From positions 1-64,000 of the IMG/VR virus record IMGVR_UViG_3300020034_000007: a DNA stretch of 64,000 nt. One strand, written 5' to 3'. This document shows positions 1-64,000 of the stretch, piece after piece (within the stretch, counting starts at the first letter, position 1; every line of letters starts with the position of its first letter). A program made the position numbers and the translations under genes. The notes beneath the pieces were generated by a model, which ran no database searches, was not told the origin of the DNA, and was given only the letters and a program-made list of their open reading frames with translations. The DNA is from a virus.

Positions 1-1
1 T

Positions 2-193
2 AAAGCTCGTTGGAGTTGCTACGTCTGTCCAGTTAAGATACAATGTAAAGATTACCAAGAATCAACCAAATCAGAATACGGCATGTGGGCTGGAAACTTC
101 CCAGTTAAGAAGCCTACCGATGATGGACCAGAGACTTGGAGTGAGACATGGTGGATGTATCTCGATCTCATTCCAGAACGGATAGTTAGATGA
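2..193 (+). CDS. C-terminal end of a protein with a CX2CX5C cysteine cluster (5' end outside window)
   Basis: Open from the left window edge to the TGA at 191-193, giving the last 63 residues of a longer protein. Residues CYVCPVKIQC form a CX2CX5C cluster. The same spacing occurs near the C-terminal cysteines of the next gene, a Cas4/RecB-like nuclease, where three such cysteines plus one upstream bind an iron-sulphur cluster in that family. The fragment may therefore be the tail of a second, tandem nuclease, but the catalytic part is not visible. The stop codon overlaps the next start (ATGA), so the two genes are translationally coupled. Confidence 0.6.
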   Translation, partial: KARWSCYVCPVKIQCKDYQESTKSEYGMWAGNFPVKKPTDDGPETWSETWWMYLDLIPERIVR

Positions 194-1356
194 TACCTAA
201 GAGTCTGTCGGCTACCGCGTGCCACGTTGCTAACCACTGCCTTCGCCGGTACGAGGCAGAGTATATCAACAGGGCACGCGGAATGTCGTCAGGACCAGCT
301 AATTTTGGCTCAATGGTCCACTCAGTTCTTGAGAAGTACGTACGAGATGCTTACATCGATAAGATCATCGAGCCGAAATTTGAGTACATTCAGATGTATC
401 TCATGGTAGAGCTTGTAGTATTCTACGGTGACGCAGACATACCAGAACGTACTGAAGCTGAAACAATGCTTAAGGAATGGTACGATCGTACGGACTTTAC
501 CGGTGTCACGGTTATCTCAGTTGAGAATAAACTGAGCTTCGATCTTCCAACCTCTATCGGGATGATCCCTTTTAATTATATCTTTGATCGTTTCGACCGT
601 ATCGGCGAGCGATCCTTCAGAGTAATTGATTACAAGACTCTGCGCTGGGGATTTAACCCAGAAGATCTCAGACACAAGATCCAGGCACGCGCCTATGGTT
701 TGGCCGCCTCTATCTGGCTTAAATCGCAAGGTCTCGAATATGATGAGCTATGGGTTGAGTTTGACTTACTCAGGCATCAGTCAGTTGGCATCAAGTTTAC
801 TCGAGACGAGAACATCGTAACCTGGCGTAGCCTCGGTCAGATCGCCGAGAAAATCATCGCCACTCCTGAAGGATCAGCTCCGGCTACCCTTAACCCTGAG
901 TGTATCTTCTGTACGGTCAAAACAACCTGTCCAGTCCTAACGACCAATATTGCATCAGGCGGCATCCATTCACTAACGCCTGACCAGCAGATTGACATCA
1001 GGTCTAAGTTGGATTACCAGCGTAAGGCAGTTGCTGCTGCCATTAATGACCTGGACTCGATCATCATTACCCGCGCCAAGGAGGAGGACGCGATGGAATA
1101 CGAGACAGACGAGACTCGACTCTCTATTACAATGAGACGATCTCGTGCTGTCGATGCCGAAACAGTAGAGAGAATTGTTGGACCTGATATCTTTAAATTC
1201 TATGGTGCCAACAAGATCACACTTGAACAATTCAACAAGCTGCTCAATCATCCTGGGTTAGATGCTGACACACTCGCAAGACTTAGGTCCTCGGTCGGAA
1301 CCAAGCTAAGCGAGCCAAGTGTAAAGGTAGAACCTCGTGGACTCACTACCGACTGA
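190..1356 (+). CDS. PD-(D/E)XK nuclease, Cas4/RecB-like
   Basis: A 388-residue protein with the hallmarks of a Cas4/AddB-type single-strand exonuclease domain. A histidine lies in GSMVH (about residue 44), acidic residues in FDRFDRI (133-136), and the catalytic D-x-K in FRVIDYKT (D147, K149), followed by Q165 in a QARAY helix. Cysteines C11/C17 near the start and C238, C241, C247 (CX2CX5C) match the iron-sulphur staple of this family. Such phage enzymes act in recombination, replication fork processing or DNA end trimming. The ATG at 190 overlaps the previous stop. The last ~130 residues lie beyond the nuclease fold and are unrecognised. Confidence 0.82.
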   Translation: MIPKSLSATACHVANHCLRRYEAEYINRARGMSSGPANFGSMVHSVLEKYVRDAYIDKIIEPKFEYIQMYLMVELVVFYGDADIPERTEAETMLKEWYDRTDFTGVTVISVENKLSFDLPTSIGMIPFNYIFDRFDRIGERSFRVIDYKTLRWGFNPEDLRHKIQARAYGLAASIWLKSQGLEYDELWVEFDLLRHQSVGIKFTRDENIVTWRSLGQIAEKIIATPEGSAPATLNPECIFCTVKTTCPVLTTNIASGGIHSLTPDQQIDIRSKLDYQRKAVAAAINDLDSIIITRAKEEDAMEYETDETRLSITMRRSRAVDAETVERIVGPDIFKFYGANKITLEQFNKLLNHPGLDADTLARLRSSVGTKLSEPSVKVEPRGLTTD

Positions 1357-1481
1357 CGACTACACCCCACGGCATGCACGGCCCGCTCGCCGGCGAGCGA
1401 CACCCCCCGATTCGCACGGTGGCGGTACCTCCATTATGGGTAGGATAACTTATAGACTACTCCTAAAGAGAGACGTACGAG
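1357..1481 (+). other. Intergenic gap with a perfect 14-bp palindrome
   Basis: A 125-bp gap between the nuclease and the HNH gene. GCTCGCCGGCGAGC at 1385-1398 is a perfect palindrome in a GC-rich patch, followed by an abrupt change to AT-rich sequence leading into the HNH gene. It may be a stem or protein-binding site, or mark the edge of the homing gene insertion. No convincing -35/-10 pair was seen. Confidence 0.4.
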
Positions 1482-1976
1482 ATGAACCAAGACGAACAAA
1501 ATTCTCTAAATTTACAGACAATTAACAAGAATCAGATCCTCTGTCCATATAAAACAGGAACATGGATATGTGGACGAGTAAGTAGAACTGATTCAGAATA
1601 CTGCGCTAATCATTATATAACTCAATCAGGTACCCGAAGAGGGGTGCGCAGACTCGAGTGTGCTAAACCACTGCACGAAAGAGGCTATACCAATAAGGAT
1701 GGTTATCGAATAATAACCATCCTTAGACAACAATACTTTGTTCATCGACTTGTCATGGAAGAACATCTAGGTAGAACTCTTTATGATTTTGAAAATATTC
1801 ATCACAAGAATGGAATTAAAAGTGATAACAGAATAAGAAATCTTGAACTCTGGGCATCGTCTCAACCCCCTGGCCAAAGAGTTAAAGACCTTATTGCATT
1901 TCTAGTTGAGTATTATCCAAATGAAACACTAAATTCACTTCAATCTAACACTTCAAAGGAGAACTCCATTGATTAA
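1482..1976 (+). CDS. HNH homing endonuclease
   Basis: A 164-residue protein with a clear HNH core: VHRLVMEEHLG (about 88-98), then IHHKNGIKSDNR and NLELW, where the paired histidines and asparagine form the beta-beta-alpha-metal site. Two cysteines at 21 and 30 and CANH further on may form a small N-terminal zinc site. The gene is clearly AT-richer than its neighbours, as usual for free-standing homing endonucleases, and sits between two otherwise ordinary genes. Its 3' end overlaps the next start. Expected role: nicking or cutting alleles that lack the gene. Confidence 0.85.
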   Translation: MNQDEQNSLNLQTINKNQILCPYKTGTWICGRVSRTDSEYCANHYITQSGTRRGVRRLECAKPLHERGYTNKDGYRIITILRQQYFVHRLVMEEHLGRTLYDFENIHHKNGIKSDNRIRNLELWASSQPPGQRVKDLIAFLVEYYPNETLNSLQSNTSKENSID

Positions 1977-2133
1977 CCTGGCTCAGGTCGCCTATGAGGC
2001 ATACGGCAAGTCAACTAACTGGCGTACTTACAATGATCTGCCGATGCCTCTATGGGAGGACCTCGGCGAGAAGATTCAAAAAGTCTGGTTAGCTGCTGCT
2101 CTAGCTGTACAGAAAGCTACACGTAAGGACTAG
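1969..2133 (+). CDS. Small conserved phage protein (54 aa)
   Basis: TTG start at 1969 with AAAGGAG about 6 nt upstream, overlapping the HNH stop. The product contains VAYEAYGKSTNWRTYNDL and LPMPLWEDLGEKIQKVWL, a pattern I recognise from small actinobacteriophage proteins of unknown function (AYEAYG...PMP.WDDLPEKIQ..W). No catalytic motif is visible. Confidence 0.7.
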   Translation: MINLAQVAYEAYGKSTNWRTYNDLPMPLWEDLGEKIQKVWLAAALAVQKATRKD

Positions 2134-2135
2134 AG

Positions 2136-2303
2136 ATGATATGCCCATTCCTGACTTGCAATCGAACTGACGAGCATACCCATCCGTCGTGTCCTACCTG
2201 TAACGCAGTCAGGTACAGTAACCTGTTCTGTGAGACATGTAATGCAGTCATAAATGCGGAACGAATCGCTAATGGCTTAAAAGAAAGACCCACCTGGAAA
2301 TAA
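2136..2303 (+). CDS. Small zinc-ribbon-like protein (55 aa)
   Basis: ATG at 2136, two bases after the previous stop. Cysteines are arranged as C3-x4-C8, CPTC and CETC, enough for one or two zinc knuckles. Function unknown; small phage zinc proteins of this kind often bind nucleic acid or host proteins. It is the last + strand gene before the convergent late operon. Confidence 0.65.
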   Translation: MICPFLTCNRTDEHTHPSCPTCNAVRYSNLFCETCNAVINAERIANGLKERPTWK

Positions 2304-2308
2304 TAAAG

Positions 2309-2354
2309 GAACAGCCTCGGCCGCACGGGAGGGATATGCGGGCCGAGGCTGTTC
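2309..2354. terminator. Bidirectional hairpin between convergent genes
   Basis: GAACAGCCTCGGCC (2309-2322) is perfectly complementary to GGCCGAGGCTGTTC (2341-2354), a 14-bp stem with an 18-nt loop. It sits between the stop of the + strand gene at 2303 and the stop of the - strand late operon at 2369. No U-tract follows on either strand, which is common for terminators in high-GC actinobacteria and their phages. Confidence 0.8.
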
Positions 2355-2368
2355 GCTCTTGGGGAGAC

Positions 2369-2779
2369 TTACTTAACGCCAGCCCTCAGCGCCTTATTGG
2401 CAATAGGATCAGTACCTCGGGTTAGCAGGCCGTAATGACTCAGTAGCGCAGTAGCAAAAGTCAACAGTGCACTCAGAACCGCGGCTTCCCAGACAAACTG
2501 GATGTGGTTGTTAATAGCCTCAAGCCACTGACCCAGGACAGCCGACAATGCAGATAACAGAGCAACTAGAAAGAACCTAACACCTTCACCCATACTGGCC
2601 TTGGTAATGAAGTTAACCACGAGAGGCAGTACCGTACCAACCAGGAGTGAGATAACACCACCCAGGTTGAACGTCTGGAACAGGTTCGTCTGTGGCGCGG
2701 CAGCATCGGCTACCTGAGCACCTACGAAAAAGACCAGCGAGACAATCGCTGTCAAGAAAAGAATCTTACGCGTCCTCAT
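2369..2779 (-). CDS. Putative holin / lysis membrane protein
   Basis: A 136-residue protein, last gene of the late operon. It has a hydrophobic N-terminal segment (about 7-26, signal-anchor-like, ending near an ADAAAP site) and two or three further transmembrane segments (about 40-60, 68-84, 93-113), then a short polar tail. Position directly behind the lysin and this topology fit a holin, which would make membrane lesions that release or activate the lysin. It overlaps the lysin stop by about 14 bp. No family signature beyond topology was seen. Confidence 0.6.
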   Translation of the reverse strand: MRTRKILFLTAIVSLVFFVGAQVADAAAPQTNLFQTFNLGGVISLLVGTVLPLVVNFITKASMGEGVRFFLVALLSALSAVLGQWLEAINNHIQFVWEAAVLSALLTFATALLSHYGLLTRGTDPIANKALRAGVK

Positions 2780-4130
2780 CTACATCCACCTCATCACTCG
2801 GGAATGGAATAACTGCGATGTGCGCAGGATTGTAATCCAGTTCCTGTGCCGTGACTGGTACAGCGCGAGGATCAATGGTGCCATCAGCGCATCCGAGCTT
2901 GTAGATGTTGCCATCGATCGGCATATCCACAACAGGCATGATGGCGTAGTTGTAAGTACTGCCTGCCGGGTCAGGACTAGCTACACGCTGAATAGCAGCC
3001 CACTCGCTAGCCGAAATCCAGACAAGCTTGTCGCTGCCATTCCAAGCATAGATAGCACTCGGAGCCTTGAGATCCTTACTGAACCTAAGGAACTTGCCAC
3101 GACTGAAAGCACTCATGGCATCATAGACACCCATAGAAGCACGCCCGTGAGTAAGCAGCTGCATCTGTACTGAAGTTAGACCACGAGCATTCCCCCAGAG
3201 CGCTGAGGTCTCTACATCCAGAGCACCTAAACGCGCCTGAGTACGAACAGCTGCCTCAAAGGCTGCCTGATTTGCGTACATTGCTACCACCTTAGTAAAG
3301 TCGATTGCACCTCCGGGAGTAGGAGGAGGGGTTGGTATTACCGCAGGGTACGGGCGATTCCAAGTGCCGAACGGAGTCTTGCGAATCTCATTCTCGTCAA
3401 CCGTGCCATTGAACCACTGATTCGTGTTCTGGTAGGCAGCAGCACTAGCCGAGATACTCGTCCCGGACCAAGCCTTTGTCTGCCAAGTGACAGGCTGAAC
3501 ACCAGACTTGCCAGCGAGTAACTGACAGGTATGAAATCCACCATAGACCGTCAGCTTGTACGCGCCACCAAGTGCTCTATTAAAGGCAGTAGTGTATGCC
3601 GCAACAGCTGCATCGTTGTTAGCGCCTGTATCATGGCTGGCTGGGATGATACGACCACGCGGGTAAGATAGCGCCTCTACGGCAGCCAGGGCCCAGCGAC
3701 CATCCTCTGTACCGGCAGGTCCACCCTCGAGCATGCGACCGGCATACCATTCCCAGTTCAGCCAAAGGTCACCGAGGATCTTGAGAATGCTATCGCGCTC
3801 AGCTGTTCCGATCCGCTTCCAAGCAGTGCTCGCTGTCGGTGCCGAAATATACCTTGCAGCAACCTTGGCACCAGTCTGCTTGGCGATAGTAAGATTGGGA
3901 CGAGCTCCCGAGTAATCGATCATGTAACCCAGTGGCGGCGCAGCTTCTAGTGGCTCACCTGCCTTGCCTACCTCGAGCCGTGTAGCCAGTCGCAGATTAT
4001 CAGCAGCTGACATCTCGACTGAACCGTCAGCCTCGTACCACTCGCGACTGTGTGGTAGCTCGACGCCATCGTCTAACAGGCGAAGATAATCTTCACGTGA
4101 ACCTGGTTCGATTGTACTGGTCATACTCAC
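2766..4130 (-). CDS. Endolysin with Rv2525c-like (DUF1906) glycoside hydrolase domain
   Basis: A 454-residue lysin. Residues ~67-250 match the DUF1906/Rv2525c-like TIM-barrel family: YMIDYSGARP (D72), AARYIS, WEWYAGRMLEGG (E127), YPRGRIIPASHD and a late WQ..AW..AAYQNT stretch. This fold is related to GH25 muramidases and is frequent in lysins of actinobacteriophages. A proline-rich linker (PAVIPTPPPTPGG) leads to an unrecognised C-terminal domain (~275-454), possibly for wall binding. Start ATG at 4130 has a strong AAGGAAGG site. No signal peptide, so release probably depends on the holin next door. The substrate is inferred to be peptidoglycan. Confidence 0.78.
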   Translation of the reverse strand: MSMTSTIEPGSREDYLRLLDDGVELPHSREWYEADGSVEMSAADNLRLATRLEVGKAGEPLEAAPPLGYMIDYSGARPNLTIAKQTGAKVAARYISAPTASTAWKRIGTAERDSILKILGDLWLNWEWYAGRMLEGGPAGTEDGRWALAAVEALSYPRGRIIPASHDTGANNDAAVAAYTTAFNRALGGAYKLTVYGGFHTCQLLAGKSGVQPVTWQTKAWSGTSISASAAAYQNTNQWFNGTVDENEIRKTPFGTWNRPYPAVIPTPPPTPGGAIDFTKVVAMYANQAAFEAAVRTQARLGALDVETSALWGNARGLTSVQMQLLTHGRASMGVYDAMSAFSRGKFLRFSKDLKAPSAIYAWNGSDKLVWISASEWAAIQRVASPDPAGSTYNYAIMPVVDMPIDGNIYKLGCADGTIDPRAVPVTAQELDYNPAHIAVIPFPSDEVDVDEDA

Positions 4131-4213
4131 CTTCCTTTCTGACTCTTGTGAGTCTTAGGACAATTCTTAGACTCTATAGCCAGCCAAGGGGAGGTTGTCC
4201 AGCATAGGCTAGA

Positions 4214-5182
4214 TCACTGCTGAGTTACGGAGCACGGAAGGTTATACTTCTTGTCCGTACTACTCCAGGTACACAGAACATCGTAAGTAGTATTTCCAAC
4301 ACCAAGTGCACCAGGTACGGTAAATACCCACTCTAGATCAGTAGGATCAGCACCCGCTGCTCCAGTGTCACCCTTTGGACCCTGGCACTGTGCTGGATTA
4401 GCATTACAAAAAGTGTTTACTCCATTAGTAACTTGCTCCTGGCTTGGAGGCGGGGCATCAGATCCATTAACTCCCGGCTCGCCCTGTACTCCAGTAGCGT
4501 TCTGTCCGTTAGTTCCATTGGTTCCATTTACGCCTGAAGATCCAGTAGGTCCAACTGGTCCTCGACACTGACCATTTGCATTACAGTATAGAGAAAGAGC
4601 TTGCGCAACCTCGTTAGGTGTAAGCTTGGGAGCACATCCATGCACACTGCAGAATGAGTTAACAGCATTCTGTGCTTGTGTATCACTAAGTCCCGGACCG
4701 GCTGGCCCCGTCTCTCCCTTGCTACCTTGAGCTCCAGTCTGTCCAGCGGGTCCCTCTACACCTGGTAGGACAGAGGGTGTAGCCGTTGCTACAGCCGAAG
4801 CTTGAGCACACGAGATGCCTAACTTCTGTAGCTGGGTCTTCTTGGATGGATCTGCACATGCCTGCGCGATAGGAACTGCTAGCTCATTCGCTTTACTGAT
4901 AACCGGCGCCTGAGCGCTAGCTATAGCACCATTAGATGTAGCAGAAGCTTCAGCTTTATCCTTGCCGGATGCTACATGAGATGTGTAGTTAATCTGACTA
5001 CCTGCTGCAATACCAAGACCAAGAAGAATGAATGCAATAATGATACCCCAGAAGATACGCTTCTTTCTGCGCCGTTCACCGGCGATACGCTCTGCTGTAC
5101 GAGTAGCTTCTGGGATTACCTTTGTCTCGACATGCTCCTTGAGAAATGCTAGTGCTTCCTCCCTGTCATCAGGCTCTGTCAT
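4214..5182 (-). CDS. Membrane-anchored collagen-like protein
   Basis: A 322-residue protein. A cytoplasmic basic stretch (GERRRKKR) precedes one transmembrane helix (~44-62, FWGIIIAFILLGLGIAAG). Three Gly-X-Y collagen-like blocks follow (about 140-165, 205-240 and 265-280), separated by short Cys-containing segments (FCSVHGC, YCNANGQC, FCNANPAQC) that look like a repeated module. Collagen-like repeats in phages normally trimerise virion or surface proteins. Its place between lysis genes, with a transmembrane anchor rather than a tail-fibre context, suggests a lysis or host-surface role; a structural role cannot be excluded. The start overlaps the upstream stop. Confidence 0.65.
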   Translation of the reverse strand: MTEPDDREEALAFLKEHVETKVIPEATRTAERIAGERRRKKRIFWGIIIAFILLGLGIAAGSQINYTSHVASGKDKAEASATSNGAIASAQAPVISKANELAVPIAQACADPSKKTQLQKLGISCAQASAVATATPSVLPGVEGPAGQTGAQGSKGETGPAGPGLSDTQAQNAVNSFCSVHGCAPKLTPNEVAQALSLYCNANGQCRGPVGPTGSSGVNGTNGTNGQNATGVQGEPGVNGSDAPPPSQEQVTNGVNTFCNANPAQCQGPKGDTGAAGADPTDLEWVFTVPGALGVGNTTYDVLCTWSSTDKKYNLPCSVTQQ

Positions 5183-5592
5183 GATACTTCCCCGTCCTTG
5201 ATTGGAATCTGGGTCACCGGTGGACTCAGCTGTCTAACCAGGAGTGCAATCTGTGCTTCGTACTGAATTACTCTTTGTTCATGGGCGATGATCTTGCTGT
5301 TCAAATCATTTACAAGTCGATATGCTTCTGCAAGTTTATCGTTTGCATTACTAATCTGATTAAGTAATGCATCTACCCTCTTTTGAGCTTTCTCTAGATC
5401 TAGCCTGATTGGCCTGATTGTATGCTCCTCTAGCCAATCAAGAATCTCCTGGCCGGCCAAAGTTGCAGCCACGCGCTCCGAACTACCAGTTGGCATACTT
5501 AATCTGTTATCCGGATTATCTTCTTTGTCTTCAGCTTTATGCTTACCATTCGATGTACCACGCTGAATCATCATCCCCGCCAGTCCTAGCAA
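5179..5592 (-). CDS. Coiled-coil protein of the lysis cassette (start uncertain)
   Basis: The body is a long coiled coil (about residues 45-125, heptad-rich with ERVDALLNQISNANDKL). The canonical start is TTG at 5592 or ATG-ATG at 5572-5574 preceded by AGGACTGGCGGGG. Upstream in the same frame lies a convincing transmembrane segment (IWAVVGILVSGLLGLAGMM), but no ATG/GTG/TTG is found between it and an in-frame TGA. Either a non-canonical start is used, the true protein begins inside the helix, or the sequence carries an error. Function unknown; it sits between the XhlA-like and collagen-like genes. Confidence 0.5.
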   Translation of the reverse strand: MLGLAGMMIQRGTSNGKHKAEDKEDNPDNRLSMPTGSSERVAATLAGQEILDWLEEHTIRPIRLDLEKAQKRVDALLNQISNANDKLAEAYRLVNDLNSKIIAHEQRVIQYEAQIALLVRQLSPPVTQIPIKDGEVS

Positions 5593-5668
5593 GCCAGATA
5601 CTAGTATACCGACAACAGCCCAGATTGAATTCTGAGAGATAGAGTCGGTAGCAAGGATTCTGATCGCA

Positions 5669-5935
5669 CTAACTTTGCACCGCCAATACGATCAGCATGC
5701 CAAGAATACCTATCAGTAGAACTACAATTACCCACAATGAAACCTTGAGCATCGGCAGCCAGGCCAACCTATCTAACAGTCGATTCAAGGAAAGGCGAAT
5801 CTCGTGCTGTTCGATACCCAGCTTGGCAACCTGACCGTTAATGTCCTTGAAGTGCCGACCGTACTCGTCTAATGTTTGGTCGACACGGCCCTCTACTTTG
5901 CCTCGCTCGAAACTCTCTTGATTAGACTCGGTCAT
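5669..5935 (-). CDS. XhlA-like small membrane protein (lysis accessory)
   Basis: The ATG at 5935 is chosen because GGGGGAGGTGAGG lies just upstream; an in-frame ATG 42 nt earlier lacks a site. The 88-residue product has an amphipathic coiled-coil N-terminal half (INGQVAKLGIEQHEIRLSLNRL) and one C-terminal transmembrane helix (WVIVVLLIGILGMLIVLAV). This is the architecture of hemolysin XhlA-type phage lysis proteins. It is the first gene of the apparent lysis cassette behind the tail genes. Confidence 0.6.
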   Translation of the reverse strand: MTESNQESFERGKVEGRVDQTLDEYGRHFKDINGQVAKLGIEQHEIRLSLNRLLDRLAWLPMLKVSLWVIVVLLIGILGMLIVLAVQS

Positions 5936-6007
5936 TTGCCTCACCTCCCCCTTTGGTAAACGAGGCTCATGGTACATAGGATACGCTAGTCTGAAAGAAT
6001 AGAGAAA

Positions 6008-6055
6008 TCACTGTTCAGTTATAGTGAACGCCGGAGTGGCTACAGATAGATCCAC
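6008..6055 (-). CDS. Possible 15-residue micro-ORF
   Basis: Directly after the tail-fibre stop, AAGGAGAAGAGACT precedes a GTG (6053-6055) opening a 15-codon frame that ends with TGA at 6008. The ribosome site is good but the peptide is too short to judge. It could be a leader peptide or a chance frame in the 130-bp gap before the lysis cassette. Confidence 0.25.
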   Translation of the reverse strand: MDLSVATPAFTITEQ

Positions 6056-6067
6056 AGTCTCTTCTCC

Positions 6068-8590
6068 TTACTGTTCAACCGGAAAGTTAACATTCATAGC
6101 CCAAGAACCAGTATTTGCAGTTGTTGCATTTTGCTCAAGAATACTTACAACACCAGTAGAGGCGACTTGAATTCTAGCCGGCGGAAGGCTAGTACCAGAC
6201 TGACCCCATTGTGTTGGGAAAAATAGATCAAAACCAGGTCTGAACTTAATAGGTAAGGTCATAACAGTACTAGACGAACCAGTTAGAAGAGCCGCTGTAT
6301 TATGAACTAAACCCTGGATGTAAACTATTGCATTAAGTTTACAGTACCTCAATGGAACATTAACTCCTCCTACATTCGTCCAAGTCCCCGCTGGAGTAAC
6401 ATTAATCCATGGTACCGTATTAAGGGTAATCGGTATCTGGATGCCAGTACCAGTCTTGATATTAGTACCAAAGACATCTATCGCTGCAATCATTATCCAG
6501 TGCGATGGAATCTCGAACTGAGCAGTAGGATCGGTCCAGCTTACAATTCGATAATCCTTGTAACCACCAGCATGGCCGCCGATCCATAACTCGCAATAGA
6601 GAGTCTGACCAGCGGCTAAAGGAATACCATTAACTGTCGTGGTTACAGACGTCACCCCAGGCTCACCGTAAACTGGAATGACATCACCAGTTGCCGATCC
6701 ATTAAAGTAGACATATCCATCACGCTGAAGAGAACTTCGTGCACCTGATGAGGCAATTAAAAGCTGGTCCCAGTTAATACAACCACTTGTATAACTCCAG
6801 TTACCACCACCCGAGAGTAGATCCTGCGTAAGACTTGGATAGTGATACGCCGGAGGACTCAGTGGACCCCGTAGTCGCGCAGGGTCATAGCTACCAGTAA
6901 GATCTACATATGAATTCGATGTAGCCTTTGCTTTGAAATGTGTTGCCTGATACTCCAGTGTTCCACGATGACCAAAGTTAGAAAGTGAACCAGGATCAAG
7001 TTCAGTAATATCAGAAATGTTTTCTACATCAGTCCAACCCTTAACTGAGCCCATAAACTTTGGGGTACGCGTAGGACTGTCATCACGAGTGTAAATAATC
7101 CTCAGTGAGAACTCATGTCCAAACGCACAGAGAATTTCCAAGTCAAAATCAACACCATTGATCGGTCCAGTCGTCTCTTTAGCATAGATGAGTACCCAAT
7201 CACTATACCCATCATAAGAAGAAGGATTAAGATCAAATGTATACTTCTTGACTACTTGTACATTTCCAGCAGTATTGAACTTAGCATCAGAAGTAGTACC
7301 ACCTAGACCGCTGTCATTACCTGCCCATAGGCTAACCGTAAGTTCAACAATCCCACTTGATACTTCTGTAGGTGAAGTATAATTCTCGGGTGTATCAAAG
7401 TTAATCGACCATGAACCGAGATAGTACGACTGTCCGATACCAATGGTCGCCGAATAAAATGGAATGTAGATCGGACTGCCGTACTTAACCGAGTTGCCAT
7501 GCGAGGTGATAATAGGCTGTGTTGCCGGAATAGCCTTAATAGAAGTAGACAAACCAGTAGCACCAGTCCAGCTACACCCAGCATCCGAGCCATCAAAAGC
7601 TGCGATAATACTGGCACCCTTGGTAATGATAATCTCATCAATCCACAGGTGCATTGTTCCACTAGCATCAAGAGCCTGAAGTGTAATATTCAGATTACTC
7701 AATACAGAGATAGCTTTGAACTGTACATACTTAATACCAAAAGTCTCATTATTGTAATATGCAGTCTTGTTTACCGGAGCACCAGTTGCTCCATCACCAA
7801 GACCTATCCAACCACTGCCGTTATTATTCCAGACCTTAATTGCAGCGGTGTAAGTTTCTCCTACCTCTGAATCAAATGGAATTCTTACGGCAGCATTCGC
7901 ATCCGTTACTGACCAGGTGATACCGCCACCGTTAACGCCTTTAGACTTATGCGTGGTAGATGTCGCGATAGTGCTACCAGCTGTCGCCGCCCATGCGCCT
8001 ATACTGACTTCAAACCCAGGACACGTACAGAGATTTTGCAATGTCTGCGCAGGAACAATCTTGGTTGGATCGTTACCCAGTGGATAATCGTACGGTCCGT
8101 AAGTATGAAGCAGACCCGTACGTCCTGTAAGGAGGGTATCCCTGAGCTTTACTACTGATTGCCACAGTGTACTATTGTTGTAATCATTGTAAGGCGAAGG
8201 AAGAACATCCGTGATGCGGTAGTTACCCGCAACACCCTCAATCCACACTGCCGTAGAGTCCATGAGGGGTGTAATATTACCTGGTAAGACAGCCTGAATG
8301 ACACCATTAGATCTATCCGTAGAATAGAAAACTCTGCCATCTGAATCAGTAAGAGGGGTACCATCCTCGTTTAGCAAGGCAGTAACTACAGTAGCTACCT
8401 TAACCTTCGTGCCTGGCTCGCCGATGTAATCCACATCCAGTGGACCATAGTTCGGAGAGGAGTCATAGCGTGCGTCAAGTACCCATCCGATAAATCGATT
8501 AGGTGTAGCCTTCTCTACGTGCTCTGTAACTGCCCTTTTGATTGACTCATGGATGCGTACTGCGGCATCATAGTCACCAAGCTCGGCCAT
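6068..8590 (-). CDS. Tail fibre / receptor-binding minor tail protein
   Basis: An 840-residue protein at the distal end of the tail cluster. The N-terminal ~150 residues look like an attachment domain. The middle is rich in Ser, Thr, Gly, Asn and aromatic residues, typical of beta-structured carbohydrate-binding modules (for example GSWSINFDTPENYTSPT). The C-terminus (VYIQGLVHNTAALLTGSSS...MTLPIKFRPG...NVNFPVEQ) resembles the final head domain of many actinobacteriophage fibres. Start ATG at 8590 abuts the stop of the upstream tail gene. Likely role: host recognition; receptor unknown. Confidence 0.7.
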   Translation of the reverse strand: MAELGDYDAAVRIHESIKRAVTEHVEKATPNRFIGWVLDARYDSSPNYGPLDVDYIGEPGTKVKVATVVTALLNEDGTPLTDSDGRVFYSTDRSNGVIQAVLPGNITPLMDSTAVWIEGVAGNYRITDVLPSPYNDYNNSTLWQSVVKLRDTLLTGRTGLLHTYGPYDYPLGNDPTKIVPAQTLQNLCTCPGFEVSIGAWAATAGSTIATSTTHKSKGVNGGGITWSVTDANAAVRIPFDSEVGETYTAAIKVWNNNGSGWIGLGDGATGAPVNKTAYYNNETFGIKYVQFKAISVLSNLNITLQALDASGTMHLWIDEIIITKGASIIAAFDGSDAGCSWTGATGLSTSIKAIPATQPIITSHGNSVKYGSPIYIPFYSATIGIGQSYYLGSWSINFDTPENYTSPTEVSSGIVELTVSLWAGNDSGLGGTTSDAKFNTAGNVQVVKKYTFDLNPSSYDGYSDWVLIYAKETTGPINGVDFDLEILCAFGHEFSLRIIYTRDDSPTRTPKFMGSVKGWTDVENISDITELDPGSLSNFGHRGTLEYQATHFKAKATSNSYVDLTGSYDPARLRGPLSPPAYHYPSLTQDLLSGGGNWSYTSGCINWDQLLIASSGARSSLQRDGYVYFNGSATGDVIPVYGEPGVTSVTTTVNGIPLAAGQTLYCELWIGGHAGGYKDYRIVSWTDPTAQFEIPSHWIMIAAIDVFGTNIKTGTGIQIPITLNTVPWINVTPAGTWTNVGGVNVPLRYCKLNAIVYIQGLVHNTAALLTGSSSTVMTLPIKFRPGFDLFFPTQWGQSGTSLPPARIQVASTGVVSILEQNATTANTGSWAMNVNFPVEQ

Positions 8591-10395
8591 TAGTAACTCA
8601 CAGGGGGTCTAGGAACTTGGAACGGAGTTAGTGGGTTAATCTGTGTCGGATCAATGATCGACACTCGCTTGGCTGACCCTGACATGACACCAAGGCCAAG
8701 TGGAATAGTAAAAGAAGACATCAGATACTTATCTGGCGTTCTAAGTTGGTCACGATTGGGCACTCGACAAATCTCCCCTGCTTCAATCCAGGGGGCGACC
8801 AACGCATCAAAGTCAAACGAATAAGATTCAAGCGCCATAACACTCAGAAGTCGGTTAGCATAATCCTGGCACTGCTGGGTGTTAGTAAAGAACTCAGACG
8901 AATAGTAATAAGTAATAACACCGAGTCGCTCAATCCTTGTCGGCGAGGAGGGCGTATGATTCTCGGCTACAGCTTGGAATGTAATTCCATCATTGACAGA
9001 CTGATCCGAGCTAATACCAGTCACCACTACTCTGTTATACATAGCAGTGTCGTCACTAGTACGCGTGAACTTCGCAATATTACCTGTCGGACCACCGGTG
9101 ACAAGGTCGATAGTAATAGGCGAGGTAGAGGGGTCAAGGAATGGTCGCACCACTAGATACCCAGCACCATCGAAGAATACCTCAATATTAGCTGAATCGC
9201 ACAACTGCTTGATAATATCCCAATAGTTAGAAGTGCGATCAAAACTCTGCAGTGCTGTCAATTTAGCACCATGCGAGTTGATACGAAACTTCCTCAATCC
9301 ACCTAGCGTACCTAGCGACGCTACCAGCGTATCGATATCCGTTCCTGTCGCCCATGACGTCGCTAGATCTAGCTTGATCCGCAAAAGCTTCTTGACATAA
9401 TCTCTGCCTGTTATGGCAATCTCATGCGGGAATGACGACTCGACAATCTTATCAATCATGAACTCGCCGATTTGCGTTTCCCATGATCTCTCTTCACCGA
9501 AGGAATAGAGCCACCTGACAGCAGCCTGCAGGAATGCCAATTCTTTAGCGACATTCTGTACAGGTGTGTACGATAGATTCAACGACGGGTGATAATGGAA
9601 CCAGCGACCACCCGTTAGATTCTGTTCGTAAATCGCTGCATAGTCAGTGGCCGCCGCATAGGTAGTAATTGCAGCAGCGCGGGCCGTAGGCCTAATCGTC
9701 AGCGGTATCGTCTCGTTGTTAATTCCCGGATTGAGATAAGGGATTAATTCACCAGCGAATTCGTTATCTGCTGCTGGAATGTCAATGTTCCAAGCCGACG
9801 TTCCAGTACGTGTAGCTGTCGAAGTAATCAATGGCACACTAGTCGTTGTAGCGTGGTTATTCACTGTAAGAATGTTAGCGCCTAGCATGTAAGCTGATCC
9901 GAGCAATGCAATAGTAGCAGCGTCGAAATCTACCGTACTTCCGTACGCGACAATGATGTCATAATTGAGTAGCTGATCTGTTGATATAGCTGTCAAGCTA
10001 GGGAAATAAGCAAAGTTGTTAAATCCGACTCGTCTAAGCATTGTTGTAATAGGTGACACTGTCGAACTACTTAAATTGAGCACAGCTACAACCGGACTGC
10101 GATTTAGATTCTGATACTTGACACCACGGAATGCTTTGATGATCTTGTCATACCATAATCCAGTAGCTGGATCATGAATCAATCTTCGATCAGAATTATC
10201 CAGCGCAATATCAAGATTGCGACGTTCCGCTCGAGTGGAATCTACGCCCACCTGCCCGGACTTGATGCGTGACAATCCATCGTCACCAGCCCAGCGAGTA
10301 ACCCCATCAGACTCGTAGATTTCAATCCTACGAGTAATGACAGTTTCGCCTGCGACAATGGCATCAACTACATCCCGAGAAACAAATCCGCCCAT
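8590..10395 (-). CDS. Minor tail protein (tail hub-like) with inserted GATase/ThuA-like domain
   Basis: The ATG at 10395 follows the stop of the upstream gene by one base; a GTG at 10452 would overlap it by 56 bp and lacks a ribosome site. The N-terminal ~80 residues (RRIEIYESDGVTRW, SGQVGVD, RRNLDIALDNSDRRL) and the C-terminal ~290 (KKLLRIKLD, DIIKQLCDSANIEVFFDGAG, NRVVVTG) resemble tail hub/baseplate proteins of actinobacteriophages. Between them (~100-295) is an alternating beta/alpha domain (VVAVLNL..., LLNYDIIVAYGS, LGANILTVNNHA, RWFHYHPSL) resembling ThuA/class I amidotransferase folds without an obvious catalytic Cys. Confidence 0.65.
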   Translation of the reverse strand: MGGFVSRDVVDAIVAGETVITRRIEIYESDGVTRWAGDDGLSRIKSGQVGVDSTRAERRNLDIALDNSDRRLIHDPATGLWYDKIIKAFRGVKYQNLNRSPVVAVLNLSSSTVSPITTMLRRVGFNNFAYFPSLTAISTDQLLNYDIIVAYGSTVDFDAATIALLGSAYMLGANILTVNNHATTTSVPLITSTATRTGTSAWNIDIPAADNEFAGELIPYLNPGINNETIPLTIRPTARAAAITTYAAATDYAAIYEQNLTGGRWFHYHPSLNLSYTPVQNVAKELAFLQAAVRWLYSFGEERSWETQIGEFMIDKIVESSFPHEIAITGRDYVKKLLRIKLDLATSWATGTDIDTLVASLGTLGGLRKFRINSHGAKLTALQSFDRTSNYWDIIKQLCDSANIEVFFDGAGYLVVRPFLDPSTSPITIDLVTGGPTGNIAKFTRTSDDTAMYNRVVVTGISSDQSVNDGITFQAVAENHTPSSPTRIERLGVITYYYSSEFFTNTQQCQDYANRLLSVMALESYSFDFDALVAPWIEAGEICRVPNRDQLRTPDKYLMSSFTIPLGLGVMSGSAKRVSIIDPTQINPLTPFQVPRPPVSY

Positions 10396-10396
10396 G

Positions 10397-13300
10397 TTAC
10401 GTAGCCACCGTAATATAATCCATCTGAATGTCTCCGAATTCTGCTTCGCCACCTGTACCAGGAAGGCGGGTCAACTTTGGATCATCAAAGGAGACATTCC
10501 AAACGTCGCCGAATGGATTACGAACTAAAGCGGAATGTCCAGAATTACGCATCCCGTAAATATCAAGTCTCTGACTGCGTGCCAAGTAAGTTCCAACGCT
10601 AACCGACGTCGAGATGTATTGGCCAGCGTTCCACAGTGCACCATTAAAGTCACCATCGAAATACGCCTTGTCTATAGTTCCAGCGAACACCGAGGCCCCT
10701 CCGATAATGACACCATTAGCTGCTGCCGTACTGTTAGTGATTCTTACAGTGACAATCATGTGATCAGTCAACAGTGGCATTGTGTGCTGAGCAGTATAGC
10801 GCTTGCTATTGCCTATGTTTAAATCACCAGAAATAGCTGGTTCATAGGTATCAACCTGCGCCAGTGCTACATCTTCCGAACTGATCAAACTGTTAGCAGC
10901 GTTGTAATACTCAACGTGTGAAAGATAAGAAGTTACACCACCATTAACAGGGTCACCTTCGGGTGTAAACCACCAACCAGTTCTAAACTTGCGAGCCTGT
11001 GCGTAAATACCTACCAGACGTACAGCATCAAGTGTTTGCGAAATGGAGATATAGTTACCAGCACCAACAGTGAATGCATCTGCTCGAACGACAAGGTTAA
11101 GTAACTTGCCATTAGGCATCGGCTCAGAGAATGTCTGATAACCATTCGAGACGTTACCAACAGATCCAGCTGAAGCAATGGTCCACTTGTCAGGTGTATA
11201 ACCGACAGTATGCATCTGGAAAGCAGGATCGTAAAACAAATTTTCGGCCGTATCTAGACCAATAAACTTATCACGCATCTGGATCGTTAGCGACCCGTTC
11301 GGACCGAGGTAGTCGCCGATATCACGGTGCCGCCCGCGCCCGTATAGGTTGAATACGGCGCTCTCCGTCTCGTCCGCGTAACTATCCGCCGTCACACTAA
11401 AGAGGGGTACAGCGTCCAGGATTCCAAACGGATCAAGCATCCAATACTGTGATGCAGGCGTTGTTACCTGAATGTAGTTCACCGTTGACGATTCAACCAA
11501 GTCACCCGTTGCATTGGAAACCTGAGTGACGACATACTGATAAGTTGTATTAGCCCTAGCGGAGTAATCACGATAACCATAGGTCGGCATGTACTCATTT
11601 ATGACTGCTAGCGTTTCCCAGGTAAGATCACCAACGGCACGCCGGTAGACATTCCACTGGATGAAGTTTGCATCCACCAGTAGGTTATTCCAGCCGACGT
11701 AGACAAACCCTCTGCGATCAAACTCGTACAGATAAACATTCGTTAGCGGAGCAGCAGGCGCTGTCCAGCTGGTCGTTACTGAGATGGTTGCCGTACCCTC
11801 AAGACCCAGGTTATCCACTACATAGACAGTGAAAGTGTATGCATTTAGATTGTGTAACGTACCTGTCGGAATCTGATACGCAGATGTAGTTGAGTCAGCA
11901 ACATATCCAGTATCAATGATAATTGTACTACCCTGCTTAATTACCAACCGCCACGTTGACTGACTCTTAATACCTGCAATAGTCGGTGTCCAGGTAATGT
12001 TTGGCAGTGCAGCTAAAACAGCGCCATCAAGAGGGTTAGTAAATACAGGCGCAGGAGCATCCGATACTATGAACGTCTGCAATGGAGCAAGTGGTCCACC
12101 TACGTCATCCGAATCCCAAAGCTTAACAGTCCATATAAGCAGCTGATCCTTGTTGCCAGATGGAATAGTAAGTACACCAGTCTGATTGCCGGATGTCAAT
12201 TTACCTGAGTCAAAAATTGTATTACCATCTACGTCATACACAAAGAGCTCGTACGCGGTCTGGAAATCAAATGGCGACGGATCGGTAAATATCCACTGTA
12301 CCTGCAATGAGCCTAAACCATACTTACCTACAGCACCAGAGTTAGGCGCGAGATTAACACCCTGTGGAGGATGCGAAATAGTAAATGTTCCCGGAGTTGA
12401 TGCAGGTGAAAGGTTACCCAGCTCGTCTATCTCGTATGAACGAATATACCAGAGTCCCTGAAACATTTCCTGAGCTGCATCGCACTCCTGAGTTACGGTT
12501 ATGACAGCACCACCTGTAAATGTATTCAGTGGCCGCTGGAATATATCATCAAAGATCTCGCGGAAATTTGTAGTGAACCCAGAATCGGAAGCTACCTGCC
12601 ATTTGATCTTTCGATCAACCTGTGGAGTATTGATAGCTTCTTTGAACTGTGCAGAAAAAATCGGCCTATCAGTATCGACCGTCTGGCCATTATAAGGCGA
12701 GATATTAACCGGTACTGGCGGTACTAGAATACCAAGGTAGCGAACTTGATACATCGCCTTGCCATACCAAACAAGACATCCGACCGTACCTACTGTAAGA
12801 TTTCTAGATCCACCAGCAGAAACAGTCGATATAGCAGCACCTGAAATACCAAAGCCAAGTCCATCAAACTGGTATGGTGCATTTCTCCAGACAGCAACAC
12901 CCGTAGAGAAGTCTACCATACAGGAATACGTAAAGTTAGTCGTAGTAAGAAACAGTAATACCTGATCAGTACCATCAAATGCAGCATTACCAAACTGCCA
13001 GCCGGCAGCGTAACCGGAGGTATGGCCACCTCCAGCCATAGACTTCGTCTGAAATGGCACGACATCAGTACGAGTCACACCACTATTGACAGTGAACTTC
13101 CAGGCAGCCATAGTGCCGCCTGCTGTAGTAGTATCACCAAATACGCCAGTGACATAGAAAGTCCTAGGCTGAGTGTCCGGACAGATCATAGTAAACTGAC
13201 GAAGACCTCCGGCCTTACCGGCATCAGGAAGAGTAATCGTCGGAGCCGAAGCAATCTGAGCACCGGTAGAAGTATTAATCTGAATGATTTGCATACGCTC

Positions 13301-13984
13301 GCCTAAATCCTTAGCGAACGCCTGATTAATAATTATCGCAAAGGTAGCAACGTTAGCAACAATTGCATCCTTACAACCCGCCATCGTGATGTAATCTGTA
13401 TCCGTCTTCGGGACACCACCAAGGGTGACGGCTGCTAACGTATGAATAGTCGCGCCACCTCCATTGGTATGATACATCCTGATAATGGAGTTAGTAGCTG
13501 CCTTCCAGCTGTACAAGGCCATGACAACATCGTCAGTCGAGTTGCCAAGCGAATCAATATCAACACGCGAAGTGTTATACCCCGCAACTACTGTATAAGG
13601 TGTCCTGATGGTTCCCGGAGTAAAAGCAGGACCAGCAGCATAAGCTACCTTGATATACTTAACACTCTGGTCGTGTGCTTTCCAGATGACATGAACATTA
13701 TTTGAGACATCAATACAAGAAGAATATTCTACTGGATCTAAACCAGTGAGATCAGTCGTGATAGTTGCCCGGAGTGTCCATACCTCGCCAGTTGATGAAG
13801 AGTAGATGTAGATCTTAGCAATGTTTGTGTTATCACCGCCGTCACCAGTATAGGCAGTCGAGTTGCTATCCAGAATAACAGCAACTAGGTTACCATCAGA
13901 TAGTCGGTGAACAGTTCGCTTTGCGATAGGGCCAAGACCATTACTAGATGTTCTTGAGATACTTCGAACAACTACACCCGGCAT
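10397..13984 (-). CDS. Large minor tail protein with N-terminal propeller-like and Fn3/Ig-like domains
   Basis: 1,195 residues. The first ~420 residues read like a sialidase-type beta-propeller: repeated short strands such as VHRLSDGNLVAVILDS, NVHVIWKAH and DVVMALYSW. The middle (~420-830) contains several Ig/fibronectin III-like modules with telltale PVNISPYNGQTVDTDRPIF and WRLVIKQGSTIIIDTGYV strands, as in many phage tail-tip proteins. The C-terminal ~360 residues are mixed beta and probably assemble with the hub. GGAAAG precedes ATG 13984. Role: tail tip/host interaction, inferred from position downstream of the tape measure. Confidence 0.68.
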   Translation of the reverse strand: MPGVVVRSISRTSSNGLGPIAKRTVHRLSDGNLVAVILDSNSTAYTGDGGDNTNIAKIYIYSSSTGEVWTLRATITTDLTGLDPVEYSSCIDVSNNVHVIWKAHDQSVKYIKVAYAAGPAFTPGTIRTPYTVVAGYNTSRVDIDSLGNSTDDVVMALYSWKAATNSIIRMYHTNGGGATIHTLAAVTLGGVPKTDTDYITMAGCKDAIVANVATFAIIINQAFAKDLGERMQIIQINTSTGAQIASAPTITLPDAGKAGGLRQFTMICPDTQPRTFYVTGVFGDTTTAGGTMAAWKFTVNSGVTRTDVVPFQTKSMAGGGHTSGYAAGWQFGNAAFDGTDQVLLFLTTTNFTYSCMVDFSTGVAVWRNAPYQFDGLGFGISGAAISTVSAGGSRNLTVGTVGCLVWYGKAMYQVRYLGILVPPVPVNISPYNGQTVDTDRPIFSAQFKEAINTPQVDRKIKWQVASDSGFTTNFREIFDDIFQRPLNTFTGGAVITVTQECDAAQEMFQGLWYIRSYEIDELGNLSPASTPGTFTISHPPQGVNLAPNSGAVGKYGLGSLQVQWIFTDPSPFDFQTAYELFVYDVDGNTIFDSGKLTSGNQTGVLTIPSGNKDQLLIWTVKLWDSDDVGGPLAPLQTFIVSDAPAPVFTNPLDGAVLAALPNITWTPTIAGIKSQSTWRLVIKQGSTIIIDTGYVADSTTSAYQIPTGTLHNLNAYTFTVYVVDNLGLEGTATISVTTSWTAPAAPLTNVYLYEFDRRGFVYVGWNNLLVDANFIQWNVYRRAVGDLTWETLAVINEYMPTYGYRDYSARANTTYQYVVTQVSNATGDLVESSTVNYIQVTTPASQYWMLDPFGILDAVPLFSVTADSYADETESAVFNLYGRGRHRDIGDYLGPNGSLTIQMRDKFIGLDTAENLFYDPAFQMHTVGYTPDKWTIASAGSVGNVSNGYQTFSEPMPNGKLLNLVVRADAFTVGAGNYISISQTLDAVRLVGIYAQARKFRTGWWFTPEGDPVNGGVTSYLSHVEYYNAANSLISSEDVALAQVDTYEPAISGDLNIGNSKRYTAQHTMPLLTDHMIVTVRITNSTAAANGVIIGGASVFAGTIDKAYFDGDFNGALWNAGQYISTSVSVGTYLARSQRLDIYGMRNSGHSALVRNPFGDVWNVSFDDPKLTRLPGTGGEAEFGDIQMDYITVAT

Positions 13985-13987
13985 GGC

Positions 13988-16900
13988 TTACAACTTTCCA
14001 GTCAAGGATTCAAGGTTCTGGATAAACTTCTCTGCGTCACTACCACTCTTAATACTCGGGAAACTCAAATCACCATGGAAATGAAGTTCAGTATGCTGCG
14101 TATTGTTCTGGTAGACTACAGGAGATGCGTTACTACCGCTAGCATTATTCACTCGTGCATTAAGCGTACTAAGGTTCGGGGTATTCATCTTACCCAGGTA
14201 GCCACCGATAACATTCAACAAGCCAGACTTCTTGACGAGGTCCCAAGCGCGTGCCGGGTTAGTCAAGGGTAGAATAACTTCCTTGCCAGCTTCGCCAACA
14301 CCGACAACAGTAGCTCGATTATAGATACCACCAAGGGCATTCCAGTGCGGAAGGTTCGGCAGCAGGGGAATCGAGAACTTCTTGTGTGGCGGGAATGGCA
14401 TCTCCACTGAAATCCTGTGAGGGATGATCAGGTTAACGCCATCAATGATCTTATTAACAATTGCCTTCGCTACTGTTGTAGCAACACCTGCTGCAGCCGA
14501 AGCAACACCGCCGACATCCGACAGGCCTCTAAGTAATCCACCGATGATCGACTTGCCAGCACTCAATAGCCAGGTACCCGCACTCTTGAACGCACCCTGA
14601 ATACCGCCGCCGATCTTACCGAACCAGCTGGTAACACTGCTCCAGACATTCTTAGCACCATTCCACAGGCCATTAAGAACATTCTTACCTGCTCCAACTA
14701 GCCAGCTAGCAGCATTAACGAACCTGTTAACAATCGCTGTTCCTACATCACCAAGCCACTTAGAAACACTATTCCAGACAGCCTTGGCGCCATTCCATAG
14801 ACCCTGAAGAACAGCCTTACCACCATTAACCAGCCAACTGACAGCGTTAGTAAACTTATTAACGATTGCAAGACCAACCTGGCCTAGCCAGGCATAGACA
14901 CTATTCCAAACTGATATCGCACCATTCCACAGCCCGGTAAGTAGGTCCTTGCCCTTCTGGAGAAGAAAAGTAAGGAAACCAGCCATCGTTTGAAGAATAA
15001 GAACAGGAAGCTTAAGGAACCAATCAACGATAGCCCTGATCATATCTGGAATGATACTGTGGCCGACAAGCTCATCCCAGAGCCACTGAAAGAAGTGAAC
15101 GATTCCATTCACAAGTCCTTCAACAGCACCCCAAATAATATTCCAGGCACCCTTGATAATATTACCTATAGCACTGAAGATTCCCTTGACAACCTGAACA
15201 ACGTCATCCCAGGCCTTCTTCCACTTGCCTGTAAAGATATCGACAATGAAGTTAAGAATACCAGTAAGAATCTGAAGCAGGTTACCAGTGATAGTAGCCG
15301 TTACTTCGATGGCTGGCTTAAGGACACTGTTAAATACCGATGCCAGAATCTTCAGAGCACCAAGTAGTAACACTCCGAGAACCATTACCAGTGGCTTTGA
15401 TGCCGTCCAAAGCAACCCAAGTAAGCGCCACAATGCCTGGAAGAATGATAGAACCTGTGGAGCAATATGCTGTCCGAGCTCCTTGAAGTAGTAAACAATA
15501 TTCTTTAGGAACGCAATGATTTCAGGCGAGAACAACTTCCCAAGTGCACTAGCTACAGTTCCTAAAGTCTTACCTAGATCAACTAGAAACTTGCCAACAC
15601 CGCTATTCGTAAGACTGCCGAACATCTTGCCAACATCAATGTTACCCAGTGCAGTACCAATGCCATGAGCAAACTGACTTAATCCTGGTCCGACGTTAGC
15701 ATTCCACCAGGTGACGACCTCTCCCCACTTCTTCTTGATAGGTGTCAACAGGTCAAGCTTGCCAAACGCCTTACGCGTATTATCTATTGCCGCCTTAGTA
15801 AGATCATCAATTGTAAGGCCACCAGCGTTGCCACTACCAAGGTTAGCACCAAGATTACCAGTTGGATAGTTACCACCGGCCGCCGCATCGAAGTTAGTTG
15901 CAGCTTGACCTTGCTTGGCCGCCGAAGATGCCTTGTCGATCGCAGCCTGCGCTGCTTGACCCATAGTCTGAAGCGAGTCGTTAATCTCCTGGATAGCATC
16001 ATTAACCTTGGAATACGCATCCTGGAGAGTCTGAAGCTTCTTGTTTTCAATATCGTAGCTAGCCTGAATACGATCACGTGCAGCCTTAGCCGCATCTACA
16101 ACAACCTGCTGCTTCGTAACAGCATCAGTAGCCTTATTGTATGCATCGGTGTACTTATCAAGGTTAGCCTTGTTAGCTGCTATACCTGCCATGATCTGAT
16201 CGAAAGGAAGTTCCTTCATGGCATTTGCAGCATCGTTAATCTGCTTGGTCAATCCATCGAACTGAAGACTATTTTGTAGATCAAGTTCCTGACCCTTGCG
16301 CTGGAGTTCATCAAGCTGATCCTGCAGCGCCTGATACGCAGTAATCGTATCGTTGATTCCGGTCTGCTGACCCTGTAGTGCAGTGATCTGATCGTTGTAC
16401 ACATTTAGAATATCCGAACCAGCGCCAGCCTGCTGCAGTGCCTGCTGGGTACCTTGCAGACTGAGGATCTCTCCATTAAGTGCAGCTAGCTTAGACTGAA
16501 CATCTCCAATAGGTCCAACGACATCTTCCATTTGTAACATCTGCAACTGGAGTGCCTTCTGCGCCTGGGTGTTAGCAAAGATCTGATCACCCATGGCCTT
16601 CTGGCCAACAATCTGAGTATTAGAAAGATCTGAAATGTTCTGCTTGGCGGTACTCATTAGATCTGAATAATGCTGCTGTGTAGCAGTTAGCTTATCCAGA
16701 ATAGCTTGCTGGCGATCCAAGGCGTCATTGGCTCTATTAAGAGCTGCCTGATCAGCATCAACAATACTCTTCTGGATTCTGATAACATTATTCAGTGCGT
16801 TCTGCTTTGCAGTCAAAGCCGTCAAGTCAGAGTTAAGAACCTTATAAGCGTTAATTGCACCAGCACCGGCACCAGCCTTGTTAAGGTTATCTAGATCCTT

Positions 16901-19342
16901 CGCCATATTGATATTGCGCGTGGTAGCTGCCATCGTAGCGACGGCACTACTGAAGGTCTGGATATCCGCGTACGCCTTCAGGAGCGGGCCTGAGATATTC
17001 ATAACTGTAGCAAACTGCCTATTAACCTCAGCCATACCAGCTGTAACATTCTCGACCAACGAAGGTGAGTGATGCGCAAACGGGTTAAGATAGCTGAACA
17101 ACTCGTATACAGCCTTTGCCGCATTCTCCACAATATGAACAACTGCCATCATTGCATTCTGAATACCCTGAGGTAGCATGTTGAACACATTGATAACAAA
17201 CGCGACAGCCTTATCAAAGATAGATGCAATACCACTCATAGCACCAGATAGACCTGATGCCCCCGAATTGAACCATCCGACCACACCCTGCCAAGCTGTA
17301 GCAATCTTATCTCTAAACCCATAAAGCAGGCTAACTACAACTGTGATGGCAATTCCCCACGGTCCGGTAAACACTCGCAAAAGGAGTGTTCCGAACGAAG
17401 CCATCATCGGTAGCAAACCACGCAGACCACCGAGAACCAGCGACGGAAGTCTGCCGAACAGGGCACCTAGCTCTGCAAAGAATGTTAAGCCAAGTCTAGG
17501 TATACTTCGGAAGAAGTTCAGGAAGGTTGCACCAATGGTGCCGAAGCCTAGCTTGACGATCGTTCCGGCACCACTGAAGGCTGCACCAAAGATACGAGGC
17601 AAGAAGGCTAGTGCACCAAATCCAATACTCTTAATACCCGAGAACAATAAGGTAAATGCTCCAAGGAGCGCATTCCCTGCACCGGAAACGATCCCACCTA
17701 GGATAGCGAACGTCGTACCGAAGGTACGTACGAGCAACGAACCGGCCGCCCCCGCCGCCGCCGTGAGGGGTGTGAACATCGTCCGGGCTGCAACAGCAAC
17801 GACTGATCCAGCAGCTCCTAGGCCAACACGCAGGATACCTACGATCGGCGAGAATACGCTACCGAGAACACTTCCTAAAGCACTGATTAATGCAATGCCA
17901 CCCTTGCCAAGTGTGCCAAACAGTCCGGTAAACAATCCGACGATCTTACCGAACGGCGCAAACATCAAACTAAAAATTACACCGAGAGATCTAAATCCAC
18001 CGACGAGCGCTGACACATACAGCATCAGTGGGCCCATCAAGGCAAGCATGATCGCTAACAGACCCATGAACTTCTGAGTGGTCGGGCTTAGGTTACTGAA
18101 CCACATCGCAAGCTTGGCTAAGTAGCCGGCCATGGCAAGAATCACGGGTAGCAACGGCTTGAGTACGTCAACAAGGCTGTTCTGAATCACAACGCCAATT
18201 TGCTGCATCTGGTGCGGCGACGAATTCATAACAGTCGCGAGTTCCTGCGCTGCTACCTTGGCGTTAACATTTGCATCCTTGGTTGCATCTAGCGCCTTGC
18301 CGTAGTAACTTAGACCACCGCTACCCTTAATTAGCGAGTTGTAAACATCTCGCATAAGGATATCAAAACGGTTAATCTGGAAGTTAGTAGCAAGGTAACG
18401 AGATGCAACATTCTTCTGGGCCTGATCGAGGCCGTGAAACTTGGTAGCCAGAAGCTCGATACGCTGTGCACCTGTCGATGACTTCCAGGACATATCCGCA
18501 ACGGTAATGCCCATCTTCTTAAGGATATCTTCGGCATTCTTAGTAGGTGCAAGAATGTTCGAGATGATAGTCTTAAGAGCATTACCAGCTTGAGCTGCTG
18601 TACCTGCAGCGGGAGTCAAGGCAGCAAGCATAGCCGCAAGCTCGCGGTAGTTAATACCAGCTTCAGATGCAGCACCAGCTGCACGCTGGAAGCCATCAAT
18701 CAGACCGGCCATGCTGATTCCAGTCTGATTCTCAACAACGTTCAAAGTATTGAGAATCTTGACCAGGTCGGACGAGCTAGCGCCATACTGTGCCTGGATG
18801 GCAATCAGGGCATTAGTCGCTTGGGTAGCCGACAAGCCACCGATGATCATTGCTTTTAGAGTGGTATCTACAGACTGCGCCAGTGCTGCACCCTGAACAC
18901 CAGCCTGCGCCCAGGCAGCACCGACGCCAATAACCTCAGCCTGCTGAATGCCATACTCGTTGCTGAGTGCTTCGAAGTTCTTACGAAGAGAATCTAGATC
19001 CTTGCCATAGTTAGCGAATGGATCAGATCCATAAACCTTCTGTAGTTCAGCGAAAGCTGACTCGTTAGCCTGAGTAAAATCATAGATCTTCTTACCCGCT
19101 AAGACTAATGGTGCAGTGAATGTTGCCGTCATCGCATAACCAGCTGAACGAAGGCTAGACGTCAGACTGGCAAGTGACCTGGTAGTACCCGCAATACCCG
19201 AAGCTGCGCCAGTACCACCAGAAGAATTTAGAGATGCCTGAACTTGCTTCCAGGTTCCCTGAAATTGCTTGAGCTGTGCTTCGGCAGTAGCTTTAGCAAC
19301 TCGGATGGTTATATTCAAGTAAGTTTCGACTTTAAACACCAC
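13988..19342 (-). CDS. Tape measure protein
   Basis: 1,784 residues, the longest gene in the window. The N-terminal part matches the TP901-type tape measure domain (RSLASLTSSLRSAGYAM, LAAMLAALTPAAGTAAQAGN, NALKTIISNIL). Long hydrophobic stretches follow (~420-760), then extensive coiled coil (~830-1150), more hydrophobic helices (~1290-1470), three 44-residue repeats (1470-1601) and a C-terminal tail (GLLNVIGGYLGKM). It sets tail length and is ejected with the DNA; at about 1.5 angstroms per residue the tail would be roughly 270 nm. The GTG start at 19342 has only a weak ribosome site. It is flanked by the tail chaperones and tail-tip genes, as in most siphophages. Confidence 0.92.
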   Translation of the reverse strand: MVFKVETYLNITIRVAKATAEAQLKQFQGTWKQVQASLNSSGGTGAASGIAGTTRSLASLTSSLRSAGYAMTATFTAPLVLAGKKIYDFTQANESAFAELQKVYGSDPFANYGKDLDSLRKNFEALSNEYGIQQAEVIGVGAAWAQAGVQGAALAQSVDTTLKAMIIGGLSATQATNALIAIQAQYGASSSDLVKILNTLNVVENQTGISMAGLIDGFQRAAGAASEAGINYRELAAMLAALTPAAGTAAQAGNALKTIISNILAPTKNAEDILKKMGITVADMSWKSSTGAQRIELLATKFHGLDQAQKNVASRYLATNFQINRFDILMRDVYNSLIKGSGGLSYYGKALDATKDANVNAKVAAQELATVMNSSPHQMQQIGVVIQNSLVDVLKPLLPVILAMAGYLAKLAMWFSNLSPTTQKFMGLLAIMLALMGPLMLYVSALVGGFRSLGVIFSLMFAPFGKIVGLFTGLFGTLGKGGIALISALGSVLGSVFSPIVGILRVGLGAAGSVVAVAARTMFTPLTAAAGAAGSLLVRTFGTTFAILGGIVSGAGNALLGAFTLLFSGIKSIGFGALAFLPRIFGAAFSGAGTIVKLGFGTIGATFLNFFRSIPRLGLTFFAELGALFGRLPSLVLGGLRGLLPMMASFGTLLLRVFTGPWGIAITVVVSLLYGFRDKIATAWQGVVGWFNSGASGLSGAMSGIASIFDKAVAFVINVFNMLPQGIQNAMMAVVHIVENAAKAVYELFSYLNPFAHHSPSLVENVTAGMAEVNRQFATVMNISGPLLKAYADIQTFSSAVATMAATTRNINMAKDLDNLNKAGAGAGAINAYKVLNSDLTALTAKQNALNNVIRIQKSIVDADQAALNRANDALDRQQAILDKLTATQQHYSDLMSTAKQNISDLSNTQIVGQKAMGDQIFANTQAQKALQLQMLQMEDVVGPIGDVQSKLAALNGEILSLQGTQQALQQAGAGSDILNVYNDQITALQGQQTGINDTITAYQALQDQLDELQRKGQELDLQNSLQFDGLTKQINDAANAMKELPFDQIMAGIAANKANLDKYTDAYNKATDAVTKQQVVVDAAKAARDRIQASYDIENKKLQTLQDAYSKVNDAIQEINDSLQTMGQAAQAAIDKASSAAKQGQAATNFDAAAGGNYPTGNLGANLGSGNAGGLTIDDLTKAAIDNTRKAFGKLDLLTPIKKKWGEVVTWWNANVGPGLSQFAHGIGTALGNIDVGKMFGSLTNSGVGKFLVDLGKTLGTVASALGKLFSPEIIAFLKNIVYYFKELGQHIAPQVLSFFQALWRLLGLLWTASKPLVMVLGVLLLGALKILASVFNSVLKPAIEVTATITGNLLQILTGILNFIVDIFTGKWKKAWDDVVQVVKGIFSAIGNIIKGAWNIIWGAVEGLVNGIVHFFQWLWDELVGHSIIPDMIRAIVDWFLKLPVLILQTMAGFLTFLLQKGKDLLTGLWNGAISVWNSVYAWLGQVGLAIVNKFTNAVSWLVNGGKAVLQGLWNGAKAVWNSVSKWLGDVGTAIVNRFVNAASWLVGAGKNVLNGLWNGAKNVWSSVTSWFGKIGGGIQGAFKSAGTWLLSAGKSIIGGLLRGLSDVGGVASAAAGVATTVAKAIVNKIIDGVNLIIPHRISVEMPFPPHKKFSIPLLPNLPHWNALGGIYNRATVVGVGEAGKEVILPLTNPARAWDLVKKSGLLNVIGGYLGKMNTPNLSTLNARVNNASGSNASPVVYQNNTQHTELHFHGDLSFPSIKSGSDAEKFIQNLESLTGKL
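14540..14935 (-). repeat. Three tandem 132-bp (44-residue) repeats inside the tape measure gene
   Basis: The encoded repeats begin GLWNGAISVWNSV, GLWNGAKAVWNSV and GLWNGAKNVWSSV and share a W(L/F)G-x2-G core and a later W-L-V/L-x-G/A-GK motif. Each is 44 residues with no gap. The DNA copies are also visibly alike, suggesting recent duplication of a length-setting or membrane-active module. Confidence 0.85.
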
Positions 19343-19404
19343 CCACGGGCTTCGAAGAGTCCCACTAAAGGGCCTCTAGTGCCCGACAAGGTATTCTGGA
19401 ATAT

Positions 19405-19454
19405 ATCAAATACCCCTCGTCTCCGTCCATAACAACGGTCGAGGGGTATTTGAT
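19405..19454. terminator. 15-bp perfect hairpin behind the tail chaperone fusion gene
   Basis: ATCAAATACCCCTCG (19405-19419) pairs perfectly with CGAGGGGTATTTGAT (19440-19454). The 20-nt loop holds a further CCGT/ACGG pairing. The first arm in the - strand transcript begins right after the frameshifted stop codon (19455-19457), so the hairpin lies between the chaperones and the tape measure and could reduce read-through into the latter. Confidence 0.75.
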
Positions 19455-20245
19455 CTAGCGCTTCTTTGACTTTATGTTTTCCATCTCGCGGGTATGCTTG
19501 TCATTATCTCGCTTCTCGCGTATCCCACGAAGCTCGAACAGGACTGTCCACTCGTCAATGAGATCAGGATGCTGATCGTACCAGCCGCCTTCTACTGGAA
19601 AGTGAGTCCACTTCGTATTCTCGCAAAGCCAAAACAGAAAGATAGACGAGGGAAGATTCCCGCCAGTTTCGCCACCGTTAATCCAGGCTTCCGCTTTTAC
19701 GCGGAATCGTCTTTTCCCGCTTCACGCTTGACGGCCGACTCGAGAAGATCTTCGAGGTTCTTCATCTCTTCGCGAATCGCATCAGCAGTCATCTCGCTCT
19801 GCATCCATGGATTAGCCTTGCGAATCGCACGCTCGAGACCGTCAAGTAGCTTCGGATCAGCCTGAAGGGACCACTTACCAAACTCGGAACCAAGACTAGC
19901 ATTCTTGTCGACCGAAATCGCCTTGAAAGATCCATCAGTCTGCTTCTTGACGATGTGCCAGCTCATCACCGAGCACTCGAAAAGGATCTCACGCTCGACA
20001 CCTGGATCAACCCGCACGCGCGCGTCACCAGTATTCTTCTCGAGCTTGATATCCTTGGTGGTCTTGGACTGGTACTTGCGTCGGTCGCCTTCAGTCATCT
20101 GCCGGAATTCAATCCACTGCAGGCCATCAGGGAAAGTCCAACGCTGCGTCTCGTTAAAGCCGAAGTAATCCTCATAGGCTGGCTCGTCAGGATCTACTCC
20201 AGCAGCAATCATGTTTTGTCGTGTAAGGTCAGTATCGGTTTCCAT
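19455..20245 (-). CDS. Tail assembly chaperone, long form made by -1 frameshift
   Basis: The reading frame opened by -1 slippage at GGGAAAA (19712-19718) continues for 86 codons to TAG at 19455-19457. Total product: 263 residues. The extension contains EAWINGGETGGNLP, WLCENTKWTHFP and WYDQHPDLIDEW, and ends in a basic tail. A short and a long product from one start is the conserved arrangement of siphophage tail assembly chaperones (lambda G/GT type), which bind the tape measure while the tail tube forms. No independent start is evident for the second frame. Confidence 0.82.
19697..20245 (-). CDS. Tail assembly chaperone, short form
   Basis: The 182-residue zero-frame product lies between the major tail protein and the tape measure, the standard position. 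It begins METDTDLTRQNMIAAG, contains RWTFPDGLQWIEFRQMTEG and a predicted helical C-terminal third (LEDLLESAVKREAGKDDSA). The slippery heptamer lies seven codons before its stop. It is expected to be the abundant form, with a minority of ribosomes shifting to make the fusion. Confidence 0.85.
   Translation of the reverse strand: METDTDLTRQNMIAAGVDPDEPAYEDYFGFNETQRWTFPDGLQWIEFRQMTEGDRRKYQSKTTKDIKLEKNTGDARVRVDPGVEREILFECSVMSWHIVKKQTDGSFKAISVDKNASLGSEFGKWSLQADPKLLDGLERAIRKANPWMQSEMTADAIREEMKNLEDLLESAVKREAGKDDSA
19712..19718 (-). promoter_or_regulatory. Programmed -1 ribosomal frameshift site
   Basis: The - strand reads G GGA AAA in the chaperone frame, a canonical X-XXY-YYZ slippery heptamer. 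Slipping by -1 gives GGG AAA A and joins the frame to an 86-codon downstream frame lacking its own start. Location just before the zero-frame stop matches other siphophage chaperone genes. Confidence 0.82.
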
Positions 20246-20276
20246 TGGTGACCCTTTCTAGGTCTTGTGTGGAATT

Positions 20277-20323
20277 ATTAACCCCAGGCAGGCTAGCCGG
20301 TATTTAGCCTGCCTGGGGTTAAT
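20277..20323. terminator. 19-bp perfect hairpin behind the major tail protein gene
   Basis: ATTAACCCCAGGCAGGCTA (20277-20295) and its exact complement (20305-20323) flank a 9-nt loop. It lies between the major tail protein stop (20341) and the chaperone start (20245), and probably trims transcription so that the tube protein is made in excess. Confidence 0.82.
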
Positions 20324-20340
20324 GCACCCCGGGGGGGTTA

Positions 20341-21369
20341 TTACGCGATGGTCGCGCGACCTGTTTTGGCAACGGAAGTCATGATCGGAGTAGCAGGCAC
20401 AGGACGAATAGCCTGAATATCAATACTCGGCTCGATGATATCGTCACCACTCGGACTGAAGTTATAAGGCTTCAGAATCGACTGAGGGATAGTAAAGGCA
20501 ATCTGCTGGGCCGTCAACGGAGTACCTGCGACAATGTTCTCATAAGTAGCAACGTTAATAACCAGAGCTTGCTTTGTCGGAATACCACCAGGCGCAGTAG
20601 CAGCAGCCGTACCATATACGGCCTGGCGCCACAGTGCACTATCCTGCTGGCGAATCGTAACGCTGGCCGTAACTTCACGACGCTTCGGGACAACACTTCC
20701 AAGGTAAAGACTACCCAGACGGAAGTCAGTATCATCGAAGTTATTGTTGATATCTAGGCTGAAAGACTTCGCCGGAAGAGTCACACCGTTGTAAGTCACT
20801 GTAACATTCGTACCGACGATCATCGGCAGGCTGTCAAACAGTGCAGTCGGAGTATTCATGTCGGTTGGGGTAATACCCGCAACCTGCTTCAACGCGATGA
20901 GGCCAGCGGTACCCATAAGGTAACCGTCAGCCGCAGCTTCCAGGTGAAGCGTATTGACGACTGTGTCCGTGTAGTCGAAGCACTCCAGACCGGCACCAAT
21001 GAGCTCCTCGACCGAGTAATACGGAAGAGCGGCAGCATCGGAAGGTGTGATCGTATGAGTCGTAATACCCGTCGTGGTAACCTGAGCAGTCGTCCCCATG
21101 CAGGCATACAACAGAGATAGGAACGACTCTATGCGGGCATAGAAGTCGTAGCTACCAGACCACTTAACGGGCCCCAGGTAGGAGTCCGTAATATCGCGAC
21201 CGCCACCGATCTCGGGGTCTGGGATCATAAGCGTTCGGTCGGTGCCAAGCGATCCACTGCGAAGCTTAATACCAATACCCGCAGTCGCAATGTCAGAAGC
21301 AAATGTCCCAAGGACAGACTGCTTGCGAAGCAGAATGTGGCCTGGCTGTGAAGAATACCCTGCCGCCAT
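20341..21369 (-). CDS. Major tail (tube) protein
   Basis: A 342-residue protein immediately upstream of the tail chaperones. Strand-rich sequence with YLGPVKWSGSYDFYARIESFLSLL, FSLDINNNFDDTDFRLGSLYLG and REVTASVTIRQQD is characteristic of tube proteins. These form stacked hexamer rings around the tape measure. Start ATG 21369. A strong hairpin follows the gene, in line with high expression. Confidence 0.85.
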   Translation of the reverse strand: MAAGYSSQPGHILLRKQSVLGTFASDIATAGIGIKLRSGSLGTDRTLMIPDPEIGGGRDITDSYLGPVKWSGSYDFYARIESFLSLLYACMGTTAQVTTTGITTHTITPSDAAALPYYSVEELIGAGLECFDYTDTVVNTLHLEAAADGYLMGTAGLIALKQVAGITPTDMNTPTALFDSLPMIVGTNVTVTYNGVTLPAKSFSLDINNNFDDTDFRLGSLYLGSVVPKRREVTASVTIRQQDSALWRQAVYGTAAATAPGGIPTKQALVINVATYENIVAGTPLTAQQIAFTIPQSILKPYNFSPSGDDIIEPSIDIQAIRPVPATPIMTSVAKTGRATIA

Positions 21370-21371
21370 TA

Positions 21372-21704
21372 TTAGCTGCCCTTCTTCTCGTCAGCCTTTA
21401 CGTCACCGTTAGGCTTCTGTAGTACCTCGGATGAGGTCGGCACAGGAGGTGCAGACACCTCGGCGGGTACGACAGGCCCGGTGACTGGCGGCTTCTCGGA
21501 AGCCTTGACACGTTCTTGCATCTCGGCAATTTGCTGGTCCAAGGTCTTACTCTCATTAACCAGCGCAACGCCATCGATCAAGCGCTGACTGCCGTAAAGG
21601 TTCTCGGTCTCTTCTGCTTTTAGAAGAGCAAGCTGTTCACGCTTCTGCTCATTCTCTGAACGAAGGTAATCGAGGTCTTCGTCAGTAGGCAGGTTATCAG
21701 GCAT
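21372..21704 (-). CDS. Small coiled-coil protein of the connector region
   Basis: 110 residues: an acidic helical first half (LDYLRSENEQKREQLALLK, TLDQQIAEMQERVKA) with coiled-coil character, then a Pro/Val-rich disordered tail (PPVTGPVVPAEVSAPPVP). It lies between tail terminator and tube genes. No family recognised. It overlaps the upstream gene by 8 bp. Confidence 0.6.
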   Translation of the reverse strand: MPDNLPTDEDLDYLRSENEQKREQLALLKAEETENLYGSQRLIDGVALVNESKTLDQQIAEMQERVKASEKPPVTGPVVPAEVSAPPVPTSSEVLQKPNGDVKADEKKGS

Positions 21705-22200
21705 TTACTTTCTCAACCTCCAACATAAGATCGTTAGTGCAAAGGTACAGGTTCTCGCCGTTGACCTGGTTATTCCTATACCTTCCAGCCCTGACCCAGA
21801 ACCTCTTGAGTCTCTTGATCGTTCCGTTCAGAGTCGCTGTAAGTCCGCCCAATTGTTGCCGTAGTGGGGGGTCACTGCCAAGGATAGTGCGTAACGTTTC
21901 GGCCAGCACTGCATGCCAACTCAGACCAATAATCTCATCTGAATGCCGAACAAACCCTTGCACCATGATCGAGTACATTTCAAGCGTAGGACTGCGCGCG
22001 AAATCCACTCCCATCATCTCCTGTGAATTCGGAGTTGGCAGCCAGTTGTCAGCCCAGACACCAATCGAGAAGTTAAGATCCTGCGTACGTAGTGGACGCT
22101 TAAGAACAATCAACCTATCATCTTCCATGGCAAACCGAGCAGCGACGAGCTGGACGACGTTGTTAGGAAAGATAGATCCATTGTCAAAGTCAATTGGCAT
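21697..22200 (-). CDS. Tail terminator / head-tail joining protein
   Basis: 167 residues. Position (after the gp10-like neck protein, before the tube protein) and size fit the tail terminator that caps the tube and docks it to the head. PNNVVQLVAARFAMEDDRL at the N-terminus and LWADNWLP-like strands are compatible with the fold but not diagnostic. The start overlaps the preceding stop (TAATG). Confidence 0.6.
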   Translation of the reverse strand: MPIDFDNGSIFPNNVVQLVAARFAMEDDRLIVLKRPLRTQDLNFSIGVWADNWLPTPNSQEMMGVDFARSPTLEMYSIMVQGFVRHSDEIIGLSWHAVLAETLRTILGSDPPLRQQLGGLTATLNGTIKRLKRFWVRAGRYRNNQVNGENLYLCTNDLMLEVEKVNA

Positions 22201-22709
22201 TAGAGGATTCCACCTTCAATTGCAGCCTGAATACTCATAGCCAAGCTGTTCAACAATGTTGCGGCATCAGTCTCATTAAGTCCAACAACAGGACGAGCGG
22301 GTACGACACCACGTGCACCCGACTGAGCTGTATTGAACTTAGCTTGAAGTACTGGATCACCAGTAGGCTCTGGTGTCTGAAACGTCACACCAGAAGGATC
22401 CATCGTCATAGTACCTGAAGCATTGACGATGTAATCCTCTAATCCACCTGACCGATGAAGAATCGGACCTGATCCATACTGCTGGCGAAGGCGATCTGCA
22501 ATCGTTACCGGTGACAACGGAGCCCAAGGTCCGGATACATCATCACCCTCACCGGAGAACCTTATAGCGGCTCTTTCGGATAGGTGATGCTTAGCTTCAC
22601 CCTGCATCCAGAACGCTAGAGAGGCTGAATCAATAGCACGATCAAGAGCAGTAAGTACTTTAGTTACTCCTAGATCTTCAGCTTCCGAGGACCATAGAAA
22701 ACCTGTCAT
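22200..22709 (-). CDS. Neck protein, HK97 gp10/virion morphogenesis-like
   Basis: 169 residues with an internal SERAAIRFSGEGDDVSGPW-APLSPVTIADR block. W-x-PL-x-x-x-T is typical of phage virion morphogenesis (gp10/GpG-type) proteins, followed by ILHRSGGL. Such proteins join connector and tail. The start overlaps the upstream stop. Confidence 0.65.
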   Translation of the reverse strand: MTGFLWSSEAEDLGVTKVLTALDRAIDSASLAFWMQGEAKHHLSERAAIRFSGEGDDVSGPWAPLSPVTIADRLRQQYGSGPILHRSGGLEDYIVNASGTMTMDPSGVTFQTPEPTGDPVLQAKFNTAQSGARGVVPARPVVGLNETDAATLLNSLAMSIQAAIEGGIL

Positions 22710-24316
22710 GACCAGCTAGCCCCCTCTCGGACGTGCCTTGTTGCCGTCACCCAGGCACTGCCATCCCAAACCTTGACAGTATCACTTCCATAAGCTAGAA
22801 CCAAACTATCCACTAAGCCAGTGTTATCAATCAGTATCTTCTGGCTTATTAAAACTTGATTCTGAATATCAGCTAGTCCGGCAAGATCTGTAATAATTCG
22901 ACTGTACTCTTTGATAACCAAATCAGTTATACCAGCAGAATCAGTAATCGTAATCTGGTGATTTACAGCCTGGCCAATATTGTCAGTTAATCCAGCATTA
23001 TCTGTATTTATTTGCGTACCGGCACCTGATGAAATCTGAGAAACGAGATCACTAGAGCCAGTACTGTCAATAAGCACACGCGCCACAGCTGACGTTTGGG
23101 ATATCATGTCGGTTGAACCAGATGTATCAGTAGAAACTCGAGTAGCATTCACAGTCTGACCTGTAATGTCAGCAGCGCCAGCCGAGTCAGTAAACGTTTG
23201 CGTATAAGAATTTACCCCAGACTGAATTATATTATCAGTCAGTCCAGCCGAATCAGTCTCAATATCAGAATAAACAACTGAATAATTAATATCCTGATCT
23301 GTAGATCCAGTATCATCGCTAATAATACGAATTACAGTCTGAGCTACAACAGACAGATCAGTAAGTCCCGTACTATCAACAATCGTTCGAGCTGTAGCAT
23401 CTACCTGAGACGTAGTATCAATCAGGCCCGCACTGTCGATGATAGTGCGTGCGTAGTTTGTAGCACTCACAAGTGCATCCGTTATACCAGCTAAATCAAT
23501 AACAGACCGCATCGCCGACGACATCCGCGAGGGTACGTCAGTAAGACCGACGCTGTCTATAACTGGGCGAATATAAGCAGAAGTTTGTGAAGATATATCA
23601 GTGAGTCCACCGCTATCCGTAGCCGGTCGTCCGTAGGAAGCTGTCTGTGCTGATACATCTGTAGTACCACTGCTATCAATGTTAGTCTGAGTATAACCAG
23701 TACCGCCGCCGCTGACGGTGTAGGTGATGACGATGCCGACGACGGCCTGCGAGGTTGACGAACCGGTGCACGACGTGGCCGCGTTCGACGCGAGTGTCTG
23801 CGCGCCGACCGCGCACGACACCTTCGTGCCCGTGTTCGTCGTGACGGCGTCGGTGCCGAGCTCGGTGTAGCCACCGGACAGCGTCAAGTCCGCGAGCGTC
23901 CCCGACGACGACGCACCGAACGCAGCGTAGGCCCGGTCCGTCGACGACGCCTGCGTGCCCGTGGGGCCGACCGGGAGGGATGTGGTCGCGCCGCTGCCCG
24001 CGGTCGCGCTCGTGTCGAACGTGAGCGTCCCGGCTTCCTCGGTGATCCACCCGCACGTCGGGCCGGCGATCGGGATGGTGAAGTTAGTCTCGCCGGCACT
24101 CGTGCGGCGGAACACGTAGATCGCCGAGTTGGTGTCCTTCTCAGCGTCCCTCGTCCACCCGGTCAGAGTCCCTGGGGCGGTGCCGCCGAGGAAGTTGTCG
24201 GAGTTGAGGAACAGCAGGATCGTGTTCCCGGTGGTGGTGGCGCCGGCGAACGCCGCCAGGACTGTCGTGGGCGCCGTAGCCGTGCCGGTGGAGAACGACG
24301 CCGGCGACTGCACCAT
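22706..24316 (-). CDS. Repeat-rich accessory virion protein, chimeric
   Basis: 536 residues in three parts. Residues 1-205 form a strand-rich domain (TTVLAAFAGATTTGNTILLF, GWTRDAEKDTNSAIYVFRR) resembling carbohydrate-binding jelly-roll domains, encoded by strikingly GC-rich DNA. Residues ~211-512 are about fifteen repeats of ~20 residues with consensus I-x-DSxGLTDxxxQxxxxxR. The end (VKVWDGSAWVTATRHV) matches a motif often closing actinobacteriophage virion proteins. It sits between head-tail connector genes, and its start follows another accessory gene. A surface fibre or decoration role is inferred; nothing enzymatic was seen. Confidence 0.65.
   Translation of the reverse strand: MVQSPASFSTGTATAPTTVLAAFAGATTTGNTILLFLNSDNFLGGTAPGTLTGWTRDAEKDTNSAIYVFRRTSAGETNFTIPIAGPTCGWITEEAGTLTFDTSATAGSGATTSLPVGPTGTQASSTDRAYAAFGASSSGTLADLTLSGGYTELGTDAVTTNTGTKVSCAVGAQTLASNAATSCTGSSTSQAVVGIVITYTVSGGGTGYTQTNIDSSGTTDVSAQTASYGRPATDSGGLTDISSQTSAYIRPVIDSVGLTDVPSRMSSAMRSVIDLAGITDALVSATNYARTIIDSAGLIDTTSQVDATARTIVDSTGLTDLSVVAQTVIRIISDDTGSTDQDINYSVVYSDIETDSAGLTDNIIQSGVNSYTQTFTDSAGAADITGQTVNATRVSTDTSGSTDMISQTSAVARVLIDSTGSSDLVSQISSGAGTQINTDNAGLTDNIGQAVNHQITITDSAGITDLVIKEYSRIITDLAGLADIQNQVLISQKILIDNTGLVDSLVLAYGSDTVKVWDGSAWVTATRHVREGASWS
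22781..23686 (-). repeat. About fifteen 20-residue DSxGLTD repeats
   Basis: Examples of repeat starts are ATDSGGLTD, VIDSVGLTD, IIDSAGLID, IVDSTGLTD, ETDSAGLTD, TITDSAGITD and ITDLAGLAD. Spacing is 19-22 residues. At DNA level the copies have diverged but keep the same AT-richer composition, unlike the head domain. The period suggests a solenoid or beta-helix-like stalk. Confidence 0.85.
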
Positions 24317-24332
24317 CAGAACGTCACCATTC

Positions 24333-25262
24333 TCAAATCAGCGACAGCGGGTTACCAAGATCATCAAAGTTCTCCGACCATGCCACTTGTCCCATCGGAG
24401 TAGTATTCGACGTGCCCCGTCCGAGGTAAGGACGAGAGCGGTTAAGTGATAGGTCAAACACATTCCCTGTTGCCTCATAAGTAATGTTCGAAGTAAGACC
24501 ACCATCATAGCATCGAAGAATCTCGTTGTTATCAGCGCCAGACTTACCAACAAGATAGGAGTCATGTACCGCTGCATGCATCGTAGTGCCTGATGTCATA
24601 TCGGCAAACTGCATTCCAGATGAACCGAGCTGGGCAATATTCATTGTCTCCATGTAAAGCAGAACTCGATCAAACGTAACGTTTCCTGCTCCACCCGACA
24701 ATTGAACACCGTCGTTATGGTCCCCGCCGTCAACCGCCTTAGTCTTGATAATCGACTCAGTTATCATCGTACCAATTACCGTACCGCCATTCGCGCGAGC
24801 CCCATCCGTGTCGCCTTGAAACAGGCATCGCAACGCGTAATAGTCCTCCCACTGCGTGTTCTGCTCTCCATCCGGCACTGGCGGGTCGAACGTTACAAAT
24901 TCCATGCCGAGCCCAGGATGATGGGTGCCAGAGAAATCGTTGTAGATCGATGTAGAGAGGCAGCCTTTGAACGTACACCACGGAATATCAAGGCGAATAC
25001 GATCAGTATGGAGTTTTGTGAACACATACGGATCACCCTGAACCCCCGATCCAGTATGCGGGCCAGCTAGAAAATCCGACGCAACATGCGTCGATCCTGT
25101 CCAGTCTACTAGATCCCCAAGGATTAGTTTCCGACCTAGCCCCGGATCAAGATAAGAAGTGTAACCAACAAGTGTACTCTCGCCGCCAATTAACTGTGAC
25201 CCATGAGTAATTACATCAGGTGGCTGCATTAAGCCAATCTGAATAGCAATCGTACGAGCCAT
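24333..25262 (-). CDS. Virion-associated right-handed beta-helix-like protein
   Basis: The start is set at ATG 25262, which has AAGGGAA upstream; an in-frame start 51 bp earlier overlaps the previous gene. The 309-residue product contains stacked short strands with HNDGVQLSGGAGNVTFDRVLL and SYLVGKSGADNNEILRC, typical of parallel beta-helix (pectate-lyase-like) proteins that bind or cut polysaccharide. It is in the connector region, not with the fibres, so it may be a head or neck appendage. Catalytic residues were not identified. Confidence 0.6.
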   Translation of the reverse strand: MARTIAIQIGLMQPPDVITHGSQLIGGESTLVGYTSYLDPGLGRKLILGDLVDWTGSTHVASDFLAGPHTGSGVQGDPYVFTKLHTDRIRLDIPWCTFKGCLSTSIYNDFSGTHHPGLGMEFVTFDPPVPDGEQNTQWEDYYALRCLFQGDTDGARANGGTVIGTMITESIIKTKAVDGGDHNDGVQLSGGAGNVTFDRVLLYMETMNIAQLGSSGMQFADMTSGTTMHAAVHDSYLVGKSGADNNEILRCYDGGLTSNITYEATGNVFDLSLNRSRPYLGRGTSNTTPMGQVAWSENFDDLGNPLSLI

Positions 25263-25285
25263 CAGTATTTCCCTTAAAGCCAGGC

Positions 25286-26134
25286 TTAGGTACCAAGGAA
25301 CTTCTGGTTCCAAGTTATGCCTAGCGTATCCAATGTACCCTTTAGAACTGTCGGTGAAAGTAGACCCCTTGCAACTGTTCCCTTGGTTGCACCCGAGGTC
25401 ACGTTCGTATCCGTGAAAGGATGCTCGGCAATAATCGCCACCTCGGCAAGAGGAGTCACGGGAGCGTTAGCTTCACCAGCATTCCAGGTAGTTTTGAATA
25501 CCGTATAACAGCCGAGGTTATTACCCAGATTAGAAAACTGTGGATAAGTTGCATCGAACGGCTTATTGGCAGTTACACCAGTCGGATAGGTAACGATATC
25601 CATACCGGCCGGAGTAGCCTTATTAGCTGCAGTAGTCCCTGTACCAAGTTTCATTCCATTTACAACAGGGTAAGTTTGCGCAGCAGCACTGGCAATACCT
25701 GTAACAGTACCGCCCGACGAGTAAGCGCCGGGCGCTGCACCGACAGGAATCGTAAAAGTGGTGGTCGATCCAACAGTCGAGATTACCCACGTGCCGTTAA
25801 CTCCGGTTGCACCAACAACGCCAGCAATAGTAACCTTGTCGCCTACTCCAAGGCCATGTGCACCTGAAGTCGTCACCACAGCTGATGCAGCATTCGTAAC
25901 ACCAGTAATCGTCACCGTAAGCAGTGTCATGACGGGGTAGTTCCGGCATGCGTAGTACTGGTCGCCCCAGTTCGTGATAAGATTCTTGAACGGCACAAAC
26001 ATCTTCAGATCACCATGCTCATCAAAGAGCTCAGCCCAACCAAACCCCCGAATGCCCACTGCGTCGTCCTGCTCACGGGACGCCTCCAGCGAGGAGATGA
26101 ACTGGTCGATCATCCGCGCCGAGTCGGTTTTCAT
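25286..26134 (-). CDS. Accessory virion protein with Ig-like insert
   Basis: 282 residues, AGGAG upstream of ATG 26134. The N-terminal part (FGWAELFDEHGDLKMFVPF, ITNWGDQYYA) and C-terminal part (FKTTWNAGEANA, EVAIIAEHPFTD, KGTLDTLGITWNQKFLG) look like one domain. They are split by a Gly/Thr/Val-rich insert at ~72-150 (GVTNAASAVVTTSGAHGLG, VGDKVTIAGVVG) of the kind found as surface Ig-like or fibre modules. Family is otherwise unknown; likely a structural protein from position. Confidence 0.55.
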   Translation of the reverse strand: MKTDSARMIDQFISSLEASREQDDAVGIRGFGWAELFDEHGDLKMFVPFKNLITNWGDQYYACRNYPVMTLLTVTITGVTNAASAVVTTSGAHGLGVGDKVTIAGVVGATGVNGTWVISTVGSTTTFTIPVGAAPGAYSSGGTVTGIASAAAQTYPVVNGMKLGTGTTAANKATPAGMDIVTYPTGVTANKPFDATYPQFSNLGNNLGCYTVFKTTWNAGEANAPVTPLAEVAIIAEHPFTDTNVTSGATKGTVARGLLSPTVLKGTLDTLGITWNQKFLGT

Positions 26135-26181
26135 AAGGTCAGGCTCCTGTCGTGGTACTCTAAAGGTTTATGATAGAAAAT

Positions 26182-26934
26182 TTACAGTTCTATCCATTGA
26201 TCAAAGGATCCGACTGTAATTCCAAGAATTGAATCCGGATCAGTTGGCCCGGTGAATACCTTCACTCTAGTGGTAGCAGCTAGGATATCCGATGCTTCCG
26301 CTCCGGTAGGCAATACATAATGATCAGTGTCCCATACAAGAAAAGCAGGAACGCCAAGACCGGCTAAATCACTAGGCTGGATATATGTTGCACCTGGAAT
26401 GACTGGAATCGTTACGATGACATCAAACAAGTCGATGTCACCACCGTTGTAAGGTACCTCCATGGCAAACGACGTAGAGTACCCAGTCAAAGCTACAGCG
26501 ACGTTGTACGTCCAACCTGATGGCGTCAGATCAGGATCATCGGTGGCAATTACGTCAACAGTAAACTCTCCATCAACATCCAGAATGGCCGTAATGCCAC
26601 CCGGAAGAATAAATATCTTACCATCAGCATCCTTGAGCAACTGAGTCATACTGAACGTAACAGTACCAACTGCAGCGTCACCATTATAATCAACATACTT
26701 GCCATGAACGGTTATACTCGTTACATCAGGAGGAAGCGCAGTTAACGGGAAAGCCAAAGACTCTGGACCAGCACCAAGAAGAATAAAAGGACCAAACGTA
26801 GGCCCTACATCTGGAGTATCTGTCTGCTCTTCTGGTCTGTCATAATCATCAGCTACAGGTGGATAAGGAGCTCTATGAGCCGGAAAGACTCGATGCTCAA
26901 AAACATCAACACCGACCCTGAACGGACCAGTCAT
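26182..26934 (-). CDS. Probable structural protein with Ig-like fold
   Basis: The ATG at 26934 with GAGGTGG upstream is preferred to a GTG three codons earlier; it overlaps the preceding stop (ATGA). The 250-residue product has a Pro-rich N-terminus and strand patterns such as VTSITVHGKYVDYNGDA, TVTFSMTQLLKD and DVDGEFTVDVIATDD, compatible with Ig or transthyretin-like folds. No enzymatic motif. It lies among connector genes. Confidence 0.5.
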   Translation of the reverse strand: MTGPFRVGVDVFEHRVFPAHRAPYPPVADDYDRPEEQTDTPDVGPTFGPFILLGAGPESLAFPLTALPPDVTSITVHGKYVDYNGDAAVGTVTFSMTQLLKDADGKIFILPGGITAILDVDGEFTVDVIATDDPDLTPSGWTYNVAVALTGYSTSFAMEVPYNGGDIDLFDVIVTIPVIPGATYIQPSDLAGLGVPAFLVWDTDHYVLPTGAEASDILAATTRVKVFTGPTDPDSILGITVGSFDQWIEL

Positions 26935-27446
26935 CGGATCCACCTCGGATCATAATAGACCGGCTTGGCTGCCCAGCCATAGAAAGCCTCAACCTGTGAA
27001 TATGGATCTAGGTTAGCAACTCGTGCACCATGAAGTGCACCAAGTCCGCCGTCATCTCCATCGTCATCGCCAGGTGGATTAAGATCAATATCACCCTTGA
27101 GAATCATCGTCAAGGTAGCTTCAGCCTCGTCAATCAAAGACTGGCCATAGCTTACTACCTTAACAGGGCCGTTCTGATAACCCATGGAGCCAAGCTCACG
27201 AGACTGATTGATCTCCAGAAGAAGTCTACCTGAAGCAAGATTATTCGCAATACGTTGGATTAGGATCCAAGCGGGGACACTTACAGTAGATGAGGTAAAC
27301 GGTACAACGTACAGAAAACCCAACTTTGAATCAATCTCATTACTGGCATCATCGACATGCTTGTCTTTCAAATCATCTTTGCATGGCAAATCACCAATAA
27401 GGAGATCGTCCTTACTGCTGTAAGTGACCCGAGTCGGACCCGGCAT
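26931..27446 (-). CDS. Head-tail connector / adaptor-like protein
   Basis: 171 residues. Position (second after the major capsid gene), size and a helical middle (WILIQRIANNLASGRLLLEI, SLIDEAEATLTMILKGDI) fit the head completion adaptor that docks on the portal (HK97 gp6-like). A DDDGDDGG acidic loop and an aromatic C-terminus follow. Assignment is by context. Confidence 0.55.
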   Translation of the reverse strand: MPGPTRVTYSSKDDLLIGDLPCKDDLKDKHVDDASNEIDSKLGFLYVVPFTSSTVSVPAWILIQRIANNLASGRLLLEINQSRELGSMGYQNGPVKVVSYGQSLIDEAEATLTMILKGDIDLNPPGDDDGDDGGLGALHGARVANLDPYSQVEAFYGWAAKPVYYDPRWIR

Positions 27447-27797
27447 TTAGCTAGCAGACTTCTTCGGAGGCACAGCCGGAGCCGGGGCTGCCTTCTTGGT
27501 TGAAGACTTAGCCTCAACCGGAGCATCAGCCTCTTCAACCGACATACTCTCGGGAAGAAAGTCCGGCACGTCAGCCGCAGTGCCAAGCGGCTTGTTACGA
27601 ACGTCAGAATACGTACGGTACTCTGAACTCACTCCGACATAGTGACTCACGTCGTTGCTGTCGTGGTTAAAAGGAGCGTTTGTGTTGTTATAAGCGTCTG
27701 AATCTTCCGGATTAACAGTACCTGGAAGATCAGCACTACCTGTCGTCTTGTAGGAGGTCTTGGTCTCAGTGACCTTACCACCTCGAACATCGGCCAT
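27447..27797 (-). CDS. Small low-complexity protein after the major capsid gene
   Basis: 116 residues, polar and probably disordered. It has a KSSTKKAAPAPAVPPKKSAS-type Lys/Ala/Pro tail like those of many phage head-associated proteins. No domain recognised. It starts 90 bp downstream of the capsid stop, beyond a hairpin. Confidence 0.6.
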   Translation of the reverse strand: MADVRGGKVTETKTSYKTTGSADLPGTVNPEDSDAYNNTNAPFNHDSNDVSHYVGVSSEYRTYSDVRNKPLGTAADVPDFLPESMSVEEADAPVEAKSSTKKAAPAPAVPPKKSAS

Positions 27798-27827
27798 GAG
27801 CTGTTTCCTCTCGGATTCTTTACGTGG

Positions 27828-27869
27828 CCGAAGGACCAGAGGCTGGACCAGAGACCTCCGGCCCTTCGG
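27828..27869. terminator. Hairpin behind the major capsid gene (attenuator)
   Basis: CCGAAGG (27828-27834) pairs with CCTTCGG (27863-27869), and inside it GAGG pairs with CCTC (27839-27842/27855-27858). It is the only structured element in the gap after the capsid gene and probably acts as a partial terminator, leaving capsid message most abundant. Confidence 0.55.
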
Positions 27870-27886
27870 GGCTTAGCTTCTAGTGC

Positions 27887-29086
27887 TTAGTCTGGCAGCA
27901 CCTTGTAGGTAAGACTATACTCCATGAACGGAAACACTGGGAACGCCTTAATACCAGCACCCTTGACGTGCATCCAGGGGTCTCGCGTCTCATCTTCCCA
28001 CTCGTAGTAACCTGACTGCCAGTTACCCTCCGGATGAGGAGCCGTCAGCGTCTTAGCGAAGCCGATCTGCGTATCATCCACCTGGTTCAACTGCTCCGCA
28101 TCTGGAAGCAGAATCACCTTGTTATCCGAGGTGAATCGGTTATTGACAAACGTAGACGAACCCAAGGCACGGGTACGGTAGACGCTGTCATAAACCTTAA
28201 ACGAGACACCGGTTGACTGCTCCAGGATCTGAAGTGCAGCCTGCGGGCCAAAGCCCTGAGCAACGTAGTTCAGGTCAACCGGAGCAACGGACGGAAGAGC
28301 GCCAATGAAAGGCGTAACCGCAGCAGCAAACCTGCTTGACTTCCAGAAGGCATGCAAGATGCGCCGCGAAATGTAACCACGGTTAACCGTGATCTTGTAG
28401 CGATCCCACATCAGCTGATTGATGGCCAATAGGTCACCAATCGGATCACAGGCCGGCAAGTCCCAGTTAGCAGGACCAGCACCAGTCACACCAGTCAACG
28501 CTGGCAGCTGTGTAGGCGTTACACTGTTCTGGTCATCCGGACGCCCGTACTTGACGTTAAACTTGATCTTACCATCGTTGTACGAGATCATGTTCGTCTC
28601 AAGTGCCGTCATGATCAGCCACTCGAGCCGATTGTCGAGCTTGCGACGACGAAGGGCATCGTGGCGAGCAACTCGAGCCTGGAAATCGGCAACAGTACTG
28701 CCGATGAATCCCTGCGCAAGACTGAGACTGTTGATGCCATTGAGTTGCGCAGCAATTAGCAGTCCATCACGGAACCGAGTTACATCCGAAGCAGTGTACT
28801 TATCCTTAAGGCTCCAGTCGATCAGACTGGCGCGGCCCTGGACGTACGCTCCCTCGTCCTTCTGGGCGAGTTCAGCTTCGGCGTCCTCGGCGCGAGCCGG
28901 AGCAAGACCTTCCTGAAGACCACCCTTGATGTAATCAAAGATCACATCGTCGGTAGCAACCTCCATGAAAGGTGCAATCTCAGCAAGACCGATATGGTCC
29001 TCTGGAGGCAGCATCTCTCGAATAGAACCGAGAGACACCTCCTTGCGGACCAGCCGCTCAAACGGCGGGAAGGCAGGCGCGGTCAT
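27887..29086 (-). CDS. Major capsid protein (phage major capsid protein E family)
   Basis: 399 residues, the usual length for this HK97-fold family. Recognisable features are the N-terminal IREMLPPEDHIGLAEIAPFMEV, DYIKGGLQEGLAP, a helical arm, ITVNRGYISRRILHAFW and the C-terminal PDPWMHVKG-like DETRDPWMHVKGAGIKAFPV-FPFMEYSL. It assembles the icosahedral shell. Gene order (protease, decoration protein, capsid, connectors) supports the call. Confidence 0.88.
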   Translation of the reverse strand: MTAPAFPPFERLVRKEVSLGSIREMLPPEDHIGLAEIAPFMEVATDDVIFDYIKGGLQEGLAPARAEDAEAELAQKDEGAYVQGRASLIDWSLKDKYTASDVTRFRDGLLIAAQLNGINSLSLAQGFIGSTVADFQARVARHDALRRRKLDNRLEWLIMTALETNMISYNDGKIKFNVKYGRPDDQNSVTPTQLPALTGVTGAGPANWDLPACDPIGDLLAINQLMWDRYKITVNRGYISRRILHAFWKSSRFAAAVTPFIGALPSVAPVDLNYVAQGFGPQAALQILEQSTGVSFKVYDSVYRTRALGSSTFVNNRFTSDNKVILLPDAEQLNQVDDTQIGFAKTLTAPHPEGNWQSGYYEWEDETRDPWMHVKGAGIKAFPVFPFMEYSLTYKVLPD

Positions 29087-29126
29087 ATCTTGTCCATTCT
29101 CCTTATGTCAGAATAATCTAATCGGC

Positions 29127-29912
29127 CTAATGCCAGCCGATATCGACCATCTTGCCCGCGGTACCTCCGCGCTGCATGAACGCTGCAGTGGCATTTGAAA
29201 GAGGGTGCTCGACGCCTGCAGCGTCCAGCTCGATGCACCATCCCTGAACCGCTTCGCAGTCATAGACAACTGAAACTTCAACATCTCGATCCATCAACTG
29301 CCACGGGAGGGTGGTCAGGAGAAGGCCGACGATGTTTGCACTCACGCCTCGTCCGTCATCAGATCCAGGCGTACCTGCAGTCGGAGTTGTAACGGCAATG
29401 GTGCCGCCACCAACCACCGCAGTAACGTCCACAGTTACGGCAGGCTCATCGCCAGCATAATCACCCTGATAGGTAAAGTTTACCGGAGTCGTAGCAACCG
29501 GACCACCTGTAACGACAACCTCGCCAGCACCAAACGCCGCATCAACCAGCGTCTGGATGTCTGCAGCAACCGCTGCAACAGGCACCGTGATCTGAGGCGA
29601 ACCAGCGAACGCAGGGAAGGTCACCTTGTAATTACCGCTGGTAAACGTACCAGTACCAGTAAGGCGCTGAACTTCCGAAACACCAGCAGGCTCAAATGGA
29701 CCAATCATACCAAGGTTGGGACCTGCGGTAATCTTGGCCATTACCGTACCAGCGCGAAGTTCCTTGTACTGATTGCCATCACGAGTCTTAAACGGCACGC
29801 TATCCTTGGCGCACATGTAGGACTCCGTGCCAAAGTCCTTTGTGCTACGGAGGAACTCGTTAACACCCCAAGGCGAGATTGGAGTCCCCATCGAACTCAC
29901 GAAATCAGGCAT
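29127..29912 (-). CDS. Head decoration protein with inserted domain
   Basis: 261 residues directly upstream of the capsid gene. The flanks (MPDFVSSMGTPISPWG, LRAGTVMAKITAG, GLLLTTLPWQLMDRDVEVSV) resemble lambda gpD-type stabilising proteins. Residues ~85-175 (GTFTSGNYKVTFPAFAG...ADIQTLVDAAFGAGEVVV) form a separate module seen repeatedly in phage surface proteins. It would coat the capsid threefold axes and display the extra module outside. Confidence 0.7.
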   Translation of the reverse strand: MPDFVSSMGTPISPWGVNEFLRSTKDFGTESYMCAKDSVPFKTRDGNQYKELRAGTVMAKITAGPNLGMIGPFEPAGVSEVQRLTGTGTFTSGNYKVTFPAFAGSPQITVPVAAVAADIQTLVDAAFGAGEVVVTGGPVATTPVNFTYQGDYAGDEPAVTVDVTAVVGGGTIAVTTPTAGTPGSDDGRGVSANIVGLLLTTLPWQLMDRDVEVSVVYDCEAVQGWCIELDAAGVEHPLSNATAAFMQRGGTAGKMVDIGWH

Positions 29913-29951
29913 GTCACTCTCTCTTTGTCGAAGTCTCGGATCAGGACTCTG

Positions 29952-31274
29952 TTACTTCTTAGCCGCAGCTGCAGCTTCGAGGCGCACCATATCCTGATAG
30001 GACTTGGTCTTGGCCAGATTCTCCTCGCTCATGTTCTGCAGGCGGTGAGTATTAACGATCGCCTTAGCAATAGCGAGCTCGTCGTTCACCTTCTGTACAT
30101 CAGTGTTAGCCGGGTCAGTCGGCGCTCCGGTATCCTGGACGCCATGTCCGGCAACAAGTGAAACAGGAACTGCAGAATCATACGAGGCCTTGAAATTGGC
30201 AAACTGCTCATCCGACAACGAGAGCGCTAGCTGCGTCAGGGGATCTACCTGAGTAGCCACGATCTTGGGATGGTCACCCTTGGCCAGTTCTTCCACGAAA
30301 GTCTTACGACCGGTCTCAAGCTGCTCCTTCTTGAAGGTAGCAAGGACTCGGTTGTTCGATTCGAGCTGTGTAATGTGCGCCTGAACCTCGGCCGCATCCG
30401 TCGTCGCCTTACCGCTCAAAGTGAAGGCAACAGACTGAGCCGCAACAGACTGCGGCACGACTGGCTGAGGAAGAACAGGCGGGGCAGCCGGAGTAGGCGG
30501 CTGCACGGGCGCAGGCTGAGTGTTGTTCGGTGCAGTCACACCAGGCTCCTTTGAGGTATTGAAAATTCTTGGTGCTGGGGCATCCTGGCGACCCGCATGT
30601 GCATAAATGCTAAGGTCCCAGTTATTCTTCGCTTGCTTACTATCCTTCTTTTTCTGAGGCTTGATTGTCTCGTCTGCAAGCCCTGCAGCAACAGCCTCCG
30701 CACCTGTATACCAGGTTTCGTCGGACATTGCCTGCTTCCAGTCATCAATCGAACCACCAGCAACATTATGATAAACCTCAGCAATATTTTGATCCATCTT
30801 GTCAAGGTCATCAGCAAACGTTCGCATCTCGTTAGCATTGCCAAGTACAATCCCAGATGCGTTGTGAATCATCATCTGGGATGACTCTTCCATCGAGACC
30901 TTATCGCCCGCCATAGCAACAATTGATGCGGCCGAGGCTGCAAGGGCGTCAACAATGACATGTACATAGGCATCATGCTGACGCAAGGCATTCTTCATAG
31001 CGATACCATCAAAGGCGGCACCACCAGGAGAGTTAAGATGAAGCTCGATAGTGTCATCATCAATCTCCTGAAGCTGATCGATGAATGACTGAGCAGTCGT
31101 CCCTTCGCCCCAGAAGTTACCACCGATACGGTCGTAAATATAGACCTGGGCAACGGTCCCGCCATTGTTTTCCTGGCGAGCATTCTTGACGACTCGATAC
31201 CAGTCCGGCACATCCTGCTGCTGCAGGTTAGCCATCCGCCTGATTCGCTCTTGCGGGTCTCGAAGTCCAGTCAT
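29952..31274 (-). CDS. ClpP-like prohead protease with scaffold-like C-terminus
   Basis: 440 residues. Residues ~40-205 form a ClpP/S14 serine protease: ELHLNSPGGAAFDG oxyanion region, catalytic Ser114 in LAASAAS, His137 in MMIHNAS, and an acidic residue near GLADE (D201). The rest is Ala/Pro/Gln-rich followed by helical sequence (VQAHITQLESNNRVLATFKK) and resembles a scaffold fused to the protease. This is a known arrangement in which the protease removes its own scaffold during maturation. Start could be 31274 or an in-frame ATG at 31235; neither has a strong site. Confidence 0.85.
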   Translation of the reverse strand: MTGLRDPQERIRRMANLQQQDVPDWYRVVKNARQENNGGTVAQVYIYDRIGGNFWGEGTTAQSFIDQLQEIDDDTIELHLNSPGGAAFDGIAMKNALRQHDAYVHVIVDALAASAASIVAMAGDKVSMEESSQMMIHNASGIVLGNANEMRTFADDLDKMDQNIAEVYHNVAGGSIDDWKQAMSDETWYTGAEAVAAGLADETIKPQKKKDSKQAKNNWDLSIYAHAGRQDAPAPRIFNTSKEPGVTAPNNTQPAPVQPPTPAAPPVLPQPVVPQSVAAQSVAFTLSGKATTDAAEVQAHITQLESNNRVLATFKKEQLETGRKTFVEELAKGDHPKIVATQVDPLTQLALSLSDEQFANFKASYDSAVPVSLVAGHGVQDTGAPTDPANTDVQKVNDELAIAKAIVNTHRLQNMSEENLAKTKSYQDMVRLEAAAAAKK

Positions 31275-31321
31275 AGTGTCGCCACTTTAGCCGATACACC
31301 GGGCGTGTTATCAAGGATACC

Positions 31322-31597
31322 CTAGACGCCGGTTACGGTTCTGCCCAGAACAGACTCTGGAGTAGCATCTTCACGAAGGAACGCACCGCTCTGCTTGGTG
31401 AAAATAACTCTATGCCAGCGAAAACATTCTCGACAACGAATATGAATCTCGCCATCGTAATGCAAAGTCTCTCCGTAAATACGGTGCTGCTTGTATACCT
31501 TCACGTGGACATAAACGCGCCCTCGTTCGTCAATCCCATAGACTGCAAGCAATGGCTTGCGTGCACAGAAGCAACTCAATGGCTCCTTAGTGGCCAT
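31322..31597 (-). CDS. Small Com-like zinc-ribbon protein
   Basis: The ATG at 31597 overlaps the portal stop and gives 91 residues. CFC near the start and IRCRECFRWH at ~55 supply four cysteines in paired knuckles, like the Mu Com family and related small actinobacteriophage proteins between portal and protease genes. Function unknown; zinc-dependent RNA binding is possible by analogy with Com. Confidence 0.68.
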   Translation of the reverse strand: MATKEPLSCFCARKPLLAVYGIDERGRVYVHVKVYKQHRIYGETLHYDGEIHIRCRECFRWHRVIFTKQSGAFLREDATPESVLGRTVTGV

Positions 31598-33335
31598 TTT
31601 CCGCCTGCGCCATCTCGCCCTCAAGTATCTGCGAGAATCGCGCCTTAAACTCCTCAGCATTGGGAAGGTAGTCTGTACCTAGAGCTGTGACATCACGAGC
31701 CCATCCGTCCAACCGTGCGTAAAGCTGATTGGTACGCTGAGCTGCATTCACAATTCCCTGAGAAGCAAAGGCATCTTCCATGCGTCGCTTGAATCCAAAA
31801 TTAACTCTCATGTCAGGACCATATCGATCTTCACGATAGGCATTCTCTACCTGGCCATTGACGCGCTTGAGAATCTCATTGCGAATGTCGGTCATCTGCG
31901 CGTTGCTAGCCTTGCCGTTCTTTGACGGCGCTGGCACAGGCTTGGTGGGATCAGCATTTGGATCTGCGTTAGGGTCAGCATTTGGATCAGGCTGAGGAGC
32001 CAGCGTCTGCTGAACTTCACTAATCGTCAGTCCAGCCATCTCGCCTAGCTGCTCGGTATCGAATTTTATCTTATCCTTACCAATAAGCGCCTGTAGAATC
32101 ATCTGCAGCATCATAGCGTTAGCATTATCAAGCTTGTTGAACTTGATCCTTATCTTAGGTGGGTTAGCACCAGGGTAGTTAAACTTAGCCATCGGTGCCA
32201 GGATATACTTGTCGATGTACTGTGCGCGATCTGCATTCAATGCGTTCAACATCCACAGATACATCTGCATATGGCCGACGCCGAGGTTATAAGAACCAAC
32301 ATCAGCTGTTTTCATCAGCAGAACAGGAGTAAAGATGGCCAATGAAATCTCTTCATCCAGTCGCTGCATATAGCGCTCGAAATCTGCGCCACGCATCTGT
32401 GCTTCCAAATATTGCATGTCGTAATCAAAGTACCCACGGCCTGCACTATCCTGCTCACGGTCAGCAGGAAGAACCACGACAGAACGATTTCGCAGCTGCA
32501 TAAGCTGAGCCAGCATAAACTCCGAGGAGTTCATACTCGAACCGTCTGGCAAGTCTACAGTCTCACCGAAGGGTGCACGCCCTACCGGAGTCGGCTCGCC
32601 GAATCGCTCATAGTACCTGTTGGAATACAGATGCATAAGCATCGAGAAGAAGTAAGAAGTGTAAGCAGACTTGAGCAGCTTCTTGCCATAGTAATTTCCG
32701 TTCTCCATGAGAATAGAAAACCAGAACGAGTTCTCTGGCGGAATCGGGCGAGGCCAGCCGAACTGAATGATACCATCATACACTGGGATCTTCGGTGGAA
32801 CATTCCCAGGAGGCGCCCAACCGTCGACCTCTTTCCAATTAACCGCACAAGTCTCCGGAATGAGGTCCTTAATCTTCGTAAGGACCACAGCCCTGCCGTC
32901 GACGTCATTCTCCCACTGAAGTACATTCGGAGAATAGCCGGCCCAGTGCGCCTGTGACATTGCGCGATTCAGCTGGGTCCAGATATTTTCAAGCTGCTCA
33001 GTACAGAGGTCACGAAGCTTCTTGTTATCACACTCAATCGTCCAGTTGGACTGATGTAGCATAAAACTCAGAACCGCCAGGGATGAATTCACCTGGTAGT
33101 GCTGGGTCATCGTGCGGTAATCCGCAAGGGTGAGCTTCTCTAAATCGAACTGAACAATGCCGCCGCCGGGCAGCTGCAGGAAGTGATTGTACCTCTCTCG
33201 ACCACTCCAGTTACCGAACTTTTCACCAAGCTTCGGTGGAGCTGTCTTGACGTTCTGTATAGGATTACCATGATGGTCAAGAAGAGGCACGATTGCTCCT
33301 GTCAGTTCGGAGATGACTCGGGAAGTTAACGCCAA
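31587..33335 (-). CDS. Portal protein (Mu gp29/DUF935-like)
   Basis: 582 residues between terminase and head protease. Recognisable portal segments are VNSSLAVLSFMLHQSNWTIE, AHWAGYSPNVLQWE, a wing region with PENSFWFSILMENGNYYGKKLL, and AIFTPVLLMKT. A short PDPNADPNADPNADP tandem repeat (~465-480) precedes a helical tail that may contact the scaffold. It forms the dodecameric DNA channel. The TTG start at 33335 has GAGAGG two bases upstream and overlaps the terminase end by about 59 bp, so a slightly later start is possible. Confidence 0.8.
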   Translation of the reverse strand: MALTSRVISELTGAIVPLLDHHGNPIQNVKTAPPKLGEKFGNWSGRERYNHFLQLPGGGIVQFDLEKLTLADYRTMTQHYQVNSSLAVLSFMLHQSNWTIECDNKKLRDLCTEQLENIWTQLNRAMSQAHWAGYSPNVLQWENDVDGRAVVLTKIKDLIPETCAVNWKEVDGWAPPGNVPPKIPVYDGIIQFGWPRPIPPENSFWFSILMENGNYYGKKLLKSAYTSYFFSMLMHLYSNRYYERFGEPTPVGRAPFGETVDLPDGSSMNSSEFMLAQLMQLRNRSVVVLPADREQDSAGRGYFDYDMQYLEAQMRGADFERYMQRLDEEISLAIFTPVLLMKTADVGSYNLGVGHMQMYLWMLNALNADRAQYIDKYILAPMAKFNYPGANPPKIRIKFNKLDNANAMMLQMILQALIGKDKIKFDTEQLGEMAGLTISEVQQTLAPQPDPNADPNADPNADPTKPVPAPSKNGKASNAQMTDIRNEILKRVNGQVENAYREDRYGPDMRVNFGFKRRMEDAFASQGIVNAAQRTNQLYARLDGWARDVTALGTDYLPNAEEFKARFSQILEGEMAQAENGH

Positions 33336-36198
33336 ACCTCTCGCCCGCTGACTGCGCTGGAGCCTTCAGTCCACCACTGCCAGCCTTGCGTACCTGTGCG
33401 ATTAGCTCTGCGAAACCTTCGCTGACACCTTCGGTATGCTGACTAGTATCACGTCCTCCGTACCCGGAGTCCAGTGATGACCGCAACCCACGCCGGTATG
33501 AACGATCTCCAATCAAGTTAGAAACAACACCTGCTAATGCATCCGCTACGTCCTTTGATCCCTTAAGTGGATGATCTACCTTGCGACCATCAGTAGAAAG
33601 TTCCATCAACTCCTTGATGACGATCTTGACAGCTGTATCATCACCCTTGTTAATAAACGTCATATACGGAGGAAACTCTAAACGCTCCTCATAGATTGCA
33701 TCACGCAAATCCTCGTAAGCAATCATGTTCTTGTCTACAGATAGATCATCTACCCAGAACTTCTTCTTGCGAAGTTGTTGCTTTGTATCCTGCGACTGGA
33801 AACCATCCATCGATATCTTCTTGAGACGGAATCCAAACTCATCACGAAGTCTATAAATGACACGTCGCACATCACCAAAGAAGATTTCCGTACCCGGCAT
33901 TGCTTTCAGTCTACCGAGGAAATCGATAACAATGAGTGGCTTTAGCTCACCATCAACCTCTGTCAATTCAGCAACGTGACCCATGACAATTCCCAGCGCA
34001 TCCCCTTCGGAAGAATACGCATAGTCGATATGCATATTGCGCTTGCGTGGATCATCGTGCCCACGGAACCAATCTTCGAATTCCAACACCGAGGGATTAA
34101 TGCCTACCGGAGAAACCTCACCGTGTCGCTCTATCCATCGTTCCTCGCATAGCTCGATCTTGTCCACCAGTGAAATGAACGGATCACTCACCGCTGGTGG
34201 AATACCAGCTAGGTCACGCAGTGCCTTCTCTGGATTATTTTCAAAACTCTTCTGAAACATTGTCGGAATCTCCAACAGTGTCTCAATTTTACCGGGCGCC
34301 AACATTGCCCCAACCATCTTAGGGATAATCTGACGACGCTTGAAATCGTAATAGAATGAATTACGAGTACCATCATCTGCTGTATAACGCGCCCACCCCA
34401 ACGACTCCCACAGAGTCATACGGCAAGTATAAGCATTCGGATCGGTAGTAAATTCAGCAAACTTCTTGGACGCAAATCCATTGGCCTTCTTCATCTGACC
34501 AATACAAATCAGCAATCCTCTATCTTCGAACCGCGAGAAAATCCTTCCATGGATCGTGTCGTAGCCTACCTCAGCATAATCCTTATCCTTTGTTTGCTTG
34601 TGAGAATCCATCTCGTCTAGAATCCCACCAAGGATGTTATAACCTTCGAACGTTGTTTCAGATGAGTCACCAGGAAGAATCCAAATATCCTTCTGGGGAA
34701 ATCGAATCTGCTTAGTGAACTTCTCGTCATATGGAGCATTCTCAATAAACCAAACAGAGTGCTTAATACGAGCGAAAATGTCACCGAAGATAACTTCACG
34801 AGCATTTGTCTCGGATGTCGACATCTGCATGAATGCAATACGTGACCCAGGAAGCAGGCTGAAGTAATCCTGCGGATCATTCAAGCAGAGCACCCAGTGC
34901 ACCATATAAGGAATAGCGATCGAAGCTAAAGTCGTATTATGCGTAACTATAAAGTCTTTGGTCACATAGAGCTGATCTAATGCATCTACCTTAATACAGC
35001 GACCTGGGCCACGGTCAATCTTTTCAACCTTAACTATCGATCTCGCTGGTCGCTGATTAGTTCTAGGACTCCAATTAGCGACTTTGCGAGGTAGACTAAA
35101 GGGGCACTCCTGATCCATATTCAGATGGACCTGATACTCCATAACTCCTCTACGGTCGAACTTCGTTACAGTGCAATACCCACCGAGAGAACGAACTAAC
35201 TCTGCTACATCATCAGCAAGTTGTCTAGAACTTGTAGAGTACACTTGAGTATTTTTGCCGAAAGCCGATCCGTCATTATCCATCAAACCACGTAGCAATT
35301 CCCAGCGATCCTGAATAGAAGCGCGCAAATAAATCTCGGGTATAAACTTCTCGCAAGAAGATTTACCATATAATTCCAGTGCCTCTAGCGTATTCAGAAT
35401 TGGGTTAGAATTCAACCTTCGCAGAGTGCCGTCAGCCTTTATCGTAAACTTCAGATACCCTCCATCTGTTAAATGAACAGCATTTTTTCTTAGGAGTTCT
35501 TCAAGTCTATCAGCATTCCATCTATCCTGCGTGCTAAACGAAATACTTCTCCGTGTCATTCCACCATTAGCCAACAAGGCACCTAGAGCCCAAGGATGAA
35601 TTGGAAGTTCACCCTGATACTCATATTCTACAGGAAGTACAATTGGAATTCGATACTTGTAGTTACTACCGGCAAACTGAAGTTGTTGTCGACTTAAGTA
35701 CTCCGTGGTTACAACTTGAGACTTAAACTGCCCGTATGAACTCTTGTAACTGACTTTCCAAAGATGATCGGCACCTGCGTCTACCCAAGTACCATCCTTA
35801 AAGGAGAGTCTGTAATATTGAATATCTTCGTTATCAAAAACACCAAGAACTTGTGTTGCCTTTCCATCGCTTCCTATTACAGAATCACCAACTCTGAGTG
35901 CTCGATTTTCTACCCACCCGGTCGGTGTTAAGATTAATTCTTCCGGACGCAAATTCTTGCCGATACCAATAGCACCCGTAAAGATAGCACGCTGTACCTG
36001 AGCAATACGATAAGTACTTACATCCTTGCCGAAGATTTCAACGAGAGCCTGTCGCACGCCAGGTCGAATCTTGGACGCAATATCCAGGTAACCTACACCG
36101 AGAAACTCTTCGATGGTCGCCGGCCGTTGCCAAAACTCGGGATGATCCTTGAGCCACTGAAGCTCGTAGGCAGTTCTGACTGGATCAAACTCGGTCAT
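33277..36198 (-). CDS. Terminase large subunit, interrupted by an intein in Walker A
   Basis: 973 residues before splicing, 633 after. The N-extein ends in GAIGIGK (75-81) and the C-extein starts TTLASIAIPY (422-), rebuilding a GxxxxGKT ATP-binding loop. Walker B is GGILDEMD. Later blocks (HIDYAYSSEGDALG, VIDFLGRLKA, KISMDGFQSQDTKQQL) fit the RNase H-like nuclease. The spliced protein packages DNA at the portal using ATP and cuts concatemers. ATG 36198 has GGAG upstream and overlaps the previous stop. Activity depends on removal of the intein because the insertion splits the P-loop. Confidence 0.9.
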   Translation of the reverse strand: MTEFDPVRTAYELQWLKDHPEFWQRPATIEEFLGVGYLDIASKIRPGVRQALVEIFGKDVSTYRIAQVQRAIFTGAIGIGKNLRPEELILTPTGWVENRALRVGDSVIGSDGKATQVLGVFDNEDIQYYRLSFKDGTWVDAGADHLWKVSYKSSYGQFKSQVVTTEYLSRQQLQFAGSNYKYRIPIVLPVEYEYQGELPIHPWALGALLANGGMTRRSISFSTQDRWNADRLEELLRKNAVHLTDGGYLKFTIKADGTLRRLNSNPILNTLEALELYGKSSCEKFIPEIYLRASIQDRWELLRGLMDNDGSAFGKNTQVYSTSSRQLADDVAELVRSLGGYCTVTKFDRRGVMEYQVHLNMDQECPFSLPRKVANWSPRTNQRPARSIVKVEKIDRGPGRCIKVDALDQLYVTKDFIVTHNTTLASIAIPYMVHWVLCLNDPQDYFSLLPGSRIAFMQMSTSETNAREVIFGDIFARIKHSVWFIENAPYDEKFTKQIRFPQKDIWILPGDSSETTFEGYNILGGILDEMDSHKQTKDKDYAEVGYDTIHGRIFSRFEDRGLLICIGQMKKANGFASKKFAEFTTDPNAYTCRMTLWESLGWARYTADDGTRNSFYYDFKRRQIIPKMVGAMLAPGKIETLLEIPTMFQKSFENNPEKALRDLAGIPPAVSDPFISLVDKIELCEERWIERHGEVSPVGINPSVLEFEDWFRGHDDPRKRNMHIDYAYSSEGDALGIVMGHVAELTEVDGELKPLIVIDFLGRLKAMPGTEIFFGDVRRVIYRLRDEFGFRLKKISMDGFQSQDTKQQLRKKKFWVDDLSVDKNMIAYEDLRDAIYEERLEFPPYMTFINKGDDTAVKIVIKELMELSTDGRKVDHPLKGSKDVADALAGVVSNLIGDRSYRRGLRSSLDSGYGGRDTSQHTEGVSEGFAELIAQVRKAGSGGLKAPAQSAGERFGVNFPSHLRTDRSNRASS
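34936..35955 (-). mobile_element. Intein with LAGLIDADG-type endonuclease, class 3-like
   Basis: Residues 82-421 (340 aa) of the terminase. Splicing blocks: block A-like LRPEELILTPTGW, block B ending ADHLW (W147), block F starting RCIKVD (C401), block G VTHN (T419, H420, N421) with Thr422 as +1 residue. Position 1 is Asn82 rather than Cys, Ser or Ala. Trp in block B, Cys in block F and Thr before His-Asn are the WCT set that defines class 3 inteins. The endonuclease shows two dodecapeptides, WALGALLANGG (~203-213) and LLRGLMDNDG (~301-310); the first has Asn where the catalytic Asp is expected. Confidence 0.85.
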
Positions 36199-36377
36199 AC
36201 TAAACCAATCTCCTTTAGTATGACTCCGAAATCCTCATCTGACGCCAAGTCTAATAAAGCTTCCTTGGCGTCAGACAAATCACGCGGTGCCAGAACTCGA
36301 CAGATCAAGATTATCGCATCTACCAAACCAACCGTAATACCTTCTTCTAATCTACAGTCGATTTGTTTATCACTCAT
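36195..36377 (-). CDS. Small acidic helical protein before terminase
   Basis: 60 residues from ATG 36377 (GGCGAG upstream). It overlaps the previous stop and, with its own TGA, the terminase start (ATGA). It contains DLSDAKEALLDLASDEDFG. Tight coupling to the terminase suggests a packaging accessory role, but no family was recognised and it is shorter than usual small terminase subunits. Confidence 0.6.
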   Translation of the reverse strand: MSDKQIDCRLEEGITVGLVDAIILICRVLAPRDLSDAKEALLDLASDEDFGVILKEIGLV

Positions 36378-36792
36378 TAAGCTCGCCACGAAAAGATGTC
36401 CTACGATCCTTGTCAGTTCCAACCTCGCGGATCATGTAAGGATCATTACCCGGACCATGACTTGGCGCATATGGCTTCTCGCCATAGATCGTAAAGTGCT
36501 CGCAATCCTCATGCCTGGAAACTTCCATACACCTGTCTAGTAACCAGCGCTGCCACGAACGCCGATCATAAGCAGCAGGAGGTACGGGGAAGTAATGCAC
36601 AACTGAACGCATCTTGCTATGGTCATAAGAATCTGGTTCAGTAATATGAACAACTAAAGTCAGACCAGTAGAGCCCTGGCCTCGATCAAGATCCTCCAGA
36701 GTGAATGACCAGTTTGGTCTATGCTTGAAACCCTGAATCAAGTCACCAAGCTCGTAGGGATATGGAGCAACCTGTCTCATCTTGTCCGACAC
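36370..36792 (-). CDS. Conserved actinobacteriophage protein of unknown function
   Basis: 140 residues with a pattern I recognise from many actinobacteriophages: RPNWSFTLEDLDRGQGSTGL, a VVHYFPVPPAAYDRRSWQRW block, and YAPSHGPGNDPYMIREVGTD then RRTSFRGELNE. The strong conservation implies an important role, but none is established to my knowledge. It lies upstream of the terminase in the late operon. Confidence 0.75.
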   Translation of the reverse strand: MSDKMRQVAPYPYELGDLIQGFKHRPNWSFTLEDLDRGQGSTGLTLVVHITEPDSYDHSKMRSVVHYFPVPPAAYDRRSWQRWLLDRCMEVSRHEDCEHFTIYGEKPYAPSHGPGNDPYMIREVGTDKDRRTSFRGELNE

Positions 36793-36837
36793 GACTTCTC
36801 CTCTATATGAGTATCTCGCACAGACTCTTCGATAAAG

Positions 36838-38286
36838 CTAGAAAGGCAGGTTGGGCATCGGTACCACGTTGGGCGGACTTTGCCTGCTGGTGGTATCGAC
36901 ACTGCTGATAACAGTTCCTTCGACTTCTCTCGGTTGAGCCCCACCACGAGTCAGAATCCCTTCAATCATCTGCGGAGAAATTTCATCCCGCTTGTAGCCC
37001 TGTTGTTCCAACTCGCGAATCGCGGCGGCGACAATCTGACGTGGATCACCAAAGGCAATCGAAGCATTACCGCCTGAACCAACATTAACCTGAACCTTCG
37101 GCGACCGAAGAGTCGGATCAATCAGCTTCGCCAGGTGTTCACCCTGATCAGAAATGGTCTTAGCAATACGAGTCACTTCAGGATCAAGACCCATATACTC
37201 TTCCATCTCCAGTCCCTTTTCTAGCCGATTAGACTGGATCTGTACTACCGCAGCCAGGCCATCGATAATCGAATCGACATCACGAGTACGAAAGTAGGAT
37301 GAAAGTTCCTTCGGCTCAGACTTAGGCACAGTACATACCGACCCTTCGCGATAGAACTTACAGACTACATTAAATGAACAGGAATTGCAAACGTACTTAT
37401 CTCCCGGCTTGGGGTCTAGCTTAATCTTACTCTTAGAATTCCTCATAAACAGATTTAAAGATTCTTCAGGTTCGTAATTCGCATCTGGTGTACTACTGTC
37501 AACAGTACTAGATTTAAAGGATAACTTGATATCCTTGTTAAAGTATTGAGACCCCCACCGAGCTGCACGGATATTAAACATACATCGATTGCGAGGATCC
37601 ATAAGATCGACTGGCTTGAATCCCATAAGGCGAATCCACTCACGGTATGGCTCTACGTTCTGCTTTGTTGGATTCAGCAACTTTCCAGTAGGAAGATGAA
37701 TCTCACCCATCGCAGCACGATTCCTGGCCTCCCAATCAAAGGCCTTGAATCCAATACGATTAAGAAGCACCCACCCTGATGGTCCATGGATGTGCAAAAT
37801 AGCTTCTGGGTATTCATCCTGAAGCTCCTTGCAGAACCTCAAAAACATCTTACCTGGACCCATCTTAAGATCAGGAAAGTTCATCACAATAACTCTATGT
37901 TCCTGACCATAAACTGGACGCTCCAAGACGTCAGTCTCATCGTCTGCGCAAAGTTCAAGATCTTTACCAACATCGTTAGCCATATAGCTTTCAAGTACAG
38001 CCTCATCCTCGCCATATTGCCAGGTTGGATAAACTGCAATGGGATCATGCTGTGTAGGACTGTACTCAGCTGTACCCTGTGTTCCACAGACCATAAGTCT
38101 ATAAGGAACAGTAGAGCCGCCGAAATAAAGGTTAGCCCATCCCTGAACATCTTTAATCTTCTTGCGGACAATCCAGCCGTAATCAAAGATTACATTTCGC
38201 TCGTTACACTCTAAGAGTTCTTTGATATAATTGGACGGATTCCGCCACCAGAGTTCGCTAGTCACGTAAGCCACCGTAACCGCCAT
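36838..38286 (-). CDS. First gene of the late operon: conserved protein with Cys cluster
   Basis: The ATG at 38286 (482 aa) is preferred to an in-frame TTG 15 bp earlier; neither has a clear ribosome site. The N-terminal ~220 residues mix strands and helices (VMNFPDLKMGPGKMFLRFCK, LHIHGPSGWVLLNR). A knuckle CNSCSFNVVCKFYREGSVC lies at ~299-317. The C-terminal ~130 residues look disordered or helical. Position before the terminase would suit a small-terminase-like or packaging regulator, but this is only context. A large hairpin lies 15 bp upstream of the start. Confidence 0.55.
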   Translation of the reverse strand: MAVTVAYVTSELWWRNPSNYIKELLECNERNVIFDYGWIVRKKIKDVQGWANLYFGGSTVPYRLMVCGTQGTAEYSPTQHDPIAVYPTWQYGEDEAVLESYMANDVGKDLELCADDETDVLERPVYGQEHRVIVMNFPDLKMGPGKMFLRFCKELQDEYPEAILHIHGPSGWVLLNRIGFKAFDWEARNRAAMGEIHLPTGKLLNPTKQNVEPYREWIRLMGFKPVDLMDPRNRCMFNIRAARWGSQYFNKDIKLSFKSSTVDSSTPDANYEPEESLNLFMRNSKSKIKLDPKPGDKYVCNSCSFNVVCKFYREGSVCTVPKSEPKELSSYFRTRDVDSIIDGLAAVVQIQSNRLEKGLEMEEYMGLDPEVTRIAKTISDQGEHLAKLIDPTLRSPKVQVNVGSGGNASIAFGDPRQIVAAAIRELEQQGYKRDEISPQMIEGILTRGGAQPREVEGTVISSVDTTSRQSPPNVVPMPNLPF

Positions 38287-38300
38287 ATGGACTAGAAGCA

Positions 38301-38353
38301 AAGTATTGCCCGGTAAAAAATCCGCGACGCTCGGACCTTACCGGGCAATACTT
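38301..38353. terminator. 16-bp perfect hairpin just upstream of the late operon
   Basis: AAGTATTGCCCGGTAA (38301-38316) pairs with TTACCGGGCAATACTT (38338-38353), 21-nt loop. In the - strand transcript it ends 15 nt before the first start codon, so it may be a leader attenuator, an insulator against antisense transcription, or an operator. Confidence 0.6.
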
Positions 38354-38367
38354 GTCTAGGAGATGCT

Positions 38368-38406
38368 AGGCGGGGAGGGTCAGTCTCGACACCTCCCTCC
38401 CCGCCT
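38368..38406. terminator. 12-bp GC-rich hairpin in the divergent region
   Basis: AGGCGGGGAGGG (38368-38379) pairs with CCCTCCCCGCCT (38395-38406), 15-nt loop. Very stable and without a U-tract; a likely insulator between the two divergent units. Confidence 0.6.
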
Positions 38407-38599
38407 GCAGGTGGCCTACCCCTGGGGTGGGTCTGCGCATTGCCTACCCTACACGTGCGCACGCGGACCCCGCAACGGCCGACACGCCGGACCCGTGGGC
38501 CGCGTGGACATGATCACCCACCACCCGATAGGCTAGGGGTCCGCGCTTCGCACGCGCGAATTTAACAACGGGCCAAATGGTCTATCTGGGGAGACAGCC

Positions 38600-39412
38600 T
38601 TGAGCGAAGAACTGGCTAACGCTATTGCCAAAAGGTTCTTGGCTCGGAGAGATGTAAAAGCCGTTCAGTACAGCAATGGCGCATACTCACCGATCCGCGA
38701 ACCGTGGACACGCGAAGATCTCGATAATCACCTCGCTGGCACAAGGACATTCGGCCACTATCTGATTAATCCAGAAGATCGATGCAAACTACTTTGCTTT
38801 GACGTCGACCTGGAAAAGGATGGTGTGCTACCATGGGATCCAGAGTGTAGTACCTGGTTCACTGTAGCCGAAGAAAAAGACGCCAATGGTTCTGTTGTTC
38901 CCACCTCGGGTCTTCGTGGTGCCTGGCATGACAGATCTCATCCGGGGCGTATCTGGATGAAGACTCAATTTAAGCTCATGGCGAACATCCTTGCTACCGG
39001 AATCAAAGACCACTTAGGCATCGATGTAGCTGTCGCCTATTCGGGCAATAAGGGCGTCCACGTCTACGGCTTCTTTGGTAAGGAAATCGATTCTGACGCT
39101 GCCCGTGAAGGGGCGTTAATCGTACTAGACTCAATCGGTGAATTCCACGCCAGTCGCGGTCAGGTCTTCTTCAAGCATAACGATGAAAACTACATCACAG
39201 GCTTTCCAAATCTTAGTATTGAAATATACCCCAAGCAAGATTCCATAGCTAACAAAGATCTCGGCAACCTTCTTAGACTTCCCCTTGGTCGTAATCAGAA
39301 GTCCCCACAGGACCCTACGTTCTTTGTTGACATGAGCACCGGGGCAGATCAGTTCGGTCCCGTTGATGCCCTCAAGGCGATGTCGCCTGGTTACGATGCT
39401 TGGACGGCCTAG
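38600..39412 (+). CDS. Archaeo-eukaryotic-type primase (AEP/PrimPol-like)
   Basis: 270 residues from TTG 38600, with GGGGAGA 6-12 nt upstream. Catalytic signatures in order: LLCFDVDLEKDG (D68, D70 metal ligands), AYSGNKGVHVYGFF (SGxKGxH, H154) and LSIEIYPKQD (E208), then NLLRLPLG. These are the three motifs of AEP-superfamily primase-polymerases, which make primers and often extend them. With the next gene (zinc finger plus helicase) it forms a two-gene replication-initiation module, transcribed away from the late operon. Confidence 0.85.
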   Translation: MSEELANAIAKRFLARRDVKAVQYSNGAYSPIREPWTREDLDNHLAGTRTFGHYLINPEDRCKLLCFDVDLEKDGVLPWDPECSTWFTVAEEKDANGSVVPTSGLRGAWHDRSHPGRIWMKTQFKLMANILATGIKDHLGIDVAVAYSGNKGVHVYGFFGKEIDSDAAREGALIVLDSIGEFHASRGQVFFKHNDENYITGFPNLSIEIYPKQDSIANKDLGNLLRLPLGRNQKSPQDPTFFVDMSTGADQFGPVDALKAMSPGYDAWTA

Positions 39413-41238
39413 GAATGACTGTACCTAATCTTGACAAATTTGAAGCTGCGATCGCTGCACGCCGTGCCGAGAAAGAGGCACGACAGGAGTTTCAAAGAAT
39501 CAAGAAGGCTACAGCTGACCCTGACCTTGTTCCACAATTACAGTTTGAACGCAAGCCCGAAGATGACCTGATCGATCAGGCGCTAACCAACCTATCGATA
39601 GTTGAGGCGTACAATCGCTGGTGCGGCAAGATGAAGCCAGCTAAGCGCTCAGGTCAAACTGAAGGTGTCATGATCTCGTGCCCTATTCCGGGGCACAGAG
39701 ACTCTAATCCCAGTGCATGGGCCAATACCGAGAAGAATACCTGGTTCTGTGGAGCCTGTAATACCGGCGGTGACATCTACGATATTGCTGCTTACCACTT
39801 GAATCTGCCTGTACCTGGTTACAAAGAAGGTAAGCAGTTCCACGATCTTCGTAGGTCAATGGTTCAAGATCTTGGCTACGTCGTCCAGAGATCAGATGAT
39901 ATCAAGATTCCGGATAACATCTACAAGCCAGCACCAGTAACAGAGATTATTGACAACTCGCCATCGATTGAAGAACTAGAAGCAGAGATTTTCCCTAGCC
40001 TTAACTGGCGTGATATTGTTCCAGAAGATAGCTTCATCTATCAGTATGTGAATGCCTGTTCGATAGATGATGCCGCAGAAGAATACCACTTCTGGAACGC
40101 TATGGTGGCAGTTGGTTTAGCTGTAGGTCGAGATGTAAGTCTCATGGACTTCAAGCCGGTCTATGGCAACCTGCTACTATGCCTACTTGGTAAGTCAGGT
40201 GACCGAAAGTCTCGATCTCAAGGACACCTTAAGACTTTACTGGAAATGGCTATACCATACGATTATTCTAGTGACGTCTCTAAAGGTATCAAACCAATTC
40301 AGGGTACAGCATCTGGTGAAGCCTTGATTCGTGGATTCTACCGCCCAATCTTTGACAGTATGAATCCAAAGATGGTTCTTGATTATTCAAGAATCCGTGG
40401 TCTGGTAGAGTTTCCAGAACTCTCTAGCCTTATTCATAGAACCGAAAGAATGGGCTCTACTCTTAAAGATATACTTCTTCAGTTCTCTGACGGAGATGAT
40501 CGCATCTCGAATCACTCCATTACCAATGGAGAGAGTTTTGCCAAGCATTCGTTCGCATCAGTAATTACTACCACCCAGCCCGATTCACTGAAACATCTCA
40601 TTAGCGAAGAAGATACTGGTAATGGTTTTCTGAATCGCTGGCTGTTTGCATCTGGTACACCAAAGAAAAAGATTGCAGTAGGTGGAGCAACTATCGATCT
40701 ACTAGACGCAGGAGTCTCACTGCAGAATATCCACGGTCAACTGCCGCGCTCTGTGGGATGGAGCGAAAATGGACTCAAGGCTTTCTCGGACCACTTCTAT
40801 ACAGAGCTAGACGACATTGCTGACAAGAGTCCAATCCTTACGAGGTTGGATCTTCTCGAAAAGAAACTACTTTTATTGCTAGCAATAAACGAAAACCTTA
40901 ATGAAATCGATGAGTCTACAGTAGAGTCAATGCTCAAGATGCACAGTTATCTGCTGAGTACATACGAGACAACAGCACGTAACACAGTACGACAGAGTAT
41001 CAATGGCGAGATTTACAACGAACTCATCAGGCACATTCAGAGACTAACGCCAAAGATGCCCTTCGGGCCCACTAAGAAAAATATCAAAGACCGTCTAGCT
41101 CGTAAGAATTATGATCCAGCAGTAGTTCAAAAGATGTTCGAATTACTTTCCAAAAATGATGATATACAAATTTCTAAGGGTGACGACAACAAGCCTGGTC
41201 CAAAAACCGATCACTTCAAGTGGATCGGAACTAGCTAA
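39400..41238 (+). CDS. CHC2 zinc-finger / RecA-fold replicative helicase-like ATPase
   Basis: 612 residues; start at TTG 39400 (overlapping the primase) or ATG 39415. A CHC2-type primase zinc finger lies at 94-120 (C94-x4-H99-x17-C117-x2-C120, ending CGACNTGGDIYDI). From ~225 there is a DUF3987-like P-loop ATPase with Walker A LLGKSGDRKS (263-271), Walker B-like LVEFPELS and a FLNRWLFA block. A winged-helix-like C-terminus follows. The likely role is loading or helicase function paired with the AEP primase. The stop overlaps the stop of the convergent gene. Confidence 0.8.
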   Translation: MDGLGMTVPNLDKFEAAIAARRAEKEARQEFQRIKKATADPDLVPQLQFERKPEDDLIDQALTNLSIVEAYNRWCGKMKPAKRSGQTEGVMISCPIPGHRDSNPSAWANTEKNTWFCGACNTGGDIYDIAAYHLNLPVPGYKEGKQFHDLRRSMVQDLGYVVQRSDDIKIPDNIYKPAPVTEIIDNSPSIEELEAEIFPSLNWRDIVPEDSFIYQYVNACSIDDAAEEYHFWNAMVAVGLAVGRDVSLMDFKPVYGNLLLCLLGKSGDRKSRSQGHLKTLLEMAIPYDYSSDVSKGIKPIQGTASGEALIRGFYRPIFDSMNPKMVLDYSRIRGLVEFPELSSLIHRTERMGSTLKDILLQFSDGDDRISNHSITNGESFAKHSFASVITTTQPDSLKHLISEEDTGNGFLNRWLFASGTPKKKIAVGGATIDLLDAGVSLQNIHGQLPRSVGWSENGLKAFSDHFYTELDDIADKSPILTRLDLLEKKLLLLLAINENLNEIDESTVESMLKMHSYLLSTYETTARNTVRQSINGEIYNELIRHIQRLTPKMPFGPTKKNIKDRLARKNYDPAVVQKMFELLSKNDDIQISKGDDNKPGPKTDHFKWIGTS

Positions 41239-41438
41239 TCCCACACTATTCTGGTCCGGCCTGAATGGCCATGGACAGCTTCAACTGACTTAATGCCACG
41301 CCAATGAATAGTGAGCGTCGGCCATTCGCCTATCCACCTTAGGAACGCCAGGCCAAAGAAGGCGTATCCTCGGGCGATGTATCCAGTCCCAGAGACGCCG
41401 GATACATCTTCGTCTCGAATCAAGCGAAACGTACGCAC
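41235..41438 (-). CDS. Small conserved phage protein
   Basis: 67 residues: RLIRDEDVSGVSGTGYIARG, FFGLAFLRWIGEWPTL and VEAVHGHSGRTRIVWD. I recognise this pattern from small actinobacteriophage proteins of unknown function. Its TAG stop overlaps the TAA of the convergent helicase gene by two bases. Confidence 0.75.
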   Translation of the reverse strand: MRTFRLIRDEDVSGVSGTGYIARGYAFFGLAFLRWIGEWPTLTIHWRGIKSVEAVHGHSGRTRIVWD

Positions 41439-41441
41439 AGG

Positions 41442-41636
41442 TTACCCCTCAAGGTGGATTGACCCACTCGTGAGAATATAACCCGCTAACCAGAGGCTTT
41501 CAAGCCTAGTGAATCCTGCCGTTTGAAACGACAGAAACGCCTCATGAACAGCTGCTACGCTATCGCCTAGAGGACTCTCGCCAAACTGCTGGCTCATCTC
41601 TTCAGCCTTGGCTCGGATCTCTTCCTCACTTGCCAT
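41442..41636 (-). CDS. Small helical protein of unknown function
   Basis: 64 residues, mostly helical: MASEEEIRAKAEEMSQQFGE and VAAVHEAFLSFQTAGFTRLE-SLWLAGYI. The layout recalls short actinobacteriophage proteins resembling toxin-antitoxin or anti-repressor helices, but no function can be given. It overlaps the upstream gene end by 11 bp. Confidence 0.65.
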   Translation of the reverse strand: MASEEEIRAKAEEMSQQFGESPLGDSVAAVHEAFLSFQTAGFTRLESLWLAGYILTSGSIHLEG

Positions 41637-41766
41637 TCTTCTTGTCCTCTCTTGCGGCCTTCTTCTCGTATCTATTCAGCCTTCTCTGTGCCTTTTTTAA
41701 CTTTCTGTACGAGTCTTTGGCAGCTTCTGCCTGTGGATCAGGATCAGGACCCCAGATTTGTGCCAT
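41626..41766 (-). CDS. Small basic protein (46 aa)
   Basis: ATG 41766 is preferred because GGAGGG lies 8 nt upstream and it avoids a 100-bp overlap with the previous gene. The product is Lys/Arg/Glu-rich (YRKLKKAQRRLNRYEKKAAR), probably one helix. Unknown function. Confidence 0.6.
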   Translation of the reverse strand: MAQIWGPDPDPQAEAAKDSYRKLKKAQRRLNRYEKKAAREDKKNGK

Positions 41767-41780
41767 CTGTGCATTCCCTC

Positions 41781-42029
41781 CTAGGTATGGATAGGTTTGG
41801 GCGCCGGTAGCTCCGCAGTGATCACCGTTCGGCCGGATAGGACGGCACCACGGCGTGCCGGATCGATCCATGAATGCCATTCCGTGCCGTCATTGCACTC
41901 ATGCCAGTTCAGTGGGTGAGTCTTGCGCTTCATGCACCGAAGCCAGGCATGCTCTTGGTCGAAAGAGGTACAACGAACCTCATCCTTAAGCGGGGGGAGG
42001 CTTCTTTTCACTGATCCTACGCTTGACAC
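41781..42029 (-). CDS. Small Cys/His-containing protein
   Basis: 82 residues from a GTG at 42029 (a second GTG six codons on is possible). Pattern RCTSFDQEHAWLRCMKRKTH-PLNWHECNDGTEWHSW provides cysteines and histidines for a zinc site and resembles small actinobacteriophage proteins. Function unknown. Confidence 0.6.
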   Translation of the reverse strand: MSSVGSVKRSLPPLKDEVRCTSFDQEHAWLRCMKRKTHPLNWHECNDGTEWHSWIDPARRGAVLSGRTVITAELPAPKPIHT

Positions 42030-42034
42030 AGGTT

Positions 42035-42298
42035 TTACTTTCTTTTTGGTCCATAGGCAGCCGGGGGCGGACTCATCTTACCTCGGCACATCTGTTTAGC
42101 CATGGCTGGCTTGAAAATCATACCACATCTCATGCAAGCTACGTTAATCTTGGCCAGATGATCTGTGTTAATTGGAAGATCTTGATTCAATAGCTGCTCA
42201 ACAGTCTCTCTGTTGAAGGCAAATAGCATCTCAGCTATCCACAGATGAGCGAAGTTAGACTCTGCTTCTTTGGCCATTTCGGCGATGTCTACCGGCAT
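42035..42298 (-). CDS. Small protein with CxxC motif
   Basis: 87 residues; ATG 42298 chosen because AAAGGA lies upstream. A helical first half (WIAEMLFAFNRETVEQLLNQ) is followed by VACMRCGMIFKP and MCRGKMSPPPAAYG; CMRCG resembles a zinc knuckle. Unknown function. Confidence 0.6.
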   Translation of the reverse strand: MPVDIAEMAKEAESNFAHLWIAEMLFAFNRETVEQLLNQDLPINTDHLAKINVACMRCGMIFKPAMAKQMCRGKMSPPPAAYGPKRK

Positions 42299-42413
42299 TA
42301 CTGTCCTTTCTTTTAGAGATATAGAGCTGGATGGATCGGTAAAGACAGAGTAGTAACACGGCAGCGTTAGCACCCCAGATGGACCAGATAACTACCCACT
42401 GCCAGGCTAACAT
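42255..42413 (-). CDS. Small membrane protein (52 aa)
   Basis: ATG at 42413 overlaps the preceding stop (TGATG); GGAG lies upstream. One strong N-terminal transmembrane segment (MLAWQWVVIWSIWG, AAVLLLCLY) is followed by a basic tail (ISKRKDSNAGRHRRNG). Its end overlaps the start of the next gene by 44 bp in another frame. Unknown role; such phage peptides are often membrane-active or block superinfection. Confidence 0.55.
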   Translation of the reverse strand: MLAWQWVVIWSIWGANAAVLLLCLYRSIQLYISKRKDSNAGRHRRNGQRSRV

Positions 42414-42607
42414 CAGGAAAAACCCACTCCTCTTCTTATCATCTCAATTATAGATTTCTGCTGCTCTAAAGTTAACTTAGGCGGTAATGATTCATGGGGG
42501 CAGATAGTAAAATTCTCTTCGTCGTCATAAGTCTTACCGCACGGTGCACCCTCGGGCATTAACTTCTGCATGAATTGCCAGTACTCAACGTTACAGGTTA
42601 CTATCAC
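42413..42607 (-). CDS. Small Cys-containing protein
   Basis: 64 residues with CNVEYWQFMQKLMPEGAPCG then ICPHESLPPKLTL. C5, C23, C36 and H38 could form a zinc site. Overlapping starts and stops on both sides place it in a coupled string of small genes. Confidence 0.6.
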   Translation of the reverse strand: MIVTCNVEYWQFMQKLMPEGAPCGKTYDDEENFTICPHESLPPKLTLEQQKSIIEMIRRGVGFS

Positions 42608-42810
42608 TACGAAACCATTCTGTACTGAATCTCAACTTTCCAGAGACTCACAGCACCACTGAAATCCTTTTCCTGTGCACTTGCATCAATGCGTACAATA
42701 TCAATGCCCGACATACTCCCGAAGTATTCCTTAGCCTGCTTATGACAAGCATCCTTCGCTCTCAGTCGTGTGCCACCGAAAGCTTCTATTGATAAAAATT
42801 CAGGTATCAT
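42607..42810 (-). CDS. Small alpha/beta protein of unknown function
   Basis: 67 residues from ATG 42810 (AAAGGTGG upstream, ATGA overlap). IPEFLSIEAFGGTRLRAKDA and WKVEIQYRMV suggest a small alpha/beta fold with helix ACHKQAKEYFGSM. No family recognised. Confidence 0.6.
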   Translation of the reverse strand: MIPEFLSIEAFGGTRLRAKDACHKQAKEYFGSMSGIDIVRIDASAQEKDFSGAVSLWKVEIQYRMVS

Positions 42811-43001
42811 TACAAGTATTCCACCTTTCCTCGACCGATCGCATGAAAAGCACACAGATACATTTTACGAGTGTGCTTAACTTGGCCAGTTGTTGAATCA
42901 GTCTGCAATAGAGTTAAGTATCCTACAATTGAACCTTTACACTTATCTTGCTCTCCAGTTCGGTGCCATCTACTGCGATGATAACACTGAAGATCACTCA
43001 T
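42810..43001 (-). CDS. Small putative zinc protein
   Basis: 63 residues: QCYHRSRWHRTGEQDKCKG and YLCAFHAIGRG give a C-x-H ... C ... C-x2-H layout likely to bind zinc. Unknown function. Confidence 0.6.
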   Translation of the reverse strand: MSDLQCYHRSRWHRTGEQDKCKGSIVGYLTLLQTDSTTGQVKHTRKMYLCAFHAIGRGKVEYL

Positions 43002-43435
43002 TACCTTTTCTTTCCGTGCATGAAGGCGCGCGTGTAGTTGTAATCCATCTTGCGAGCAACCAGGTCATCAGCATCGTGCCCTAGTGTCTTAATCGTTTCT
43101 AATAGCCTGATGATACAGTCGGCTAGCTCATAAGGCGCACCCTCAGGCTTAAGCGCGCCTGCCAGGATCTTATCTAGTGAGATAAGATACACATAGGTCG
43201 CATGACGAACAGTCTCGCCCTTGATATACTTCTTTCCACCTGAGGTAAAGTCTTCCTTCACCTCATACCAAATTGAGGTTTCATCCTTGTCGAGCAACCG
43301 AGTCGCCTCGTAAGCCTCAGTGAGCTCCGTATGAGCCAATGCAATAGTGTCACCAAACGTTCTCGGGTTGTCATAGAAGCCCTGCTTACGAACGTAGTCG
43401 TAGAATTCGGTTGCTAGAGCGTCAAGTGGGCCCAT
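43001..43435 (-). CDS. MazG-like nucleotide pyrophosphohydrolase
   Basis: The ATG at 43435 has AGGAG ten bases upstream; another ATG at 43444 is too close to it. The 144-residue product carries the all-alpha NTP pyrophosphatase signature: HTELTEAYEA (two Glu three apart) and, about 65 residues later, YELADCIIRLLE (E-x2-D), the metal-binding four. Such phage enzymes trim NTP or dNTP pools or lower (p)ppGpp signalling. Confidence 0.8.
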   Translation of the reverse strand: MGPLDALATEFYDYVRKQGFYDNPRTFGDTIALAHTELTEAYEATRLLDKDETSIWYEVKEDFTSGGKKYIKGETVRHATYVYLISLDKILAGALKPEGAPYELADCIIRLLETIKTLGHDADDLVARKMDYNYTRAFMHGKKR

Positions 43436-43440
43436 GAGAA

Positions 43441-43806
43441 TCATTCTCCTGCCTCGGGGTGTATGTACAGCCAGTCGGGATTCAGCAGCCACCTGTCACC
43501 AACGAAGTCAATATCACCAGCTGATAGGTACCTACCGAAGTTCTTGTTGCGAGTACCTCCCCATATGATATAGAATCCCGGACAGTTCCGAGTCCAGTGA
43601 CGATAAGAAACATTACAGATAGAGCACTTAATTTGAGGACTCTCGGCCCGTAGTGAAACGGTATGATAGTAGACTGAACACTTAGAAACAGATCCTATGC
43701 CGGCGTCTAGAAAGTCTTTGTAGATGCTCTTGGGTACCTTTGGTGAGTCTAGAGTGATCCAGTTATCAGTACCGCGTTGTAGGTAACTCACGGTAGATTC
43801 TCCCAA
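43441..43806 (-). CDS. Zinc-motif paralogue 3 (CxxC-x10-C)
   Basis: 121 residues. It shares with the two upstream genes a core of CxxC, WT two residues before a third Cys (CSICNVSYRHWTRNC), then PG, an aromatic, and a later IDFVGDRW. An upstream His (YYHTV) may be the fourth ligand. Family unknown to me; zinc binding is inferred from spacing. Confidence 0.65.
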   Translation of the reverse strand: MGESTVSYLQRGTDNWITLDSPKVPKSIYKDFLDAGIGSVSKCSVYYHTVSLRAESPQIKCSICNVSYRHWTRNCPGFYIIWGGTRNKNFGRYLSAGDIDFVGDRWLLNPDWLYIHPEAGE

Positions 43807-44312
43807 ACGATATGAGTGCCATCCTCGTTAACACTTTCGTGATAGGTAGCTGCTCCTACTACAGTGAACGCCTCTTTTTGATTAGCTGCGATGGTATCTG
43901 CAACACATTTCTCGATCCACGGCTTATCGAACCACCAGTCGCCATCCTTGAAATCCAGTCTCGAACCCTGAACCCATGTCTGGGTTGTATCATTTATCCA
44001 AGAATAATAACCAGAGCAGTGAGTTGTCCAGCTGTCATAATACAATCCACACAGTAAACACTGATCGGTACCGATCTCCATAAAGTGATAGTGAGTCCAG
44101 ACCAAATTCTCACTGCCGAACTCAGTATGAAGCAGAACATCAGCCGGCACTAGCGGGTCGTTAGAACGTATCCAGCTGTGGTGATCTAAGTCTTCATCAG
44201 TGTTGACCTTGTCGCCTAACGCTGCATTCATCTGCTCGATTACACTGGTAGTTTGGGCGGTCGCTGAATCTAATACTTCGAAAGATACCTTCAAATCTTT
44301 ATAGTCGACCAT
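43788..44312 (-). CDS. Zinc-motif paralogue 2 (CxxC-x10-C)
   Basis: 174 residues. The core CLLCGLYYDSWTTHCSG, YSW and LDFKDGDWWF matches paralogues 1 and 3; HYHF precedes it by twelve residues. The N-terminal ~90 residues are helical then polar. It overlaps both neighbours. Unknown function. Confidence 0.68.
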   Translation of the reverse strand: MVDYKDLKVSFEVLDSATAQTTSVIEQMNAALGDKVNTDEDLDHHSWIRSNDPLVPADVLLHTEFGSENLVWTHYHFMEIGTDQCLLCGLYYDSWTTHCSGYYSWINDTTQTWVQGSRLDFKDGDWWFDKPWIEKCVADTIAANQKEAFTVVGAATYHESVNEDGTHIVWENLP

Positions 44313-44895
44313 GACGCCCTAACCTCTCCTTGGCACTCAAGTACTGCTCGAGCGATATACCCGTACCTCTTGGTGAACTGTTAGCCAGGTGACTATTGGC
44401 GAGATTCTTCTCGGCGGCGACTAGTCTAGCCGCTTCTCTCCAGGCATCCTTGTTAGCCTTGATATACCTATCTAGGAACTGCGGCTCGACAAACCACTCG
44501 CCCGCGTGAAAGTCCACCTGATTATGCATGACGCAGTCGTTAACAGTTCTACCTGAAATCCAGTCACCACTACCTGGACAGCTGGTAGTCCAGGTATTCT
44601 TAAGCATGCCACACCAAAGACAGCCCGCCCCGCCTCTTTTAAGAAAGTGCCAGTGAGACCAGAGGTTCGGACTGTGAGAGCCAACCAGCTCATCACGGAG
44701 AGGCGCTGGAACCTTGTCACTAGCACAGTTAACCCAGCCAGCGTTAGCCTTTTGTCTGCCGTAGTGCTCCATAGCCCTGTTCAGTACACTGTAACCTGGA
44801 TGCGTGTAGCGCGAGCCTGCCACGTCACTCCCCCAGAAGTAAGTTAACCTGCTTGCTATCGCGCGAATCATATCACGATAAACGCGCTCATGCAA
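44299..44895 (-). CDS. Zinc-motif paralogue 1 (CxxC-x10-C)
   Basis: 198 residues from TTG 44895 (an ATG at 44871 is the alternative). Core CLWCGMLKNTWTTSCPG, DW, VDFHAGEWF with HWHF upstream, as in the two following genes. C-terminal ~50 residues are helical (WREAARLVAAEKNLANSHL). The start codon lies inside an inverted repeat (44844-44904). Unknown function. Confidence 0.66.
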   Translation of the reverse strand: MHERVYRDMIRAIASRLTYFWGSDVAGSRYTHPGYSVLNRAMEHYGRQKANAGWVNCASDKVPAPLRDELVGSHSPNLWSHWHFLKRGGAGCLWCGMLKNTWTTSCPGSGDWISGRTVNDCVMHNQVDFHAGEWFVEPQFLDRYIKANKDAWREAARLVAAEKNLANSHLANSSPRGTGISLEQYLSAKERLGRHGRL

Positions 44896-44904
44896 GCAGG
44901 TTAA
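44844..44904. terminator. 13-bp inverted repeat around the start of paralogue 1
   Basis: TTAACCTGCTTGC (44844-44856) pairs perfectly with GCAAGCAGGTTAA (44892-44904), 35-nt loop with GCGCG-type inner pairing. It follows the protease gene stop (44922) and covers the start of the next gene, so it may act as a terminator, translational switch or operator. Confidence 0.5.
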
Positions 44905-44921
44905 TCTTGTAACACCTTAGA

Positions 44922-45647
44922 CTATTCCGGCGCTACTACTCCACCCGAAGGATCAGGATCCACCCGACCCGAAACTCCGAGATTCACAAACGGATTTACC
45001 TTGGCGAACACCGCACACTCGCCCTCTTCTTTCAACAGCCGCTCGATACTTTCACCCTTAATCCAACCACTACCGTCCACACCCCAGCCTTTCCCCCAAG
45101 TATTATCCAACCGGATTAACTCCCCCTTGTGCTGATACGCCCCAGCTCCGATCGCATGGCCGCCAGAAAGCCCACCCGAGAGCGTAACGATCCCGTCGAC
45201 ACAGTCGAACATCCCGGCGTACCAGTTGATCCCGAAGTTCACTGCACTGTGAGAACTAATCGCCAGACAGATCTCTTCTACAGTCGTCGCCCAGTAATAC
45301 GACCCGATCACACCCTTGTCTTTCAAGCCCTGAGCACTCCCTAGTACTGACGAGCCCTCGTAATCCCGACCTGGGTATTCGTCGTAATCCTTAGCAAGAC
45401 TATACAACCACTCCGCATTCTCCTGGCTCAGTTCTGGCTGAGGATCGTCCGGAAAACTGAGAACGGTCGTCCCCGAAAACCCTACACAGCCACCTTCACT
45501 CCCCTGATTAAGCCAGGTAACTCGCTCTCGAGTAAAGTTCTCCGGAATAACTACCGGCAGCCCAAGCGCTCTAACTCGGTGATTCTCATTACGAGTATCC
45601 CACCGAGGAACGCGATCCAACGTCCTACCATTAACAAAGTCGGCCAT
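44922..45647 (-). CDS. Papain-like (C1-type) cysteine peptidase
   Basis: 241 residues with the full papain-type layout: Q48 (oxyanion) and C54 in NQGSEGGCVGFSG, H164 in GGHAIGAGAY, and N182 in LDNTWGKGWG, followed by GWIKG. Spacing is like a compact C1 family domain and there is no propeptide or signal peptide. It is expressed from its own promoter (45687-45715) upstream of a run of small genes, so it probably acts inside the host early in infection; the target is unknown. AGGGG precedes ATG 45647. Confidence 0.8.
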   Translation of the reverse strand: MADFVNGRTLDRVPRWDTRNENHRVRALGLPVVIPENFTRERVTWLNQGSEGGCVGFSGTTVLSFPDDPQPELSQENAEWLYSLAKDYDEYPGRDYEGSSVLGSAQGLKDKGVIGSYYWATTVEEICLAISSHSAVNFGINWYAGMFDCVDGIVTLSGGLSGGHAIGAGAYQHKGELIRLDNTWGKGWGVDGSGWIKGESIERLLKEEGECAVFAKVNPFVNLGVSGRVDPDPSGGVVAPE

Positions 45648-45686
45648 GCAACAACCCCTAAAAGAGTGATAAGCGCCCTACCTGGG

Positions 45687-45715
45687 CACATACTACCAGT
45701 CTATCAGCCTGTCAA
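45687..45715 (-). promoter_or_regulatory. Sigma70-type promoter for the cysteine peptidase
   Basis: On the - strand TTGACA (45715-45710), 17-bp spacer, TATGTG (45692-45687), about 40 bp before the peptidase ATG. The -35 box overlaps the stop of the upstream gene. Confidence 0.65.
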
Positions 45716-46221
45716 GGATATTCTAATACGACGTCAGGAGTGCTAATTACCACAACAGATACCTCCTGGGCGACAATATATTCCCTACCTGGTGACCAAA
45801 AACCATGAATTCTAACTGGCATACCCAAGTCTAGCCATTGTTTAATCGGCTCAGTGTCCATAGATTCATACTTAAAATAACACTTAAAACAGATATTTTT
45901 ACTATCGATAACAGTAAAGAAGCACGAAAGAAATGACGATCGTTCTATATTTCCAGGAAAGATTCTATACACTTCATCAACCTTGTTGTCACCGTTTGGC
46001 TCTCGTGCAATTTTATCGCACTCGTACTTATAAAAGACTCTTATAGGTGCTCCTCTAGGTCTAATCATGCGTTTACCAGCTACGTGAATCCTACCCGCAG
46101 CTACCATCCTATTAAGCCGTCCTAGCGTGATGTTTAAATAATCTGTGACCTCCTTTCCTGTTAGTAAATTCTCATCTCCGACTGCTTGGAAATCCAAAAA
46201 CTTCGATTTATGTTCGTTCAT
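45712..46221 (-). CDS. HTH DNA-binding protein (MerR/excisionase-like N-terminus)
   Basis: 169 residues from ATG 46221. The N-terminus LLTGKEVTDYLNITLGRLNR-MVAAGRIHVAGKR is a helix-turn-helix of the excisionase/MerR kind with a wing (RGAPIRVFYKYE). The C-terminal ~90 residues (SFLSCFFTVIDSKNICFKCY, PIKQWLDLGMPVRIHGFWSP) form an unknown domain. The -10 box of its promoter ends 8 bp before the ATG, so the mRNA is probably leaderless. It is the first gene of the leftward early block and may regulate it. Confidence 0.68.
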   Translation of the reverse strand: MNEHKSKFLDFQAVGDENLLTGKEVTDYLNITLGRLNRMVAAGRIHVAGKRMIRPRGAPIRVFYKYECDKIAREPNGDNKVDEVYRIFPGNIERSSFLSCFFTVIDSKNICFKCYFKYESMDTEPIKQWLDLGMPVRIHGFWSPGREYIVAQEVSVVVISTPDVVLEYP

Positions 46222-46228
46222 AGTTTTT

Positions 46229-46256
46229 ATTGTACCCCTGTTTGCAAATCGGGCAA
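46229..46256 (-). promoter_or_regulatory. Promoter of the HTH gene, predicted leaderless transcript
   Basis: On the - strand TTGCCC (46256-46251), 16-bp spacer, TACAAT (46234-46229). Transcription would begin at or one base before the ATG (46221). Confidence 0.6.
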
Positions 46257-46752
46257 GTTTTTTTCGCATATGGTAGGTTACGTATTAATGTGTATGGCTT
46301 GCTAATTCGCCGGTCTGCTAGTAGGCATCCAGCAGACGACCTCTAGGTGCCTCTAGGCCCCGGAATCATTGGGCTAGAGGTATCTCGCTGACAAGCAAAC
46401 AGCAGACGGTAAAAGAGAGGAGGAGGAAGAGCTGAATTTAAATCCTGTATTATTAAAATAGAATACCTATCAAGTATGACTATCATTATCTCCGCCAATG
46501 ATGCCCTATCACCTCGTCCTTGGGATGGGGTTCCTTAGTCTGCTGTTTGCTGATTCCCAATCAGACCTATCATATCCCCCTCTACTTATATATTAGTAGT
46601 AGTAGTATAGTAGTAGGTTATATATACTCTATATAGAGAAGACAATTAGACAACATATCGCTGAAAGCTGCTTCTACTAGTATTGCATGGATGCCACCAA
46701 TGATAGATGCGGTGTCGGCTCATACGCTAGGTCCAAATGCTACTACCTTCTG

Positions 46753-46838
46753 GGAATTTTTCTGCGCACCGTTCGGTGGTTTAAGTCCTTAGTTATCCAG
46801 TCTGACCTCTCGGAATTTTTCTGCGCACCGAATGGTGG
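46753..46838. repeat. Two direct copies of a 27-bp motif with palindromic end
   Basis: GGAATTTTTCTGCGCACCG at 46753-46771 and 46812-46830, each followed by three bases and GGTGG. The first copy forms CACCG-TT-CGGTG. Copies are 59 bp apart (about five to six helical turns), as for paired operator sites. Confidence 0.6.
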
Positions 46839-47830
46839 CTATAGCCTGCCACACCACCCCCCACCCAGAATTTAGACATACCCCTCCAGTCGTACATACC
46901 CCCCCCTACACCTTGAATTCCATCTGTCCGATTTATTACGAATTTCGTTTATTATCGGTTCAGAACGATGTCATACCACCCAGAACTACCCACATAGGAT
47001 GCCGATAGGGTGGCCTACGGGTACATACACCATCAGTCACCACATCAGTCATGCCACTACCCACCACATGCACCCCATTCAGAACGAATCACACTGAACT
47101 AGACATCACCTATCACCACCACATACATGCATCAGAACGGGTGTGAATAGGCAAAGGTTACGAAGACCATGTTCCACACACACCCTAGACATCACATGCA
47201 CACCCAGTCATATCCGTTCTTTGAATCATTCAAGAATCGATCAAATAGTATATTTAACGACTTAGTCAACGAGGTATCATTCTTTCAATTAACTAGACAT
47301 ACCTGCCTACTAACACGGACAAACGACTTATACGTTCGTCTATATATCACGCCTAGATAACGGTCCAGTTTTCAATGGTAGATGTATACAGTCTAGCTCA
47401 AACACGGACAAAACTACACATACTAACTACCACATATCCACCTATACCTACCCAATAGGCCTAGGCGCTAGCACTACACGCTAGGGTAGATTAGGCATCG
47501 CACCAATCGGAACGGGTTAGGCCACAACACACTAGGCCTAGCTACTAGGGCCGAATGCGTGTACGTTCATTGCATACCTACATAGCGACACGGGATACGG
47601 CCATCACGCTAGGTGGCACGTACCTATCCCATCCGCACACATAGGTGCGACCACGACTGATATGTCTGGCAATCCACCTATAGGCATGGCCGCCTAGCGA
47701 TACGTAGATTCGGACTCGATCGCACCTACGGGCTACCTACGCCACGCAATAGGAATAGGGATAGGCACACACACCCAGAAATTAGGGGTTGCCGAATTCT
47801 GGATCGCATGATAGGGTTGCACTAGCAACA

Positions 47831-47989
47831 CGGACACCGACTCGGTCCTAGAAATCATAGGACTGGCCGTCCGGTAACACGGGCACCGACTCAAACCCAG
47901 TACATATGGGTGCGACTTGCCCGGCACGCTAGACCGGCCCATCCCGGGCACCGACTCAAACCCAGTACATATGGGTGCGACTTGCCCGG
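47831..47989. ncRNA. Three tandem copies of a two-stem hairpin element with compensatory changes
   Basis: Copies at 47831-47874, 47880-47924 and 47945-47989. Copies 2 and 3 are identical over 45 nt; copy 1 differs but keeps the shape. All start CGG(A/G)CACCGACTC. The outer stem is CGGAC/GTCCG in copy 1 and CGGGC/GCCCG in the others. The inner stem is GTCCTA/TAGGAC in copy 1 and ACCCA/TGGGT in the others. Stems change in both arms together while ACCGACTC stays fixed, which indicates a selected structure. Strand of expression unknown. Confidence 0.55.
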
Positions 47990-48244
47990 GATGGTGCCGA
48001 AAACTAAATACGCCTCACAATGGACTTACCCGGGGCGCAAAATGGGGTGAGTAGCGGCTGGAATCCACCATGGATGACTGCCCGAGTATTGCCAGAGTCC
48101 GGTATGCCGGACCGGTAGACGCTCGGAAAAGATCTGTGCAATGGCGCGCCGAAGACTGCGGAGAGTAACCAGACAGTGCGAACGTCCGATGTTATGTCCA
48201 GGCATACCTGGGAATTGGGCTACTAGGCGAATGGCTAGGGGATG

Positions 48245-48320
48245 CAGGCTCACATGATCGGAAAGGCCGAAAAGCTAGAAACAAAGCGATTCGAACCCTC
48301 ACCCCGGTCATATGAGCCTG
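48245..48320. ncRNA. Long imperfect hairpin, RNA-like
   Basis: CAGGCTCA (48245-48252) pairs with TGAGCCTG (48313-48320), and further in ATGA with TCAT and CGG with CCG. The loop holds TCGG/CCGA and a GATTCGAACC word that resembles a tRNA T-loop, but no cloverleaf can be drawn. Structured element of unknown function. Confidence 0.4.
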
Positions 48321-48471
48321 ATACGCAGTCGAATGATCCACATCCAGCCTCATCAGGCCGTCATTCCAGGTATGTCCCTGGATAGCGTGATAGTGACTGG
48401 ATGGGCAATTCAGGTGTTAATTACCTGGGTCGCGCTCATTTGGACCAGACTTAGACGAGTTAGCTAGACCA

Positions 48472-48498
48472 GAACATCCCATAAGTTTGGGGATGTTC
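48472..48498. terminator. 9-bp hairpin before the rightward early promoter
   Basis: GAACATCCC (48472-48480) pairs with GGGATGTTC (48490-48498), 9-nt loop. It lies 31 bp upstream of a strong promoter and probably insulates it. Confidence 0.6.
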
Positions 48499-48528
48499 CT
48501 GTGATGCTAACTGACGGACAAACTAAGA

Positions 48529-48557
48529 TTGACAAGTCCGTAGACAGCTGGTAAAAT
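48529..48557 (+). promoter_or_regulatory. Strong sigma70-type promoter for the rightward early genes
   Basis: TTGACA (48529-48534), 17-bp spacer, TAAAAT (48552-48557); perfect -35 and near-consensus -10. The first start codon follows about 45 bp downstream. Confidence 0.8.
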
Positions 48558-48601
48558 GAGCGCGTGCCCTGGTCATTCTCAAACCTGGGGAGATGATGGC
48601 A

Positions 48602-48700
48602 ATGACCTACACCCTACCCCACCAGACTCCGGTGAGTCGTCCTGTGGTTTCGGGCACACCCGACAAGCCAGCCGAGATTCGAAAGCTGGCCGCACGATGA
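48602..48700 (+). CDS. 32-residue peptide, first gene of the rightward early unit
   Basis: ATG 48602 with GGGGAGA 9 nt upstream; stop overlaps the next start (ATGA). The peptide (TLPHQTPVSRPVVSGTPDKP) is polar and probably unstructured. Unknown function; promoter and ribosome site make expression likely. Confidence 0.55.
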   Translation: MTYTLPHQTPVSRPVVSGTPDKPAEIRKLAAR

Positions 48701-48813
48701 ACCAGTCGTGGCGAATCCACATGTTCTCAACCAACTACCACATGCTTCGCCGCCAAGGTGTATCAGCCTTTCTAGCCTTCGTGATCGCCCGAAGAGCCGT
48801 TCACCACTCCTGA
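48697..48813 (+). CDS. 38-residue peptide
   Basis: Coupled by ATGA overlap to the previous frame. It has one amphipathic or hydrophobic stretch (GVSAFLAFVIARRAVHHS). Unknown. Confidence 0.5.
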   Translation: MNQSWRIHMFSTNYHMLRRQGVSAFLAFVIARRAVHHS

Positions 48814-48817
48814 CCTG

Positions 48818-48846
48818 TTGTACAGGACTCATTATACTGGTATAGT
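48818..48846 (+). promoter_or_regulatory. Sigma70-type promoter
   Basis: TTGTAC (48818-48823), 17-bp spacer, TATAGT (48841-48846), followed by a ~120-bp leader and the gene at 48968. Confidence 0.65.
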
Positions 48847-48967
48847 GGATCCTGTTCGGAGATCAGGTAGCAAGTAGCTGCGAGCACTAACGCTCTGTTG
48901 CGCTATGGTAGCCGGTCAAAACTACCTGACTCCGACTTACCAAGTGCCTACTAACTGGGGAGTAACC

Positions 48968-49204
48968 ATGGCACAGTCCGCACCTCGCACCCCTGGATCG
49001 CCCAGGCTGCGCTCCCGATCGTTCATCCAGTCACGCAACCCCGGCGTCAAGAGCTGGGCGCGCAACTCCGTTCCAGCCCGAACGCTCGCTGGTCCGGTGA
49101 CTGTGCGCATGGTTCAGCCTGTCGCAATTCAGCCCGGCACCGACCAGGCCGTCATGCGTGATTCATTCGAGTGGTACCGCCCGTACCGAAGGGGCGCACT
49201 GTGA
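48968..49204 (+). CDS. Small basic protein (78 aa)
   Basis: ATG 48968 with GGGGAG upstream. Arg/Ser/Pro-rich first half (SPRLRSRSFIQSRNPGVKSW), then VRMVQPVAIQPGTDQAVM. Possibly nucleic-acid binding; unknown family. The next start overlaps its stop. Confidence 0.6.
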   Translation: MAQSAPRTPGSPRLRSRSFIQSRNPGVKSWARNSVPARTLAGPVTVRMVQPVAIQPGTDQAVMRDSFEWYRPYRRGAL

Positions 49205-49392
49205 TGGCCGAGGAGCTGACGGTTCAAGACCTTCGTGTCATTCGTCGTGCCCTGAATGAGTATACCAGAGAGCCTCGCGAAGTGCTCGAAACGCGTACTC
49301 GTGTCGTCGCTCAACTCGAGGAAAAACTCGCGACTAGGCACATGGTCGAGACGGGCCACTACCCAACCTGGTATAAGGATGGAGCACACTGA
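49204..49392 (+). CDS. Small helical protein (62 aa)
   Basis: GTGATGG overlap sets the ATG at 49204. One long helix (LTVQDLRVIRRALNEYTREP, VLETRTRVVAQLEEKLATRH). Unknown function. Confidence 0.6.
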   Translation: MAEELTVQDLRVIRRALNEYTREPREVLETRTRVVAQLEEKLATRHMVETGHYPTWYKDGAH

Positions 49393-49652
49393 TGCGCATC
49401 CAGGCAATGGGTCGCGAACCGTTCGCACTCACCACTGACGGGTGTCTGATCATCGATCCGATCGGTACTGATTGGCATGACATCGGCCAGAAACTGCCTC
49501 ACATCTGCAAGCACGAAGGTGAGGTCTGTGTCGGTTGCCTACCCGACTGGCGGCGCGAATTCTACCTGCGAATCGTCCAGGAGAATGGCGCAATCGATCG
49601 GATCGGAACCGACAGACTCCCGCTCGAAACCCCGACTGGCATCTCCCTTTGA
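49392..49652 (+). CDS. Small protein with Cys residues (86 aa)
   Basis: Starts at the overlapping TGATG. Contains HICKHEGEVCVGCLPDWRRE, a possible zinc knuckle (C..H...C..C). Unknown function. A perfect hairpin follows. Confidence 0.6.
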   Translation: MRIQAMGREPFALTTDGCLIIDPIGTDWHDIGQKLPHICKHEGEVCVGCLPDWRREFYLRIVQENGAIDRIGTDRLPLETPTGISL

Positions 49653-49672
49653 GATGAGGGTGGGTTCGGTGT

Positions 49673-49700
49673 CGCACGATAGGTGCAGACCTATCGTGCG
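49673..49700. terminator. 12-bp perfect hairpin, 4-nt loop
   Basis: CGCACGATAGGT (49673-49684) and ACCTATCGTGCG (49689-49700) with GCAG loop. It lies 20 bp after a stop codon; likely terminator or processing site. Confidence 0.75.
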
Positions 49701-49763
49701 TGCGCCGTGGCTACCAGCACGGCACCACCTAGCAACCGCCCATCCCACCGAGAGGAGCCCCGC

Positions 49764-49991
49764 ATGTCCACGCAAAACGGACAGTCCGTTGTGATGCGCA
49801 AAGTGCGCGACCTACGAACGGGTGACGTATTCCTCGAGACGAATAACCAGATTTACACTGTCATTCAGTACTACCTATTTGAGGGCAAAGAGGTCTGGGC
49901 CGAATCACATCCCGAGCTTCACGTCCGCGAATACACTGGCCGCGATCTAGACCGAGAGGTACTGGTGACGAAATGTTCAGACGGATTCTAG
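49764..49991 (+). CDS. Small protein, SH3/beta-barrel-like (75 aa)
   Basis: ATG 49764 with GAGAGGAG upstream. KVRDLRTGDVFLETNNQIYTV and VWAESHPELHVREY suggest a small all-beta fold. Unknown function. Confidence 0.6.
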   Translation: MSTQNGQSVVMRKVRDLRTGDVFLETNNQIYTVIQYYLFEGKEVWAESHPELHVREYTGRDLDREVLVTKCSDGF

Positions 49992-50098
49992 ACTGGTTGC
50001 TTCCGCGTGGCTCCTATGCTACGGTGTACTGGACCGACCCGGTGAGCCTGATAACCGTGAAGCGTCAGGCGCTGGTCATCCTAGGCACACAGGACTGA
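49973..50098 (+). CDS. 41-residue protein
   Basis: ATG 49973 inside the end of the previous gene in another frame. Sequence MFRRILDWLLPRGSYATVYW then VSLITVKRQALVILG; amphipathic start, strand-like end. Unknown. Confidence 0.5.
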   Translation: MFRRILDWLLPRGSYATVYWTDPVSLITVKRQALVILGTQD

Positions 50099-50099
50099 C

Positions 50100-50195
50100 A
50101 TGCACTCGGTCCTTCTGGGTGTGGTAGGGTTTGGCCTGTTTGGCTTCTTGGCTGCCTACTTGGTGGACTGTGCTAGGGTGAGCCGAAAGAAGTAA
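50100..50195 (+). CDS. 31-residue single-pass membrane peptide
   Basis: ATG one base after the previous stop. One transmembrane helix (VLLGVVGFGLFGFLAAYLV) and a basic end (VSRKK), so the C-terminus is probably cytoplasmic. Unknown role. Confidence 0.5.
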   Translation: MHSVLLGVVGFGLFGFLAAYLVDCARVSRKK

Positions 50196-50210
50196 GACAG
50201 TGCCGTCTCG

Positions 50211-50319
50211 TCTAGTCCGGCCGCTACCCCGACTCAGTACTCATCCGTAGCAACTAGTGTGATGCGTGAGACGCATCCTCTGGGTGACAAGCTGGGTCGG
50301 GGTAGTTGACCAGACTAGA
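50211..50319. ncRNA. 109-nt nested hairpin, sRNA- or leader-like
   Basis: TCTAGTC (50211-50217) pairs with GACTAGA (50313-50319); CTACCCCGAC (50224-50233) with GTCGGGGTAG (50296-50305). In the loop GATGCGT-gag-ACGCATC (50261-50277) is another perfect stem. The 3' arm overlaps the -35 box of the next promoter, so it may be a terminator of the previous unit, a stable RNA, or a cruciform operator. Confidence 0.55.
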
Positions 50320-50334
50320 TGATAGTGGTAGACT
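50306..50334 (+). promoter_or_regulatory. Sigma70-type promoter
   Basis: TTGACC (50306-50311), 17-bp spacer, TAGACT (50329-50334), ending 22 bp before a start with a strong GGAGG site. Confidence 0.65.
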
Positions 50335-50356
50335 CGAACCAACCTAGGAGGCCTGA

Positions 50357-50533
50357 ATGCCTGACGAAATCACGACACTCTGTCACTACCATTCCGACGC
50401 TCAACCGTGGGTACTGACACACGGTGACCTACTGCAGGCCGTGGATTACGTGCGCGCACAGATCAATTACCCTGTGGTGCGCATGATCGAAATCGTCTGG
50501 AATGGTCACATCATTCATACCCAGAGAGGCTGA
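50357..50533 (+). CDS. Small protein (58 aa)
   Basis: ATG 50357 after TAGGAGGCCTGA. Contains CHYHSDAQPWVLTHGDLLQAVDY-like segments and VVRMIEIVWNG; a small alpha/beta fold. Unknown function. Confidence 0.6.
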   Translation: MPDEITTLCHYHSDAQPWVLTHGDLLQAVDYVRAQINYPVVRMIEIVWNGHIIHTQRG

Positions 50534-50535
50534 AC

Positions 50536-50718
50536 ATGACCCGACAGGAGTGTGCGACGTTTGGCTGTGACAACCTTGCCATGTGGCACCCGATCGAGGT
50601 TGCTAACCGAGTGGCCGGATCAGCCCGACGCTGTACTCACTGCACGGATGCCATCACCGAGGCAGTCGCCGAACTAGAAAGGGCAGGCTATGAAATTGCT
50701 CGCAAGACTGATCGCTAG
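50536..50718 (+). CDS. Small zinc-finger-like protein (60 aa)
   Basis: C6/C11 (ECATFGC) and RRCTHC give a CxxxxC...CxxC site. The following helix (AITEAVAELERAGYEIA) completes a treble-clef-like layout. Unknown function. Confidence 0.62.
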   Translation: MTRQECATFGCDNLAMWHPIEVANRVAGSARRCTHCTDAITEAVAELERAGYEIARKTDR

Positions 50719-50833
50719 TGCGCTGCTGATCTTTGGGTTGGTTGCCGCTAGCTCGGTGCACACCAACCCGGCTGATTGCCACGGTCCGCATGACTGTGGG
50801 TACTCAGACAACGGACACAACGGAGACAAGTAG
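50690..50833 (+). CDS. Secreted 47-residue peptide
   Basis: ATG 50690 lies inside the end of the previous gene. N-terminal signal peptide (MKLLARLIASALLIFGLVAA, cleavage near SSVHT). The mature part has ADCHGPHDCGYSDNGHNG, two cysteines that could form a disulphide, and metal-binding His/Asp. Possibly released or exposed at the host surface. Confidence 0.55.
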   Translation: MKLLARLIASALLIFGLVAASSVHTNPADCHGPHDCGYSDNGHNGDK

Positions 50834-50866
50834 TACCCACGCACTGTACTAGAAGGATGAGCTACC

Positions 50867-51040
50867 ATGCCCACCATGACGCGCACACGTGCACCTAGGT
50901 ACAAGGTGAAGAAGACTCACAGTACCGGGACGATGAAGAAGCTCATGCGACAGGGCTGGACTCTTGAATCATCCATACCTGTGACCTTCCTGGGTATGAC
51001 GACAGGCTACAATTACATCCTCAAGAAGGAGAAGCTGTGA
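50867..51040 (+). CDS. Small basic protein (57 aa)
   Basis: AGAAGGA upstream. Very basic (RTRAPRYKVKKTHSTGTMKK). Overlaps the next start (GTGA). Possibly nucleic-acid binding. Confidence 0.6.
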   Translation: MPTMTRTRAPRYKVKKTHSTGTMKKLMRQGWTLESSIPVTFLGMTTGYNYILKKEKL

Positions 51041-51450
51041 CCGGCACCCCGTCTCGTAAGTCCCGACGCTTGGCCCGCCAGAAGTACAAAATCCGCAAGC
51101 AGTGCCAGGGTCAAACCCGTGGACAGGTAGCGAAAGCGCTCAGGATGGTGACGCCACGCAAGCACCGGGCTGGTGCTGCCAGGCTATCAGCAGGAAACCA
51201 AATGCGCGGGCCACAGGATGCGGCCGAGCAGCTGCTGGCCGAGATCTTTGATCCGGCGTACCCGACAGGTCAGGCTGTACAACGCGGACCTCTAACGCCT
51301 GCGTACGAGATTGTCACAGTCACGCCTTCGCGCCACGAGGTGCGACTCGGTGATCAGACGCTCAGCTGGCACCGTACCTTCGCCAAGGCCGACGAGGTGC
51401 GCGAGCGTAACGAGGAGCTCGATGTCGAGGCGATGAGCCGGCGTGCCTGA
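51037..51450 (+). CDS. Basic protein of unknown function (137 aa)
   Basis: GTG 51037 overlaps the previous stop. Arg/Lys-rich N-terminus (KSRRLARQKYKIRKQCQGQT) and an alpha/beta C-terminal part (PAYEIVTVTPSRHEVRLGDQ). Unknown. Confidence 0.6.
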   Translation: MTGTPSRKSRRLARQKYKIRKQCQGQTRGQVAKALRMVTPRKHRAGAARLSAGNQMRGPQDAAEQLLAEIFDPAYPTGQAVQRGPLTPAYEIVTVTPSRHEVRLGDQTLSWHRTFAKADEVRERNEELDVEAMSRRA

Positions 51451-51700
51451 GCTGCCAGAACCGCCAGCCTGTCCATACGGCTATACCAAAGAGCAGATCG
51501 AGCGTATCGTCGGCAGTGCACGGCTGGAGGAATTCAATCTCTGGATGACCGGCCAGACCATGACACTGTGCGAAGGCCGCTCGTATAACCACGAGAAGCG
51601 CGAGTACGTGGAAAATGCCTGTGCTAATGACCCTCATGGTGCGGTCGTCTACACGCACGATCTCAGACGCTTCGTGGCAGGACTTCCTGTCATCGACTAG
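51443..51700 (+). CDS. Small protein (85 aa)
   Basis: GTG 51443 overlaps the previous end. PACPYGYTKEQIERIVGSAR, then FNLWMTGQTMTLCEG and GAVVYTHDLRRFVAG, a pattern I associate with small actinobacteriophage proteins. Function unknown. Confidence 0.62.
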   Translation: MPELPEPPACPYGYTKEQIERIVGSARLEEFNLWMTGQTMTLCEGRSYNHEKREYVENACANDPHGAVVYTHDLRRFVAGLPVID

Positions 51701-51763
51701 CGTACATCACACACGTTCACCTCACAAGATCAACCGGTAAACACAATTCATACAAGTGCCGAG

Positions 51764-51793
51764 TTGCGCTGTGCAGGTGAGCCATGGTAGTCT
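51764..51793 (+). promoter_or_regulatory. Sigma70-type promoter for the GC-rich gene
   Basis: TTGCGC (51764-51769), 18-bp spacer, TAGTCT (51788-51793), 70 bp before ATG 51864. Confidence 0.5.
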
Positions 51794-51863
51794 GGTGCTA
51801 CCGAAAACGAACGGCCATCCGGCAATTCGTCTGCAACGCCTAACAATGTCTGGGAGGACAATC

Positions 51864-52769
51864 ATGGCGACGCGTTCAAAGGCCCCGGCTGCCAAGCCCG
51901 AGGCCACCCCGGCTCCCTCGACGGAGTCGAGCACCACCGAGACCAAGGCTCCGGCCGAGGCCCCGAACATCACAGCCCTGGTCGCTCTCGCGGAGGGTGT
52001 CGTCGCTCAGGACGAGACCAACCGTGACTTCACCGAGCTGACGAAGGCCTACCAGGATGCCGACCGGCGCCAGAAGGCGGCCTTCACCAAGCACATCAAC
52101 GACGCAATGGTCGTTGCCCTGCAGGAGAAGCAGGATCGCAACCTGGCGCTGGCGTACGTGGCCATCGGTGGGGCTGTCAAGACGAAGCCAGCCACCGAGC
52201 GCAAGGCCCGCGAGCCTCGTCCCCCGGCGAATCCCACCGAGACTCTGGTGGATCGCCTGGCCGGTCTGTTCCTGGCCTACGAGACGGCGGCCGCGACCGA
52301 CCTTCCCGAGAACCTCGACGCTGACTGGGCTGACAAGCTCCAGGCGAAGCTCACCGAGGTGCGCAACAGCGGGGACATCGCGAAGCTGGTTGCCTACCGC
52401 AACAACGAGGCCGGAGACAAGGGCGAAGCGCCCGAGGTGTCCGAGGTCGCTGGTCGCGCGGTTCGCCTCGCGTTCCAGGGTGGCAAGACCAGGACCTCCA
52501 GTGGCGGCGGCGGGGGTGGACGTTCAGGTGCAGTCTACGACGGCCCGCGTCGGTCTGTCACGGTCCACATCCTGAACGCCTTCGAGGGCAAGCCGTCCGG
52601 TACGTTCCTGTCGGTCAGCGAGATTCGCAACCACAAGAGCGCCGAGTACGGCGAGGATGCCCCCTCGGCCGGTGCAGTCAGCGCCGCGCTGAACGGGAAG
52701 TCGGTTCCGGATGCCCTGGTCGTCGGCAAGGGTGGAGAGAAGCAGACGTTCGGCGCCACACTCAAGTAA
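51864..52769 (+). CDS. GC-rich, probably abundant protein with C-terminal winged-helix-like domain
   Basis: ATG 51864 with GGGAGG upstream; 301 residues. The first ~35 residues are Ala/Pro/Thr-rich and disordered. Helical middle (FTELTKAYQDADRRQKAAFT, PTETLVDRLAGLFLAYETAA). A GGGGGGR linker leads to a C-terminal module (RSVTVHILNAFEGKPSGTFL, VSEIRNHKSAEYG, AGAVSAALNGK) that looks like a winged helix. Base composition and codon use are markedly GC-rich against its neighbours, with own promoter and terminator. A nucleoid-like or DNA-binding role is possible; not established. Confidence 0.6.
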   Translation: MATRSKAPAAKPEATPAPSTESSTTETKAPAEAPNITALVALAEGVVAQDETNRDFTELTKAYQDADRRQKAAFTKHINDAMVVALQEKQDRNLALAYVAIGGAVKTKPATERKAREPRPPANPTETLVDRLAGLFLAYETAAATDLPENLDADWADKLQAKLTEVRNSGDIAKLVAYRNNEAGDKGEAPEVSEVAGRAVRLAFQGGKTRTSSGGGGGGRSGAVYDGPRRSVTVHILNAFEGKPSGTFLSVSEIRNHKSAEYGEDAPSAGAVSAALNGKSVPDALVVGKGGEKQTFGATLK

Positions 52770-52788
52770 CCAGTAAGGTCTGAGTTGA

Positions 52789-52824
52789 CAACGTCGGTTA
52801 TTCGTGATTGGATGACCGACGTTG
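52789..52824. terminator. 10-bp hairpin behind the GC-rich gene
   Basis: CAACGTCGGT (52789-52798) pairs with ACCGACGTTG (52815-52824), 20 bp after the stop, followed by TTAGCTTCGG. Confidence 0.7.
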
Positions 52825-52880
52825 TTAGCTTCGGCTGGCAACCAAGAGCGGACCTTGACAACTTCATGTGTGAGCGTCGT

Positions 52881-52921
52881 GGCTAGTCACCCTTATCTCC
52901 CCCGAGTGAGAGTGACTAGCC
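52881..52921. terminator. 10-bp perfect hairpin
   Basis: GGCTAGTCAC (52881-52890) with GTGACTAGCC (52912-52921), 21-nt loop. Second hairpin after the GC-rich gene. Confidence 0.55.
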
Positions 52922-52938
52922 TCAATGTTACACAGACT

Positions 52939-53118
52939 GGCTCAGTCGCCGATAAGTCCTAGGCTTGCTCGCCGGGATACGTACAGTCCTTTCCGTATCT
53001 GTGTCGCGAACATAGGCGGCTGAGTTAGAAACTTACCCAGGTACTCACATCCTATTGCCTAATATGCAGTCGGTCCAGCCGGTCCAGCCGGTGAGTACCT
53101 GGGTAACTAACGGCTCAG
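52939..53118 (+). ncRNA. Candidate RNA switch with mutually exclusive stems
   Basis: Segment GGCGGCTGAG (53015-53024) can pair upstream with CTCAGTCGCC (52941-52950, one G-T) or, through CTGAGTTAG (53020-53028), downstream with CTAA...CTCAG (53107-53118). The downstream choice closes a long hairpin whose core is TTACCCAGGTACTCAC (53033-53048) with its complement (53091-53106). The loop holds a GGTCCAGCC tandem repeat. This is the logic of attenuators and riboswitches; no ligand class was recognised. Confidence 0.4.
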
Positions 53119-53271
53119 GACTCGATATACTGCAGGCCTCAAAACCTACAGGCATGCGAGATAGAGTACTACTACTAGGGCTAGGGCCTGAACGTAGAAC
53201 GAAAACGTCCCCTAGGGCGCCTGGGCGTTACACTCGATCGAGGAGCCTGGCCGTTCTGTCCGATCGAGAGA

Positions 53272-53359
53272 CGTGCACATTCTGATAACGGCGAAGGTGT
53301 CTAATACACCCGTTGCGTACGGCGCCTAGAGAACAGCTGGTGCGAGTCCAGCGTGCACC
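53272..53359 (+). tRNA. Degenerate tRNA-like element, loop centred on TAA (Leu-like)
   Basis: A perfect T-arm GCTGG-TGCGAGT-CCAGC (53336-53352) is followed by GTGCACC, which pairs at six positions with CGTGCAC (53272-53278). GGTG-TCTAATA-CACC (53296-53310) would be an anticodon arm with TAA in the anticodon place, next to a CCGT/ACGG stem as in class II tRNAs. However, no D-stem is found, position 33 is C, and 13 nt separate the variable arm from the T-arm. It is either a decayed tRNA or another RNA. Confidence 0.3.
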
Positions 53360-53362
53360 TAA

Positions 53363-53435
53363 TCCCGGTTAGCTCAATAGGCAGAGCAGATGATTGTTAA
53401 TCATCAGGTTCCTGGTTCGAGTCCAGGGCTGGGAG
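53363..53435 (+). tRNA. tRNA-Asn (anticodon GTT)
   Basis: Full cloverleaf: acceptor TCCCGGT/GCTGGGA (53363-53369/53428-53434, with G-T pairs), D-stem GCTC/GAGC, anticodon stem GATGA/TCATC with loop TTGTTAA (anticodon 53396-53398), T-arm CCTGG-TTCGAGT-CCAGG, discriminator G53435. The 3' CCA is not encoded and must be added. The acceptor stem is rather weak. Confidence 0.93.
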
Positions 53436-53666
53436 CGCTACACATCCAGGCATGCTAGCTAAGTCCTGGTGAGGCCGGTGGGAAATGAGGGTAGGCATAC
53501 CGACTCCCCCGCTGAGCCTGCAGAGTAATCGGGCTGCAGGAGGGTTGACCCGCAAGGGCAGCCGCCCCGGTCAAGGTCGGGGATGCAATACGACGAGGCA
53601 GTCACAATAGGTCCACATCCTGAATTGTGCCGTCGTTACTGATCCTAAGATGTGGTATAAAGTTGC

Positions 53667-53726
53667 GTAGGGCTGGTCTGAATCAGTAAGCCTTGTATCA
53701 GTACAAGGAATTCAGACCAGCCCTAC
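53667..53726. terminator. 17-bp hairpin with inner 7-bp stem
   Basis: GTAGGGCTGGTCTGAAT (53667-53683) pairs with its complement at 53710-53726; CCTTGTA-TCAG-TACAAGG (53691-53708) is stacked inside. Strong terminator for the tRNA/ncRNA region. Confidence 0.75.
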
Positions 53727-53732
53727 CAATTC

Positions 53733-53830
53733 CAGCTACTAGCTGAAGCTGGATACCTGCGTTCTAACCCTATTTCCTCTGGAGTAGGCTTGGTCCGCTC
53801 GCGCGGGTATCCAGCTTCAGGTGGTAGCTG
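53733..53830. terminator. Second long hairpin after the tRNA region
   Basis: CTGAAGCTGGATACC (53743-53757) pairs perfectly with GGTATCCAGCTTCAG (53806-53820); CAGCTAC (53733-53739) with GTAGCTG (53824-53830). 48-nt loop. Stable RNA or tandem terminator. Confidence 0.55.
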
Positions 53831-54206
53831 TTCTGCTTCCATCGAAATAACCACTGCATGTGCGAGGGTGTAACCTCGCTGGGTAGGTGGGTGGGCAGTC
53901 GTCCGTTGGGCTGGGAGCTTTTCCTGTAATGGGAACCAGTACCAGCTGCCCTGTGAAATGGCACGACGGGAGGTACAAATGCGCCTGCTCTGGAGGAGAA
54001 ACAGAAACCGTAATGCTCGACAGCCGTGAGGCCTTGGGAGTGCTACGGTGGACCGGGTAAGCCCTGCGGGGAATCCCCTCTTTCTGGCGTAGGATCAAAA
54101 GCTCACGGACAGTGTAATCGCAAGTGCCGGTACCATGCCCGGCTGGCTTCCCGTCGTGTTCCCACGAATCAGTCCGCTACAACAAGGAGAGAGTTAAGGA
54201 GCTATC

Positions 54207-54275
54207 ATGCCGAACCTGCTATACGTTCTGGTATGCGTCTTGGTTATCGTTGTTATCCTAGTGATAGTCTTCTAA
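54207..54275 (+). CDS. 22-residue hydrophobic membrane peptide
   Basis: ATG 54207 with AAGGAG 5-6 nt upstream. Nearly the whole peptide is one transmembrane helix (LLYVLVCVLVIVVILVIVF). Such short phage peptides can be membrane toxins, signals or exclusion factors. The clean ribosome site and wholly hydrophobic composition argue against chance. Confidence 0.5.
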   Translation: MPNLLYVLVCVLVIVVILVIVF

Positions 54276-54344
54276 GGTAAGCAGCAGAATCACAAATGCG
54301 CGCGTCACCCCGTGCGTCCAGATGCTTGAAAGGATGGAGACACG

Positions 54345-54662
54345 GTGGCGTACGCACTACTCTGGTTCATTCCTCTATGTGAGATCTGGCTGGTTAAGCG
54401 TTATAAGCAATACCGCAAGGCTCGCCTGTTGCATGAGCTCGCTCGCGACAGACTCGAAGCTCTAGCCTGGTATAACTGGAAGTGCCGCTTCAGGCACGGC
54501 ACAACAGTCTTTGAACAAGAGCAGACCGTAGACCTCAAGACTCGTGGCTATCTTCGTGCCCTGGATGGCCTACGCCGCAAACTCACTGCTGGTGAAATCA
54601 CATCGCGTGAGTATAAGTTCCTGCGGCTGGATATCCTGAAGAGCCGGTCTGCCGCACGCTAA
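54345..54662 (+). CDS. Membrane-anchored basic protein (105 aa)
   Basis: GTG 54345 with GGATGGAG upstream. N-terminal membrane segment (AYALLWFIPLCEIWLV) followed by a long basic helical domain (KRYKQYRKARLLHELARDRL). Unknown function. Confidence 0.6.
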   Translation: MAYALLWFIPLCEIWLVKRYKQYRKARLLHELARDRLEALAWYNWKCRFRHGTTVFEQEQTVDLKTRGYLRALDGLRRKLTAGEITSREYKFLRLDILKSRSAAR

Positions 54663-54683
54663 GTCACCCATTAGGACATCTGT

Positions 54684-54712
54684 TTGACATGTAACTACTA
54701 TGGTGCTATACT
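54684..54712 (+). promoter_or_regulatory. Strong sigma70-type promoter
   Basis: TTGACA (54684-54689), 17-bp spacer, TATACT (54707-54712); near-perfect consensus. It is followed by a 28-bp leader with GGGGAGAG and ATG 54741. Confidence 0.82.
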
Positions 54713-54740
54713 AGCGCCTAAGCCTACTCTGGGGAGAGTA

Positions 54741-55202
54741 ATGACAGTCATGACATACCCTCGACGCGAATTACAACAGCTAGACGAGGCAATGCTGCTC
54801 TCTATACCTGAGGGTAGGTATGCCTGGCAGCCCGATTCGGAAACACCTCTGACGTTCATCTGGATCAGGGATTACACCTTCGGCAAGCGTCTCGGCTCGC
54901 GTCGCATACGCACCCAGCACGGGCCCTGGTTTGAGGATGCGCTCACTCGTCAGGTTAGCGGCAAAATCACTATCTGGGACAGCGAGATCGAGAACGTCCT
55001 AGTAGGTGTGTTCTGCGGTCGCAACGAGGCTGCAATGAGATACGCCACCGAGCTAGGCAACTGTTGCCGCTGCAATGCCGACCTCACCCTGGAGCGTTCT
55101 AGATTCTACGGCATCGGCCCAGAGTGTGAGGAGCTCCGTCCTGACTACATGGACGATGTGATCCTCCTGAAGGGTACCTACGAGGAGAGTCTACAGTCAT
55201 GA
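54741..55202 (+). CDS. DUF6011-like zinc protein
   Basis: 153 residues. The C-terminal part has CCRCNADLTLERSRFYGIGPEC: two Cys pairs and the GIGPxC signature of the DUF6011 family, widespread in actinobacteria and their phages. The first part (FIWIRDYTFGKRLGSRRIRT, VLVGVFCGRNEAAM) is alpha/beta. Function unknown; a zinc-binding role is inferred. It is first in the block driven by the strong promoter at 54684. Confidence 0.72.
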   Translation: MTVMTYPRRELQQLDEAMLLSIPEGRYAWQPDSETPLTFIWIRDYTFGKRLGSRRIRTQHGPWFEDALTRQVSGKITIWDSEIENVLVGVFCGRNEAAMRYATELGNCCRCNADLTLERSRFYGIGPECEELRPDYMDDVILLKGTYEESLQS

Positions 55203-55477
55203 CGGGGGACGTGCGTAAGGTTACAACCATCGCTCTTAAAGAGCTCATCCGCAAGGACCCCTTGTGCGCACTTTACAGGAAACAAGACTCACTCGACCCA
55301 GCAGGTATCCATCTGATAATGATGGCACTACCGATGGTCAACGTCGAGAACGTACGACAGATAGTAGTGGATCGAGTCGAAGTATTCGCCAAGATGACCA
55401 ATACAGAGGCACCCTCAACGTTCATGATGGAGATTCCTCACCACTCGTACGAAAGTCTCCCCCGCGCCGTCACGTAA
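55199..55477 (+). CDS. Small helical protein (92 aa)
   Basis: Coupled by ATGA overlap. Mostly helical (VTTIALKELIRKDPLCALYR, IHLIMMALPMVNVENVRQIV). Unknown function. Confidence 0.6.
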   Translation: MTGDVRKVTTIALKELIRKDPLCALYRKQDSLDPAGIHLIMMALPMVNVENVRQIVVDRVEVFAKMTNTEAPSTFMMEIPHHSYESLPRAVT

Positions 55478-55521
55478 GATGTAGAGCAACGGTCACACTC
55501 GGGAGTGCTATCTATACCTGT

Positions 55522-55641
55522 GTGGCATACAACCGACACAGCAAGCACAAGATCTTCGTACCTACTCAGGCTACTGATCGCGCTGGTCATCACCTTTCGG
55601 TTAAGGCCTGGGTGTATTGGCAGACACACAAGGAGCTGTAA
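55522..55641 (+). CDS. Possible small protein, start uncertain
   Basis: The gap between 55477 and 55641 holds a frame with protein-like sequence (IFVPTQATDRAGHHLSVKAW, VYWQTHKEL) ending at 55641. Upstream, YTCVAYNRHSKHK reads naturally too. The only standard start nearby is GTG 55522, with GGGAG 16 nt upstream; extending further would run into the previous gene. Confidence 0.35.
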   Translation: MAYNRHSKHKIFVPTQATDRAGHHLSVKAWVYWQTHKEL

Positions 55642-56042
55642 TGGTCCAATTCGTTAACGAGCCACCGAAACGCGCTCGTATGGCCGGCGAACCTGCCTAC
55701 GCGGAGGTTGCCGAAGAGCTCGTCGAGCGTCCCGGTGAATGGGCCTTAGCTATCCCTGATGCCAGCCAAGCTACGGGTGGGCAGATCAGGCGTGGAGACT
55801 ATCGAGCTTTCAGGCCTGTAAAGGATTGGGAGATTACTCAACGCAAGAATATGTCTGGGCTCTATGATATCTACATCCGGTACGTAGGTCACGAGATGGC
55901 CAGATTAGGATTTGGGAATGACAAGCCACCAGTCGCTCCGAGCTCAACTTTCCCACCAGATGTCATCCCCGAGCCGATCAAACCCCTCATCGCACCGGAT
56001 CTCATTCCCGAGGCGCAGGAAGATGGGCCCGTCGAGGAATAA
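55641..56042 (+). CDS. Protein of unknown function with Pro-rich tail (133 aa)
   Basis: ATG 55641 with AGGAG upstream. The N-terminal half (VERPGEWALAIPDASQATGG-QIRRGDYRAF, DIYIRYVG) may bind DNA or protein. The tail is proline-rich and acidic (PPDVIPEPIKPLIAPDLIPE). Unknown. Confidence 0.6.
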   Translation: MVQFVNEPPKRARMAGEPAYAEVAEELVERPGEWALAIPDASQATGGQIRRGDYRAFRPVKDWEITQRKNMSGLYDIYIRYVGHEMARLGFGNDKPPVAPSSTFPPDVIPEPIKPLIAPDLIPEAQEDGPVEE

Positions 56043-56478
56043 CTGGTACCTGTTACTAGGGGCCTTTGTTTTGGGTATCATCGCTGCAGCTGTAATGGGA
56101 TCAGCCTTCAAGGGTACCCGTACAGTAACAAAGACGGTAACACTGCATGATAAGACGACCACTGTACAGCAGGTGCCCGGACCTACTCAGACTGTGCAAA
56201 CGACTCGACCACTACCAACGGAGTGTGTAGATTACGCAACGATACTGAATCGGATGTTCGATCAGTTCACGGCGTTTGTGCACGCCTATGGTGGCGTACC
56301 CGATGAGCTTAAGGCTGCGGTAGTAGCCATCGGCGAGGGTAATGTGACAGCAATTAATGCAGTCACAGGTAACCTCAAGCCGATGAACGAGGCTGCAGTG
56401 CAAGCTGAGATCTTACTGCAGCAATACATGCTGACAGCACAGAAGGATAAGAAGCAGTGTGATTCAGCACTGAAGTAA
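56023..56478 (+). CDS. Membrane-anchored extracytoplasmic protein (151 aa)
   Basis: ATG 56023 overlaps the previous gene. One N-terminal transmembrane segment (NWYLLLGAFVLGIIAAAVMG) is followed by a Thr/Val linker and a helical domain with two cysteines (TECVDYATILNRMFDQFTAF, KKQCDSALK) that probably bond outside the membrane. A role in superinfection control is possible but unsupported. Confidence 0.58.
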   Translation: MGPSRNNWYLLLGAFVLGIIAAAVMGSAFKGTRTVTKTVTLHDKTTTVQQVPGPTQTVQTTRPLPTECVDYATILNRMFDQFTAFVHAYGGVPDELKAAVVAIGEGNVTAINAVTGNLKPMNEAAVQAEILLQQYMLTAQKDKKQCDSALK

Positions 56479-56499
56479 CTACTACCCTGGGGAGAAGAA

Positions 56500-56829
56500 A
56501 TGGGAGCATCGTCCACAAGACCAGCCGTTCTCGAATGGCTTCAGCGCCATGCCAACGAGCCACACTTCGTATCTGACATGGCGAAAGAACTTGAACTCAC
56601 GGAGGATCAGGTTCGCTCGGCAGTGACGAACTCAATCCGTGAGAATACCGCTGGCGCTGGCAAGCAGCTAGAGGTTATGATTCGCGGACGTCAGTACATC
56701 TGGCACTCGAACAATGGAGCGGACAGCAAGACGCTGTTCGAGCTGGTTCGCGAGCTCAAGAATGGCACCCTCCTTCTCGAGAGCGATACAGGCGAGCTTT
56801 ACCAGGCATACCAGATCGTTACGGAGTGA
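56500..56829 (+). CDS. Winged-helix DNA-binding protein
   Basis: 109 residues, GGGGAGA upstream. The first 75 residues form a winged helix: VLEWLQRHANEPHFVSDMAK, LELTEDQVRSAVTNSIREN and a wing ending RGRQYIWHS. The C-terminal ~30 residues may dimerise. Likely a small transcription regulator or primosomal-type DNA binder. Confidence 0.65.
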   Translation: MGASSTRPAVLEWLQRHANEPHFVSDMAKELELTEDQVRSAVTNSIRENTAGAGKQLEVMIRGRQYIWHSNNGADSKTLFELVRELKNGTLLLESDTGELYQAYQIVTE

Positions 56830-56832
56830 GCC

Positions 56833-56994
56833 ATGGGCCGTAACCCGTTCAACGAGATGGAAGAGTATCTCGAGCGACAACGGCGGATAGCTGAACAGAA
56901 TCGCATAGCCCGCGAGAAGAATGCGGAAGCTGGCAAACGATTCAGGGCAGGACAAAAGAAGAAGCAGAGGCAGCAGCCTAGAAAGAAAGGTTAG
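56833..56994 (+). CDS. Small highly basic protein (53 aa)
   Basis: ATG 56833. Helical and Arg/Lys-rich (YLERQRRIAEQNRIAREKNA, GQKKKQRQQPRKKG). Probably binds nucleic acid or the acidic partners encoded downstream. Unknown. Confidence 0.55.
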   Translation: MGRNPFNEMEEYLERQRRIAEQNRIAREKNAEAGKRFRAGQKKKQRQQPRKKG

Positions 56995-56996
56995 AA

Positions 56997-58580
56997 GTGG
57001 AGACCACCGAGAAGAAGTCTTGTGCGAATTGCCCCTCGCGCCTGACTGCTGTTCAGACCGTACGATTCTTCGGCAAGACGATCGGGGCAGATATGTGTGC
57101 CCAGTTTGGTACCGTCTTGTCACGGCCAGGGTTGAACCGTAAGGCGCTCGATGGACTCCAAGAGCGTATCGCCCGCGACTGTAATAGTTATGGTCAGCCT
57201 GCCCCGACACTAGTAGCTCACACCAAGGCCTTTGTTCCCAAGGTAGCCGAGCCCAGTGATGCCTACCCACCTTCCATTCAGGGTGACGGTACCCCCGGTG
57301 ATATTCGTGTACGTGCTTGTACTCAGTGCAAGTGGTTTCTCACGCAGGAGAAGGTTGGCGAGAAATTCGGTTGGCAGTCTGGTCTATGTCAGGCTAAGGG
57401 CCAACTCGTCATGCCCCACCTCACTGCCGAGACAGCACGCGGCTGTCAGCTGTCAACGCTGGGATCACCATCTGATCTTCACGTAGACCTTATCGACTTC
57501 TATACGCCTGACTACTACCACGTAGACATCTTCAAGAGCTACGGCGCTGGTGTTGATCATCCCCTGACCTACGTTACTGATGTTCCCGTGTCAGAAGAGG
57601 ATACCGCCGAGGGTATCATGGCCTGGCGACGCATCGAAGATCCCAAGTCATCTAAGTTTGTCATGCTGCCGATCTACGAGCCCAGCCAGTTCAACGAGGC
57701 CGACAAGGGCAAGATCCCTCAGCCTGGCGATGACGAGCACCCTGAACTCTATCTGGATTACGGTAACAACGTGTACAAGGTGGCCGTTCTCTGGCGCGCA
57801 CTCGACGAAACTCCCATGGCGTTCGGTCCGGCAGGAGTAGGTAAGACTGAATTAGCCCGCCACATGGCTTATTTGATGCAACTACCGTTCGAGCGGTTCA
57901 GCATCACAGAGTCAACCGAGGTTGACGACCTCATCGGCTACACTCGATACACACCCGAGAAGGGTACCTTCTTTCAGCGCGGTCGCTTGCCCCTCGCTTG
58001 GGAACGCAAGTGCGTCATGCTCATTGACGAACCAAACACAGGACAGCCTGCAGTTTGGCAGGCACTCAGGCCACTGACAGATAATAGCAAGCAGTTAGTG
58101 CTAGATAGTTCCTCCGGGGAAAGGGTTGAGCGGTCTAGTCATACCTACCTGATGATGGCTGCTAACCCTGCCTGGGATCCTCGTAACGTTGGAGCCAATC
58201 AGATTGGGGATGCTGATAGCTCGCGACTGATGCATATTAGATTCAGTCTACCACCAGAGCTTCTCGAGAAGAAGATCATCGCCGCTCGAGTGGCACTGGA
58301 TAACGATAGCTACAAACCGCCACTCGATCAGATCATGGCGGTTGCTCGCGAATTGCGAGCACTGTCAGAACAAGGTACACTGCCGATCTCGTGGGGTATT
58401 CGTGTCCAGATCAAGGTTGCACGTGCCATGGCTTGGTTCTCTCCGGTCCAGGCGTACAAGCTCGCAACCGATGACCTGGAGCCGAGTGTCCAGTCGACAG
58501 TGCTTGACTCAGTCAAGGGACACTTCGCCGACGATCGAGACGAGGATGATGATGACGACGTCAGAAAGCTTGACTACTAA
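56997..58580 (+). CDS. MoxR/CobS-type AAA+ ATPase with N-terminal Cys clusters
   Basis: 527 residues from GTG 56997. N-terminal cysteines (SCANC, later ACTQCKWF, GLCQAKG, RGCQ at 108-150) suggest a zinc or iron-sulphur domain. The AAA+ part has Walker A GPAGVGKTE (277-285), Walker B CVMLIDEPN (339-347), sensor-1 MMAANPAW and an acidic C-terminus (DDRDEDDDDDVRKLDY). This is the MoxR/CobS group, which works with VWA-domain partners to remodel or insert metals into proteins. The partner is encoded at 59030. Phage CobS-like genes are known; their substrate is not settled. Confidence 0.82.
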   Translation: METTEKKSCANCPSRLTAVQTVRFFGKTIGADMCAQFGTVLSRPGLNRKALDGLQERIARDCNSYGQPAPTLVAHTKAFVPKVAEPSDAYPPSIQGDGTPGDIRVRACTQCKWFLTQEKVGEKFGWQSGLCQAKGQLVMPHLTAETARGCQLSTLGSPSDLHVDLIDFYTPDYYHVDIFKSYGAGVDHPLTYVTDVPVSEEDTAEGIMAWRRIEDPKSSKFVMLPIYEPSQFNEADKGKIPQPGDDEHPELYLDYGNNVYKVAVLWRALDETPMAFGPAGVGKTELARHMAYLMQLPFERFSITESTEVDDLIGYTRYTPEKGTFFQRGRLPLAWERKCVMLIDEPNTGQPAVWQALRPLTDNSKQLVLDSSSGERVERSSHTYLMMAANPAWDPRNVGANQIGDADSSRLMHIRFSLPPELLEKKIIAARVALDNDSYKPPLDQIMAVARELRALSEQGTLPISWGIRVQIKVARAMAWFSPVQAYKLATDDLEPSVQSTVLDSVKGHFADDRDEDDDDDVRKLDY

Positions 58581-58839
58581 TCGTAACCTGAATCCCAGTC
58601 AAGTAAAGGCTATTGAGTTCCTCAAGGCTATGTGGGGTGCAACGACAGAAGCTCTTCTAAGGAAGGAATACGCAGATCTACGTAACGTATATCCAGATGC
58701 ACCCTATCGCTGGGTCTGTCCGTTCTGTGTCTATATTGGAAGAGACTGCTCGGTTATCGCCAGGACGGAAAGTTCACTTGAACTTCTGATTATCGTACAC
58801 GAGTATCACGTCCATGGCATCAAAGACAAAGGAGTATAA
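58552..58839 (+). CDS. Small C2H2-like zinc protein
   Basis: 95 residues; start among the ATG triplets at 58546-58552, overlapping the ATPase end. WVCPFCVYIGRDCSVIARTE then HEYHVHG gives CxxC...H..H spacing of a classical zinc finger. The helical N-terminal half contains IEFLKAMWGATTEALLRKEY. Unknown function. Confidence 0.6.
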   Translation: MTTSESLTTNRNLNPSQVKAIEFLKAMWGATTEALLRKEYADLRNVYPDAPYRWVCPFCVYIGRDCSVIARTESSLELLIIVHEYHVHGIKDKGV

Positions 58840-59021
58840 TGCAGATCGCAATCTTCACCCGCATCAAGGTCGACGGAGAATTCCATGACTGGAGGTTTGG
58901 TGACTTCGTGGACTCTGACACCCGAGCCTACGACATCAAGTTGACCTGCGAGAAGGAGAACGGAACTGGATCATTCTTTATGACGTACATGCCGGAAGAT
59001 ATCATCGGACAGATGGGCTAG
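58839..59021 (+). CDS. Small beta-rich protein (60 aa)
   Basis: Starts at the TAATG overlap. IAIFTRIKVDGEFHDWRFGD and TGSFFMTYMPEDI suggest a small beta sheet. Sits between the ATPase and its VWA partner. Unknown. Confidence 0.58.
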   Translation: MQIAIFTRIKVDGEFHDWRFGDFVDSDTRAYDIKLTCEKENGTGSFFMTYMPEDIIGQMG

Positions 59022-59029
59022 GAGGAACA

Positions 59030-61153
59030 GTGAGTTTCGGCAGCAGAATCCCAAATGCGCCCAAGACAACGCTCGATGATCGGGCACGCAAAGCAGTGCG
59101 TAAGTTCTACACCATGCTGCCAACTCTCAATGCCTATGTCCGTACGATCAGTGGTAACCCAAAGGTATGTATCGAGGTCACTGCAGACAACGGAAGCTCG
59201 ACTCGTGATCGAATTTACTTCCGACCGCCGCTAGCCTTAGGTGACGATCTGGTTCACACTGAAATGCTATGTGACGAGCGTGATTCAGATGGCATTCAGA
59301 TGTGCGACGCATGCAGAACTCATGAGCACATCATGGCCGTCATGTATCACGAGATTGGTCACATCGCCTTTGGTACGCACTCCAAGCCAGCACTCAAGCA
59401 TGTCCAGGAGGTTCGCACCAAGGCTAATTGGTTCTCGCCCAAGGACTGGGATGACGTCAGAACGTACAATGAATTCAACAAACGCCTGAAGGCGTTACCT
59501 GACGCTGACCATTCGTACATGTTTCTTGCGAATGTGACACACCCTCACCTTGGCCTTTTGTACAACGCGACCGAGGACGCCCGTGTTAATGAAGCGGTGT
59601 TCAACGCGCGGCGTGGCGTGCGCGCCATGTACGACGCGCTAACGGCCGAAGTGGTCCGGGATGGTGTACCCAACCCAGATAACCCTGAAGAGTACACACA
59701 GTGGCGCGACATGTCTCTCGAGTTTCAGATGATGCTTGCAATCAGCTATCAGCTGCAGGGACAGAACGAGAAGTACTCAGGCCTGTTTGCTGAGAAGATC
59801 TATGAAGACCTGGAAAACGAAACACTTCAGAGGCACCTCGGGACATGGACAGCCGATACGTCAGCAATGGGTAACCTGAATTTCACTCTCGAGTTGATGA
59901 AGATTCTCAACGATATGGGTTACCTTATCAAGGACAACAAGGAGGAACCAGAAAATGACGGCGGAGATTCTTCCGGGGAAGACAGTCCTGGCGACGGGAA
60001 TGGTGAGCCATCATCAGGGAAAGGATCACCTCCCGTATCAGACTCTGAAGATGAAGGTGAGGATTCCGGGGGGAAGGATGGAGACGATCAACCTGACTCT
60101 TCTGGAGATCAGGACGCAGATGCTTCTTCTGACGGGGACGATAGCGATGATTCGCCGAGTCCCGGCTCACCTGAGGACAAAGCGCGACCAGGAGGCAATT
60201 TCGATAATGTCAAGGTCTGTGTCGCCGAACAGCTAGAGCCGGACATGAAGGATGCTGATCTTAACTCCGAAGATCCCGCTGAACGCAAAGAAGCCCAGCG
60301 CCTCATGAAGGCGATTGAGTCTGCAATCAGTCAGGTAATTCACTTCGAGAAGGCTTCAAGGCATATCTACGGTGTTGAATTCATCGAGCATGGTACTCAC
60401 TACTGGCCCGAAGATGAGACACAGACTCCTGAAGTTGACAGTGCTGCACTGAATCTTTCCATCCTACAGGCACGTGTAACGTTTGATAACAACAAGCGTA
60501 AGCGCAAGATGCCTAACCTTAAGGCTGGCAAGGTTACGCCTTCAACACTAGGCAAGCGTGCCGCGCTAGAGGATGATCGGCTATTCCACAAGACCATCAT
60601 TCCTGGTCGTCGAGATTACGATGTCGTCATAGGCATGGATATCTCAGGTTCAACAGCTGGTCGCAATATCGTCCTAGAGAAGAATGCAGTCTACGCTCAG
60701 GCAATGCTGCTAAGTAGACTGGGCATCACGTTCTCAATTTACGGTCACAGTGGATCATCTAACCTGATGATCTGGAAGATCAAGGAACGTCATGACCAGT
60801 GGGACACCAAGACCATGAAGCGCCTCATGGACGCGGACGCCTGTGCGGCAAACCTCGACGGCCATGCACTGGAATTTCTTCGTAAGCGTTCTAGTGAGGG
60901 TCAGGCTACAGATAAGATCATCATGTATTACTCTGACGGCGCAATGCCGATGGAGAATTACAAGGAAGAATTGGAGATTCTTCAGCGCGAGATTCGTACC
61001 TGTGCCCAGCAGAGGATTACCCTGGTAGGTGTAGGCATCCGGACAGACAGTCCTACGAAGCATGGACTGGATACCGTACGGGTCGATTCACCGGATGATC
61101 TTAAGTTGGTCCTGCTACACCTGAAGAAGTACCTACTCAAGAAGAGGGCATGA
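59030..61153 (+). CDS. VWA-domain protein with HExxH metallopeptidase-like motif (CobT-like)
   Basis: 707 residues from GTG 59030 (GGAGGA upstream). The N-terminal part has AVMYHEIGHIAFG (H107, E108, H111), the zinc-metallopeptidase motif. A very acidic low-complexity linker (~303-390, Asp/Ser/Gly/Glu) follows. The C-terminal VWA domain has a complete MIDAS: VVIGMDISGSTAG (D537-x-S539-x-S541) and YYSDGAMP. Layout and pairing with a MoxR/CobS ATPase resemble CobT. The pair probably remodels or unfolds a target, here perhaps proteolytically. Confidence 0.8.
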   Translation: MSFGSRIPNAPKTTLDDRARKAVRKFYTMLPTLNAYVRTISGNPKVCIEVTADNGSSTRDRIYFRPPLALGDDLVHTEMLCDERDSDGIQMCDACRTHEHIMAVMYHEIGHIAFGTHSKPALKHVQEVRTKANWFSPKDWDDVRTYNEFNKRLKALPDADHSYMFLANVTHPHLGLLYNATEDARVNEAVFNARRGVRAMYDALTAEVVRDGVPNPDNPEEYTQWRDMSLEFQMMLAISYQLQGQNEKYSGLFAEKIYEDLENETLQRHLGTWTADTSAMGNLNFTLELMKILNDMGYLIKDNKEEPENDGGDSSGEDSPGDGNGEPSSGKGSPPVSDSEDEGEDSGGKDGDDQPDSSGDQDADASSDGDDSDDSPSPGSPEDKARPGGNFDNVKVCVAEQLEPDMKDADLNSEDPAERKEAQRLMKAIESAISQVIHFEKASRHIYGVEFIEHGTHYWPEDETQTPEVDSAALNLSILQARVTFDNNKRKRKMPNLKAGKVTPSTLGKRAALEDDRLFHKTIIPGRRDYDVVIGMDISGSTAGRNIVLEKNAVYAQAMLLSRLGITFSIYGHSGSSNLMIWKIKERHDQWDTKTMKRLMDADACAANLDGHALEFLRKRSSEGQATDKIIMYYSDGAMPMENYKEELEILQREIRTCAQQRITLVGVGIRTDSPTKHGLDTVRVDSPDDLKLVLLHLKKYLLKKRA

Positions 61154-61368
61154 TGTCCAAGGTAAAGGTTACCCGGATAGCTACATTCGAGTACATGATT
61201 GATCGTGAAGGTGGTTATCAGGATGCACCTGATCATCAGGTAATCGAATTTGAAAAGTCAGAGGAAGCTCAGTACTACGGTATTGTTGAGGGTTTCGAGA
61301 CGAATTTCAAGAGTGAAGTCGTTACAGTGGAGTTTGTCGAGGATGACGGAAGACCTCGGAGGACCTGA
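61150..61368 (+). CDS. Small acidic protein (72 aa)
   Basis: Two adjacent ATGs at 61150/61153; coupled to the VWA gene. VTRIATFEYMIDREGGYQDA, then EAQYYGIVEGFETNFKSEVV. Acidic, alpha/beta. Unknown. Confidence 0.6.
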   Translation: MMSKVKVTRIATFEYMIDREGGYQDAPDHQVIEFEKSEEAQYYGIVEGFETNFKSEVVTVEFVEDDGRPRRT

Positions 61369-61541
61369 TGTACCTGTGCCTCCACTGGATTCAGCCCGAA
61401 GGACAAACGAAGCGTTATCGTTGCAGGGCTCGGCATCCTCGTCATCAGATTCACAAGGCAACAATTAGTGCGTTTACATCAGACATGGGTAAACCTTTTC
61501 CAGCTTCACAATCAGTTGAGGTGTCTTGGAGGGAAGTATGA
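61368..61541 (+). CDS. Small Cys/His protein (57 aa)
   Basis: TGATG overlap start. CLHWIQPEGQTKRYRCRARH-PRHQIH gives C-x-H ... C ... H-x2-H, a likely zinc site. Unknown. Confidence 0.55.
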   Translation: MYLCLHWIQPEGQTKRYRCRARHPRHQIHKATISAFTSDMGKPFPASQSVEVSWREV

Positions 61542-61699
61542 CCTGTCATCACTGTGGATTCAGTAGCTCAGCTATGTATGTAGCCATAAGCAAGGTAACC
61601 AAGAAGGGGCTGTGTACTCACCATAAGGCCTGCACTCGGAGGCGTACCAGGATGACAGGTTCAATCCCGTTCTACAGGTCAAGGTTCACAAGACGCTAG
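61538..61699 (+). CDS. Small zinc-ribbon protein (53 aa)
   Basis: GGAGGG and ATG 61538. TCHHCGFSSS and LCTHHKACTRRR supply two Cys/His knuckles; basic C-terminus. Likely nucleic-acid binding. Confidence 0.6.
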   Translation: MTCHHCGFSSSAMYVAISKVTKKGLCTHHKACTRRRTRMTGSIPFYRSRFTRR

Positions 61700-61707
61700 G
61701 GGGTTAG

Positions 61708-62262
61708 ATGGAAATCGAGACTCCTCAGCCCTTGCCTTTAGCTGAGCGTAATCAAGTCTTTCCATACCAAAGATTCTTTTCGAAGGTAGATAAACTAGAC
61801 GTTATCCGTCCCGGCTTGACAACGCCATGCTGGGAATGGAATTCTGCCCGCCACCCGAAGGACAATTACGGGGTCTTCTGGATGGAAGGCAGGAGTCATC
61901 AAGCTCATCGTGTTGCCTGGGAATACAAGTATGGAAAGATCCCACCAGGATTGATTCTGCTGCATAGGTGTGACAATCCTCCATGTGCCCATGTAGACCC
62001 GGATGGACCACCTTTAGCCGACCACTTTCTACTAGGTACAACAGCGGAGAACAACACTGACCGTAACCTTAAGGGTCATACGAAGATTCACCGTGGTACT
62101 CACAACGGACTGTCTCGACTAACCTCAGACCATGTGCGTGAGATACGCGCACTTTGCGAGGGAGGAGAATTGAGCTACGAGCAGATCGCGAACAGGTTTG
62201 CAGTCACTGCATCTACTGTATCGCGTATCAAACGTGGCCTTACCTACAAACTTGTAGATTAG
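61708..62262 (+). CDS. HNH endonuclease with C-terminal HTH
   Basis: 184 residues after GGGGG and ATG 61708. HNH core: HQAHRVAWEYKYGKIPPGL, LLHRCDNPPCAHVDPDGPP, LLGTTAENNTDRN, with the paired His, CxNPxC and the N/D pattern of phage homing enzymes. The C-terminal helix-turn-helix (YEQIANRFAVTASTVSRIKR) probably contributes target recognition. Free-standing homing endonuclease. Confidence 0.85.
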   Translation: MEIETPQPLPLAERNQVFPYQRFFSKVDKLDVIRPGLTTPCWEWNSARHPKDNYGVFWMEGRSHQAHRVAWEYKYGKIPPGLILLHRCDNPPCAHVDPDGPPLADHFLLGTTAENNTDRNLKGHTKIHRGTHNGLSRLTSDHVREIRALCEGGELSYEQIANRFAVTASTVSRIKRGLTYKLVD

Positions 62263-62306
62263 TACCACCCGGTAATATATCAGTATCCTCAACAAGAAAG
62301 GTACAC

Positions 62307-63374
62307 ATGAAGATCAAGAAGTGGGGAGCTATCCTTCTGGGAGTTTTCATGCTCCTAGGACTGGCTGCCCTGGTATCAGCTAGCACTGCACAGGCGGCAC
62401 CCCCAGCTACTCAAGTGGTTGGACAGTGTGGCGATGTCTCTGTCTCAACTACACGTCCGGACAGTGGGCATCATGGAGACTGGGCTACCCTGGCTCTGAT
62501 GCGTTCGACGCAAATCTGTCGAACCGCCGAGAATACTTACACTGCTGTTATCACTGACGATGGCACGCTGACGACACTTGCCAGTTTGTCGCCGCGACAG
62601 GGCCTGCCTCTCGCTGCCGGGATTACAGGTACGGTTCATGGTACGTATAACTGGACTCTCGTTGCCGAGAATCTTAACCTGGATAATCTCATCTCTCCTG
62701 CAGCTGACACAAAGACCGGTGCTTGGCTTGAGACGCTGGTCACTGCTTCGGGTGGCAAGTTCTGTAGTGATGTCGCTCATGAGTACAACTGGACGTATGT
62801 CACCTGCTCCGAGCAGTGGATAGACGCGTCCAGTAACGACGACGGTCAGGCTGATACGGCTGGTGACATTACCGGCAAGGCATGTGTGCCCTCAGCTGGC
62901 TCGGTTACGTTCATCGATCGAGTGTGTCACACTGGTGGTATTGCTAACCTACCGGCTTTCGTGATTAAGGCAGCTAAGGGAGTTACCTGGCGGGCTACGA
63001 TCGGCAAGTCTGGCAATGCTAGCTACCCCGGTACTCATGTCATCGGCCAGAACGGCAAGTCGGTTACGCTAGTAGTTGAGGCTGTCGACACACTAACCAA
63101 AAAGGTTATCAAGTCCTGGACCCATACCTTCCCTTGGAACGTGTGCGCTAAGCCGGTAGTGAGTAAGCCAGCACCGAAGCTACCCGTCAAGGCTGTCGTG
63201 GTTCCGGCCAAGAAGATTGCCAGTCCTGTGGCCAACGAGAGTGCACTAGCTAACACTGGCAGTTCATCTACGCCGTGGGCTATCCTCATCGCCCTAGGTA
63301 CCCTGCTGTTCGGTATCGGTGCCCTTTGGCTTGGTCGCGTACAGACCAGCACGCGCGGGAGGCATCACCACTAA
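62307..63374 (+). CDS. Secreted, LAxTG sortase-anchored surface protein
   Basis: 355 residues from ATG 62307 (AAAGGT upstream). Signal peptide MKIKKWG...LLGLAALVSAS with cleavage near STAQA-APP (~30). The mature domain (~31-270) has paired cysteines and Trp/Tyr-rich strands, then a Pro/Lys linker (PVVSKPAPKLPVKAVVVPAK). The C-terminus is a complete sorting signal: LANTG (314-318), a hydrophobic stretch (WAILIALGTLLFGIGALWLG) and a basic tail (RVQTSTRGRHHH). LAxTG is the preferred site of class E sortases of Streptomyces and relatives. It would be linked to the host wall during infection. Confidence 0.82.
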   Translation: MKIKKWGAILLGVFMLLGLAALVSASTAQAAPPATQVVGQCGDVSVSTTRPDSGHHGDWATLALMRSTQICRTAENTYTAVITDDGTLTTLASLSPRQGLPLAAGITGTVHGTYNWTLVAENLNLDNLISPAADTKTGAWLETLVTASGGKFCSDVAHEYNWTYVTCSEQWIDASSNDDGQADTAGDITGKACVPSAGSVTFIDRVCHTGGIANLPAFVIKAAKGVTWRATIGKSGNASYPGTHVIGQNGKSVTLVVEAVDTLTKKVIKSWTHTFPWNVCAKPVVSKPAPKLPVKAVVVPAKKIASPVANESALANTGSSSTPWAILIALGTLLFGIGALWLGRVQTSTRGRHHH

Positions 63375-63473
63375 GTGTTCTGGCTCGTCTTGGGGTGTAG
63401 CGGTCTGGGTTATGTTATTCTGTTGACTTACGTACGTTGTTGGTGCAAGAGACACCAGGATGACCCGTTGTAA
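63375..63473 (+). CDS. Possible 32-residue membrane peptide
   Basis: GTG 63375 immediately follows the TAA of the surface protein. Hydrophobic start (FWLVLGCSGLGYVILLTYV) then basic Cys-rich end (RCWCKRHQ). No separate ribosome site, so reinitiation would be needed. Confidence 0.4.
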   Translation: MFWLVLGCSGLGYVILLTYVRCWCKRHQDDPL

Positions 63474-63509
63474 CATCGGCAATAATGAACACAACGGCTG
63501 AGCGCTCGC

Positions 63510-63552
63510 GCCGGTCGGCACGGATGTGTTAGGCTAGTCCGTGCCGACCGGC
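63510..63552. terminator. 15-bp perfect GC-rich hairpin
   Basis: GCCGGTCGGCACGGA (63510-63524) pairs with TCCGTGCCGACCGGC (63538-63552), 13-nt loop, between the surface protein unit and the last gene. Confidence 0.8.
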
Positions 63553-63601
63553 CACACCTCAGAGGGCCATAACAGATCTCCACAAGAGAGGCGATCATTA
63601 C

Positions 63602-64000
63602 ATGAGCGTGAACCTTGCAGAGTACAGCGTACTACAGAAGAAGAAGGTAACGATTCAGTACAACTCAAAGCCAGACAGCCAGGGTGCTGTTGAGCTTGTC
63701 GAGCTAGAGGGTACGCTCATGGCTGCCCAGCCTGGTATCGGAGTCATGTTCCGTCCGGCCCGCCACAACCAGGGCCAGCTCATTGACGAGGCTGACATTG
63801 TCGATATCATCTCGGCTCCGACCAAGCCTCGTGTTCTCAAGCAGAAGAATTTGCGCGTGATTGGCGCGGAGGACGTGCGCCATCATCTCGCGGATCGCCA
63901 TGCGTACCCGTTGACCTGGGTTAACCAGGCTACTCCGGAACAGGCGCTCGAGGCTCACTCTGGTATCGATCACACCGACCTTGGCCATAAGCACTCGGCT
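63602..64000 (+). CDS. Unrecognised protein, 3' end outside window
   Basis: ATG 63602 with GAGAGG ten bases upstream; 133 residues visible and open to the edge. A small beta domain (KKVTIQYNSKPDSQGAVELV, GTLMAAQPGIGVMFRPARHN, VDIISAPTKPRVLKQKNLRV) is followed by helical, His/Asp-rich sequence. The first half looks like a small barrel. No family recognised. It starts a new unit after the hairpin at 63510. Confidence 0.6.
   Translation, partial: MSVNLAEYSVLQKKKVTIQYNSKPDSQGAVELVELEGTLMAAQPGIGVMFRPARHNQGQLIDEADIVDIISAPTKPRVLKQKNLRVIGAEDVRHHLADRHAYPLTWVNQATPEQALEAHSGIDHTDLGHKHSA

Follow-up and report, generated by a model that had tools for sequence, protein, structure and literature searches.

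The window analyzed here, 64,000 nucleotides in length, comprises positions 1-64000 of the 80,908-base IMG/VR virus record IMGVR_UViG_3300020034_000007. Its terminase large-subunit (TerL) gene lies on the minus strand, and the Walker A motif of that gene is interrupted by an in-frame insert. The features of the locus are as follows:

33277-36198, minus strand: terminase large subunit precursor ORF, 973 aa (from extein matches and the phrog_2 match of the intein-free homologue L010)
35956-36198, minus strand: N-extein, 81 aa, ending in Walker A ...GAIGIGK
34936-35955, minus strand: intein, 340 aa, TerL residues N82-N421 (from the empty allele, PDB class 3 matches, and AlphaFold2/Foldseek)
33277-34935, minus strand: C-extein, 552 aa, starting TTLASIA; Thr422 is the predicted +1 nucleophile
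35953-35955, minus strand: Asn82, residue 1 (A:1), not a Ser/Thr/Cys nucleophile; in register with Ala1 of MchDnaB1
35758-35766, minus strand: block B, His145-Leu146-Trp147 (B:10 His, B:12 Trp)
35086-35625, minus strand: LAGLIDADG homing endonuclease domain, limits approximate (from Pfam and a PI-SceI profile match)
35560-35586, minus strand: block C, LGALLANGG; Asn (N130 of the intein) replaces the first catalytic Asp, at PI-SceI position 218
35266-35295, minus strand: block E, LRGLMDNDGS; the second LAGLIDADG motif, which retains its catalytic Asp
34996-34998, minus strand: Cys401 (F:4), predicted to act as the initiating nucleophile and as the first branch point
34936-34944, minus strand: Thr419 (G:5 of W-C-T), His420 (G:6), and Asn421 (G:7)
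36838-38301: terminase small subunit (TerS), neighbor
31587-33335: portal, neighbor
29952-31274: head maturation protease, neighbor

The original prediction had placed the intein in a phage packaging ATPase, and the host-gene evidence agrees. L010 matched phrog_2 (terminase large subunit) with an E-value of 3.6e-21, and the window gene sits between TerS and portal. The extein matched 370 phage records, the majority annotated as terminase large subunit, at identities of 53% or less; the hosts of these phages include Gordonia, Rhodococcus, and Streptomyces, among others. A terminase domain was not found in the Pfam search. With the full ORF as query, the PHROG "terminase" matches extend over the intein (residues 74-424) and are not independent evidence; they were therefore not accepted as identifying the host gene, and L010 was used instead.

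Four PHROGs (phrog_19299, phrog_36964, phrog_15, and phrog_510) contain intein columns and may thus call a protein terminase or primase when it carries an intein but has another function. Elsewhere in the window, the plus-strand gene at 56997-58580 matched phrog_5424 (ATPase/porphyrin biosynthesis), and its neighbor at 59030-61153, also on the plus strand, matched phrog_5298 (cobalamin biosynthesis); the two form a CobS/CobT-like pair.

To establish the boundaries of the insert, same-family terminases were gathered from IMG/VR by a search with the C-extein, and 80 members were collected. The site is empty in 79 of them, with GxGK running straight into the C-extein; the sole occupied member (L174) lies on the same contig as the intein L102, described below. 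The C-extein of the closest empty allele, L010, is 70.8% identical to that of the window; L010 reads FTGAIGIGKTTLASIGLPYM without interruption, and its codons align on both sides of the insertion site. The insert consists of exactly 340 uninterrupted codons, in frame, with the flanks ...FTGAIGIGK(81) / N82...VTHN(421) / T422 TLASIAIPYM. Its removal restores GIGK/TT exactly and leaves exteins that are colinear with the intact protein. Walker A is split between GK and TT, as had been proposed, and Asn82, HLW (145-147), Cys401, VTHN (418-421), and Thr422 were all present at the positions assigned to them. Were the first residue to lie elsewhere, for instance with Asn82 belonging to the N-extein, the residue-1 claim would be an artefact. 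No point in favor of this arrangement was found, and its probability is negligible: the 79 empty homologues have GxGK and then the C-extein, without Asn, and the block A motif T-P-x-G-W begins at residue 10 in both the window intein and MchDnaB1 (T10-P11-x-G13-W14). Because the empty homologues read GxGK/TT and inclusion of Asn82 would give a P-loop of GKNTT, Asn82 was assigned to the intein as residue 1 and not to the extein. At the level of sequence, this assignment is fixed by the intein-free homologues, and the alignment with these terminases and with the MchDnaB1 register kept Asn82 in first place.

Class 3 inteins are without a position-1 nucleophile and carry Trp at B:12, Cys at F:4, and Thr at G:5 (PMC5222942, PMC7891396); by 2020 their number stood at 1,701, of which 82.5% had LAGLIDADG motifs (PMC7891396). 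In the window intein, HINT blocks A, B, F, and G, a C-terminal His-Asn, and a Thr at +1 are all present, and the class 3 features are found as Asn82, His145, Trp147, Cys401, Thr419, and Thr422 (+1). Inteins of the W-C-T kind, that of the window among them, were aligned using MAFFT (206 sequences). All 206 have His at B:10, Cys at F:4, and Asn as the terminal residue, whereas Trp B:12 was kept in 202/206 and Thr G:5 in 199/206; Trp147, Cys401, and Thr419 are in register with this alignment and with 6rix and 6bs8. When the single sequence was used as the query, the top PDB matches were M. chimaera DnaB1 (6rix/6riy, 2e-8) and M. smegmatis DnaB1 (6bs8, 4e-7), and the next match after these class 3 DnaB inteins was gp41-1 engineered with W-C-T. 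A 65-sequence profile matched the PDB class 3 inteins at 1e-19 to 1e-22. The insert matched 764 phage records in tblastn; on the strength of these records and the PDB class 3 match at E=2e-8, chance was excluded. The AlphaFold2 model of the intein (pLDDT 91.9, pTM 0.92) has a HINT+LAGLIDADG fold; according to Foldseek, the resemblance to TliVMA and PI-SceI extends along the entire model, and that to MchDnaB1 along the splicing domain. In this model, the splicing domain is a split HINT domain with the LAGLIDADG endonuclease domain inserted.

The intein had been proposed to belong to class 3 and to lack an N-terminal nucleophile; every sequence feature that could be tested agreed, the nearest solved relatives are class 3, and the comparison with intein alignments (the 206 inteins and the PDB class 3 chains) placed the class 3 residues in register. 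The W-C-T signature stood with one correction: the triplet is present in full, with Trp147 and Cys401, and its threonine is Thr419 (G:5, inside VTHN). Thr422, which the earlier wording may suggest, was rejected for this role; it is a separate, predicted +1 nucleophile, G:5 being Thr419 by the published definition (PMC5222942, PMC7891396). In having a residue 1 that is not Ser, Thr, or Cys, the intein also resembles those of class 2 (KlbA), and a class 2-like reaction was considered, with direct attack of Thr422 on the N-terminal scissile bond and no need for Cys401. The complete W-C-T triplet, the closest kinship to proven class 3 inteins, and the abolition of splicing by F:4 mutation in the class 3 inteins tested (PMC5222942) make such a route extremely unlikely. 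The locus very probably holds a class 3 intein of full length that includes a LAGLIDADG domain, separates the Lys from the Thr of Walker A in the large terminase of a phage, and removes itself by way of Cys401, Thr422, and Asn421.

The position, boundaries, residues, phylogeny, and patchy distribution of the class 3 intein were observed here, and its chemistry was modeled on that of class 3 inteins studied previously. By this analogy, the intein would keep the terminase ATPase blocked until self-excision, the P-loop of the precursor not being functional. The His145/Thr419 pair would activate Cys401 (F:4), which would attack the Lys81-Asn82 bond to yield a branched thioester. The acyl group would pass from Cys401 to Thr422 (+1), and cyclization of Asn421 would release the intein. 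An O-to-N shift would restore GAIGIGK-TTLASI, with the exteins joined as GAIGIGKTTLASI. Asn82 would be merely a permissive first residue with no nucleophilic role. Each of these steps has been established for other class 3 inteins (PMC5222942, PMC7664689), from which we infer splicing via Cys401, Thr422, and Asn421. Some terminase inteins have been demonstrated to splice and cleave (PMC5050341).

The identity of residue 1 was read by fixed spacing (the T10 register), as the residue-1 column of the MAFFT alignment was misaligned and was not used for counts. Among the 78 inteins found with the alignment query, residue 1 was A in 41, G in 7, S in 5, M in 4, F in 4, E in 3, D in 3, C in 3, V, L, and P in 2 each, Q in 1, and N in 1, the sole Asn being that of the window. 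Two further scans brought the set to 205 distinct inteins excluding the window; the sampling reached only contigs bearing inteins of the endonuclease type near three lead sequences. Their first residues included A (122), P (19), G (10), E (8), M (8), S (8), F (6), C (6), L (5), D (5), Q (4), V (2), and K (2); Asn1 occurred in none of the 205 sampled. The description of Asn as an unusual first residue was thus upheld, yet the position is permissive: as judged from these sequences, Asn1 is rare and not mechanistically remarkable, because position 1 of class 3 inteins varies widely. Position 1 can nonetheless matter, as A1G abolished splicing of AceL NrdHF (PMC7891396); given this and the absence of Asn1 from the 205 others, efficient splicing with Asn1 is not guaranteed.

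Two further features of these inteins were noted. Some with the full W-C-T and Cys F:4 (L084, L094, L099, and others) begin with Cys or Ser (Cys1 in 6/205, Ser1 in 8/205) and therefore have two possible first nucleophiles. Cys at +1 was found in 5/205 W-C-T inteins (L005 and others); in the 2016 literature, a class 3 +1 Cys was known solely from Bvi IcmO (PMC5222942).

The closest known systems are inteins of phage terminases and of the DnaB helicase. The TerL intein of Gordonia phage Gmala1 (NC_028972) occupies the same P-loop Lys/Ser-or-Thr site, at the same codon junction, in a terminase of the same family; it is 46.5% identical to that of the window and has HKW, Cys F:4, and the block C Asn, but differs in having Gln1, Ser at G:5 (W-C-S), and Ser at +1. 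The TerL intein of IMG/VR contig 3300001097_001595 (L102/L174) is at the same junction, is 73.5% identical, and has the complete W-C-T and the block C Asn, but has Gln1, and its host terminase is only ~57% identical to that of the window. Both siblings at this TerL site therefore have Gln1. Kelley et al. 2016 (PMC5050341) defined the mycobacteriophage TerL1-a site as lying after the Lys and before the Thr of the P-loop; by this description it is the same site, but in a different terminase family; the TerL1-b site is one residue downstream. The sequence comparison with mycobacteriophage TerL1 inteins was made with the TerL1-b of Baka, which has W-C-T and a LAGLIDADG domain, is 34% identical to the window intein, and has Asp as residue 1 in fixed register. 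The DnaB-1 mini-inteins of M. chimaera and M. smegmatis (6rix, 6bs8) likewise feature a P-loop insertion, W-C-T, and a non-nucleophilic residue 1 in the same register, but have no endonuclease domain, carry Ala1 (MchDnaB1), and are hosted by the DnaB helicase. The intein type and the insertion hot spot are thus already known, and only Asn1 and the changed endonuclease residue are unusual; the known classification and mechanism of inteins are unchanged by this example.

In the endonuclease domain, Pfam LAGLIDADG_3 was matched at intein residues 220-258 (E=9e-7). An active enzyme has two LAGLIDADG motifs with both catalytic acids; here, the block C acid is Asn. Asp-to-Asn changes at a catalytic acid of LAGLIDADG enzymes usually abolish or cripple cutting. 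The same Asn was found in the window, L102, and Gmala1 inteins and in 9/206 inteins overall, and the block E Asp was kept in all. On these residues, the enzyme may have lost its activity, and the case for active homing is the weaker for it. Between the window and L102, the domain is 74% conserved, with pN 0.22 vs pS 0.80, and it is therefore not decaying freely. The block C Asn, the uniqueness of Asn1 in the sample, and the precedent of one class 3 intein that is a proven pseudogene (PMC3196547) could also be taken as signs of an intein that has decayed and lost splicing, leaving the phage or contig with a dead terminase. This reading is very unlikely, as the frame is open, the splicing residues are all kept, the rest of the terminase is intact, and pN is ~0.2 vs pS ~0.8 between the window and L102 in both the splicing and endonuclease parts.

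The distribution of the intein among terminases was also studied. Viral contigs gave no match when searched with the single sequence of the window intein, whereas the alignment query did; searches of genome contigs found no relatives. In a tree made up of W-C-T inteins only, the window, L102, and Gmala1 inteins formed one clade (SH-aLRT 99). In the C-extein tree, the three terminases that carry the intein are each paired with an empty sister; the starred branches force three changes. GordDuk1, GordTnk2, and GMA3, close relatives of Gmala1, are empty at the P-loop site and have other inteins near Walker B; the site is also empty in phage Jumbo. For the window and L102, dN is lower in the intein (0.24) than in the exteins (0.39), and synonymous sites are saturated in both, so the spread cannot be dated. 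The terminases that host the sibling inteins are only distantly related, and their own nearest relatives are empty; the intein is therefore sporadic in occurrence and probably mobile. The distribution is compatible with horizontal spread at a single site as well as with numerous losses, and it suggests movement between phages by homing or recombination. A more specific proposal is that a class 3 lineage dedicated to the TerL P-loop, splicing with an amide side chain at residue 1 (Asn/Gln), spread among distantly related phages with an endonuclease whose first catalytic Asp became fixed as Asn, moving by nicking or a non-canonical active site and not by a standard double-strand cut; we regard this as unlikely.

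The window adds an unstudied intein to a recurrent hot spot, the P-loop of phage terminases, where one intein lineage is scattered across distantly related terminases. Its Asn1 offers a natural test of the freedom of position 1 in class 3, which bears on the use of these inteins in protein engineering, and the conserved Asp-to-Asn change in the endonuclease raises the small question of how the lineage keeps moving.

The Walker B-region inteins look class 1 and occur at two places, that of GordTnk2 (L018) differing from that of GordDuk1 (L017) and GMA3 (L016). In RefSeq, the label "DarB-like antirestriction" (or "exonuclease") is attached to several terminases and helicases of phages in which a class 3 intein is present, among them NC_028972.1 gp02 (L002, Gmala1) and proteins of NC_028986, NC_054727, NC_048668, and others; this labelling is apparently a misannotation carried along with the intein.
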